A DNA stretch of 38,124 bases from Cyanobacteriota bacterium (GTDB lineage Bacteria; Acidobacteriota; Vicinamibacteria; Vicinamibacterales; UBA2999): positions 1 through 38,124 of the forward strand of contig JAIEMQ010000078.1 of the NCBI GenBank assembly GCA_019752015.1. The letters are read 5' to 3'. A program made the translations under genes and the position numbers. Within the stretch, counting starts at the first letter, position 1, and every line of letters starts with the position of its first letter. A model generated the notes under the pieces. That model worked only from the letters and a program-made list of their open reading frames with translations. It was not told where the DNA came from and did not search any database. This document shows positions 1 to 38,124 of the stretch, in pieces.

Positions 1-21
1 AGGCGTCGTCGTTTCATTTGG

Positions 22-68
22 AAGGGGACATTTCTATTTCGCTAAAGAAGGGGACATTTCTATTTCGC
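22..68. repeat. Two identical 21-bp direct repeats
   Basis: A 21-bp unit starting AAGGGGACATTTC occurs at 22-42 and again, identically, at 48-68. The two copies are separated by five bases. No gene covers them; the nearest is the 3' end of the radical SAM gene at 170. Motifs of this look occur beside transposase genes in other genomes, so this may be the edge of a mobile element lying to the left of the window. That link is from memory and not proven here. Bases 69-169 hold nothing I recognise. Confidence 0.6.
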
Positions 69-169
69 CTTGACAAGCCACGGCAAGCCCCCTTGACAAG
101 AGGATACATCGTCCGGATACGACGCTGCCAACAGTAAGAGGCGGATGGCCGCCGCCGCGGCTCCGCGGT

Positions 170-1537
170 TCAGCGAACCCACAGGCCGCGAGTAATGGTT
201 GGTGATCCGCATGATTCGAACCAGTCGATGCCTTCGCTGACCAGATCGAACTTCAAGCCATAGCGGCCGGGTTGCTCGGGCGCGGCGATGTCGATCCTGA
301 TGTCCGCCGAACGTCCCGGGCCGAGATCGACCGGCAGCCACGCGCGCGCGTGATCGCGGTTGATGACTTCGCCCTTTTCGTTCGTCAGCTGCGCGCCGAG
401 CCGGATGACCCGCCTGCCGTCGCCCAAATCCGACTGCGCCCGGAACGGACGGCCCGACACGTTCCTGACGTGCGCCGTCAGCGACACCGGCGTCGAGCGC
501 CGGATCAGGAACGGCAGGTTCGGCAGCACGGTGTGCACGTCGATTTCCGCGCGCGGCGTGGCGCCGGGAATCGCGTTGCCGAGACCGCTGTTGTCCCAGA
601 TCTCGTACTTGATGCGCTCGTAGTCCGGCGTGCCCGGCGCGAAGCGGCGCGAGAACGAATCCTCCGGGTGGTCGGTGATCTCCCAGCAGAGCCGATCGAC
701 GCCGATCTCGGCGGCCATGGCGCGCGCCTTGTCCATCTCCTCGTCGGAGTCGTTCCACTTGAAGAGAATGTAGCGCCAGTTCACGAACGGAGTCTGCCGT
801 CCGTTCTTGTTGCGCTCATCGAGCAGCGCGCGAAGATTCGCGAGCGCCTTGTCGAGATTCCCGCGCTGGCGGTACTTGACGTAGGCCTCCTGCGAGGCGC
901 CATCGAGGGAGAACGTCACTTCATCGATGCCCGAGCGCGCCAGCTGGCGGACCTTCTCGTCGCTGAACGCCAGGCCGTTCGTGCTCGTGTAGAGATAAAT
1001 GTGCGGGAACTTCGTCTTGATGTACTCGCACATTTCGACGGCGCGCTTGTGCAGGAACGCTTCGCCGTAATTGAAGAAGTCGATGCGCTCGAGCGACGGG
1101 CCGGCTTCGTCAATCACCTTCGTGAACAGATCGAAGTCCAGCATGCCGGCCTGGCGCGTGCGCGTGATGCCGGTCTCCGGCGCGCAAATCGCCTGGTTGC
1201 AGGAAATGTTGCAGGCCGCGGTGCACTCGACGTAGAGCCGCTTCGGGATCGCCGCGACGTTCAGATCGCGCTGCGGAATCGCATCGTCGGGGCCCATCGG
1301 CAGCTTGAGCGGACAATCGCCGCAGAAGCTCGATCCGCCCGCGTTCAGATCAACGCGCAGCTGTGACGCGACCGGCCCGGTCCAGATGCCGGCGACGGAC
1401 GACGTGCGCGCATCACCGAGGACGCGCTTCGCATACGGATCGGCGCAGCCGCACACCATGCGGCCGTCGCACAGCATGACGCCGATCTCCCACGGCCACG
1501 AACAGCGATAACGAGTGGCCAGATAATTCAGGGACAT
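170..1537 (-). CDS. Radical SAM protein with N-terminal SPASM-like region and Wzt-like C-terminal domain
   Basis: 455 residues from the ATG at 1537. An upstream in-frame extension exists but would only translate the 7-bp repeat array, so I reject it. Residues 1-80 hold six cysteines (C12, C23, C29, C31, C72, C75) in a pattern like a SPASM auxiliary Fe-S domain, here N-terminal instead of C-terminal. The radical SAM core follows with C105, C109, C113 and C118, then a FFNYGE strand and a TSTNG strand typical of the barrel. The usual CX3CX2C motif is not present: the spacing is CX3CX3CX4C. The last ~110 residues resemble the carbohydrate-binding C-terminal domain of Wzt transporters (GRYGLKFDLVSEGIDWF). 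Substrate unknown. Such proteins often modify peptides, sugars or lipids. It lies directly downstream of the coiled-coil, STAS and sigma genes. Confidence 0.8.
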   Translation of the reverse strand: MSLNYLATRYRCSWPWEIGVMLCDGRMVCGCADPYAKRVLGDARTSSVAGIWTGPVASQLRVDLNAGGSSFCGDCPLKLPMGPDDAIPQRDLNVAAIPKRLYVECTAACNISCNQAICAPETGITRTRQAGMLDFDLFTKVIDEAGPSLERIDFFNYGEAFLHKRAVEMCEYIKTKFPHIYLYTSTNGLAFSDEKVRQLARSGIDEVTFSLDGASQEAYVKYRQRGNLDKALANLRALLDERNKNGRQTPFVNWRYILFKWNDSDEEMDKARAMAAEIGVDRLCWEITDHPEDSFSRRFAPGTPDYERIKYEIWDNSGLGNAIPGATPRAEIDVHTVLPNLPFLIRRSTPVSLTAHVRNVSGRPFRAQSDLGDGRRVIRLGAQLTNEKGEVINRDHARAWLPVDLGPGRSADIRIDIAAPEQPGRYGLKFDLVSEGIDWFESCGSPTITRGLWVR

Positions 1538-1571
1538 TTTGCCTTTTGCCTTTTGCCTTCTGCCTTCTGCC
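1537..1571 (-). repeat. Five-unit 7-bp tandem array filling the intergenic gap
   Basis: Read on the minus strand, this is GGCAGAA twice and then GGCAAAA three times. It begins at the base after the stop codon of the coiled-coil gene (1572-1574) and ends on the ATG of the radical SAM gene, so the whole spacer is repeat. The AAGG in the last units lies where a ribosome binding site would be. The same 7-bp unit occurs inside topA at 14964-14991. Confidence 0.85.
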
Positions 1572-1844
1572 TTACTCAGCGCTCTTCCCAAGCTTCCGCA
1601 GATACGCTTCGAGCTTGTCGTTCTCGTACTTCACTTGATTCAGGAACAGGCTTTCGGCGAGATACGCCTTGCGCTCGTCTTCGGTGAGCTGGTTGATCAG
1701 GTGATTGATCTCGCGATTCATGTCCTCGAACGATCGCTCGAGCTCCTTCTTCGCGGTGACCTCGTGATAGAGCGCCTCGAGCACGGCGAGCAGGTCGCCG
1801 TCGAGCACGATCTCGGCTCCGGATGTGGTCTTGATGCTGCGCAT
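1572..1844 (-). CDS. Small coiled-coil protein of unknown function
   Basis: 90 residues, acidic and charged. Residues ~20-85 are predicted helical with heptad-like hydrophobic spacing (LLAVLEALYHEV, then INHLINQL and LNQVKYENDKLEAYL), suggesting a coiled coil. There is no signal peptide, membrane segment or known catalytic motif. The start ATG at 1844 is two bases from the stop of the STAS gene, so it is probably co-transcribed and possibly coupled. The position after a sigma factor and STAS protein suggests a regulatory or scaffold role, but I do not recognise the family. Confidence 0.75.
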   Translation of the reverse strand: MRSIKTTSGAEIVLDGDLLAVLEALYHEVTAKKELERSFEDMNREINHLINQLTEDERKAYLAESLFLNQVKYENDKLEAYLRKLGKSAE

Positions 1845-1846
1845 GA

Positions 1847-2188
1847 TCAGGCCCCGAAGCTCGCGAGCGCGCCCGCCTCGTCCGGAAACATCTTCAGGAA
1901 GTTGTGCGCGCCCGTCATCGTCAGCATGGTCTCGACGCGCTTGTTGACCCCGGCCAGCCGCAGCTCGCCGCCGGCCGCCGTGGTCTGACGATACAGATCC
2001 ATCAGGCAGCCGATCGTCGCGGAGTCGACGTAGGTGACTTTCGAGAGATCGATCATCACCTTCTTGTCGCCGCCGGTCAGCAGCGACATCACCGCGCCGG
2101 AAAAGTCGGCCAGCAGGGGGTACATCAAACGGCTTTCGCCGATGCGGACGATGGCGACGCCTTGTGCGCGATCTGTCGTGAGATTCAT
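1847..2188 (-). CDS. STAS-domain protein, anti-sigma factor antagonist type
   Basis: 113 residues from ATG 2188; a GTG at 2191 is an alternative start. It is a single STAS domain. The strand VMIDLSKVTYVDSATIG carries the Asp-Ser pair whose serine (about S56) is phosphorylated by the anti-sigma kinase in SpoIIAA and RsbV proteins. The later LRLAGVNKRVETML helix region also fits. Its ATG overlaps the sigma-factor stop as TGATG, implying translational coupling. In known partner-switching systems an RsbW/SpoIIAB-type kinase links the STAS protein to the sigma factor. No such kinase is encoded next to this pair, so it either lies elsewhere or the STAS protein has another partner. Confidence 0.88.
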   Translation of the reverse strand: MNLTTDRAQGVAIVRIGESRLMYPLLADFSGAVMSLLTGGDKKVMIDLSKVTYVDSATIGCLMDLYRQTTAAGGELRLAGVNKRVETMLTMTGAHNFLKMFPDEAGALASFGA

Positions 2189-2799
2189 CACTCGGTCCCT
2201 TCTTCAGCTCGAATCCGCTGCACCTGCCGCGCCAGCTCGGTGCGGCCGCGGTTGATGCGTGATTTCACCGTGCCCTCCGGCAGGTTCAGTTGATCGGCGA
2301 TCTCCTGGTACGAAAGCTCCTGGATGTCGCGCTTCACCACCGCTTCGCGCAGCGTCGGCGGCAGCTCCGCCATCGCCTTGCGCAGCAGATCGACGCGGTC
2401 GCGCTGCTCGAGCGCCTGGTAGGCGCTCTGGCCCGGCGCCGCCGGCGTCAGCTCGCCGGCATCGACGTCGCGATCGATCGTCTCGCGCTCCTTGCGCACG
2501 CTGCGATAGTGATCGATGCACAGGTTGCGGCTGACGCTGACCAGCCAGGTCTGGAAATTCGCGCGCCGATCGAACGTGTGGAGCGACTTGAAAATCTTCA
2601 GGAAGATGTCCTGCGTCAGGTCTTCCGCTTCGTCGTGCCGCGCCGTGAACTTGTACGCGATGTTGAAGACCTTGCGGCGGTGCTGGCGGACGATCTCGTC
2701 CCACGCCGCCTGGTCACCGGCCAGGCAACGCTGGATGAGCGCATCAATCGCATCAGTGCCTACCGGCGAAGGGTCCGACATGTCGCGGTGAAAAATCAT
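2188..2799 (-). CDS. ECF-type RNA polymerase sigma factor
   Basis: 203 residues from the ATG at 2799, which has a G-rich sequence (GGGGGCG) eight bases upstream. The in-frame extension to 2904 lacks family similarity, and an ATG at 2781 is also possible. Region 2 is clear (EDLTQDIFLKIFKSL, then FQTWLVSVSRNLCIDHYR). Region 4 is a helix-turn-helix (LSYQEIADQLNLPEGTVKSR). Between them is a short variable linker. It probably directs transcription of its own operon and perhaps of the divergent secreted protein gene at 2934. No anti-sigma factor with a zinc motif or membrane helix is adjacent. Confidence 0.9.
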   Translation of the reverse strand: MIFHRDMSDPSPVGTDAIDALIQRCLAGDQAAWDEIVRQHRRKVFNIAYKFTARHDEAEDLTQDIFLKIFKSLHTFDRRANFQTWLVSVSRNLCIDHYRSVRKERETIDRDVDAGELTPAAPGQSAYQALEQRDRVDLLRKAMAELPPTLREAVVKRDIQELSYQEIADQLNLPEGTVKSRINRGRTELARQVQRIRAEEGTE

Positions 2800-2933
2800 A
2801 TCATTCGCCCCCGATTCACCCGGGCCGAAACGGGGTGAATCCGCGGCGAAAGCCAAAAAACGCTTGACGATCGCCGTCGAGACAGCCGAGCATCCCTCAT
2901 CCACAACTGGAAGGCCCTACCAGGAGATGGCCC

Positions 2934-3920
2934 ATGATTCGCTCGTTCGTTGTCGCCCTCGGCACGATCGTCGTCGTCTCGCTGTTCAGTTCTCCGTTAC
3001 AGATTGCCGCGCAGCAGCCGGCGCCGCCGTCGCAGCTGCCGGTGCAGATCACCGGCGCGGCCGCCGGCATCAGCCTCGAGATTTTCATGAACGCCGGCAA
3101 GGTCGCCGATGTCACCATCGGCAGCGACGGTACCGGCTCCTCGATTCTCGATCTCAGCAATCTTGGCAAGGTGCAGCTGCAGGTCTACGTCGATGTCTGC
3201 CAGGATGGCAAGGTCGTCAAGGTGCTGATTGTCTCCGGCCAGCCCGCGCCTGAAGACAAGAACTGCCGCAGGCGCATTGTCGGCGGCGCGTGGTGGAGCG
3301 ACTGCGGCGTCACGCGGCTCACGATCGACATCACGAAGTTCGCCATGCGCGTGATCGGCTGCGGCAGTTTTTATACCGAGCCGAAGTTCTACGGCCCGGT
3401 GGGCGGCGCGATCGTCGTTGGTGGGCTGCTGATTGCCGGCGGAGGCGACGGCACGACGGCGGTCGCGGCGAGCCCGCCAGCCACCACCACACCTCCGGCG
3501 ACCACGACGCCGCCGGTGACGACGCCACCGGTCACGACGCCGCCGGTGACGCCACCCGCCAACACCACGACGCCCTCGGTGCCCGTCGACTTCAACATCA
3601 CCATGACGCCGGGATACACCCATCCGGGCGGATCGACGTCGATCGCGTGCTTCGGTATCCTCGCCGCGCCGGTCGGCAGCGCGCCGGCGCTCAATCAGAC
3701 CGCGACCTACACCGGCACGATCAGCGGCCCCGGCGTCGTGTCGGGGGGCTCGTTCTCCGGCAACTTGAGCGCGGCGGGACGCGCCGTGGTGCAGGCCGTG
3801 ATCAACGCGTTCGGCAATTACACCGCCAACGTGACCGTAATCTTCGGCGGTGTGACGCGCACAGCGACCAGCCAGGTCAACGTGAACCAGAACCAGGGCA
3901 CCTGCCCGCAGCCGCAATAG
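2934..3920 (+). CDS. Secreted protein with Thr/Pro-rich linker, function unknown
   Basis: 328 residues. AGGAG at 2922-2926 precedes the ATG by seven bases. Residues 1-27 form a signal peptide ending near IAAQQ. A first domain (~30-150) has several cysteines and beta-rich sequence. A hydrophobic glycine-rich stretch (~150-170, VGGAIVVGGLLIAGGG) could be a second membrane segment. Next comes a low-complexity linker of about 45 residues made of TTTPP and VTTPP repeats. A last beta-sandwich-like domain (~215-320) contains SIACFG and TYTGTISGPG. The layout of two domains joined by a Thr/Pro linker suits a surface or periplasmic adhesive protein. No catalytic motif was seen. It diverges from the sigma-factor operon and may be its target. 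Confidence 0.75.
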   Translation: MIRSFVVALGTIVVVSLFSSPLQIAAQQPAPPSQLPVQITGAAAGISLEIFMNAGKVADVTIGSDGTGSSILDLSNLGKVQLQVYVDVCQDGKVVKVLIVSGQPAPEDKNCRRRIVGGAWWSDCGVTRLTIDITKFAMRVIGCGSFYTEPKFYGPVGGAIVVGGLLIAGGGDGTTAVAASPPATTTPPATTTPPVTTPPVTTPPVTPPANTTTPSVPVDFNITMTPGYTHPGGSTSIACFGILAAPVGSAPALNQTATYTGTISGPGVVSGGSFSGNLSAAGRAVVQAVINAFGNYTANVTVIFGGVTRTATSQVNVNQNQGTCPQPQ

Positions 3921-3931
3921 CATCGCCGCGA

Positions 3932-3937
3932 TAGAAT
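3932..3937 (+). promoter_or_regulatory. Possible -10 element for a leaderless lysA transcript
   Basis: TAGAAT lies seven bases before the GTG start of lysA, too close for a normal leader. The only Shine-Dalgarno-like bases (GAGGGA) abut the start codon. This fits a TANNNT -10 box giving a leaderless mRNA, as known in Deinococcus and actinobacteria. No convincing -35 was found. Confidence 0.35.
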
Positions 3938-3944
3938 CGAGGGA

Positions 3945-5186
3945 GTGGCATCCACCACTCCCTCGACAGCTTCAGATGCCCGTACCCGGCAGCTCACGGA
4001 TATTGCGGCGTCGGCGGGCACGCCGTGCTACGTCTACGACGCCGGCGCGATTCGTGCCGCATACGCGACGCTCGATCGGGCGTTCGACGGTTATCCGCAC
4101 GCGATTCACTACGCGCTCAAGGCCAATTCATCGCTGGCGATCGTGCGGCTGGTACAGGCGCTCGGCAGCCACGCTGATGCCAATTCACCTGGCGAGGTCG
4201 ACGTCGCGTTTCGATGCGGCTTCGGTCCCGATCAGATCGTCTTTACCGGAGTGGGGAAGAGCGCCGCCGACATCGACCACGCGGTGTCGCTCGGCCTGCT
4301 CGCGATCAATGTCGAATCGCCGGGCGAGCTCGATCGCATCGATCAACGGGCGATTGCTCACGGTGTGCGCGCTCGGGTGGCGCTGCGCGTCAATCCCGAC
4401 ATCGACGCGCAGAGCCATCCGCACATTTCCACCGGCCTCAAGTCGAACAAGTTCGGCGTGCCGATCAGCGAGGCACCGGCGCTGTTTCGCGAAATGTCCT
4501 CGCGCCGCGGCCTGCTGCCGATCGGCGCTCACGTGCACATCGGGTCGCAGATCACGACGCTCGATCCGCTCCGCAAGGCCGCTGAATCCGTCGTGGCGCT
4601 CGCGCGCGATCTGAAAACCGACGGCGTCCAGCTGCAGCATCTCGACATGGGCGGCGGACTCGGCATCTCGTACGACGGCAGTCCCGTTGTCGATCCGGCC
4701 GAATATGTCCGCACCCTCGTCGCTGCGACGCGCAGCAGCGGACTCAAAGTGGCGATTGAGCCAGGACGCATCCTCGTTGGACCCGCCGGCGTGCTGCTGT
4801 CGAGAGTCGTCGACGTCAAACAGTTCCCGGGCGCGAAGCGCTTCATCGTGCTCGATGCGGGCATGACCGAGTTGATGCGGCCGGCGCTCTACAACGCGTA
4901 TCACCGCATCGATCCGCTGATTCGCCGCGACGGCAGCGACGTGCCCGTCGACATCGTCGGGCCGATCTGCGAGAGCACGGACGCCTACGCGCGCGATCGC
5001 GCCTTTCCGCCCGTCGAAGTCGGCGACATTGTCGTCGTTCGTGACGTCGGCGCCTACGGCGCGGTGATGGGGCATACCTACCTGCGACGGCCGCTGCCGC
5101 CCGAAGTCCTGATCGCCGGCGACGAGTGGCGCGTGATCCGGCGTCGCCAAACGCTCGACGAACTGCTGGCACTCGAGACCGAATGA
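3945..5186 (+). CDS. lysA: Diaminopimelate decarboxylase
   Basis: 413 residues, normal length. It is a PLP enzyme that decarboxylates meso-diaminopimelate to L-lysine, the last step of lysine synthesis, in the cytoplasm. Visible motifs: the PLP lysine in HYALKAN (K59), HVHIGSQ, the glycine-rich phosphate loop LDMGGGLGISY, EPGRILVG, and the C-terminal GPICESTD with the active-site cysteine contributed across the dimer. The GTG at 3945 is chosen because no other start precedes the conserved N-terminal block. It overlaps tmk by four bases (ATGA). Confidence 0.95.
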   Translation: MASTTPSTASDARTRQLTDIAASAGTPCYVYDAGAIRAAYATLDRAFDGYPHAIHYALKANSSLAIVRLVQALGSHADANSPGEVDVAFRCGFGPDQIVFTGVGKSAADIDHAVSLGLLAINVESPGELDRIDQRAIAHGVRARVALRVNPDIDAQSHPHISTGLKSNKFGVPISEAPALFREMSSRRGLLPIGAHVHIGSQITTLDPLRKAAESVVALARDLKTDGVQLQHLDMGGGLGISYDGSPVVDPAEYVRTLVAATRSSGLKVAIEPGRILVGPAGVLLSRVVDVKQFPGAKRFIVLDAGMTELMRPALYNAYHRIDPLIRRDGSDVPVDIVGPICESTDAYARDRAFPPVEVGDIVVVRDVGAYGAVMGHTYLRRPLPPEVLIAGDEWRVIRRRQTLDELLALETE

Positions 5187-5812
5187 ACCCCAGGACCTCA
5201 GGACCTCAAGACCTCAAGACCTCGGGGCATCTCATCGCCTTCGAAGGCCTCGATCAAAGCGGCAAGCAGACACAGGCAGAACGATTGCTCGCGGCATTTC
5301 GAGCGGCGGGGCACAACACCGAGTTCCTGACGTTTCCCGAATACACGACGGCGATCGGCGAGGAGATCGATCGCGCGCTCCACGGGAAACGCGACTACCA
5401 GCCAGACACCCTGCAGTTGCTGTACATCGCCAATCGATTCGAGTTCCGGCCGCGCATCACCTCGTGGCTCGAATCGGGTACGATGGTCGTGTGCGATCGA
5501 TACCTGGCGTCGAGCATCGCCTATGGCGAGGCGCAGGGCGTCGATGCGCAGTGGCTGACGGAGATTCAGAAATTCCTGCCGCCGCCCTCGCTGACGATCT
5601 TCCTGGACATGCCGCCTGAGGTTTCACTCACGAGAAAACAAGCGGATCGCGACAAGTTCGAGCGCGACATGCCGCTGCTCAGCCGCGTCCGCGAGAGTTA
5701 TCTTCGACAGGCGAAGCAGCCTGCCTGGATTCGCCTCGAAGCCGGCCGCGACAAGGACGCCGTCTCGGCCGATGTGATGGCCGCCGTGCGCTCACGGCTC
5801 GGGATGCTGTAA
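5183..5812 (+). CDS. tmk: Thymidylate kinase
   Basis: 209 residues from the ATG at 5183, which overlaps the lysA stop as ATGA. It phosphorylates dTMP to dTDP for DNA synthesis. Motifs: P-loop GLDQSGKQTQ, the DR motif in VVCDRYLASSIAYG, and a lid-region stretch RKQADRDKFERD. The first ~16 residues (PRTSGPQDLKTSG) are encoded by a tandem array and are not conserved in the family. The conserved protein begins at HLIAFEG. The lysA-tmk overlap suggests one transcript. Confidence 0.92.
   Translation: MNPRTSGPQDLKTSGHLIAFEGLDQSGKQTQAERLLAAFRAAGHNTEFLTFPEYTTAIGEEIDRALHGKRDYQPDTLQLLYIANRFEFRPRITSWLESGTMVVCDRYLASSIAYGEAQGVDAQWLTEIQKFLPPPSLTIFLDMPPEVSLTRKQADRDKFERDMPLLSRVRESYLRQAKQPAWIRLEAGRDKDAVSADVMAAVRSRLGML
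5191..5222 (+). repeat. Four-unit 8-bp tandem array at the start of tmk
   Basis: CAGGACCT twice, then CAAGACCT twice. It starts four bases after the lysA stop codon and lies within the first codons of tmk, where it codes for a non-conserved N-terminal peptide. One of several arrays placed at stop codons in this window. Confidence 0.8.
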
Positions 5813-5837
5813 CGCCAACGACATGTTGCGTTCTTAA

Positions 5838-5859
5838 GCTCAACGCGTCGTTCTTGAGC
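5838..5859. terminator. Weak hairpin between convergent tmk and doc
   Basis: GCTCAA (5838-5843) can pair with TTGAGC (5854-5859) over a ten-base loop. There is no T-tract. It is the only structure I see between the two convergent genes, so a terminator role is possible but poorly supported. Confidence 0.2.
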
Positions 5860-5867
5860 GCGAAGCA

Positions 5868-6254
5868 CTACAAACCGCTCACCACGCGCGATTTGAACCA
5901 CTTCGTCAGTGCGTCTCGACTCATCGAGCCAGCCGCGAGTGCGAGCATGACGTGCTCCTGGTCATCGCCAGGTGCTTCGATCCTTAGCCCATTCATTTCC
6001 AGGAATACAGCCGTCGCGGCGTGCGCGATTCGCTTGTTACCGTCGACGAACGGATGATTCATCGCGAGGCTGAAACAGAGCGCAGCTGCTTTATCGACCG
6101 TGGTCGGATAGAGGTCGGTGCCGTCGAAAGTAGCCTTCGGTTGGGCAAGCGCCGACTCCAGCGCGCCAAGGTCACGAATTCCATCAGCGCCGCCGGTGCC
6201 AGCGATGACGGCGCGGTGGAGCCACACCACCTCGCCGAAAGTCAGATAGCGCAC
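5868..6254 (-). CDS. doc: Doc-type toxin, Fic fold (death-on-curing)
   Basis: 128 residues, typical Doc size. The Fic signature is present as HPFVDGNKR within MNHPFVDGNKRIAHAATAVF, with the catalytic-type histidine and phosphate-binding GNKR. Phage P1 Doc phosphorylates elongation factor EF-Tu with this site and so stops translation; by family the same target is likely. The N-terminal YLTFGEVVWLHRAV is the usual Doc opening. Its ATG lies three bases after the stop of the antitoxin gene. No loss of key residues is visible, so the toxin should be active. Confidence 0.92.
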   Translation of the reverse strand: MRYLTFGEVVWLHRAVIAGTGGADGIRDLGALESALAQPKATFDGTDLYPTTVDKAAALCFSLAMNHPFVDGNKRIAHAATAVFLEMNGLRIEAPGDDQEHVMLALAAGSMSRDALTKWFKSRVVSGL

Positions 6255-6257
6255 AGG

Positions 6258-6452
6258 TCACGCCAAGCGCCGGTACAGCTCGTTGTTCTTGGCAAGTACC
6301 CGTTCCGCAGTCGCCTGAAAGATTGCGTCCGGGGCGGCAAGAAGGTCTGTCACTGCTGCGCGGGCCAACTCCTCGACAGGCACACCGAGCCGGATGGCTT
6401 CTGCTTCGAGTTGCGCTGCTTGAGCGGGTGGTAATTCGATGGCGACTTTCAT
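6258..6452 (-). CDS. Antitoxin partner of Doc
   Basis: 64 residues. The N-terminal half (MKVAIELPPAQAAQLEAEA, then GVPVEELARAAV) looks like a ribbon-helix-helix DNA-binding segment. The C-terminal FQATAERVLAKNNELYRRLA is the amphipathic tail of Doc antitoxins that blocks the Fic active site. Its ATG overlaps the comF stop codon as ATGA, so it is translated behind comF. Such antitoxins usually repress their own promoter. Here I see no obvious separate promoter, so the module may depend on the housekeeping transcript. Confidence 0.85.
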   Translation of the reverse strand: MKVAIELPPAQAAQLEAEAIRLGVPVEELARAAVTDLLAAPDAIFQATAERVLAKNNELYRRLA

Positions 6453-7099
6453 GAGCTGATTCTACCGCGTTCATTCACCACACGTGCTGCTGTAATCGCG
6501 CGCACTTCTTTCACCCCCGCCATCTTCAACACGCGCGCGCACGCATCGAGCGTCGATCCCGTCGTCGAGACGTCATCAACGAGAACAACCACGCCGGGAA
6601 CCGGGAGCCGGGAGCCGGGAACCGAGAGAGCAAAGGCGTTTTTCACATTTGCCTCGCGCTGGTTCTTCGGTAATTCGATCTGCGACTGCGTATGCACGAC
6701 GCGTTTCAACAGCGGCATCACCGGCACGCCAAGATGCCGCGCGAGATCGTCCGCCTGATTGAATCCTCGTTGATACTCGCGGCGCGGATGCAGCGGAACG
6801 GGCACGACCACCTCCGCGTCCACCAGTAACGTCGCAGCGGTAGCCCGCATCAGCCCGCCCAGCGGCGGCGCGATCGATCTGCGCCGCTCGTATTTCAGCG
6901 CATGGAGGATCTCCTTCATGCGGCCCTCGTAGCGATCGACCGCGCATGACCAGTCAACGCCGTCACTGCGCAGGTGATCGATCAGCCGCGGCGCCAGACG
7001 CAGCTGCGTCCAGCACTCGTCGCAGACAGCGCCGTTCAGCGGATGCCGGAGCGTTCTCCGGCAACCCGCGCACGGCGGTTGAAATAACGATGAGAGCAG
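6449..7099 (-). CDS. comF: ComF family phosphoribosyltransferase-like protein
   Basis: About 216 residues. ComF proteins act in uptake or handling of DNA during transformation; dprA in the same window fits that role. It has a zinc-binding N-terminus (CAGC, then CDEC), the PVPLHPRREYQRGFNQ block, and the PRPP-binding loop VVVLVDDVSTTGST. Directly before that loop a 7-bp array encodes the odd insert SVPGSRLPVPG. The start is uncertain: no ATG, GTG or TTG lies in frame between the rsfS stop and the zinc motif. I use CTG 7099. The next in-frame starts (ATG 7345, TTG 7351) lie deep inside rsfS. Confidence 0.8.
   Translation of the reverse strand: MLSSLFQPPCAGCRRTLRHPLNGAVCDECWTQLRLAPRLIDHLRSDGVDWSCAVDRYEGRMKEILHALKYERRRSIAPPLGGLMRATAATLLVDAEVVVPVPLHPRREYQRGFNQADDLARHLGVPVMPLLKRVVHTQSQIELPKNQREANVKNAFALSVPGSRLPVPGVVVLVDDVSTTGSTLDACARVLKMAGVKEVRAITAARVVNERGRISS
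6594..6628. repeat. Five-unit 7-bp array inside comF
   Basis: CCGGGAA, CCGGGAG, CCGGGAG, CCGGGAA and CCGAGAG on the plus strand. It lies in the comF reading frame just before the PRPP-binding loop. Five heptamers make 35 bases, so with flanks the frame is kept. The same heptamer family is found upstream of dprA (11332-11365) and inside xerC (18489-18522). Confidence 0.85.
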
Positions 7100-7120
7100 G
7101 ACATTGCTGGAGGCTTTTGC

Positions 7121-7148
7121 CCAAGCCCCAAGCCCCAGGTCCCAGGCC
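7121..7148. repeat. Four-unit 7-bp array just after the rsfS stop
   Basis: CCAAGCC twice, CCAGGTC, CCAGGCC on the plus strand. It begins three bases downstream of the rsfS stop codon (7152-7154) on the coding strand and fills most of the gap to comF. Confidence 0.75.
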
Positions 7149-7151
7149 CCA

Positions 7152-7565
7152 TCAGGCGACGTCCGGGTATTCGATGCGCGTGGCGCTGCCCCAGAGGCGA
7201 TCGAGGCCGTAAAAGTCGCGGGCGTGCTTCGAGAAGATGTGGACGACGAAGTCGAAGTAGTCGAGCAGGATCCACTCGGCGCGGGCGTAGCCTTCCACCA
7301 GCGACGGGCGCTGCTTCTGAGCCTTGAGAGACTGTTCCACCGCATCGGCAATCGCCTGCACCTGCCGCGGATTCGACGCCGAGCAAATCACGAAGTAATC
7401 GGTGAACGCGCCCGCCTTCTTCAAGTCGAGCACCACGACGCCGGTGGCCTTCCGGTCGCGGGCCGCGTCAATCGCGGCTTCGACAGCCTTCGGCAGTCGC
7501 TTCGCTTTGGTGACCTTCGTGGGACTCGCAACCGCGGTTTTGGTGACTTTCGTGGTTCTTGCCAT
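7152..7565 (-). CDS. rsfS: Ribosomal silencing factor RsfS
   Basis: 137 residues. RsfS binds ribosomal protein L14 and blocks joining of the two ribosomal subunits when nutrients are low. The conserved core is complete: VVVLDLKKAGAFTDYFVICSA, then RQVQAIADAVE, EGYARAEWILLDYFDFVVHIF, and FYGLDRLWG. The first ~25 residues are a Lys/Thr-rich extension (TTKVTKTAV). It sits five bases after nadD in the usual obgE-nadD-rsfS order. Confidence 0.95.
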   Translation of the reverse strand: MARTTKVTKTAVASPTKVTKAKRLPKAVEAAIDAARDRKATGVVVLDLKKAGAFTDYFVICSASNPRQVQAIADAVEQSLKAQKQRPSLVEGYARAEWILLDYFDFVVHIFSKHARDFYGLDRLWGSATRIEYPDVA

Positions 7566-7570
7566 GCAAT

Positions 7571-8179
7571 CTAGTGTCCAGAGTAAAGGCGATGCGCGCC
7601 GATGTAGCGCGCGACCGAATCAGGCACGTAACCGGAGAGGCTGTCCCCGGCGCGGACGCGGCGCCGGATGTCGGTCGATGAAATGTCGGGAGTGTGCGCT
7701 TCGACCAGAATCACGCGTGTTGACGCTGATGGACGATCGTGAAAAGCCGACGGGACGCGCTCACGTAATGAGTCTAACGTGATTCCGGGCCGCGAGACGA
7801 CCACGAAATTCGCCAGGTCAAGCACGGCCGGATAGCGGGACCAGGTCGCAATTTCCGCGAACGCGTCGGCGCCGATTATGAAAAATATCTGCGTACCTGA
7901 TTTGCCGAGCTCCGTCAGCGTATCGAACGAATACGAGGGTCCTTCCCGATCCACCTCGATGCGCGACACCGACCAGCCGTCGTGATCCGCCGCCGCGAGG
8001 CTGGCCATTTCATACCGCTGCTCGCTGGTGGCGCCCACCGGATCGCGCCGGTGGGGCGGAATACGGGACGGGGCGAGCGTGATCGCGTCCAGTCCAAGTG
8101 CGTGCTGGGCAGCCGCGGCTGCGGCAATGTGGCCGTTGTGGATCGGATCGAACGTGCCACCGAGGACACCCAGCTTCAT
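7571..8179 (-). CDS. nadD: Nicotinate-nucleotide adenylyltransferase
   Basis: 202 residues. It transfers AMP from ATP to nicotinate mononucleotide, giving deamido-NAD for NAD synthesis. The nucleotidyltransferase motif [11 protein letters not shown] is at the N-terminus and [10 protein letters not shown], the second ATP-binding motif, near the C-terminus. The middle block GPSYSFDTL and [13 protein letters not shown] is typical of NadD. Its ATG overlaps the obgE stop as ATGA, so translation is probably coupled. Confidence 0.95.
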
Positions 8180-9363
8180 CGCCGGCGTTTCGCGTTCTGA
8201 GCTTTCTGGGTCTTCTGGGGCCCGCCACGCAGTGGCGGCACGAGCGCCGGGTTGTAATCCTCCTTCGCGCTGCGCGCTACGGAGGACAAGTCCGCCGGCT
8301 CGTCGAGTTCATTCTCCGTCGCCTTGGCGAAGGAGGACGCTTCGATCTCGCGTGCCTTCGCGATGATCGGCCACGCCGCCTCGATCAATGCCTTGATGCC
8401 CTCACCGCTGACGGCGGAGATCTGGAAAAACTTCAGCTTCAATTTCTTCGCACGCTTCTCGAGCGCCGTGACGCGCTTCGGATCGTCGAGCGCATCCATC
8501 TTGCTCGCGGCCACGAGATGCGGCTTGTCGAGGAGCTCGGGGTTGTACAACTCGAGCTCTCTGCGGATGGTGTCGAAATCGTCGACCGGGTCGCGCCCCG
8601 AGGCGCCGGACATATCGACCAGGTGAATCAGGACCTTGGTGCGCTCGATGTGGCGCAGGAACTGATCGCCGAGGCCGTGTCCCTCGTGCGCGCCCTCGAT
8701 CAACCCGGGCACGTCGGCAACGACGAAACTGCGATCGCCGCTGAGCGCAACGACGCCCAGGTTCGGCGTCAGCGTCGTGAACGGGTAATTCGCAATCTTC
8801 GGCTTCGCCGCCGAGATGACGGAGATCAACGTCGACTTGCCGGCATTGGGAAAGCCCACGAGGCCGACGTCGGCGAGCAGCTTCAGCGTGAGATGAAGAT
8901 CGAATTCCTCGCCCGGCTCGCCCGGCTGCACCTTGCGCGGCGCGCGATTGGTCGACGTCGCAAAGTGCGCATTGCCCAGCCCGCCGCGTCCGCCTTTCGC
9001 GAGCAGCACGCGCTGGCCGACGGTCGTGAGATCCGCGACCCGATCGAGCTCGCCGGTTTCGGGATCCTTCCTGTGGATCAGCGTCCCGACCGGAACAGGA
9101 ATCTCCAGATCTTTTCCGGCGCGTCCGGTTCGCAACGCGCCCGCGCCGTTGCCGCCGCGCTGCGCCTTGTAGTCGGGATTGAACTGGAAGTGCACCAGCG
9201 TGTTGCGATGCGGATCGGCCACCGCGTACACGGATCCGCCGACGCCGCCGTTGCCGCCATCGGGGCCGCCGCGCGGGACGAATTTCTCACGGCGGAAGCT
9301 GAGCGAACCGCTGCCGCCGTGTCCGGATTGGATGTGAATGTCGACTTCGTCGACGAACTGCAT
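8176..9363 (-). CDS. obgE: Obg family GTPase ObgE/CgtA
   Basis: 395 residues. This GTPase works in 50S ribosome assembly and growth control. It has the glycine-rich N-terminal Obg domain ([22 protein letters not shown]) and the G domain with G1 [10 protein letters not shown]2 TTLTPNLG, G3 DVPGL and G5 SAVSGEG. The G4 motif, usually NKxD, reads SKMD, with the asparagine replaced by serine. A charged C-terminal tail ([12 protein letters not shown]) follows. It lies downstream of rpmA in the conserved rplU-rpmA-obgE order. Confidence 0.95.
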
Positions 9364-9368
9364 AAGGA

Positions 9369-9456
9369 AATAACAAAGAACAAAAAACGAATAACGAAAG
9401 GCCGAGACCCTTTCGTTCTTTGTTATTCGTTCTTTGTTATTCGTTCTTTGTTATTC
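9369..9456. repeat. Three exact 14-bp repeats plus inverted copy between rpmA and obgE
   Basis: GTTCTTTGTTATTC is repeated exactly at 9415-9428, 9429-9442 and 9443-9456. The last copy contains the rpmA stop codon (9451-9453). At 9369-9381 lies AATAACAAAGAAC, the inverted copy of the unit, with a second partial inverted copy at 9388-9400. On the mRNA these arms can fold into a long AU-rich hairpin just before the obgE start. It could stop transcription, protect the rpmA 3' end or control obgE translation. Confidence 0.8.
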
Positions 9457-9708
9457 GACTGGGTGAACGGAGATGAATCGTCCGCGCTGCCCGTGATCCT
9501 CGAACTTCACCGTGCCGGTGACCTTCGCGAACAACGTGTCGTCCTTGCCGAGGCCGACGTTGAGTCCGGGCTGATACTTGCGGCCGCGCTGACGGACCAG
9601 AATCGAGCCGCCGGTCACGAGGTTGCCTTCGAAGCGCTTGACGCCGAGCCGCTGCGAATTGCTGTCGCGGCCGTTACGAGACGATCCCTGTCCTTTTTTT
9701 GTTGCCAT
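9451..9708 (-). CDS. rpmA: 50S ribosomal protein L27 (bL27)
   Basis: 85 residues, full length. The N-terminus [19 protein letters not shown] with RLGVK and the block [20 protein letters not shown] are standard for bL27, whose tail reaches the peptidyl-transferase centre. There is no Firmicutes-style cleavable N-terminal extension. It lies five bases downstream of rplU. Its stop codon is embedded in the first unit of a 14-bp repeat array. Confidence 0.97.
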
Positions 9709-9713
9709 CGCAC

Positions 9714-10031
9714 TTACACCTGGATGTCGGTAATGCGCACGCGCGTCAGATGGGTGCGGTGACCCTTCGTCCGACGATACTGCTTGCGGCGTTTCTTCTT
9801 GAAGATGCGGACCTTCTTGCCCTTGTCGAGCTCGCCGACGACGCCGAGCACTTTGGCGCCGGATACGAACGGCGTTCCCGCCGTCACGTCGCCGTTGTCG
9901 TTGCTCACGAGCAGGACCTGGTCGAAGGACACCTCGCCGCCCGCTTCGCCGGCGTTGTGGCCGTCGATCGCGATGACGGCGCCGGGCTCGACGCGGAACT
10001 GGCGGCCTGAGGTCTGAATGATTGCAAACAC
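9714..10031 (-). CDS. rplU: 50S ribosomal protein L21 (bL21)
   Basis: 105 residues. bL21 binds 23S rRNA. Recognised by [35 protein letters not shown], and the basic [22 protein letters not shown] tail region. It starts with GTG at 10031, preceded by GGGAG at a good distance. It heads the rplU-rpmA-obgE-nadD-rsfS set. A TATCCT box upstream (minus strand, about 10060-10065) could be its promoter. Confidence 0.97.
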
Positions 10032-10086
10032 GCGTAAATCTCCCGAGTTAAGGAACTTGTAAGGATACCACAGGGCGCGTTCGGAG

Positions 10087-10108
10087 GGCGATGGCTTTAG
10101 CCGTCGCC
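10087..10108. terminator. Near-perfect hairpin between the lipoprotein gene and rplU
   Basis: GGCGATGGCT (10087-10096) pairs with AGCCGTCGCC (10099-10108) with one G-U type mismatch and a tiny loop. There is no run of T on either side, so it may be a Rho-dependent stop, an RNA-stabilising stem or a dispersed palindromic repeat. It sits 23 bases after the lipoprotein stop codon. Confidence 0.45.
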
Positions 10109-10130
10109 GGCGGGCTCAGCTCGCTCTCCG

Positions 10131-10949
10131 TTATTTGAGAAGCGTGCGCGTGCCCTTTATCTTCTGTGCGCTCAGCGTGTTAAGGAAGGCCGGGAGCAGC
10201 CGGTCCATGAGCTCGAAATACGACGACAGGGCCGGGGTCTGCTGGCTGGCGTTGTAGAGGATCTCTTCCCGGAACGTCTCGCTGTGCAGGGTCTCGCCGG
10301 TGCGCCCGTCGATGAAGATGAACGTCGGGCGCAGCACGAATCCCTTGCGCTCCATGTAGGTGCGGACCGGGACGACCACGCGACGGCCGAACGGATCGTA
10401 GGTTTCCTGCTCGCGCTGCACGAAGCCGGAGCGCTGCTGCGGCGCGAACAACACCGCGCCGGTGACGATCAGCGGCTGCTGATATTCCTCGCCGATGCGC
10501 TTCCAGTAGGCGACGTTCGCGAAGATGTGCTGGAACTGCTCGAGATCTTTTTCGTCGTTGATGACGGGCGGCTTGTCCTGATCGGGCGCGGCCGTCACGG
10601 CCTGCTGATCGGGCACCGGCGCATTGTTCGCCTCGCCGCTGTTCTGCTTCGCCACTTCGATGAGCGGCAGCGTGTCGGCGTCGATCACGCGCATGATGCC
10701 CTTGTTGCGCAGCTGGCTGCGCAGCAGGCGGACCGTTTCCATGTTCGCATCCACATCTTCATTCGCGCCGGCGATGAAGCCGGCGATGAAGATGCGCTGG
10801 AACGCGGAAACATCCAGCTTGGGCCGGATCGGCGTTTCGATCGGGATTTCGGTGTAGCTCGTGCACGCGACACTCAAGGCGAGCAGCCCGAGGCCGAGCG
10901 TTGCGAGGAGGCGCCTACTGCCGACCGTCTTTTTGGGCCGCGCGGTCAT
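10131..10949 (-). CDS. Putative lipoprotein of unknown function
   Basis: 272 residues from ATG 10949. The N-terminus MTARPKKTVGSRRLLATLG with LLALSVAC is a lipoprotein signal; the lipobox cysteine is C29. The start lies 35 bases inside the preceding TPR gene, in another frame; the longer frame up to 11252 is only a shadow of that gene. The mature part has alpha/beta character (IFIAGFIAGANEDVDANMETVRLLRSQL, PLIVTGAVLF, then RPTFIFIDGRTGETLH). This resembles periplasmic proteins that assemble small variable operands, but no catalytic motif is seen. Probably co-translated with the TPR protein and paired with it at the membrane. Confidence 0.8.
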   Translation of the reverse strand: MTARPKKTVGSRRLLATLGLGLLALSVACTSYTEIPIETPIRPKLDVSAFQRIFIAGFIAGANEDVDANMETVRLLRSQLRNKGIMRVIDADTLPLIEVAKQNSGEANNAPVPDQQAVTAAPDQDKPPVINDEKDLEQFQHIFANVAYWKRIGEEYQQPLIVTGAVLFAPQQRSGFVQREQETYDPFGRRVVVPVRTYMERKGFVLRPTFIFIDGRTGETLHSETFREEILYNASQQTPALSSYFELMDRLLPAFLNTLSAQKIKGTRTLLK

Positions 10950-11274
10950 TGATTTCCTTGAACAGATCGTAGTTCTGCCGCACGAGCGTGTTGTTGGGTT
11001 CGAGCGCGAGCGCTTTCTCGTACGCTGCGCGCGCCTTCGCCAACTGCCCTTCGTGCTCGTACGCAACGGCGAGGTTGTTGAACGCTGCGGCGTAAGTGGG
11101 ATCGAGCTGGGCGGCGCGTTCCCAGCGGTAGATCGCCTCTTTCCACAGACCACGCTGCGCCACCTGGATTCCGAACTCGACCTGTTCCTTGGCTGAACCC
11201 CGCTGGCCGGCCCACGCTGCGGGAGCCGGCGCCACGGCCAATAACACGGCAAGCGCCAGAAGGCGGAATTGCAT
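10915..11274 (-). CDS. Secreted TPR-repeat protein
   Basis: 119 residues. A signal peptide (MQFRLLALAVLLAVAPAPAAWA) is followed by two tetratricopeptide units: GLWKEAIYRWERAAQLDPTY, and AAAFNNLAVAYEHEGQLAKA running on to ALALEPNN. TPRs hold other proteins; with so few units it probably acts as a small periplasmic adaptor. The lipoprotein gene starts within its last codons, so the two are coupled. It heads the minus-strand run towards rplU. Confidence 0.88.
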   Translation of the reverse strand: MQFRLLALAVLLAVAPAPAAWAGQRGSAKEQVEFGIQVAQRGLWKEAIYRWERAAQLDPTYAAAFNNLAVAYEHEGQLAKARAAYEKALALEPNNTLVRQNYDLFKEINDRAAQKDGRQ

Positions 11275-11331
11275 GGTTCCTTAAGCCACTATAGCTACCT
11301 CACCCGGAGGGGGCAAGTGAACAATCCGTAA

Positions 11332-11365
11332 TTTCCGGCTCCCGGTTCCCGGCTCCCGGCTCCCA
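11332..11365. repeat. 7-bp array upstream of dprA
   Basis: TTTCCGG, CTCCCGG, TTCCCGG, CTCCCGG, then a truncated CTCCCA. This is the inverted form of the CCGGGAR heptamer found in comF and xerC. It lies between the divergent TPR gene and dprA, about 20 bases before the dprA start. Confidence 0.8.
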
Positions 11366-11386
11366 TCTTTTTGATGTATCCTCGTC

Positions 11387-12277
11387 ATGGTCAGGGAGCA
11401 ATTCGCCGGGATTTCCCGCATGAATTGCATCCATCTCGGCACTTCTGAATATCCCCAACTCCTGGCGCAAATCGCGGATCCGCCGGAATGCATGTGGATT
11501 GACGGCGATCGCGCGGCGTTTTCCTCCATCGGGGTTGCCGTAATCGGTGCGCGAGCCGCATCGCAGGAAGGCCTCACGGCCGCTTACGAAATCGCATTCG
11601 ATCTCGCGCGCGCCGGGATTGTGGTCATCAGCGGTGGTGCGCGCGGCGTGGATTCCGCCGCGCACAAGGGCGCGCTCGATGGCGGCGGTAAGACGATCGC
11701 CGTGCTCGGCACCGGCATTGACGTTGTCTATCCACCCGAGAACTCCGCGCTCTTCGATCGCATTCGATCGAGCGGGTTGATCGTCACCGAGTTCACGCGT
11801 GGCTCCGCGCCCGAAGACTGGCACTTCCCGAGGAGGAACAGGATCATCAGCGGCCTCTCGCGAGCGGTGGTCGTGGTCGAAGCGAGGGAGCGAAGCGGCT
11901 CGCTGATCACCGCGCGATTGGCCACCGATCAGGGCCGGGACGTGATGGCGGTGCCGGGGTCGATCATCGGCGGCCGGAACAAGGGCGCCAACGCCTTGTT
12001 GAAGGATGGGGCAAAGCTCGTGGACTCTGCGGTCGATATCCTGCAAGAACTCGGCATTGACACGAGCCTGTGTCGCCGAACCCTGGATGGCGGAGGCGGC
12101 CGCGGCGGCAGCAAATCTACGGAAGTTGTTGAATTTACGGTCGATCAGCTCGCCGACCAGCTCAAGATTCCGGCAGGAGAGGCCCTTGCACGCCTGCTCG
12201 AATGGGAGCTGACGGGCGAGGTTCAACGGATTGGATCAGGGAGGTTCGTCCGTTCCCGGGGCCCCCGCCACGCGTAG
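11387..12277 (+). CDS. dprA: DNA processing protein DprA/Smf
   Basis: 296 residues. DprA binds incoming single-stranded DNA in natural transformation and loads RecA. The Rossmann-like DprA domain is intact: VAVIGARAAS, GIVVISGGARGVDSAAHKGAL, AVLGTGIDVVYPPEN, and SGLSRAVVVVEARERSGSLITA. The C-terminal ~60 residues form a winged-helix region (VEFTVDQLADQLKIPAGEALARLLEWEL). The N-terminal SAM-like domain of many DprA proteins is absent or very short. ATG 11387 is used; ATG 11420 is possible. TATCCT six bases before 11387 may be a -10 for a leaderless message. Confidence 0.93.
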   Translation: MVREQFAGISRMNCIHLGTSEYPQLLAQIADPPECMWIDGDRAAFSSIGVAVIGARAASQEGLTAAYEIAFDLARAGIVVISGGARGVDSAAHKGALDGGGKTIAVLGTGIDVVYPPENSALFDRIRSSGLIVTEFTRGSAPEDWHFPRRNRIISGLSRAVVVVEARERSGSLITARLATDQGRDVMAVPGSIIGGRNKGANALLKDGAKLVDSAVDILQELGIDTSLCRRTLDGGGGRGGSKSTEVVEFTVDQLADQLKIPAGEALARLLEWELTGEVQRIGSGRFVRSRGPRHA

Positions 12278-12323
12278 TTTGCGTGGTGGGGTGGGGCTCC
12301 CGGAGTAAGGTGTAAAGCAATCG

Positions 12324-15050
12324 ATGGCGAAATCCGGAGTTCCGTTAGTCATAGTCGAATCACCAGCCAAGGCGAGGACCCTGGCCCGCTTCCTCGGTAA
12401 CAAGTACCGGGTCGAGGCGAGCTACGGTCACATCCGCGATCTGCCCGAATCGGCCGCCGAAGTGCCGGCGGAGATCAAAGGCAAGCCGTGGGGACGCCTG
12501 GGCGTGGATACCGACGGCGACTTCACTCCGTATTACGTCGTCCCGTCCGACAAGAAGAAGAACGTCACGGCGCTGAAGGCCGCGATGAAGGATGCGTCGG
12601 AGCTGATTCTCGCGACGGACCCCGATCGCGAAGGCGAATCAATCAGCTGGCATCTGAAGGAACTGCTCAAGCCGAAGGTCAAAGTGCGCCGCATTGTCTT
12701 CCACGAGATCACGGAAGAAGCGGTGAAGGCCGCGCTCGCTGAAGCGCACGACGTCGATGAGAATCTGGTTCGCGCGCAGGAAAGCCGCCGCATCCTCGAT
12801 CGCTTGTACGGCTACACGCTGTCGCCGGTGCTGTGGAAGAAAGTGCAGACCGGCCTCAGCGCGGGCCGCGTGCAGAGCGTGGCGGTGCGGGTCATTGTCG
12901 AGCGCGAGGAGGAGCGCCTCGCGTTCAGGGCCGCGAGCTACTGGGATCTCGAGGCGAAGCTGCGCGGCGGGTCGAGCGAGTTCATCGCCACGCTCGCGAA
13001 GGTCGGCGGCCAGCGCGTCGCGACCGGAAAAGATTTCGACAGCAAGGGCAACCTCGAATCGAACACGGTGAAGCTGCTCGGCGAAAAGGACGCGCAGTCG
13101 CTGCGCGAAACGCTGATGCGGCGCCTGCCGTGGACGGTCACGAGCGTCGAAGAGAAACCCTTCACGCAGCGTCCGTCGCCGCCGTTCACGACCTCGACGC
13201 TGCAACAGGAAGCCAACCGCAAGCTCGGATTCTCCTCGGAACGCACGATGCAGATCGCGCAGCGCCTGTTCCAGGGCATGGATCTCGGCGGCGGCGATCT
13301 CGAAGGCTTGATCTCGTATCACCGCACCGACTCGACGACGCTCAGCACCAAGGCGCTCGGCGAGGCTGAAGCGGCGGTGAAGGAATTGTACGGCGCCAAC
13401 TTCCACCAGCAGCGTCAATACCAGACGAAGGTGCGGAACGCGCAGGAAGCGCACGAGGCCATCCGCCCGACGCACTTTCATCGCACGCCGCAATCGCTGG
13501 AGAGAATTCTCGAGAGCGATGAGCTCAGGATCTATGAGTTGATCTGGAAGCGCGCGGTCGCGTCGCAGATGGCGGACGCGAAGATGCTGCGCACCACCGT
13601 TGAAATCACCGGTGAGACCAACGACGCCGCGCCGGTCACGTTCACCGCGAGCGGCAAGGCGATCGAATTCGCCGGCTACCTGCGCGCGTACGTTGAGGGC
13701 TCCGACGATCCGAGCGCGGAGCTCGCCGAGCAGGACACCGTGCTGCCGAAGCTGTCGGTCGGCGATCAGGTGCACTCGCCGGACAAGCTCGATAAGGAAC
13801 TGATCCTTCTCGGCCTGGATGCGAAAGGCCACGAAACCTCGCCGCCGGCGCGCTACACCGAAGCGTCGCTGGTGAAGCGCCTCGAGGAAGAGGGCATCGG
13901 CCGGCCGTCGACGTACGCGCCGACCGTCGCGACGATTCAGCGCCGCGGCTACGTGTCGCGACAGGGCAAGGCGCTCGTGCCGAGCTTCACCGCGTTCGCG
14001 GTCACGCGTCTGCTGCGCAATCACTTCGGTGATTACGTCGACATCGGCTTCACCGCGGAGATGGAAGAAATCCTCGACCAGATCTCGAACGGCGAGAAGG
14101 ACTGGCTCGACTTCCTGAAAGAGTTCTATCGCGGCGACAAGAAAAAGAAACACCGCGGGCTCGAGCACCTGGTTGAGGACAAGGGCCAGGCGATTGAATA
14201 TCCGGTGATCGAAGTCGGCAAGGACCCGGAGAGCGGCCTGCCGATCCGCGTCCGCATTGGCCGCTATGGGCCGTTCCTGCAGATGGGATCGCAGACCGAC
14301 AACGGTCCGCGCGCCTCGCTGCCCGAGGATCTCGCGCCGGCCGACCTGACACTCGAGAAAGCCGTCGCGCTGTTGAAGGCGAAGGCGCAGGGACCGAAGG
14401 CGCTCGGCGCCGATCCGAAGACCGGCCAGCAGATCTACGTGATGCACGGCCGTTTCGGCGCCTACGTGCAGCTCGGCGAGACGCCGGAAGATCGCGATGC
14501 GGAAAAGCCGCGGCGCGCCTCGCTCGGCCGCGATGTCACCGAGGAGACGATCACGCTCACCGATGCGCTGCGGTTGTTGTCGTTGCCGCGCGAGCTGGGC
14601 AAAGGTGATGACGGCGAGCCGATTCTGTCGAACCTCGGACGGTTCGGTCCCTACGTGAAGCATGGCTCGGAATTCCGATCGCTCGAAGAATCGGACGACG
14701 TGTATACGATCACGTTCGAGCGCGCGAAGGAGCTGCTGGCGCAGCCGAAGAAGTCGATGCGCCGCGCCCGGCAGGCGCCGAAGGAATTGAAGGCGCTCGG
14801 CAAGCATCCCGAGTCCGGCGCCGAGGTCAAGATCCTCGACGGCCGTTATGGCCCGTACGTGACCGACGGCGAGACCAACGCCTCGGTGCCGAAGGGCACG
14901 CAGGTCGAAGCGGTCACGATGGCGTCTGCCATCGAGCTGTTGAATGCCCGTGCCGGGATGTCGAAGGCAAAAGGCAGAAGGCAAAAGGCCAAACCCGCCA
15001 AGGCCGACGCGCCGAAGAAGAAAGCGCCTCCCAAGAAAAAAACCGCGTAA
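12324..15050 (+). CDS. topA: DNA topoisomerase I
   Basis: 908 residues. A type IA enzyme that relaxes negative supercoils by cutting one strand. The Toprim domain shows VIVESPAKARTL and ATDPDREGESI. The QTGLSAGRVQSVAVR block follows, and the catalytic tyrosine is in ISYHRTDST (about Y332). The C-terminus has no zinc fingers. It instead carries at least four repeats of the GRYGPFLQMG / GRFGAYVQLG / GRFGPYVKHG / GRYGPYVTDG type, the topoisomerase C-terminal repeat. A Lys/Ala-rich tail ends the protein. Part of it is encoded by a 7-bp array (SKAKGRRQKAKP). Confidence 0.96.
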   Translation: MAKSGVPLVIVESPAKARTLARFLGNKYRVEASYGHIRDLPESAAEVPAEIKGKPWGRLGVDTDGDFTPYYVVPSDKKKNVTALKAAMKDASELILATDPDREGESISWHLKELLKPKVKVRRIVFHEITEEAVKAALAEAHDVDENLVRAQESRRILDRLYGYTLSPVLWKKVQTGLSAGRVQSVAVRVIVEREEERLAFRAASYWDLEAKLRGGSSEFIATLAKVGGQRVATGKDFDSKGNLESNTVKLLGEKDAQSLRETLMRRLPWTVTSVEEKPFTQRPSPPFTTSTLQQEANRKLGFSSERTMQIAQRLFQGMDLGGGDLEGLISYHRTDSTTLSTKALGEAEAAVKELYGANFHQQRQYQTKVRNAQEAHEAIRPTHFHRTPQSLERILESDELRIYELIWKRAVASQMADAKMLRTTVEITGETNDAAPVTFTASGKAIEFAGYLRAYVEGSDDPSAELAEQDTVLPKLSVGDQVHSPDKLDKELILLGLDAKGHETSPPARYTEASLVKRLEEEGIGRPSTYAPTVATIQRRGYVSRQGKALVPSFTAFAVTRLLRNHFGDYVDIGFTAEMEEILDQISNGEKDWLDFLKEFYRGDKKKKHRGLEHLVEDKGQAIEYPVIEVGKDPESGLPIRVRIGRYGPFLQMGSQTDNGPRASLPEDLAPADLTLEKAVALLKAKAQGPKALGADPKTGQQIYVMHGRFGAYVQLGETPEDRDAEKPRRASLGRDVTEETITLTDALRLLSLPRELGKGDDGEPILSNLGRFGPYVKHGSEFRSLEESDDVYTITFERAKELLAQPKKSMRRARQAPKELKALGKHPESGAEVKILDGRYGPYVTDGETNASVPKGTQVEAVTMASAIELLNARAGMSKAKGRRQKAKPAKADAPKKKAPPKKKTA
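14964..14991 (+). repeat. 7-bp array near the 3' end of topA
   Basis: AAGGCAA, AAGGCAG, AAGGCAA, AAGGCCA. The same unit as the array at 1537-1571 in the other orientation. It lies in the reading frame 20 codons before the topA stop and codes for a basic peptide that extends the natural Lys-rich tail. Confidence 0.8.
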
Positions 15051-16436
15051 GTGAAGCGCTGGCTCGCCCTTTTCTCAGAGGCGATCCGCGGCTCCGATCG
15101 CGACTACACGATCGGACCCGTGGGTCCCGCCCTCGTCATGCTGTCGGTGCCCATGGTCCTCGAGATGGCCATGGAGTCGCTGTTCGCTGTCGTCGACGTG
15201 TTTTACGTGTCGCGCGTCAGCGCCGACGCGGTCGCCACCGTCGGCATCACCGAATCGATGCTGACGATCGTCTACACCGTGGCGCTCGGCCTGGGCATTG
15301 GCGCGATGGCGGTGGTCGCGCGCCGCATCGGCGAGAAAGACGATGAGGGCGCCGCGCAGGCGGCGGTGCAGGCGATCGCGCTCGGCGTGATCGTCGCGGC
15401 GTCGGTCGGCATCGTGGCCGCGCTCAATGCCGAGCGGTTGATGCGCATCATGGGCGCCACGCCGGCGATGATCGAGTCGTCGCTCGGTTATACGCAGGTG
15501 ATGTTCGCCGGCAACGTCACGGTGACGCTGCTGTTCCTCGTCAACGCGATCTTCCGCGGCGCAGGTGATCCGGCGATTGCCATGCGGATGCTGTGGCTCG
15601 GCAACGCGATCAACATTGTCGTCTGCCCGTTCCTGATCTTCGGCATCGGACCGTTTCCCGAGCTGGGCGTCACCGGCGCGGCGATCGGCACGAACATCGG
15701 CCGCGGCACCGCGGTGCTGACACAGCTGTGGATACTCGGTTCTGGGCGCAGCCGCATTCACATCAAGCGGCGTCATCTCGTGCTCGTGCCGTCGGTGATG
15801 TGGAACGTGTGCCGGTTGAGCGGATCGGGCTTCGTGCAGATCCTGATCGACACATCGAGCTACATCGGACTGGTGCGCGTCATCTCCACGTTCGGCAGCG
15901 ACGCGCTCGCCGGCTACACGATCGGCGTCCGCACGGTGATCTTCGCGATTCTTCCCGCGTGGGGGCTGGCCAACGCCGCGGCGACGATGGTCGGGCAGGC
16001 GCTCGGCGCGAAGAAACCCGAACGCGCCGAGGAAGCGGTGTGGACGGCGGGCAAGTACAACGCGATCGTGCTGGGCGCGGTGAGCGTGTTGTTCGTCGCG
16101 CTCGCTCCCTGGATCGTGTCGATCTACACGAGCGATCCGCTGGTCGCGCCGTACGCCACGAGCTGCCTGCGGATCGTCAGCGCCGGCTTCGTGTTTTTTG
16201 CCTACGGCCTGGTGTTCACGCAGTCGTTCAACGGCGCCGGCGACACCTGGACGCCGACGTGGATCAACCTGGGCTGCTTCTGGGTGTTCCAGATCCCGCT
16301 GGCGTGGCTGCTGGCGATCCATCTCGAGATGGGCCCGCGCGGCGTGTTCATCGCGATGACCGTCGCGTTCTCGACGCTCGCCGTTGTGAGCGGCCTGGTG
16401 TTCAGGCGTGGCCGCTGGAAACAGACGAGTGTTTGA
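15051..16436 (+). CDS. MATE family efflux transporter
   Basis: 461 residues with about 12 hydrophobic segments, the size and layout of MATE pumps, which export cationic drugs or metabolites using Na+ or H+. The two halves show the usual start (VGPALVMLSVPMVLEMAMESL, VVDVFYVSRVSADAVATVGI) and the second-half repeat (FVQILIDTSSYIGLVRVISTFGSDALAGYTIG). The GTG start directly follows the topA stop (TAAGTG), so it is probably translated from the topA transcript. Substrate cannot be told. Confidence 0.92.
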   Translation: MKRWLALFSEAIRGSDRDYTIGPVGPALVMLSVPMVLEMAMESLFAVVDVFYVSRVSADAVATVGITESMLTIVYTVALGLGIGAMAVVARRIGEKDDEGAAQAAVQAIALGVIVAASVGIVAALNAERLMRIMGATPAMIESSLGYTQVMFAGNVTVTLLFLVNAIFRGAGDPAIAMRMLWLGNAINIVVCPFLIFGIGPFPELGVTGAAIGTNIGRGTAVLTQLWILGSGRSRIHIKRRHLVLVPSVMWNVCRLSGSGFVQILIDTSSYIGLVRVISTFGSDALAGYTIGVRTVIFAILPAWGLANAAATMVGQALGAKKPERAEEAVWTAGKYNAIVLGAVSVLFVALAPWIVSIYTSDPLVAPYATSCLRIVSAGFVFFAYGLVFTQSFNGAGDTWTPTWINLGCFWVFQIPLAWLLAIHLEMGPRGVFIAMTVAFSTLAVVSGLVFRRGRWKQTSV

Positions 16437-16542
16437 AATTAAAAATTAAAGGTTAAAAATTAAAAACGGCTACACTGGTTTTTCACTTTTCACTTTTCAC
16501 TTTTCACTTTTCACTTTTCACTTTTAACTTTTAACTTTTCAT
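16437..16542. repeat. AT-rich repeats then nine-unit 7-bp array between the MATE gene and trmFO
   Basis: Directly after the MATE stop codon come AATTAAAAATTAAAGG-like repeats (16437-16468). From 16480 to 16542 nine heptamers follow: TTTTCAC six times, TTTTAAC twice, and a final TTTTCAT. The array ends four bases before the trmFO ATG. The pyrimidine-rich array gives no Shine-Dalgarno sequence for trmFO. The AAAAATTAAA stretch and the TTTTAAC units are partly complementary and could pair. Confidence 0.85.
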
Positions 16543-16546
16543 TTCC

Positions 16547-17896
16547 ATGATCCACGTCATCGGAGGCGGCTTAGCGGGAAGTGAGGCAGCTTGGCAAGCC
16601 GCCGAAGCGGGCGTGGATGTCGTGCTTCACGAAATGCGGCCGGTGCGTCCGACGGCCGTTCATCAGACGGACGGTCTCGCCGAGCTGGTCTGCAGCAACT
16701 CGTTCCGCGCCGACAAGATCGACAACGCGGTCGGGCTGATCAAAGAGGAAATGCGGCGGCTCGGATCGATCGTGATGCGATCGGCCGACGCCGCGCGCGT
16801 CCCGGCGGGCGCGGCGCTCGCCGTCGATCGTCACGTGTTCTCGCAGGCGGTGACCTCGGCGGTGCAGGCGCACCCGCGCATTCGCATTTCGCGCGAAGAG
16901 ATTGCGGCGGTGCCCGGCACTGAATGGTCGCCGGTGATCATCGCAACCGGACCGCTGACATCGCATGCGCTGTCGCAAAGCATTCAGCAGATGGTCGGCG
17001 ACGAACACCTCGCCTTTTACGACGCCATCAGCCCGATCGTGCTCGCCGAATCGATCGACATGTCGAAGGTGTTCCGCGCCTCTCGTTGGGGTCGCAACGT
17101 CTGGAGCCCCGAGCCTGGCGCCGGGCTCGAACAGTCCGACGAAGGCGACTACCTGAACTGCCCGATGACGAAGGACGAGTATGACGCGTTCTACGCGGCG
17201 CTCGTTTCGGCTGAATCAGCGACGGTTCACGATTTCGACAACACCAAATTCTTCGAAGGCTGTTTGCCGATTGAAGTGATGGCGCATCGCGGCGAGGGCA
17301 CGCTGCGGTTCGGGCCAATGAAGCCCGTGGGCCTCAAGGATCCGCGCACCGGCAAGCTGCCGTATGCGGCCGTGCAGTTGCGGCAGGACACGCTCGCCGC
17401 GGATCACTTCAGCCTGGTCGGGTTTCAGACGCAGATCAAATGGGGCGACCAGGCGCGCGTGCTGCGAATGATTCCGGGACTCGAGAACGCGGAGTTCGTG
17501 CGTTACGGCATGGTGCATCGCAACACCTACATCTGCGGTCCGAAAGTGTTGTTGCCGACGTGGCAGACAAAGCATCGCGCCGATCTGCTGTTCGCCGGCC
17601 AGGTGTCGGGCGTCGAAGGCTATGTCGAGTCGGCGGCGTCAGGATTGATCGCCGGCCGCACTGCCGCCGCGATCGCGAAAGGCGAGCCGCCGCAGGCGCC
17701 GCCGCGCACCACGGCGATCGGCTCGCTGGCGCATTACGTCTCGCACGCCGATCCGAAGTCGTATCAGCCAACCAACATCACCCACGGCATCATGCCGCCG
17801 CTCGATCAGCCACCGCGCGACAAGATGAAGAAGAAGATGCTGATCGCCGAGCGCGCGCTCGCCGCTCTAGAGGCGTGGTCGTGCGCGACCATCTAA
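16547..17896 (+). CDS. trmFO: Folate-dependent tRNA (uracil-54-C5)-methyltransferase TrmFO
   Basis: 449 residues. It makes ribothymidine at position 54 of tRNA using methylene-tetrahydrofolate and FAD. The FAD-binding GGGLAGSEAAW opens the protein. The catalytic-type cysteines are in LVCSNSFRADKIDNAVG and FFEGCLPIEVMA. AGQVSGVEGYVESAASGLIAG completes the FAD site. The order trmFO-xerC is common in Firmicutes, deltaproteobacteria and acidobacteria. The xerC start lies within its last codons. Confidence 0.96.
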   Translation: MIHVIGGGLAGSEAAWQAAEAGVDVVLHEMRPVRPTAVHQTDGLAELVCSNSFRADKIDNAVGLIKEEMRRLGSIVMRSADAARVPAGAALAVDRHVFSQAVTSAVQAHPRIRISREEIAAVPGTEWSPVIIATGPLTSHALSQSIQQMVGDEHLAFYDAISPIVLAESIDMSKVFRASRWGRNVWSPEPGAGLEQSDEGDYLNCPMTKDEYDAFYAALVSAESATVHDFDNTKFFEGCLPIEVMAHRGEGTLRFGPMKPVGLKDPRTGKLPYAAVQLRQDTLAADHFSLVGFQTQIKWGDQARVLRMIPGLENAEFVRYGMVHRNTYICGPKVLLPTWQTKHRADLLFAGQVSGVEGYVESAASGLIAGRTAAAIAKGEPPQAPPRTTAIGSLAHYVSHADPKSYQPTNITHGIMPPLDQPPRDKMKKKMLIAERALAALEAWSCATI

Positions 17897-18849
17897 AGGC
17901 GTTTTTGCAATACCTGAAACTCAATCGGCACGTCTCGCCGCACACGGTGCGCGCCTACGACACCGACGTGTCCCAGTATTTCGCGTTCGTCGCATCGCAG
18001 ACCGGCAAGAAAATGTCGGCGCTCGCGCCGGCCGACCTCGACATGGATTCCGTGCGCGCGCACATCGCCGAATTGAACAAGGCGGGCAAGGCCCGCTCAT
18101 CGGTCGCGCGCAAGCTTTCGGGGCTCCGCACCTTCATCAAGTACCTTCGCCGCGAGGAGGTGATCGATCACGACCCCGCCGCGATGGCGGTGGCGCCAAA
18201 GCGCGATCAGACGATCCCGGCCCACCTGTCGGAGCCGGAAATCGCGCGGCTGATCGAGACGCCCGACACCGGCGATCCGCTCGGCCGCCGCGACCGCGCG
18301 ATCCTCGAGCTGTTCTACGCATCGGGGCTGCGCCTGAGCGAGCTGGTCGCGATCGATCTCGAGGATCTCGATCTCAGTAACCGCATGGTCCGCGTGATGG
18401 GCAAGGGCGGGAAGGAACGCATCCTGCCGTTCAACCAGAGCACGCTCGCGGCAGTGAGGGCATGGATGAAGGACCGCGCGGTCATTGTCGGGAGCCGGGA
18501 GCCGGGAGCCGGGAGCCGGAAGAAGTCGAAGGTCGTGAAGGATCCGTTGTTCATCAACTATCGAGGCACGCGGCTCACAGGACGCAGCGTCGATCGCCTG
18601 CTGCGGCGTTACGTCGCACAGTGCAGCACGCGCATGGGGATCAGTCCCCACGCGTTGCGCCACTCGTTTGCGACCCACTTGCTCCAGCGCGGCGCCGACC
18701 TGCGCGCGATCCAGGAGCTGCTCGGCCACGCGCGGCTGAGCACCACGCAGCGTTACACGCACGTCAACGCCGCGCAGCTGATCGACGTCTATCGCAAATC
18801 CCATCCCCGGGCCTCCGCCTCCGCGGAAAAACCGCTTCGGCGAGACTAA
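17881..18849 (+). CDS. xerC: Site-specific tyrosine recombinase XerC
   Basis: 322 residues from GTG 17881, which has AGAGG seven bases upstream; it overlaps trmFO by 16 bases. Xer recombinases resolve chromosome dimers at dif. All catalytic residues are visible: Arg in ASGLRLSEL, Lys in KGGKERILPF, His-x-x-Arg in HALRHSFATHLL, His in LLGHARLSTTQ, and Tyr in RYTHV. Between the core beta strands a 7-bp array encodes an insert (SREPGAGSRKKS) that XerC proteins elsewhere lack. The insert lies in a loop before DPLFINYRG and need not harm activity. Confidence 0.95.
   Translation: MRDHLKAFLQYLKLNRHVSPHTVRAYDTDVSQYFAFVASQTGKKMSALAPADLDMDSVRAHIAELNKAGKARSSVARKLSGLRTFIKYLRREEVIDHDPAAMAVAPKRDQTIPAHLSEPEIARLIETPDTGDPLGRRDRAILELFYASGLRLSELVAIDLEDLDLSNRMVRVMGKGGKERILPFNQSTLAAVRAWMKDRAVIVGSREPGAGSRKKSKVVKDPLFINYRGTRLTGRSVDRLLRRYVAQCSTRMGISPHALRHSFATHLLQRGADLRAIQELLGHARLSTTQRYTHVNAAQLIDVYRKSHPRASASAEKPLRRD
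18489..18522. repeat. 7-bp array inside xerC
   Basis: A partial CGGGAG, then CCGGGAG three times and CCGGAAG. It lies in frame about residue 203-214 of XerC. The same heptamer as in comF and before dprA. Confidence 0.85.
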
Positions 18850-18858
18850 CGGCCTGTG

Positions 18859-18864
18859 TAGAAT
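18859..18864 (+). promoter_or_regulatory. Possible -10 element of the outer-membrane barrel gene
   Basis: TAGAAT ten bases before the GTG start. The octamer TAGAATCG is identical to the one before lysA. TTCGGC lies 17 bases upstream as a weak -35. A ribosome binding site is not evident, so a leaderless or near-leaderless message is possible. Confidence 0.35.
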
Positions 18865-18874
18865 CGTTGCACAG

Positions 18875-20251
18875 GTGACCGTCCTTAAATTCGTCGCGCT
18901 CCTTCTCCTCCTTACCGTTCACGTTTCGCCGGCGTTCGCGCAGCAGACCGCGCCGTCTTCCGAAGACGACAGCGCGCCGGTCGACCTGTTTGGATTCAAG
19001 TTCAATCAGAGTGAGCGCTACAAGTTCGGCGGCGAGCTCGTGGCCGGCTGGTCGCACGACGGCGCGCAGGCCGCGCTCGGCTTCGAGAAGCAGGGCCGCG
19101 TCGGCATGGCGATCCTCAGCCTGAGCGGCCGCGTCTCGGATCACGTCCGCTACTACGTCTCCGTCAATCCCGTCAGCGAGACCACCGCACGGCCCGCGTG
19201 CGGCGAACGGGATTACTTCTTCCCGAACGATCCGAATCTATTCGCCGCGCAGGGCCCGATCGTGAAGTGCGACGAGGAAGACGGCCTGAAGCGCGTCGAC
19301 ACCTACAACACGTTCTCACTCGACTACATCACGCAGCAGGGCATCCTGCGCGAGGGCTACGTCGACTGGGGTCTCTCCAATAACCTGTCACTGCGCGGCG
19401 GCCGCTTCATTCTCCCGATTGGTTTCGCGCCGCGGGAAGTCGGCGCCACGTCGGCCAAGGACATGGCGCGCATCACGCGGCTCAATGCCGAAGCGAACTT
19501 CGGCGTGATGGTCGCCGCTTCCGCGCGCCGGGCCGGCCGCTCGGTGCTCGATGCCGGGTTGATGGTCGTCCTCGGCGACGGCAACCGCGAGAAGGACTAC
19601 GACTGGTTCTACTTCGTGAATCGATCGCTCGATACCAATAGCGCCGTCACCGTGGTCGCGTCCGCGCGCGTCCAGCCGGTCAAGCAGCTCGATCTCCGCG
19701 TCGCTTATAAGCGCGGCTACACCGGCTCCAAGGTCGAGCGCCTGCCAAGCTACTGGGCGTCGAAGCGCAACGACGATGCGCTGGTGGTGAGCATGAAGGT
19801 CTCGCCGGTGTCTTGGGTGTCGGCGTTCGCGGAGTACGCGAACTACAAGTGGGGTCCGACCATCACGTCCGGCGAGCTGGTGGGCATTCCGACGCTCGGC
19901 CCGATCGACAAGCCCGGTTACTACATGGGCGCGCAACTCGATGTGCCCGTGACGCGGCGCGTCCACGCCGGCGGCAGCATTACCCGTGAAGAGCTGACGC
20001 GCGACGACAGCCTGATCCAATACCTCACGCTGAACAATCTCTACGGCGTCGAGATGGGCAAGAAGGATCGCAATCTCATTGCGCGGGGCTTCGTCGACAT
20101 CAGTCGCCTCGTCAACGTCAGCTTCTTCTGGGTGGACGTCTCGAATCCCTTCCCGTGGGCCAGCGGCAGCTGGCCGGTCTCGGGCCCGACCGCGTTTACT
20201 GGCCGAGAGCTCGATCGGATCGGCATCACGGTCACGGTCCGAACACCCTGA
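18875..20251 (+). CDS. Outer-membrane porin-like beta-barrel protein
   Basis: 458 residues. A signal peptide (MTVLKFVALLLLLTVHVSPA, cleaved near AFA) is followed by alternating polar/hydrophobic strands rich in aromatic girdle residues (YKFGGELVAGWSH, VRYYVSVNPVS, LSLRGGRFILPIGFAPRE, GYYMGAQLDVPV). The RGGRFILPIG segment and general size recall phosphate-selective porins (OprO/OprP group). No basic-residue ladder can be confirmed by eye. It ends with a beta strand (RIGITVTVRTP) instead of the usual terminal Phe. It stands alone, with xerC upstream and an integrase remnant overlapping its last codons on the other strand. Confidence 0.8.
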   Translation: MTVLKFVALLLLLTVHVSPAFAQQTAPSSEDDSAPVDLFGFKFNQSERYKFGGELVAGWSHDGAQAALGFEKQGRVGMAILSLSGRVSDHVRYYVSVNPVSETTARPACGERDYFFPNDPNLFAAQGPIVKCDEEDGLKRVDTYNTFSLDYITQQGILREGYVDWGLSNNLSLRGGRFILPIGFAPREVGATSAKDMARITRLNAEANFGVMVAASARRAGRSVLDAGLMVVLGDGNREKDYDWFYFVNRSLDTNSAVTVVASARVQPVKQLDLRVAYKRGYTGSKVERLPSYWASKRNDDALVVSMKVSPVSWVSAFAEYANYKWGPTITSGELVGIPTLGPIDKPGYYMGAQLDVPVTRRVHAGGSITREELTRDDSLIQYLTLNNLYGVEMGKKDRNLIARGFVDISRLVNVSFFWVDVSNPFPWASGSWPVSGPTAFTGRELDRIGITVTVRTP

Positions 20252-20513
20252 CGGCGGTGAGTTCCTCGTCCGTCACGTTCAGAGAGCGCGGCGTCTGTTG
20301 CATGCTCGCGTGTCCGGGCATCAGCTGAATGATCCTGATGCCACGCCATCGGCGAGGTGGCGACACGCGCCTTCGTGCCGCAGGTCGGGCCATCGCAGAT
20401 CGATCTGTCGCAGCTGCTTCTGATTCTCCTTGATGCCCTCGGCTCCGGTCTTCAGCGTCTCCCATCCGGTCTGCAGCGTGGGTTGAAACACGCCGCTCGT
20501 TCTGACGCTGATT
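20232..20513 (-). pseudogene. Remnant of a phage-type tyrosine integrase (C-terminal part)
   Basis: Read on the minus strand, one frame gives LRQIDLRWPDLRHEGACRHL plus ADGV. Another frame continues IRIIQLMPGHASMQQTPRSL and NVTDEEL. Together they match the end of a tyrosine recombinase: the DLRHEGACRLLADGV block with the His-x-x-Arg pair, then the LGHASIQQTQRYLNVTDEEL block. A one-base deletion near 20341 breaks the frame. The catalytic tyrosine position reads Ser (RSL instead of RYL), and a stop ends the frame upstream. The gene is therefore dead and lacks its N-terminal part. It marks one edge of the accessory island. Confidence 0.85.
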
Positions 20514-20556
20514 CAGATCGCTCCGGAGTCAGGACACGTGGCATTTGCCAAGCGGC

Positions 20557-22818
20557 CTATCCAGTGGATTTGCGATCAGCTGCCGCAAATGAGGCCTGGA
20601 ACGGGCGGCCGGCAGACCCGGTGGTCCGGATCGAGAACGCCGCGCGTGGCGACCGCCGCTTCACCGTGATGCCGCGATCCAGCGCCAGCGGCTTGCCCAC
20701 CGCCCCGTCGATCATGAGGTGAATCGTACGCCTCCTGACCTGTGTCGGGTCCGAAACAGCGATCTGCAAGCGATCGGACACGCGCCGAACGATCACCGCA
20801 CACGGGGCATCGGCCGTAATGCCGGCAACCGTCGCGCCGGGCACCCAGATATTCGCCGCCGTGATTCCCAGCGCCTTGTGCAGGACCGCCTGCCCACGGG
20901 CACTATTGGCCAACACGCGGACGGCCGGGCGAAGCGCGTAGGCCTCAGTGTCGGCTGCATCCCGGCCAGGCAAGAGCACGTAGGCGTAGCGTGCGTGGCC
21001 GGGCAGCACGCCATGATCGATCTGGATGGTCTGATACGCGGCCGTCACGGGTGTGTTCGGTGCAGCCGCGTCGATGTCGTTCCACGATCCGGTGCGCGTG
21101 GCACGACGACTGCGGAACGCCGTGCCGTCAGGGAACAGGTATCCGATGGGTGGCGTCGTCGCCGACGCCGGGAGCGTGGCCCAGTGCGCGCCACGCCGCC
21201 GCACAAGCGCCGGCGTGCGCGAGGATGTCAGTTTGCGGTTGTCCACGATGGTCGCGACACGCTTCCCGGCCACCGTGCACCGGATATCGGCGCCGAGCGC
21301 GACGACCTCATCGTCGAAGAGGAACCACGATTTCTTCGCCTGCAGCCGGCCCTGAAATACATTCAGCTGCATCATGACGGCGCTGTACTGTTCGAGTGAC
21401 GTGCCGCCGACAGCGGCACTTCTCCCGAACGTGCCCTCAGGAGGCTGGGCTCCAGCGATGACCGTGGTGCCAGGCAGCCGTTGTGGATCGACGGTGGGCC
21501 AGAAGTCGTCATCGAATTGCAGGAGGTCCGAATCGTACAGGTACAGCATGCCGTCGCCCGTGTGCCACCCCTTGAGATTGTTCCCGTTGATGCACTCGTA
21601 GTTCTGGATCCGGGTCGAGTGCATGGCGATGCCGACGCCGAAGCGCGGCCGGAGGTGCACGACGCGATCCATCGACGCAAACACCTTGCTCTGAGACGGC
21701 GTCGCAGCGGCCGCGACCGCGCGGTCCTCGCGAATTCGCTTCGCCTCCCCGATCAGATCCAGAGACAGGCCATCCGTGAAACTGCGCGATGTGTCCTCGG
21801 CCCACCATCGTTTGATCTGCGCGCGCAGCAGCGTTGCCTCCTTATCGGAGATGGTCTGACTGAGGCGGAGCATGGCCGCGATGGCGCGATGTCCCACCGC
21901 GTGGCTGGGCGACGAGCTGTACGAAATCAACCGCCCGCGCACCATGTCCATCATCCCGCCCCGGTAGATCAACGGGGCAAACGACTCGCGGGCCCACCTG
22001 GCGGCCGTCGCCCGGCGTCGGGCACCGAGATCCCAACGCGTGCCGCTCAAGAGGTGAAACGCGTCGGCGACGTCCGCGAGGAATAGCAGGCCGTAGTTGC
22101 CGGTGTAGGGGACGAAGCCGTGGAATACGAACGATCCATCCGCGTAGAACCCATCGCCCGTGGTCACGGGGCGGAACACGGACTGGAGGGCGGCCGCTGC
22201 CGTCGTAATCGCTCGTGCGTCCTTCAGGAGGATCCCGGCGTACAACTCCACCATGGCCTTGTCCGTCCGATTCGAACCGGTTGCGGCTTGTGCCTGGTTC
22301 GTCTCGGGGTCGATGACGTCCGGATTCGAATCAAACCTGCGCACCGGGCTCAACAGCCGCCGTTTCTGACTCCGCGTCACCTCGTCGCCGAGCAGGACCA
22401 GCGTATCAACCAGGCATCGCGGCGCACCAATCTCGAAGTCATACCAGTTGCCGCTCTCGACGACGTGGGAGTTGAACTCGTGTTCGTCCAGCCACTCGAG
22501 AGCCCATATGACGCGGCGCAGCAAGGCCGGGCGTCTGTATAGTCGCTGCCCCGGCGTGGCCCACGCCAGTGCCATCGCCGACAGCCGGAGGTACTGGCTC
22601 GAGATCGCGTTCGAGGACGGGGTGTGGTGAGTGAGGTCGCTCCAGAGGACCCCCAGCTTTGGACGGCTGAGCAGCGCACGCTGATAGCGTTGCGCCGTGC
22701 GTTCGATTTGGGTGAGAGCAGCCTTGACCTCAGGGTCACTGTGGTCGACTTCAGCTCCGGTCAGCATGCTCACGCGGCGCAGCCGCAGCTCCTTGATTTC
22801 GGCGGCCCGCTTGTTCAT
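20557..22818 (-). CDS. Polysaccharide lyase family 8 (hyaluronate/chondroitin/xanthan lyase type)
   Basis: 753 residues from ATG 22818; TTG 22860 is an alternative. These enzymes cut acidic polysaccharides by beta-elimination. The N-terminal alpha-toroid carries NWYDFEIGAP, the Asn in SNRTDK, the His and Tyr in DGSFVFHGFVPYTGNYG, and Arg in VRGRLISY. The beta-sandwich part follows with NGNNLKGWHTGDGMLYLY and DDFWPTVDPQRLPGTT. The usual catalytic residues are thus present. Family members are secreted, but here no signal peptide precedes the start of the mature domain. Either it is cytoplasmic, exported another way, or it has lost its leader. Substrate not determinable. Confidence 0.9.
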   Translation of the reverse strand: MNKRAAEIKELRLRRVSMLTGAEVDHSDPEVKAALTQIERTAQRYQRALLSRPKLGVLWSDLTHHTPSSNAISSQYLRLSAMALAWATPGQRLYRRPALLRRVIWALEWLDEHEFNSHVVESGNWYDFEIGAPRCLVDTLVLLGDEVTRSQKRRLLSPVRRFDSNPDVIDPETNQAQAATGSNRTDKAMVELYAGILLKDARAITTAAAALQSVFRPVTTGDGFYADGSFVFHGFVPYTGNYGLLFLADVADAFHLLSGTRWDLGARRRATAARWARESFAPLIYRGGMMDMVRGRLISYSSSPSHAVGHRAIAAMLRLSQTISDKEATLLRAQIKRWWAEDTSRSFTDGLSLDLIGEAKRIREDRAVAAAATPSQSKVFASMDRVVHLRPRFGVGIAMHSTRIQNYECINGNNLKGWHTGDGMLYLYDSDLLQFDDDFWPTVDPQRLPGTTVIAGAQPPEGTFGRSAAVGGTSLEQYSAVMMQLNVFQGRLQAKKSWFLFDDEVVALGADIRCTVAGKRVATIVDNRKLTSSRTPALVRRRGAHWATLPASATTPPIGYLFPDGTAFRSRRATRTGSWNDIDAAAPNTPVTAAYQTIQIDHGVLPGHARYAYVLLPGRDAADTEAYALRPAVRVLANSARGQAVLHKALGITAANIWVPGATVAGITADAPCAVIVRRVSDRLQIAVSDPTQVRRRTIHLMIDGAVGKPLALDRGITVKRRSPRAAFSIRTTGSAGRPFQASFAAADRKSTG

Positions 22819-22951
22819 GGAATCCCGCGGCAACCTATCAGAAGGGCGGCGGGGCGTCAAAGCGCGACCTGAAAGAGCGCCGGCTTGACTCCTGAGGATT
22901 CGATCGGCGCTAATTACCAGCCGCGAACCGTTTAGATTCAGGAGCCCCCAA

Positions 22952-23197
22952 ATGAAGAAGACGAGAGTGATTGACGAACGCGGACGCGTTCACCATGTTT
23001 CCGCGGCGGCGTTGAAAGGCGGCGCCGAACACCATATCCACATCCACATTCACGTGCATGGTCCGAAAGGCTCGACTCACGCGGCCGGATATGCGGGATA
23101 TGCAGGCTATGCCGGGTACGCCGGTTACGCAGGCTACGGAAAGCCGCGGAAGCGGCGCCCCAAGGCGAAGGGGCGTGGAAAGGGCAAGCGTCGCTGA
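22952..23197 (+). CDS. Small His-rich, AGY-repeat, basic-tailed protein
   Basis: 81 residues. CAGGAG at 22939-22944 gives a good ribosome binding site; TTGACT and GCTAAT upstream (about 18 bases apart) could be the promoter. Three parts are visible. An N-terminal segment (MKKTRVIDERGRVHHV) is followed by an alternating histidine stretch (HHIHIHIHVHG), which could bind Zn, Ni or Cu. Then come six AGY tripeptides, then a tail of Lys/Arg/Gly (KPRKRRPKAKGRGKGKRR) suited to nucleic acid or polyanion binding. Third codon positions of the AGY repeats vary (TAT/TAC, GGA/GGC/GGG/GGT), so the peptide, not the DNA, is being kept. Function unknown to me. Confidence 0.75.
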   Translation: MKKTRVIDERGRVHHVSAAALKGGAEHHIHIHIHVHGPKGSTHAAGYAGYAGYAGYAGYAGYGKPRKRRPKAKGRGKGKRR

Positions 23198-23198
23198 T

Positions 23199-24704
23199 CT
23201 AGCGGTTGTGCAGAGAGAAGGCGCGCAGCAAGTATTCCACGAGGAAGAGCGGCAGCCGATCGGCGTGAATGCTCAGTCCGGTATTCACGCCGCGACGCCG
23301 CTTCTCTGCGATTTCCTCGAAAATTCGAAGTTCGTTACGCACGCGTGGACCGGGCCAGACGAGCACCGGCACGCAGTCAAGTGCACGTGCGCCCTTTCCG
23401 CTGTCCGACGCGGCCGCGGCACCGCCCTCTAGAAGTTCGAGCACCTTTCTGCCGATCGCGGCGTCCGAGGCCTGCGCGATCGCCAGCCTGGTGTCGTAGC
23501 CGAGATCCAAAGCCAATCGAGCGGCCGCACACACGGCGTGAGACGGACGCCGAGGATCCACGTCTTCGAACCTGGCCACGAGGCGCGTCGATGAGGAAGT
23601 CATGGCTGTTGGAGCGTTGCTGGGAGCATACTCGCGCTCGGGTTCCCTGGCCCGCAGGCAGACACCGCCCATGATCTCATCTGCGACCAGAGGCAGGCCG
23701 GTGTTCACGACGCCGGACCACCAGCTCACTGACTGCAGTCGCGGGTCCCTCAGCCGAACAATCGCCGCAAAGAGCGCGCGCGGGTCTGGCACCACCGATC
23801 GCCCGAGTCCCTCATGCTGAACAAAAGCGCTCCTCGCCTTGATGTCGTCGATTCGATTCCTGGTGCCGCAGACGACCAAGGGGCTCCGGGCGGCCACCGC
23901 TTCCCAGACCGTGTTGTAGCCCCCACGTGTCACCACGATCGTGCGCGGTCCGAAGTACGTGTGGAGCGATTGCGTCCGGCACACGTCAAAGCTGGCCCGG
24001 ACCGCCGGTGTCGGGCGGAGGAAGGCACCGGCGGCCAAAGTCGGCTTGGAATAGCCATGCTCGGTCATCAGCCGGCTGGCGCCGGCGAACGCTCCCAGAA
24101 ACGTCGCGAGGGTGTTGGACTTCGACACGCCGGGCCACTCGCCACCTCCGCCGACCGAGAAGATCACGTTGGCTGATTTGGCCGGCCGCCTCGCCGTGCG
24201 GCACAGCGGGCCAACTGGTACGACTTGTGGCGAATCGAGTTGTCGAAGCAGAGTCGGGTCGCGCCGGTAGGTCCAGCGGATCTCGCGTGGATGATGCGGC
24301 AGCAGGATCGTGTCGAACACGGGAACCGCGGCGCGAAGACGGAGCCTCATCAAGGGGCTGTCCGTCATCCGCAGTATCAGCACTGCGCGCCCGCCGCGCG
24401 CGATCAGGCCCGCAATGGCGGCGGACGCCTCCGGCCAGTAGGTATCGCACACCAGGACATCTGGCCGGACCTCATCAATCGCGCGTTGCAGACCGGTTTC
24501 AATCAGCCACGACCGGCCAGACACGCCGACGCCCTCGCCATCGACGAGGACTCCCGGGCAACTGAAGAACGCCCCGGCGTGACGTGACTCTGAGAAGAAG
24601 TAGCAGTCGGCGCTCTGCCGCCGGCTGAGGAACCGTTGAACGATTGAAAGCCGCGCCACGTGGCCCAGGCCTACGTGGTTGATGGCGTACAACAGGACTC
24701 TCAT
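23199..24704 (-). CDS. MurG-like glycosyltransferase fused to an unknown C-terminal domain
   Basis: 501 residues. Residues 1-352 are a GT-B fold glycosyltransferase of the MurG/GT28 type: the N-terminal LLYAINHVGLGHVARL glycine loop, VIFSVGGGGEWPG, and the donor-binding TRGGYNTVWEA near 259-269. This part is paralogous to the protein at 25635-26729, which ends at the matching LRARES. Here the chain continues through a linker into ~134 residues starting at an internal Met (368, position 23603) with RLVARFEDVDPRRPSHAVCA and GVNTGLSIHADRLPLFLVEY. I do not recognise that domain; a degenerate polysaccharide-deacetylase fold is one guess. Last gene of the kinase-led operon. Confidence 0.82.
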   Translation of the reverse strand: MRVLLYAINHVGLGHVARLSIVQRFLSRRQSADCYFFSESRHAGAFFSCPGVLVDGEGVGVSGRSWLIETGLQRAIDEVRPDVLVCDTYWPEASAAIAGLIARGGRAVLILRMTDSPLMRLRLRAAVPVFDTILLPHHPREIRWTYRRDPTLLRQLDSPQVVPVGPLCRTARRPAKSANVIFSVGGGGEWPGVSKSNTLATFLGAFAGASRLMTEHGYSKPTLAAGAFLRPTPAVRASFDVCRTQSLHTYFGPRTIVVTRGGYNTVWEAVAARSPLVVCGTRNRIDDIKARSAFVQHEGLGRSVVPDPRALFAAIVRLRDPRLQSVSWWSGVVNTGLPLVADEIMGGVCLRAREPEREYAPSNAPTAMTSSSTRLVARFEDVDPRRPSHAVCAAARLALDLGYDTRLAIAQASDAAIGRKVLELLEGGAAAASDSGKGARALDCVPVLVWPGPRVRNELRIFEEIAEKRRRGVNTGLSIHADRLPLFLVEYLLRAFSLHNR

Positions 24705-24738
24705 CGTCCGCGGCAGTATAGCGGCGCGTCAGAAAGGA

Positions 24739-25638
24739 CTAGGAACGCCGCCCCACGCCTGCTGCCGCCAGGAACTCCAGCATGCGGCCGTGAGTTGTCG
24801 TTCCCATGTATGGGGACGCATTGACGTCGATGGCATAGCATTGGCCCGCGTCATCCTCCACGAGGTCAATCGTCCCGATATCCAGCCCAAGAGCATCGCT
24901 GACCCGGGAGACCGCCCCAGCCACATGCCCGGGCCAGGGTTTCGGTCCCGCGATGGGCTGAAGCGACGGCAGGCGCAGGTACCAGTTGGTGCGCGGAATA
25001 TTGTCAAGCGCCTTCTTGATCGGAGCCGGATTCACCATTCGCGCGATGACGACGCGATCGAGCAGTTTGTATGCCCGGTAATAGGCATGGCATCGGTTTT
25101 CGATGAACCGCTCGACGATCACCTGCCGTGACCGCCAAAATCCCGGTGGCACGTCACTCCGCTGGCGGATCAGATACTCATCATGGCGGCTAATCCAGCG
25201 ACAACGCGGGCCAAGGCCAAGCGCACGCCGCTCGTCCGGGCTGACGAACTTCTCCTTCTCACCCGCGTAGTTGGCGTTGGTCTTGACGATGAGCCATTCC
25301 GCGGATTCCCCCGCGCGCGTCGCTCTTGTGCTCGGCAGCCGGGTGTGCACGCAGACATCCTGCAGGTGATGCTTGGAGATGTCGGTGACGTGTTCGTTCA
25401 GGATGCGGACCCCCTGTGCCCGGAGGACCCGACAGAACGCGGCGCGCCGAAGCGGCGTTCGCCGTGTGGCTGTCAGGTTGATGTGAAAAGCGAACCATTC
25501 AGTGTGAGGCGGGAGGCGCTTCAGCAAATCAGAGGACGTCTCGCCGAGCCTGGCGCGGACGCGCGTGGCCCCGGGGCACAGCATCGGCAAGAGGAAGCCA
25601 TCCCAGGATCGCCATTCGTAGATGCAGAGCGACGTCAC
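24739..25638 (-). CDS. ATP-grasp ligase-like protein
   Basis: 299 residues. The C-terminal half has the ATP-grasp signature GLDIGTIDLVEDDAGQCYAI and DVNASPYMG, with the Asp, Glu and Asn expected to bind Mg-ATP. WLIVKTNANYAGEKE and RQVIVERFIE fit the central ATP-binding strands. ATP-grasp enzymes join a carboxylate to an amine or thiol through an acyl phosphate. It lies between two related glycosyltransferases; its ATG overlaps the stop of the upstream one (ATGA). That context suggests it adds an amino acid or similar acid to a sugar or lipid-linked glycan. The exact substrate is not predictable. Confidence 0.82.
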   Translation of the reverse strand: MTSLCIYEWRSWDGFLLPMLCPGATRVRARLGETSSDLLKRLPPHTEWFAFHINLTATRRTPLRRAAFCRVLRAQGVRILNEHVTDISKHHLQDVCVHTRLPSTRATRAGESAEWLIVKTNANYAGEKEKFVSPDERRALGLGPRCRWISRHDEYLIRQRSDVPPGFWRSRQVIVERFIENRCHAYYRAYKLLDRVVIARMVNPAPIKKALDNIPRTNWYLRLPSLQPIAGPKPWPGHVAGAVSRVSDALGLDIGTIDLVEDDAGQCYAIDVNASPYMGTTTHGRMLEFLAAAGVGRRS

Positions 25639-26729
25639 GATTCGCGCGCCCTCAGATAACGAGCTCCCATGATTTCACCGAGCGCGACGGGAATGCCGGC
25701 ATTCACAAGCGGTGCCCATCGCCGCGTTGCCTGCCGCTCCCGTTCCGACCAGGGCCGTTCGATGGCGTCCACCAGCGCCCGAGCCGAGAGCGTAACCCGC
25801 CGCCCGAGCCGCTCGTGATCGAGAAACCGGCATCGTGCGTCGATGTCCTCTTCCGATCGGTGTGACCCGCACAGCACCAGCCTGCTCGATGCGCCCACGG
25901 CTTCCCAGCACGTGTTATACCCACCGCGAGACACGACGACGGTCCCCTCACCGAAGTGCGTGTGAAGGTTGGCCGTTCGCAGTAGCGCAAACCGTTCGGA
26001 GAAGCGTGGATCCAGTCGCATCAGCGGCCCCACCGCCAGCACCGGCTTGTGGTGCCCTCGTCGTATGAGCTGTCCGGCCGCCTCGAAGAACACCTTCAAG
26101 TACGTCGGAATGCGATTCGCGTGGCCGGCTCCCGGCCACTCGCCACCGCCGCCCACGGTGAAGATCACCGACCCGCCGGCGGCTTTGGAGTGCGCCCGGC
26201 GGGCGATAGGGCCGACAAAACCAACCGCCTCTGCGCTCAGCCGGCGGACGGCCTCAGGAGTGCGGCGGAACGTCCACGAGATCTCGGAGGGATGGTGCGG
26301 TATGAGAACAGTGTCGAACAGCTCACGCGCGGACCGCACTCTCCTCGGCATGAGCATGTGGTTCATCAGCCGCAGGAGCAGTACCGTCCGCGGGCCCGTG
26401 TCCAGGCGGCGTCCCGTCAGATTCGGCGGCCAGTAGGTGTCGCAGACGAGAACATCGGGCTGCACGCGGCGGAGCGCGTGTTGGAAGCTGCGATTGATCC
26501 ACTTCGCACGCTGGGGTCCATCAGCGCCGGGCGGAACACGGGCCTCGATGCCTGGACAGGTGAAGAGCCCCCGCACGTGGTCAGAGTCGGTAAAGAAATG
26601 GCAGTCCGCCTGGTGCTGCCGCTGCAGTTGTTTCTGCAGAATCGACAACCGCACGGCATGTCCCAGCCCAACGGTGTTGACGGCATACACGAGGAGACGG
26701 TTCACGGGGCTGGAGGCCCGCGATCTCAT
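25635..26729 (-). CDS. MurG-like glycosyltransferase
   Basis: 364 residues, a single GT-B glycosyltransferase of the MurG/GT28 type. Conserved stretches shared with the 501-residue paralog are LLVYAVNTVGLGHAVRLSIL, VCDTYWP, LIPHHPSEISWTFRR, VIFTVGGGGEWPG and VVSRGGYNTCWEAV. No signal peptide or membrane helix, so it probably works at the cytoplasmic face on an activated sugar donor. Its start overlaps the kinase stop codon (ATGA) and its stop overlaps the ATP-grasp start, a tightly coupled operon. Duplication of an ancestral gene with insertion of the ATP-grasp gene between the copies is likely. Confidence 0.88.
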   Translation of the reverse strand: MRSRASSPVNRLLVYAVNTVGLGHAVRLSILQKQLQRQHQADCHFFTDSDHVRGLFTCPGIEARVPPGADGPQRAKWINRSFQHALRRVQPDVLVCDTYWPPNLTGRRLDTGPRTVLLLRLMNHMLMPRRVRSARELFDTVLIPHHPSEISWTFRRTPEAVRRLSAEAVGFVGPIARRAHSKAAGGSVIFTVGGGGEWPGAGHANRIPTYLKVFFEAAGQLIRRGHHKPVLAVGPLMRLDPRFSERFALLRTANLHTHFGEGTVVVSRGGYNTCWEAVGASSRLVLCGSHRSEEDIDARCRFLDHERLGRRVTLSARALVDAIERPWSERERQATRRWAPLVNAGIPVALGEIMGARYLRARES

Positions 26730-29392
26730 TGTCGCTGGGCCAGAACGCCCGCCCAGTTCTGAACCACGGAGATCGGATCGGTACTGCGGCGATTTTCCTC
26801 GGCGATGATGAGGAAGCGGTTTCCGTCAGAGCCAGTCGCATAGCTGGAGGTTGTGTTGCTGGAGAGACTCTGCAGAGGACTCCGGGCAAAAGGCACCGCA
26901 AACAGCGGCGCCGGGAGATCGGTCTCAAACTTCTCGAGCGCCTTGATACGGACGGACATCAGTGTGCCGTTCGTCGCAATGAAATACAGTTCTTTGCCGT
27001 CGCGCCGCCACTGTGGCTGAATGCCACCGTTCACTGATACCTGGATTTTTCGCTCATCCGCCGGGAAGGAGCGCACGTTCACTTGATAGATTCCCGACTC
27101 GTTTGTGACGAAGGCGATCCAACGGCCGTCGGGCGAGAATCGACCCTGAATCTCGTCGAACTCCGTCCCCTGCACCGGGATCGGTTTGTCACCGTCTGAA
27201 GGCAGCACGTACAGATCCATATTGCGGGGGAATGGTGGAGTTCCCTGGCGCGTGGCGCGTTCGTAGAGCAACCACTTACCGTCGGGCGACCAATCGTCCG
27301 GCTGAACATCGACGTCCGAGTTCACGAGTAGTTCGTCTTCGCCCAGACCCAACGCGGACTTCCGGTAGATCTTGAACACCCCGCCGCGATTGGACGAAAA
27401 CGCGATCGACTTCCCGTCAGGGGCCCAAATCGCATGGTGATCGAGCGCGTCATTGAGAGTCATTCTGGACTGGACGCCACGAACGAGATCCATGAACCAG
27501 ACGTCGAACCGATCGTCTATCGCCACTTGTTTCTCATCAGGCGAAAGCTGAAGGTTTTGAATATCCCCAAGACTCGCCATCTCCTTGGGAAGGGCGAGCT
27601 CCCCGTCTTTCCTGCCGGATCGATCAAACCAGGACACCTCCCGTGAATTGCCGCGGTCCTCGCTGTACGCCAGATAGCCGTTGGACGAGACGGTGAATCC
27701 GGCCCGACGGCTATTCAAAATGAAGCCTACAGAAGGTGCGATTTGGACGGCGTCGCCTGAGACCGCGAGCGTTCGGGCGTCGAAGGGACGGCCGACTAAT
27801 GCTCTGTTCCGTCTGTAGAGCAAATAGCCGTTGGAATAGTCCGCCGTTGAGGAGGCATCGAACAGTCGCCGGGACTCCTGCCCATCGAGCGCGCCCAAAA
27901 CAATCGTGCCGCTGTCCGGCTTCGCGTTGGTCGCCAGATAGATGAAGTGGTTTCCGTCGGGCAGGAACCGCGGCGAGCGATGAGAGGTCTCGTCAGGCCC
28001 GAGCTTCGTCGCCGGCGATGCCGTACCGCCTTCGGCCGACACTTGCATGATCGGCTGACTCCGTCCGGCGAACAGGATCGTTCCGTTGCTGTTCCAGGTT
28101 CCGGCTCCATCCTCGAGGGGACCGTCGCACACGACTCGCACCGGCCCGCCCGAGATGTCGACGCGTTTCACCTGCCGGTCCGCAACGAAGCCGATCGAAC
28201 GACTGTCGGGCGACCAGAACGGATGCAAGGCGTTTTCTGTTCCAGTCAGCGGTTTCGCTTCAGCGGCGTCGAGACCACGAATCCACAGCAGTGTTTTGCC
28301 GCCCTCGGGACCTGCCGAATACGCGAGGTATCGCCCGTCAGGCGACAACGCCATCCTGGGGACCTCGCCCAGCAGCAGTCCCTCTGGAGCCGGTATGGTA
28401 AATCGTAGTGTCGGCAACGACGCCGGGCGTTCAGACAGACGTGTGATGGCGAACGACGACAGAACGATGCCCAGGAGGCCGAGTGTTATCCAGCCGCCGA
28501 AAGCGGCGGGATGGCGTGTGGTCGCTGTCACCGCCGGAGGCGGTGCTTCATCCCGAATGCCTTTCAATTGGATGATGATGTCGCCCACGTGCTGCCAGCG
28601 CTGCTCGGGATCCTTCGCCAGACAAACGTTCACCAGACGGTCCAGAGCGCGAGGAAGACCGGAACGCATCGTTGAAATCGCGACAGGTATCTCCCGCAAG
28701 ACCGCTGCGAAGACGCTGACCGTGCTTCCACCGGTAAAAGCCTTCTGGCCTGTGAGCATTTCGTGAAAAACGCAGCCGAACGCGAAGATGTCGGTCCGAG
28801 CGTCGCATTGACCGTGCTCAATCTGTTCCGGCGCCATGTATTGAGGCGTGCCGGCAATCGTCCCAGCCTCAGCGACCGGTCGAGTGAAGGACAAACCGAT
28901 CCGCTGGTCTGGCGCCGTTTCGTGCAAGCGGGCCAATCCGAAATCGAGCAGCTTCACGCCAGATTTCGTAATCATGACGTTCCCGGGCTTCAGGTCGCCA
29001 TGGATGACGCCGCGCCGATGGGTCTTGTCCAGCGCGTCCGCCATCTCCAGCGCGTAACGGATCGCTTCGTCGGCGGGCAGCGCCCCCTTGTCCAAGCGCG
29101 CTGCCAGTGTTTGCCCTTCCAGATACTCCATCACGATGAAATCAATTCCATCGTCATGCCCGATGTCGAAGAGCGTGCAGATGTTGGGATGACTCAACGC
29201 CGCAATGGCTTGCGCCTCTTGCTGAAGCCGCTGCTTCCTGTCCGTCCGGTCTGAGAATTGTTCCTGGAGGGTCTTGACGGCGATTCGCCTGTTCAACCGG
29301 GTGTCGGTGGCGAGGTAGACGTCGCCCATTCCGCCCGAGCCGAGCATCGCTTCGATCCTGTAGTGCCCCAGATTTGTCCCAAGTTTGAGCAT
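26726..29392 (-). CDS. Receptor-like Ser/Thr protein kinase with TolB-type propeller
   Basis: 888 residues. The PknB-type kinase domain (~10-280) shows the glycine loop LGSGGMGDVYLA, the ATP lysine K40, DFG at 150-152 and APE in YMAPEQ. The catalytic loop reads HGDLKPGN, not HRDLKPGN: the Asp and Asn are kept but the Arg is missing (non-RD type). A membrane helix follows (~299-317). The outer part is a beta-propeller built of PD40/WD40-like repeats (MALSPDGRYLAYS, FWSPDSRSIGFV, WAPDGKSIAFSS, FSPDGRWIAFV), likely a ligand or glycan sensor. It heads the glycosyltransferase operon and is driven by the duplicated promoter module. Confidence 0.93.
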   Translation of the reverse strand: MLKLGTNLGHYRIEAMLGSGGMGDVYLATDTRLNRRIAVKTLQEQFSDRTDRKQRLQQEAQAIAALSHPNICTLFDIGHDDGIDFIVMEYLEGQTLAARLDKGALPADEAIRYALEMADALDKTHRRGVIHGDLKPGNVMITKSGVKLLDFGLARLHETAPDQRIGLSFTRPVAEAGTIAGTPQYMAPEQIEHGQCDARTDIFAFGCVFHEMLTGQKAFTGGSTVSVFAAVLREIPVAISTMRSGLPRALDRLVNVCLAKDPEQRWQHVGDIIIQLKGIRDEAPPPAVTATTRHPAAFGGWITLGLLGIVLSSFAITRLSERPASLPTLRFTIPAPEGLLLGEVPRMALSPDGRYLAYSAGPEGGKTLLWIRGLDAAEAKPLTGTENALHPFWSPDSRSIGFVADRQVKRVDISGGPVRVVCDGPLEDGAGTWNSNGTILFAGRSQPIMQVSAEGGTASPATKLGPDETSHRSPRFLPDGNHFIYLATNAKPDSGTIVLGALDGQESRRLFDASSTADYSNGYLLYRRNRALVGRPFDARTLAVSGDAVQIAPSVGFILNSRRAGFTVSSNGYLAYSEDRGNSREVSWFDRSGRKDGELALPKEMASLGDIQNLQLSPDEKQVAIDDRFDVWFMDLVRGVQSRMTLNDALDHHAIWAPDGKSIAFSSNRGGVFKIYRKSALGLGEDELLVNSDVDVQPDDWSPDGKWLLYERATRQGTPPFPRNMDLYVLPSDGDKPIPVQGTEFDEIQGRFSPDGRWIAFVTNESGIYQVNVRSFPADERKIQVSVNGGIQPQWRRDGKELYFIATNGTLMSVRIKALEKFETDLPAPLFAVPFARSPLQSLSSNTTSSYATGSDGNRFLIIAEENRRSTDPISVVQNWAGVLAQRQ

Positions 29393-29450
29393 GAAAGGAC
29401 GACAGCCAGCCGCGGCGGCTTCGTCGGCCGCGTATTATACGCCGTCGGCT
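29368..29450 (-). repeat. Duplicated promoter-leader-start module, copy A (kinase)
   Basis: 83 bp with about 88% identity by eye to 30285-30367. It holds a TATAAT box, a 41-base leader, the ATG and the first eight codons of the kinase (MLKLGTNL). The last codon of the upstream glycosyltransferase lies at its far edge. Very likely one arose from the other by duplication. Confidence 0.9.
29434..29439 (-). promoter_or_regulatory. Consensus -10 box of the kinase operon
   Basis: TATAAT on the minus strand, an exact -10 consensus in a GC-rich genome, 41 bases before the kinase ATG. ACTGAC lies 16 bases upstream as a possible -35. The leader carries no strong Shine-Dalgarno sequence. Confidence 0.6.
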
Positions 29451-30309
29451 ACGCCGTCAGTTTTCCAATTCGTCTCAAGTACTTCACCACGTTCGCAATC
29501 TGCCGATCGTTATTCATTGTCGCCGACCAATCGAGGTTCTGCGCACACAATCGCACCTTTCGTCCGGATGGCAAGCGGTCCTGAAAGGGCCGTGCACCCA
29601 GTTGCTTCGATGCCGCAGCCGTCACACCCACGCCGTTGATATAGGTCATGAACCTAAACCAAATATCATCGTTGTATGGCGCCAACTTCAGAAATACGTC
29701 ATCGAATATCAAGTCAGAGAACATTCCTGGCGCGTATAGAACGCCGTCCCTTCCTGTGGGAAATAACGGCATCGAGTCAGTTTCGGCTTCGGCGTCCACG
29801 TGAGTTATCAAAGGCCACGTCGAATACGGCAGCCAGTGACCGTCTCTGATCATCATCCTTCTGTTCCGATACGCAACCACCTGCGAACGGTCTCGCGCGT
29901 AGGCCTCACTGAGGCCTTCAATCCAATCGTACGGATACAGCATGTCATCATCGGCCGTAATGATGACGCACTCCTTGCTCCGGTCACGCCGCAACGCAGG
30001 GATTAGCTTCCGGTACGACCCGATATTCTCGGTATACAACACCTGCAGTCGGCGTTGTTTCTCCCGCGTCCTGATGCTCGATGGGATTTCGTGCTCAGCA
30101 ATTCCCTCATCGTACAGATATGGAGACCGGGACACGTAGAGCAGGACCTCGTCGGCAGGAACACTCTGATGAAGTATCGACGCGATCGTTGGTCCGATGT
30201 CCTCGATGCGGCGCCGAATCGTTGTGAGACTGACAATAACCTTAGATTGGATGTGTCGTGCCACAGGCCAGACGTCCTCCGGGACCAGATCTGTCCCGAG
30301 TGTGAGCAT
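29449..30309 (-). CDS. GT-A type glycosyltransferase, family 2-like
   Basis: 286 residues. It has the nucleotide-sugar fold start KVIVSLTTIRRRI, the SILHQSVPADEVLLYVS strand, and the metal-binding DxD motif as ITADDDMLYP (about 120-122). The first eight residues (MLTLGTDL) come from the duplicated module shared with the kinase gene, so the native N-terminus was probably replaced or extended. Base composition is visibly more A/T than the housekeeping genes, a sign of transfer. No membrane segment. The acceptor is unknown; the neighbours suggest the same glycan as the kinase operon. Confidence 0.85.
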   Translation of the reverse strand: MLTLGTDLVPEDVWPVARHIQSKVIVSLTTIRRRIEDIGPTIASILHQSVPADEVLLYVSRSPYLYDEGIAEHEIPSSIRTREKQRRLQVLYTENIGSYRKLIPALRRDRSKECVIITADDDMLYPYDWIEGLSEAYARDRSQVVAYRNRRMMIRDGHWLPYSTWPLITHVDAEAETDSMPLFPTGRDGVLYAPGMFSDLIFDDVFLKLAPYNDDIWFRFMTYINGVGVTAAASKQLGARPFQDRLPSGRKVRLCAQNLDWSATMNNDRQIANVVKYLRRIGKLTA

Positions 30310-30367
30310 GAAAGGACGACATCCAGCCGCGGCGCCATCGTCGGGCGCGTATTATACGACGCCGGCT
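30285..30367 (-). repeat. Duplicated promoter-leader-start module, copy B (glycosyltransferase)
   Basis: Partner of copy A. Identical layout: TATAAT, 41-base leader, ATG and eight codons (MLTLGTDL). The stop codon of the upstream rhamnosyltransferase-like gene (TAA) is formed by the first bases of TATAAT, so the gene ends inside the promoter. Confidence 0.9.
30351..30356 (-). promoter_or_regulatory. Consensus -10 box before the family-2-like glycosyltransferase
   Basis: TATAAT on the minus strand at the same place in the duplicated module as at 29434-29439. The TAA within it is the stop codon of the upstream gene. The -35 region lies in that gene and shows no clear match, so this copy may be weaker. 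Confidence 0.5.
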
Positions 30368-31086
30368 GGAAGCATCTTGAATCCGCTCGAGCCCCAACGG
30401 ACGCGCACATCGCGTGAACGAACGTGATTGTAGATGTTGTTGTCGTGGACGACCTGGAGCCAACGAGGTGTTCCTTCACTCGCCTGGACGACGCGCCCAA
30501 GAGTGCTGGCGCGCGTATGGTTGATGCAGAGCGCGGTTCGGGGAGCGCAATCGGAATCGACGGCTTCGATCAGCGAGATGAACGGATTACTGGGCTGCAT
30601 CGACAGAAAGAGCCCTTCTCTGGCTTCCTCGTAGGTGTAGCCGCAGGGGAAATTGAACCATTCGAATGCCTGGCCGTGAAATGCGTCGTGCACGTCCGCC
30701 ACGAAGGATTGATGAATCGCATCGTCGTTGTCCAGGCGAGTGGAAATCAAGAACGGCCGGTCATGAAATGGCCGTATGTACCGGCGTATCGCGGCAGCGC
30801 CGAATACAGACGTCCTGCAAATGTGAAAGTGTCGGTGATGGGTGTAGCCGCACAATCGCCGCTTGAACTCCGCCGGCGTCCTGGGATGGACCAGGACGAT
30901 CCACCGGAAGTTCTGCTCGGACTGACTCGCCACCGAAGGCAGGCAGTAACGCTCGAACAGGTCGAGACGATGAGTCATCCATTCCCTCGTCGGCGGCTTC
31001 CATTGCGCTGCGGGTCTTCCGCCGCAGGGCATCCGGATGTTGAATCGAGTGATCACGAGATGCGAAAAGGAAGCCCGGCGGCGCAT
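30352..31086 (-). CDS. Putative rhamnosyltransferase-like glycosyltransferase
   Basis: 244 residues from ATG 31086. It resembles the 'putative rhamnosyl transferase' family: HLVITRFNIRMP at the start, WMTHRLDLFERYCLPSVASQ, FRWIVLVHPRTPAEFK, and the acidic sugar-donor motif in STRLDNDDAIHQSF. The open frame runs back to 31344, but that part is a leftover of a DUF433 antitoxin gene and unrelated sequence, so I exclude it. No ribosome binding site is obvious before 31086. The stop codon lies in the promoter of the next gene. Confidence 0.75.
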   Translation of the reverse strand: MRRRASFSHLVITRFNIRMPCGGRPAAQWKPPTREWMTHRLDLFERYCLPSVASQSEQNFRWIVLVHPRTPAEFKRRLCGYTHHRHFHICRTSVFGAAAIRRYIRPFHDRPFLISTRLDNDDAIHQSFVADVHDAFHGQAFEWFNFPCGYTYEEAREGLFLSMQPSNPFISLIEAVDSDCAPRTALCINHTRASTLGRVVQASEGTPRWLQVVHDNNIYNHVRSRDVRVRWGSSGFKMLPAGVV

Positions 31087-31236
31087 GCCGCGAACTGTAC
31101 CATGCTGCTGACTGCACCGTGCGCGATGCAGCGAAGACTCCGTGAGCCATGATGACGCTTCAAGCCGCGAGCTGTGGTGGCGTTGGAATCGATGCCCACA
31201 CGAATATCGGCGAGAAGACTTTTCAGCGGGGGTCGT

Positions 31237-31424
31237 CTCTAACGCGGCGCTCGCCTGTTCGCTCGACACTGTCGGAAAGTGTTCCAGGAGTTCGGGGAGC
31301 GGTTGACCAGCTTCAATGTAGTCAATCAGCGTCTGAAGGGGCACCCGAGTGCCCGCAAACCACGAGAGTCCCGATCATGATTTCGGGATGGCTCTGGACC
31401 GCCGAACTCTTCGAGTCGGCATAG
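31237..31424 (-). pseudogene. Broken DUF433-type antitoxin gene
   Basis: In one frame the minus strand reads SHPEIMIGTLV. After one extra base (near 31360) another frame reads FAGTRVPLQTLIDYIEAGQP, then ELLEHFPTVSSEQASAALE. Joined, these match the DUF433 domain (HPEIMSGTPVFAGTRVPVQTL pattern), found in antitoxins paired with DUF5615/PIN-like toxins. No valid start is visible. The next ~150 bases may be remains of the partner toxin, but I cannot show it. Confidence 0.75.
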
Positions 31425-31535
31425 CAGCAGGATACACCAAGGCGGATTCAAGGCGGACTAGCCGATCACAGGACCGACGCGCGAGTGACCGGGACCACGA
31501 CAGCAGCCAGCACCGGCCGATCGCTCTACGTACTG

Positions 31536-31559
31536 CAGGCACCCAGGCACTTCAGGCAC
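31536..31559. repeat. Short CAGGCAC array before the histidine kinase
   Basis: CAGGCAC, CCAGGCAC and TTCAGGCAC in a row. The unit is the same as in the arrays at 37389-37540 and 37895-37980. It lies ten bases before the likely start of the kinase gene. Confidence 0.65.
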
Positions 31560-31569
31560 CTGAGGTATA

Positions 31570-33729
31570 TTGTGCCGTTTGGCCCCACGCCCCCCGTCGG
31601 CGGTCACTAGATCGATCTATCTCGGCACGCTGGCGGCGATAGCTGTCGTCGCCACGCTGAGCGTGGTCATTTACCGCTCGGCCGTCGATGACGCGGTCGC
31701 GCAGAACTCCAACCAGCAGCTCGCCATGGTGCGCACCGCCGCGGTCGGCGTGCAGGGTGAGATTGAAGGGCTGACCGCGCAACTGCGCCAGTTCGGAAGC
31801 CTCCCCAGCGTGCAGAACCTCGATGTCGACGTGCTCAGTCAGCGCGTCGAGGCCGCGTTCGGCGACAACCGCTCCGGGCTCGTCAACCTGATCGTCCGCA
31901 TCGACGCCGATGGCCGTCTTTATTACTGGACGCCAAAGGGCGAGATCCGGGGCCGGGGTGAGCTCGGAAACAAAAGCGAGCGGCTGTGGATGTGGGCCTC
32001 GAACCGCGCCAATGCTTCGCAGGTCCGGATGATCAGCGGTTGGCCCAACAGCGCTGCGTCACGGCGGGCGATCACCATCCCGGTGTGGCAAACGGCGCCG
32101 AGCGCCGAGAAACCCAAACCGTCGAATGCCTTCAACGGCGTGCTCGCGCTCGTCGTGGACGTCAATCGCTTCGCCGAAGTTTATCTGGGGCCGGCCATCA
32201 GCGATCTCGCCGACTCCCGGCTCGTGGTCGGTCTCGCCACGCCGGACTTCGGCGTGCGCATGGGCCCCGGCCGGGACATGACGCCGACTCCCGCCGACGC
32301 GCATCAGCACGCCGAGCAGCAGGGCACGACGCTGCTCGATGACGCCGGCCGTAAGCGGCTGCACGCGTGGGCCAAGCTGACGGCGGCGGATGAGACCTGG
32401 ATGGTCGCCTCGTCCGCGCCGTACTCGCTGGTAGCGATCCAGCGATCGGCGCGAGCGCAGCTTGCGCTGACCGCCATGCTGCTCGTGGCCGTGCCGGCCG
32501 CGGGATTTCTGATCGCCCGGCGTGAGCGGCAGATCCAGCAGAAACACCGCGAGCTCGAGCGCCGCCTCGCCGAGTCGCAGAAGATGGAGGCGATCGGCAA
32601 GCTCGCCGGCGGCATCGCGCACGACTTCAACAACATGCTGACCGCGATCCTCGGCTACGCGAGCATGATCCAGGAGGACGCGCCGCGGAATTCCGCGGTT
32701 CACGATCAGGCGCAGCAGATCCGGCGCGCTTCGGAGAACGCCGCGGCCCTCACGCAGAAGCTCCTCGCGTTCAGCCGCAAGCAGGTCCTGCAGTCCGATG
32801 CAATGGACTTCCGCTCGCTGCTCGGCAACCTGTTGCCGCTGATCCGGAACGCCGCCGGCGAGGACGTCACCGTCAGCACGCAGATCGGCGAAGAGCTGTG
32901 GCCGGTGATGGCGGATCCGGTGCAGCTCGAGCAATCGATCCTGAATCTCGCGATCAACGCGAGAGATGCCATGCCCAACGGCGGCACGCTGCAGATCGCG
33001 GCGCGCAACGCGCCGCGACCGAGCGGCGAGCGCCGGCCGGATGCGGACGTGAAGCCCGGCGGGTACGTGCAGATCACCGTGACCGACACCGGCGTTGGCA
33101 TGGACGAAGCGACCCGCACGCGGATGTTCGAGCCGTTCTTCACGACCAAGGCGCCAGGAAAGGGTACGGGCCTCGGCCTCTCGACGGTGTATGGGTTCGT
33201 CCGCCAGTGCGGCGGATACATCGGGGTCTTATCGACTCCGGGCCAGGGCACGTCGATCGAGTTGTTGTTGCCGCGCGCGACTGTGCCGGCGGCAACGCCG
33301 ACGCCGCCGACGCAGACCGAGCCCGCCGGCAAGACGGCATCAGCGACGATCCTCGTCGCGGAAGACGAAGACGGCGTGCGCCAGCTCGCCGTGGAATCGC
33401 TCGAGCGGCGCGGCTATCGCGTGCTCGCGGCGCCGAGCGGCGAGGAAGCGCTCAAGATCGCGGCCGCGTTCGACGGCACGATTCATTTGCTGATCAGCGA
33501 CGTGGTCATGCCTGGCTTGAAGGGACCGGACCTGGCCGATCGGTTGCGCGCCATGCGGCCCGGCATCCGTGTGCTGTTGATGTCGGGCTACGCCGCCGAC
33601 GTCGTCACCCCGGCGGATCTCAAGGAAGCGGCGCTGCTTTCCAAGCCGTTTTCACCGGCCGCCCTGCTCAAAGCCGTCCGGAACATCCTCGACGTCCCGC
33701 TTTCATCCACGCCCGCTTCGCGGGGATAA
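31570..33729 (+). CDS. Hybrid sensor histidine kinase with receiver domain
   Basis: 719 residues. Layout: membrane helix (~14-35), extracytoplasmic Cache-like sensor domain (~36-290), second helix (~297-316), short coiled coil, H-box GGIAHDFNNML (phospho-His about 350), then the ATPase domain with N-box LNLAINARDAMP, G1 DTGVGM, F-box FEPFFTTK and G2 GTGLGLSTVYG. A receiver domain ends it (ILVAEDEDG, phospho-Asp in LLISDVVMPG about 644, Lys in SKPFSP). The HDFNN type often works with FixJ- or NtrC-like regulators; none is adjacent. The start is TTG 31570 or TTG 31579. TATATT overlaps the start, so the true start may be later. Confidence 0.93.
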   Translation: MCRLAPRPPSAVTRSIYLGTLAAIAVVATLSVVIYRSAVDDAVAQNSNQQLAMVRTAAVGVQGEIEGLTAQLRQFGSLPSVQNLDVDVLSQRVEAAFGDNRSGLVNLIVRIDADGRLYYWTPKGEIRGRGELGNKSERLWMWASNRANASQVRMISGWPNSAASRRAITIPVWQTAPSAEKPKPSNAFNGVLALVVDVNRFAEVYLGPAISDLADSRLVVGLATPDFGVRMGPGRDMTPTPADAHQHAEQQGTTLLDDAGRKRLHAWAKLTAADETWMVASSAPYSLVAIQRSARAQLALTAMLLVAVPAAGFLIARRERQIQQKHRELERRLAESQKMEAIGKLAGGIAHDFNNMLTAILGYASMIQEDAPRNSAVHDQAQQIRRASENAAALTQKLLAFSRKQVLQSDAMDFRSLLGNLLPLIRNAAGEDVTVSTQIGEELWPVMADPVQLEQSILNLAINARDAMPNGGTLQIAARNAPRPSGERRPDADVKPGGYVQITVTDTGVGMDEATRTRMFEPFFTTKAPGKGTGLGLSTVYGFVRQCGGYIGVLSTPGQGTSIELLLPRATVPAATPTPPTQTEPAGKTASATILVAEDEDGVRQLAVESLERRGYRVLAAPSGEEALKIAAAFDGTIHLLISDVVMPGLKGPDLADRLRAMRPGIRVLLMSGYAADVVTPADLKEAALLSKPFSPAALLKAVRNILDVPLSSTPASRG

Positions 33730-33816
33730 TACTCCCGACTTCGCCTCCGCCTTCGCTCGTCGATGGTTCCACGAGCTTCGGCGAGACAGGCTCAGTCTGA
33801 CTGCCAAGGAGATTCA

Positions 33817-34467
33817 ATGACTCGCGTAATGACAGCTCTTGCGTTAACGGCGTGTTTGTCGGTGGTGGCCTACGCCCAGACCGGCAAGCCGTCACTGATG
33901 AATCCGGCCTCGCTCAACGAGCAGGCGCCGGCCACCTACAAAGCAAAGTTCGATACCAGCGCCGGCGAGTTCGTCGTCACCGTGACGCGTGCGTGGGCAC
34001 CGAATGGCGCCGATCGTTTCTACAACCTTGTGAAAAACGGTTTCTACGACGGCACGCGCTTCTTCCGCGTCGTCCCGAACTTCATGGTGCAGTGGGGCAT
34101 CAACGGCGATCCCGACATCCAGCGCAACTGGGCGAACGCCAACATCAAGGACGATCCCACCGGCGTGAAGAGCAACGGCCGCGGCTTCATCACCTTCGCG
34201 AATCGCGGCGCGAACACGCGCTCGACGCAGCTCTTCATCAACTACAAATCGAATGCGTTCCTCGACAAGCAGTTCATGCCGTTCGGCGAAGTGACGTCGG
34301 GCATGTCGGTGGTCGACAAGATCAACGCGAAGCACGGTGAGGATCCGGACCAGAGCCAAATTCAGGCCAACGGCAATCGCTACCTGCAGAAGGCGTTCCC
34401 CGATCTCGACTACATCAAGAAGGCAACGATCGAGGCGGCCACGGCCGCGCCCGCGAAGAAACAGTAG
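33817..34467 (+). CDS. Secreted cyclophilin-type peptidyl-prolyl isomerase
   Basis: 216 residues from ATG 33817, with AGGAG just upstream. A signal peptide (MTRVMTALALTACLSVVAYA) targets it to the periplasm. The cyclophilin domain shows DTSAGEFVVTV, ADRFYNLVKNGFYDGTRFFR with the catalytic Arg, FMVQWG, GFITFANRGANTRSTQLFIN, and FMPFGEV. Cyclophilins speed cis/trans change of proline bonds during folding. It is two bases from the next gene, so they are co-transcribed. It has a long C-terminal Ala/Lys tail. Confidence 0.93.
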   Translation: MTRVMTALALTACLSVVAYAQTGKPSLMNPASLNEQAPATYKAKFDTSAGEFVVTVTRAWAPNGADRFYNLVKNGFYDGTRFFRVVPNFMVQWGINGDPDIQRNWANANIKDDPTGVKSNGRGFITFANRGANTRSTQLFINYKSNAFLDKQFMPFGEVTSGMSVVDKINAKHGEDPDQSQIQANGNRYLQKAFPDLDYIKKATIEAATAAPAKKQ

Positions 34468-34469
34468 CC

Positions 34470-36371
34470 ATGAAGAAAATCCTGCTCGTCGCCGTCACGC
34501 TGGTCTTCGTTCTGGCAGCGAGCCTGCCTCGCCGTAGCGTAGCGGAGGCGGGGGGCGGGCAGGTGCCGATCCAGGATCGGCAGCCCGCGGGATCCGCATT
34601 GCGGCCCGCGGTGATGGGACCGACCGGTGGCGTGTCCACCGGTCATCCGCTCACGACCGCCACCGCCTTCGGCATCCTGCTGAAAGGCGGCAACGCGTTC
34701 GACGCCGGCGTTGCGTCGCTCATTGCCGGCGGCGTGCTGGAGCAGGATCTCTACAGCCTCGGCGGCGAGGCGCTCGTCCTGGTCTATCCAAAAAAAGAAA
34801 ACAAGGTGCTGTCGATCGTCGGCCAGGGCTGGGCGCCGAAGGCGGTTGACGTTGACTGGTATCTGTCGCGCAGCAAGACGCTCGACGGCGCCGGTCTCGA
34901 TCCCGCCGTGGTGCCGGGCGCGCTGCATGCGGCGCTGACCGTGCTGGCACGCTGGGGCACGATGACGTTCGAACAGGTCGCTGCGCAGGGCATTGCCTAC
35001 GCCGAGAACGGCTTCCCGATGCGCAACAGCACCGCGCAGGCGATCAACCGGCAGCTGAAGTTTTTCGAAAGCTGGCCGGACAACAAGAAGTACTGGCTGA
35101 AGCCCGACGGTTCGCAGTACAGGCCCGGCGAAACGATCAAGCTGCCGGCGCTCGCGAACACGCTGCAGAAAATGGTCGCCGCCGAGCGGTCTGCGCGGGC
35201 GAAGGGCAAGGACCGGAGCGACGGCATCATCGCCGCGCGCGATCGCTTTTACAAGGGCGACATCGCCAAGGAAATGGTTGGGTTCCTGCAGAAACATGGC
35301 GCGCCGTTCGACGCCAGCGATTTCTCGGAATACTTTGCGCGCATCGAGGAGCCGGCGAAGACCACGTATCGCGGCTACACCGTCTACAAGCACGGCTTCG
35401 GCAGCCAGGGGCCGGTGCTGCTGCAGGCGCTCAACATCCTCGAGAATTTCGATCTCAACAAGATGGGCTATGCGAGCGCGAACTATCTGCATACCGTTAC
35501 GGAGGCGTTGAAGCTCGCGTATGCGGATCGCGATTCGTATTACGCCGACCCGGCATTCGTGCAGGTGCCTGCTGAAGGCTTGCTGTCGAAGGCCTACGCG
35601 AAAGAGCGCGCGGCGCTGATCGATCCCAGGCACGCCTCGACGTCGTTCATCGCCGGCGATCCGACGAAGTTCGATTCGAAGGTCAAGCAGTGGACGTATT
35701 GGAAGGCGAACGTCACCGACGGCGCCACGCCGCGGACGCGCACCGGCCAGGAAGAGAACTCGCCCGAGATCGTCAAGGACACCACGCACATGGCCGTCAT
35801 CGACAAGGACGGCAACGTCTTCGACGTGACGCCGAGCGGCGGATGGGTGCCGGGCGCGGTGATTCTCGGCAACACCGGCATCGGCATGAGCGTGCGCGGC
35901 GAGCAGTTCTGGCTCGACAAGACGCGCGCCAACCAGATTCGTCCGCGCGCGCGGCCGCGCTACACGCTGACGCCGAGCATGGTGTTCAAGGGGGGCCAGC
36001 CGATGATGGGCCTCGGCACGCCGGGCGGCGACAACCAGGATCAAACGATCCTGCAGGCGCTGCTCAGCATCGTCGACTTCTGGCACGAGTGGTACCCGAA
36101 TCTCCACGGCGCGCTCGAGCGCCCGCGCGTGCAGACGATGCACTTCTACGGATCGTTCTGGCCGCACACCGCCGGCTTCAATCAGCTGAATGTGGAAGCG
36201 ACGATTCCCGACGCGGTCTACAACGAGCTGAGAGCACGCGGCCACGATGTGAGCCGCCTGCGTCCGTTCGGCATGTCGGGATGCGCGACGGCGGTGATGA
36301 TCGATCCGGCGACCGGCAATCGCTTCGCCGGCGCCGATCCGCGGCGCGACTGTTACGCGATCGCTTACTAA
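34470..36371 (+). CDS. ggt: Gamma-glutamyltransferase family protein
   Basis: 633 residues. These periplasmic enzymes cut gamma-glutamyl bonds, as in glutathione, after self-cleavage into two chains. A signal peptide (MKKILLVAVTLVFVLAASL) is present. The cleavage/nucleophile threonine is in KDTTHMAVIDKDGNVFDVTP (about residue 438). GGNAFDAGVA, DLYSLGGEALVLVY and LGTPGGDNQDQTILQ are family blocks. The classical oxyanion GG after the nucleophile region is present as SGGWVPGAV. The family also includes cephalosporin acylases and other hydrolases, so the true substrate is open. Confidence 0.92.
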   Translation: MKKILLVAVTLVFVLAASLPRRSVAEAGGGQVPIQDRQPAGSALRPAVMGPTGGVSTGHPLTTATAFGILLKGGNAFDAGVASLIAGGVLEQDLYSLGGEALVLVYPKKENKVLSIVGQGWAPKAVDVDWYLSRSKTLDGAGLDPAVVPGALHAALTVLARWGTMTFEQVAAQGIAYAENGFPMRNSTAQAINRQLKFFESWPDNKKYWLKPDGSQYRPGETIKLPALANTLQKMVAAERSARAKGKDRSDGIIAARDRFYKGDIAKEMVGFLQKHGAPFDASDFSEYFARIEEPAKTTYRGYTVYKHGFGSQGPVLLQALNILENFDLNKMGYASANYLHTVTEALKLAYADRDSYYADPAFVQVPAEGLLSKAYAKERAALIDPRHASTSFIAGDPTKFDSKVKQWTYWKANVTDGATPRTRTGQEENSPEIVKDTTHMAVIDKDGNVFDVTPSGGWVPGAVILGNTGIGMSVRGEQFWLDKTRANQIRPRARPRYTLTPSMVFKGGQPMMGLGTPGGDNQDQTILQALLSIVDFWHEWYPNLHGALERPRVQTMHFYGSFWPHTAGFNQLNVEATIPDAVYNELRARGHDVSRLRPFGMSGCATAVMIDPATGNRFAGADPRRDCYAIAY

Positions 36372-36477
36372 CACGAAGGACACGAAGGACACGAAGGAAC
36401 GTTTTTTAAATACCAGTGCTGCTAAGCGGCACTGGCGTTGACAACATTAATCTTCGTGCCCTTCGTGTTCTTCGTGT
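36372..36477. terminator. Inverted twin arrays and inner hairpin between convergent ggt and VWA genes
   Basis: After the ggt stop (36369-36371) come three 9-bp units CACGAAGGA (36372-36398). After the VWA stop (36478-36480), on its own strand, come three 9-bp units ACACGAAGR (36477-36451). The two arrays are inverted relative to each other, so a transcript from either side can fold. Between them CCAGTGC (36412-36418) and GCACTGG (36428-36434) form a second stem, beside a TTTTTT run at 36402-36407. Probably a two-way terminator. Confidence 0.6.
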
Positions 36478-37368
36478 TCAAAACGGGCGCCGCGTCGACA
36501 TTTCCAGCCGCACATCGTCGCGGCTGACGGCGACGTTGATCTGCGGCTGCGCGCGTTTCGGATCGCCCGCATACGTGACCGAGTAGCGGCGCATCATCCG
36601 TTGATGGTCGTCGGCGATCCTGTTGGCAATGTCCGTCAGGCGCGCGGCCAGGCTGCTTTCCGCGAGCAGCGTCGTGCGCATCCCGCCCGTGTTGTCGACC
36701 AGGTTGGCGAGGATGTCGGTGACCAGGCCGTTGCGCTTGCCCTGGAGGATCACGGCGTGCGCCGTGCCGCCGCGCGCCAGGAAATCGTTCATGAACTTGT
36801 TGTACTCGTCGACGTTGATTTCGCGCGTCGCCTCGCCGTTGTCCGTCGTGACGATCACGTTGGCCGGCCACTGCCTCGGCGCGGTCTTCATGAACCGCTT
36901 GTCGGCTTCGAGCATCGTGTCGTAGAACGCGTTGGCGCCGCCTTCAGATGCGAAGCGCGCAATCTCGGCGCGCAGCTTGTCGCGGCTGCTTTCCGGCGTC
37001 GTGCGCACGCGAATCTGTCCGCCCGACGACAGGAACACGACTTCTTCCGACTCCGGCAGCGCATTCGCAAAGGCACCGAGCGCCGTCTTCATCGTGTTGA
37101 CCATCGGGCCCATCGAGGTGCTGGAGTCGACCATCAGCACGACCCGCACCGGCAGCGATCCCAGCGCGGCGTATGTGACAGCGCGTTTCTCACCGTCCTC
37201 GGTGACGATGAAATCCTCGGCCGTGAGGTTCAACACCGGCGCGCCTTTGTCGTCGACGGCGTTGATGTAGATGGTTCGCGGGACGGTCTTCTGCGCCAAC
37301 AATAAGACCGGGAGCGTAGTGACGCTCGCGCCGAGGATGAGCGCTTTCAAAAGCAGGCGTCGGGTCAT
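36478..37368 (-). CDS. Secreted von Willebrand factor A domain protein
   Basis: 296 residues. An N-terminal signal with a twin-basic start (MTRRLLLKALILGASVTTLP) is followed by a short beta domain (YINAVDDKGAPVLNLTAEDF). The VWA domain carries the MIDAS metal site DSSTSM, a later Thr in VRTTPES, and VIVTTDNGE. This matches the VWFA-related acidobacterial family, secreted proteins of unclear role that bind partners through a metal ion. It converges on ggt. The only other gene close by on this strand is the small membrane protein upstream, separated by a repeat array. Confidence 0.88.
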   Translation of the reverse strand: MTRRLLLKALILGASVTTLPVLLLAQKTVPRTIYINAVDDKGAPVLNLTAEDFIVTEDGEKRAVTYAALGSLPVRVVLMVDSSTSMGPMVNTMKTALGAFANALPESEEVVFLSSGGQIRVRTTPESSRDKLRAEIARFASEGGANAFYDTMLEADKRFMKTAPRQWPANVIVTTDNGEATREINVDEYNKFMNDFLARGGTAHAVILQGKRNGLVTDILANLVDNTGGMRTTLLAESSLAARLTDIANRIADDHQRMMRRYSVTYAGDPKRAQPQINVAVSRDDVRLEMSTRRPF

Positions 37369-37388
37369 GGCGGCCCGAGTATAAGACA

Positions 37389-37540
37389 GGGTGCCGGGGT
37401 GCCTGGGTGCCGGGGTGCCGGGGTGCCTGGGTGCCTGGGTGCCTGGGTGCCTGGGTGCCGGGGTGCCGGGGTGCCTAGGTGCCGGGGTGCCGGGGTGCCG
37501 GGGTGCCTGGGTGCCGGGGTGCCGGGGTGCCTAGGTGCTT
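37389..37540. repeat. Nineteen-unit 8-bp tandem array
   Basis: Unit GGGTGCCG or GGGTGCCT, repeated 19 times without interruption (two units start with A, the last ends TT). It lies 20 bases before the VWA gene and overlaps the 3' end of the small membrane protein gene. The G/T variants alternate irregularly. Not a CRISPR array: there are no spacers. Confidence 0.9.
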
Positions 37541-37894
37541 ACGCAAGATGATCGCCGTCGGCACGCCGCCAACGAGCACGGTCACGAGCCAAAGGCCGAT
37601 CCAGCCGCGCAAATCTGTTCCCAAGGGTTCCCCGCACATGCACTCGAACATGTCGACGAGGTTGAGGCCACCGCTCGTGACCCTGACTTCCTCAGCGCGT
37701 TCGCGCGCGCGCTGCTCCTTGACGCGCTCAGATTGCTCGCGGATGACCGACAACACAGCACGTTGGGCACGGTCGCCGTGCGTGTTGACACTCACCATAA
37801 CCAGCGCGAGGCCGCATGCGGCGATTACAGCCGCGATGATTCGGACAATCGACAGGCGTGTCATGAATTTGTTCGACACCGCGAAAGCACTCAT
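37475..37894 (-). CDS. Small two-helix membrane protein
   Basis: Up to 139 residues; ATG 37864 is an alternative start giving 129. A first membrane helix (RLSIVRIIAAVIAACGLALV) is followed by a charged helix (REQSERVKEQRARERAEE), a short loop with Cys-Met-Cys (FECMCGEP), and a second helix (GLWLVTVLVGGVPTAIIL). The last ~20 residues (GTPAPRHPGT twice) are translated from the tandem array, and the stop codon lies in it. The natural end is probably near LRKH. Flanked on both sides by arrays of the same repeat in inverted orientation. Function unknown. Confidence 0.6.
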   Translation of the reverse strand: MSAFAVSNKFMTRLSIVRIIAAVIAACGLALVMVSVNTHGDRAQRAVLSVIREQSERVKEQRARERAEEVRVTSGGLNLVDMFECMCGEPLGTDLRGWIGLWLVTVLVGGVPTAIILRKHLGTPAPRHPGTPAPRHPGT

Positions 37895-37980
37895 GGCACC
37901 TTAGGCACCTTAGGCACCCCAGGCACCTTAGGCACCTTAGCACCCCCAGGCACCCAGGCACCCCAGGCACCCAGGCACTC
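37895..37980. repeat. Ten-unit GGCACC array, inverted relative to 37389-37540
   Basis: Units GGCACCTTA (9 bp) and GGCACCCA or GGCACCCCA (8-9 bp), about ten in a row. On the opposite strand these read TGGGTGCC, the unit of the array at 37389-37540. It abuts the first possible start codon (37894) of the small membrane protein gene. Confidence 0.85.
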
Positions 37981-37991
37981 GTGAGGGTAGC

Positions 37992-38024
37992 CCTGCTGAC
38001 GAGGACATTCGCCTCGCCAGCAGG
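37992..38024. terminator. Strong two-part hairpin
   Basis: CCTGCTG-A-CGAGG (37992-38004) pairs with CCTCG-C-CAGCAGG (38012-38024), twelve base pairs with one A/C mismatch and a seven-base loop. No T-run. It may end a gene that lies to the right of the window. The remaining ~100 bases to the window end hold no gene I can support. Confidence 0.5.
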
Positions 38025-38124
38025 ACCCGTCGTCCGTGCTCCGACTAGGGCCCAAAATAAGCGCGTTGGCGGCTCGGCGGCTGCCGTGAGTCGCCCTGCG
38101 ATCGCGGCGCGGACCTCGCCTGTC

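Follow-up and report, generated by a model that had tools for sequence, protein, structure and literature searches.

The gene at positions 170 to 1,537 of the window, by which we mean the whole stretch of 38,124 nucleotides analyzed here (contig JAIEMQ010000078.1 of assembly GCA_019752015.1), encodes a radical SAM protein in which the auxiliary cluster domain stands in front of the core and the conserved core cysteines are spaced CX3CX4C. Judged by the conservation of its homologs, the gene is real and its odd features are family-wide, not the product of a local mutation. The explanation that we tentatively regard as the best one, and which is quite possibly right as a whole, is a functional radical SAM enzyme that resembles BtrN, carries out an oxidation and combines a permuted auxiliary cluster with a CX3CX4C core. 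The gene and the parts of its product are as follows.

170 to 1,537 including the stop codon, minus strand: radical SAM gene P0001, 455 amino acids, with the ATG at 1,537 (Pfam match).
1,310 to 1,504, minus strand: SPASM/twitch-type auxiliary cluster domain, residues 12-76 (Pfam, conservation and alignment with BtrN).
Within 1,310 to 1,504, minus strand: the cysteines of this domain, C12, C23, C29, C31, C72 and C75.
1,184 to 1,213, minus strand: putative cluster-binding motif C109-X3-C113-X4-C118 (conservation).
581 to 1,246, minus strand: radical SAM core, about residues 98-319 (Pfam, NCBIfam and structure comparison).
170 to 568, minus strand: predicted C-terminal Ig-like beta-sandwich, residues 324-455, NBR1-FW/CARDB-like (AF2 model with pLDDT 91.5, Pfam and fold comparison).

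Two Pfam matches, both above their curated cut-offs, establish the domain order. SPASM (PF13186) covers residues 12-76 (E 1.1e-5; 26.1 bits against 21.5) and precedes Radical_SAM (PF04055) at residues 105-251 (E 2.1e-10; 41.5 bits against 29.5), as a sequence-only reading of this DNA had proposed. In the available passages of PMC9012708, SPASM and twitch domains are described as C-terminal extensions; the window protein possesses the auxiliary domain, but not as a C-terminal extension. The same reading had called the domain order reversed. The order is indeed reversed, but it is less unusual than had been supposed, since NCBIfam contains a subfamily with an N-terminal twitch domain, NF033640 (N_Twi_rSAM), in which, to judge from the family name and the alignments, this domain is followed by the radical SAM core. 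The NF033640 profile aligned with the remote relative L131 over 3-271, with the L188 protein over 5-270 and with the N-terminal domain of L108 over 3-71. All scores were under the cut-off of 170 bits, at 35-51 bits for the relatives and 22.1 bits, in the core only, for the window protein.

The source genome (5.9 Mb, 82 contigs) carries one full-length copy of the enzyme, the four other matches being partial. The window starts at the first base of the contig, and the downstream side of the gene is cut off by the contig end. Between the window protein and a relative that is 84% identical (L092), the differences fall 54/38/157 by codon position, a pattern like that expected under purifying selection. 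Homologs were drawn from GTDB contigs (at least 79 loci) and from the whole genomes of 60 relatives, of which 33, including the source genome, matched at E<=1e-20; 30 of these hold close orthologs (E<=1e-120; the one in G057 is truncated by the end of its contig) and three hold remote ones. Of the first set of 113 loci, 109 gave a match to the query (E<=1e-20); the 104 proteins longer than 400 residues were aligned, and five shorter ones were omitted. These 104 rows include near-duplicates of the same genomes from two collections. Thinning to about 78% pairwise identity left 42 rows, 37 of which were used in the alignment (five whole-genome loci were omitted).

The string CX3CX3CX4C that the earlier reading had pointed out is present in the window protein as C105, C109, C113 and C118. 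The conserved set, however, is CX3CX4C: C113 and C118 are found in all 104 full-length homologous rows and C109 in 102, but C105 is cysteine in only 92, and this degree of conservation does not favor C105 as a core ligand. Position 117 is isoleucine in the window protein and cysteine in 91 of the 104 rows, and the family motif most often reads CX3CX3CC. The six-cysteine N-terminal region described in that reading was likewise recovered, with C12, C29, C31 and C72 each in 104 of 104 rows, C75 in 103 and C23 in 100. In the 37 thinned rows, C12, C29, C31, C72, C75, C113 and C118 are invariant, while C23 and C109 are kept in at least 90%. The three core cysteines are conserved outside Acidobacteriota as well. 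The standard CX3CX2C motif was absent within the family and appeared only in remote relatives. A local mutation or sequencing error as the cause of the odd motif was ruled out by the conservation in the 104 rows.

Conservation is nearly complete in the sequence NYGE, whose residues N156, Y157, G158 and E159 each occur in 97% or more of the 104 rows; this sequence presumably occupies the position that is usual for the SAM-binding GGE-type motif. Two rows, L029 and L086, have tyrosine at position 109. The L086 protein (6,001-7,356) also has NYSE for NYGE, and these two may be inactive copies. Within the source genome, 21 of the 23 radical SAM (PF04055) frames carry CX3CX2C; in one of the 21 (L208) a further cysteine also makes CX3CX4C beside it. 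One partial match has neither motif, and the window protein is the only one of the 23 with CX3CX4C and without CX3CX2C.

According to the available passages of PMC9012708, CX3CX2C is usual but not universal in the radical SAM superfamily. Those of PMC4389238 list the non-canonical motifs of QueE (CX14CX2C), HmdB (CX5CX2C), ThiC (CX2CX4C) and PhnJ (CX2CX21CX5C). All of them share with the window protein an altered spacing of the cluster cysteines. In QueE and HmdB, however, it is the first gap that is lengthened, whereas in the window protein the second gap is longer by two residues, and CX3CX4C is not among the motifs in these passages. NifB, whose core is also among the best fold matches of ours, is given as CX3CX3C in the passages of PMC9692996, that is, with one residue added to the second gap; small changes of the second gap are therefore not wholly without precedent. 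The notation CX3CX3C is also used for peptide cysteines, as in a passage of PMC3132745. No mention of 'radical SAM' together with 'CX3CX4C', or with 'N-terminal SPASM', was found in open-licence PMC papers, which is weak evidence of absence in print.

One of the closest known enzymes is BtrN (2-deoxy-scyllo-inosamine dehydrogenase; PDB 4M7T, 4M7S), which likewise combines a radical SAM core with a twitch-type auxiliary domain. Both halves of BtrN matched the family profile (E 1.8e-14), with their order exchanged: the core (residues 98-209) aligned with BtrN 21-134 and the N-terminal domain (residues 7-77) with BtrN 184-257, at i-E values of 1.6e-5 and 1e-5. By sequence comparison, both core and auxiliary domain thus appear homologous to those of BtrN, and the similarity is remote. 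The proteins differ in that the auxiliary domain of BtrN is C-terminal and that of the window protein N-terminal. They differ also in the core motif, which is CX3CX2C (CNRTCWYC) in the BtrN chain against CX3CX4C here. The BtrN chain, at 270 residues, has no room for an Ig-like domain. In the alignment, C12, C72 and C75 line up with auxiliary cysteines of BtrN, and the fourth auxiliary cysteine of BtrN falls between C29 and C31. The auxiliary cluster of BtrN has four cysteine ligands (PMC9012708, in the passages available), and because three cysteines align with a four-cysteine cluster, one auxiliary cluster is more likely than two in the window protein on this sequence evidence.

The predicted model of the whole protein has a pLDDT of 91.0. 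The best fold matches of the core were NifB (Z 16.7; 4.3 Å, 208 residues), SuiB (Z 16.2; 3.0 Å, 201 residues) and BlsE (Z 15.7; 4.1 Å, 211 residues), which are tied within 1 Z. BtrN was not among the best 50 fold matches of the whole model, and such absence excludes nothing.

A single origin of the wider spacing is likely, in a lineage whose members already had the N-terminal domain. Of 297 genomes sampled from the phylum, 60 gave a match to the family profile (E<=1e-25), and 21 of these hold close orthologs (E<=1e-180). The remote relative L131 has the N-terminal domain (domain order by eye) with the core motif CNLKCASC, that is, CX3CX2C, and shares 41% identity, over 306 residues, with the CX3CX4C protein of G064. 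L134 also has CX3CX2C, and L132 and L133 have CX3CX3C. Because remote relatives with CX3CX2C or CX3CX3C retain the N-terminal domain and the WRYILF..ND region, the change would have affected the spacing and left the other features of the family in place. In L135-L139, CX3CX2C is combined with SPASM-like cysteines at the C-terminus (domain order by eye). In a core tree of 35 rows, rooted at the midpoint, a branch with support 78/93 has all 23 CX3CX4C rows on the same side and is present in 80% of the bootstrap trees. The support for a single origin is modest; the bootstrap had not yet converged, and several remote rows sit on very long branches. No relative on a viral contig was confirmed, and of the four plasmid records that matched, none covered 80% of the query. 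In one of the plasmid records, from Alisedimentitalea, a cysteine-containing sequence was seen by eye ahead of a CX3CX2C core; this record gave no match to NF033640 at E<=1e-5.

The earlier reading had likened the C-terminus to the glycan-binding domain of Wzt, which the comparisons contradict. Pfam Wzt_C (PF14524) matched none of the 37 members at E<=0.01, including the window protein, while three other loci of the source genome do match it, and hhalign against 20 Wzt_C domains of relatives gave a probability of 6.9% (pairwise E 0.0052). Wzt structures were absent from the best 50 fold matches of the domain, although such absence excludes nothing. The predicted model and the profiles instead point to an Ig fold of the NBR1-FW/CARDB type. 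Foldseek placed the FW domain of NBR1 first (4ole, E 8.3e-6, TMt 0.59), with glycoside hydrolases, CARDB and further structures ranking after it. In the VIA comparison the best matches were an Integrator domain (7pks, Z 10.4; 2.8 Å, 109 residues), the FW domain of ILRUN (6vhi, Z 10.1; 2.8 Å, 106 residues), CARDB (3idu, Z 9.7; 3.4 Å, 104 residues) and NBR1 (4ole, Z 9.2; 3.0 Å, 105 residues), where rows within 1 Z count as tied. The Pfam family of the FW domain (PF16158, N_BRCA1_IG; structures 4OLE and 6VHI) matched 20 of the 37 members at E<=0.01. The predicted fold resembles that of NBR1 and ILRUN in the VIA comparison, but the window domain stays under the Pfam cut-off (19.5 bits against 28, with 28.9 for the relative L108), and CARDB and the Integrator domain fit equally within 1 Z. 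A sequence search of the PDB with the C-terminal profile was unproductive, its best match being ribosomal protein L3 at E 0.024.

Three proteins of the source genome carry this C-terminal domain: the enzyme, a methyltransferase recognized by Pfam and, at the end of a contig, another protein that looks like a methyltransferase (by eye). The domain was found at E<=1e-6 in six of the 30 relatives that lack the enzyme, in every case on methyltransferase-like frames (by eye). The surroundings of methyltransferases bearing the domain are in places suggestive of glycan genes (by eye, unscored). In L108 (5,482-9,465), the family member has an extra N-terminal Ig-like domain and lies beside heptose genes (by eye); an adjacent second radical SAM protein there has an N-terminal Ig-like domain and a C-terminal SPASM domain.

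Directly upstream of the enzyme gene lies a row of three genes.

1,572 to 1,844, minus strand: conserved protein of 90 amino acids with no Pfam or NCBIfam match, directly upstream of the enzyme gene.
1,847 to 2,191, minus strand: STAS-domain protein (PF01740, E 1e-15; conserved order).
2,188 to 2,904, minus strand: ECF sigma factor (PF04542 and PF08281; conserved order).

In the Vicinamibacterales the enzyme gene usually follows this row: 56 of 72 loci with at least 1 kb of upstream sequence have the 90-residue protein gene adjacent, a STAS gene at most 200 bases before it and an ECF gene in the locus (seven of the 79 loci considered had less than 1 kb and were not counted). Seven of the 16 loci outside this pattern are remote CX3CX4C relatives (L100, L102-L105, L108 and L109). 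In L095, the ECF, STAS and 90-residue protein genes lie about 2 kb further upstream. The gene of the 90-residue protein occurs in 50 of the 60 relatives, in all 30 with a close ortholog and in 20 of the 30 without the enzyme (counts uncorrected for relatedness), and, by eye, it adjoins the enzyme gene in every genome with a close ortholog except G017 and G037 (28 of 30). Among genomes without the enzyme, L177 and L178 retain the row of three beside lpxC, L183 has the 90-residue protein gene adjoining lpxC with an ECF gene present, and L176 has other genes in between. Because lpxC is near also where the enzyme is missing (L177, L178 and L183), its nearness says nothing about function. No immediate neighbor of the row at 1,572-2,904 was recognized as an anti-sigma gene.

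Outside the Vicinamibacterales the neighborhoods vary and share no common pathway. Roadblock and small-GTPase genes, MglB/MglA-like, directly precede the enzyme in L185 (by eye) and L186 (Pfam), which are two genomes of one family. The start of the enzyme is overlapped by a polysaccharide deacetylase gene in L187 and by an LVIVD-repeat gene in L100 and L102. Further neighbors are M14 peptidases (L103 and L104), a sulfatase with one opposite gene in between (L109) and the heptose genes of L108.

Several other features of the window were observed. A 7-base tandem repeat of 5.3 copies (1,537-1,573) lies between the stop codon of the 90-residue protein and the ATG of the enzyme. The spacer differs greatly from one relative to another, and none of 52 spacers contained the repeat in two or more units. 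Two copies of a 19-base repeat lie at 24-68, at the contig start. The genome has 14 exact copies of it, against none of the reversed control, and pairs of it stand at the starts of contigs C19, C47, C73 and C80; it is an interspersed repeat, and the assembly seems to break at it. At 5,868-6,452, a Fic/Doc-family gene (PF02661) is directly preceded by a 64-residue open reading frame with no NCBIfam match, and the two look like a toxin-antitoxin pair.

The substrate may be a sugar-like component of the envelope, a protein or another metabolite. It is possible, if doubtful, that the enzyme is a maturase of a protein or peptide, in which the Ig-like domain would serve for protein docking and the 90-residue protein could be what it modifies or else its partner. 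The best NCBIfam matches of the core are the metalloenzyme maturases TIGR04317 (E 1.2e-26) and TIGR04311 (E 3e-19), many SPASM enzymes modify proteins, the C-terminal fold is of FW type and the 90-residue protein gene is adjacent in nearly all genomes with a close ortholog. However, the matches cover only the core and are far under the curated cut-offs (93.7 bits against 380 for the tungsten oxidoreductase maturase TIGR04317, and 69 against 400 for TIGR04311). The 90-residue protein, moreover, is kept in 20 genomes that lack the enzyme. In a comparison of 77 loci with the enzyme and 14 without it (14 of the 20 such genomes), no position of this protein was conserved above 90% with the enzyme and below 60% without it, and its candidacy as the substrate is unsupported by this comparison.

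The sequence-only reading had suggested a radical enzyme acting on a polysaccharide or glycolipid. On this view the protein would be a dehydrogenase or epimerase of a surface sugar, with the Ig-like domain binding the glycan, and we consider it rather unlikely in that specific form. Some evidence does speak for it: BtrN acts on a cyclitol (PMC9012708, in the passages available), heptose genes adjoin the enzyme in L108 and the deacetylase gene overlaps its start in L187, the C-terminal domain is fused to methyltransferases (one by Pfam, the others by eye) and several of its fold neighbors are glycoside hydrolases. On the other side, the C-terminal domain is not Wzt_C, the commonest neighborhood is the regulatory ECF sigma/STAS row, proximity to lpxC is uninformative, and no glycan gene lies directly beside the enzyme in the window as scanned, where the downstream side is cut by the contig end. 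The claim of such a substrate is thus left with slight, circumstantial support.

A further alternative, which is very improbable, is that the protein is not a catalyst but an Fe-S sensor, or a degenerate member of the superfamily, that takes part in regulation within the ECF/STAS module. The non-canonical motif, the neighboring sigma factor and STAS protein and the degenerate look of L086 would fit it. Against it, NYGE is nearly invariant, the core cysteines are kept even outside Acidobacteriota and the 90-residue member of the module occurs in 20 of the 30 genomes in which the enzyme is missing.

A working radical SAM enzyme is the simplest reading of the sequence conservation and the predicted model. 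In the BtrN-like oxidizing enzyme that we prefer, C109, C113 and C118 would hold the SAM-binding [4Fe-4S] cluster, with a loop between the second and third cysteines that is two residues longer than usual, and the auxiliary cluster domain would precede the core and not follow it. If the chemistry is like that of BtrN, the 5'-deoxyadenosyl radical would take a hydrogen atom from the substrate, the N-terminal cluster, with the all-cysteine ligands C12, C29 or C31, C72 and C75, would accept the second electron, and the net outcome would be a two-electron oxidation. The C-terminal Ig-like domain may hold the substrate or a partner. We favor an oxidation in which the auxiliary cluster accepts an electron because of the likeness to BtrN and the complete set of auxiliary ligands, and we count against it that the best NCBIfam core matches are maturases and not dehydrogenases. 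An auxiliary cluster that takes up an electron is reported for SuiB, and is held likely for BtrN and PqqE, in the available passages of PMC9012708.

In the Vicinamibacterales the enzyme gene is probably co-expressed with the ECF sigma/STAS/90-residue protein module, and the modification would therefore probably belong to a regulated response, either of the envelope or to stress. As the substrate, a sugar-like component of the envelope is weakly favored. A bolder proposal, which taken jointly we judge unlikely, is that the family represents a new cluster-binding class of radical SAM enzyme. Here a stable CX3CX4C loop (often CX3CX3CC), set in a core that is otherwise standard, and a permuted auxiliary cluster would alter the geometry of SAM and electron transfer, and this altered geometry would support a new oxidation of a component of the envelope as an output of the ECF sigma/STAS system in the Vicinamibacterales.

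Radical SAM enzymes are usually recognized by the motif CX3CX2C. In this widespread family the second gap is longer, whereas remote relatives with the same architecture have the usual one; the resulting series of two, three and four residues is a natural one in which to ask about the role of this loop, and the swapped auxiliary domain lets one ask whether the position of the domain matters in electron transfer. The steady ECF/STAS gene row offers a route to the biological role of the enzyme in these mostly uncultured soil and water bacteria. On the sequence evidence presented here, the enzyme family is a conserved, real and testable variant of a well-known class.
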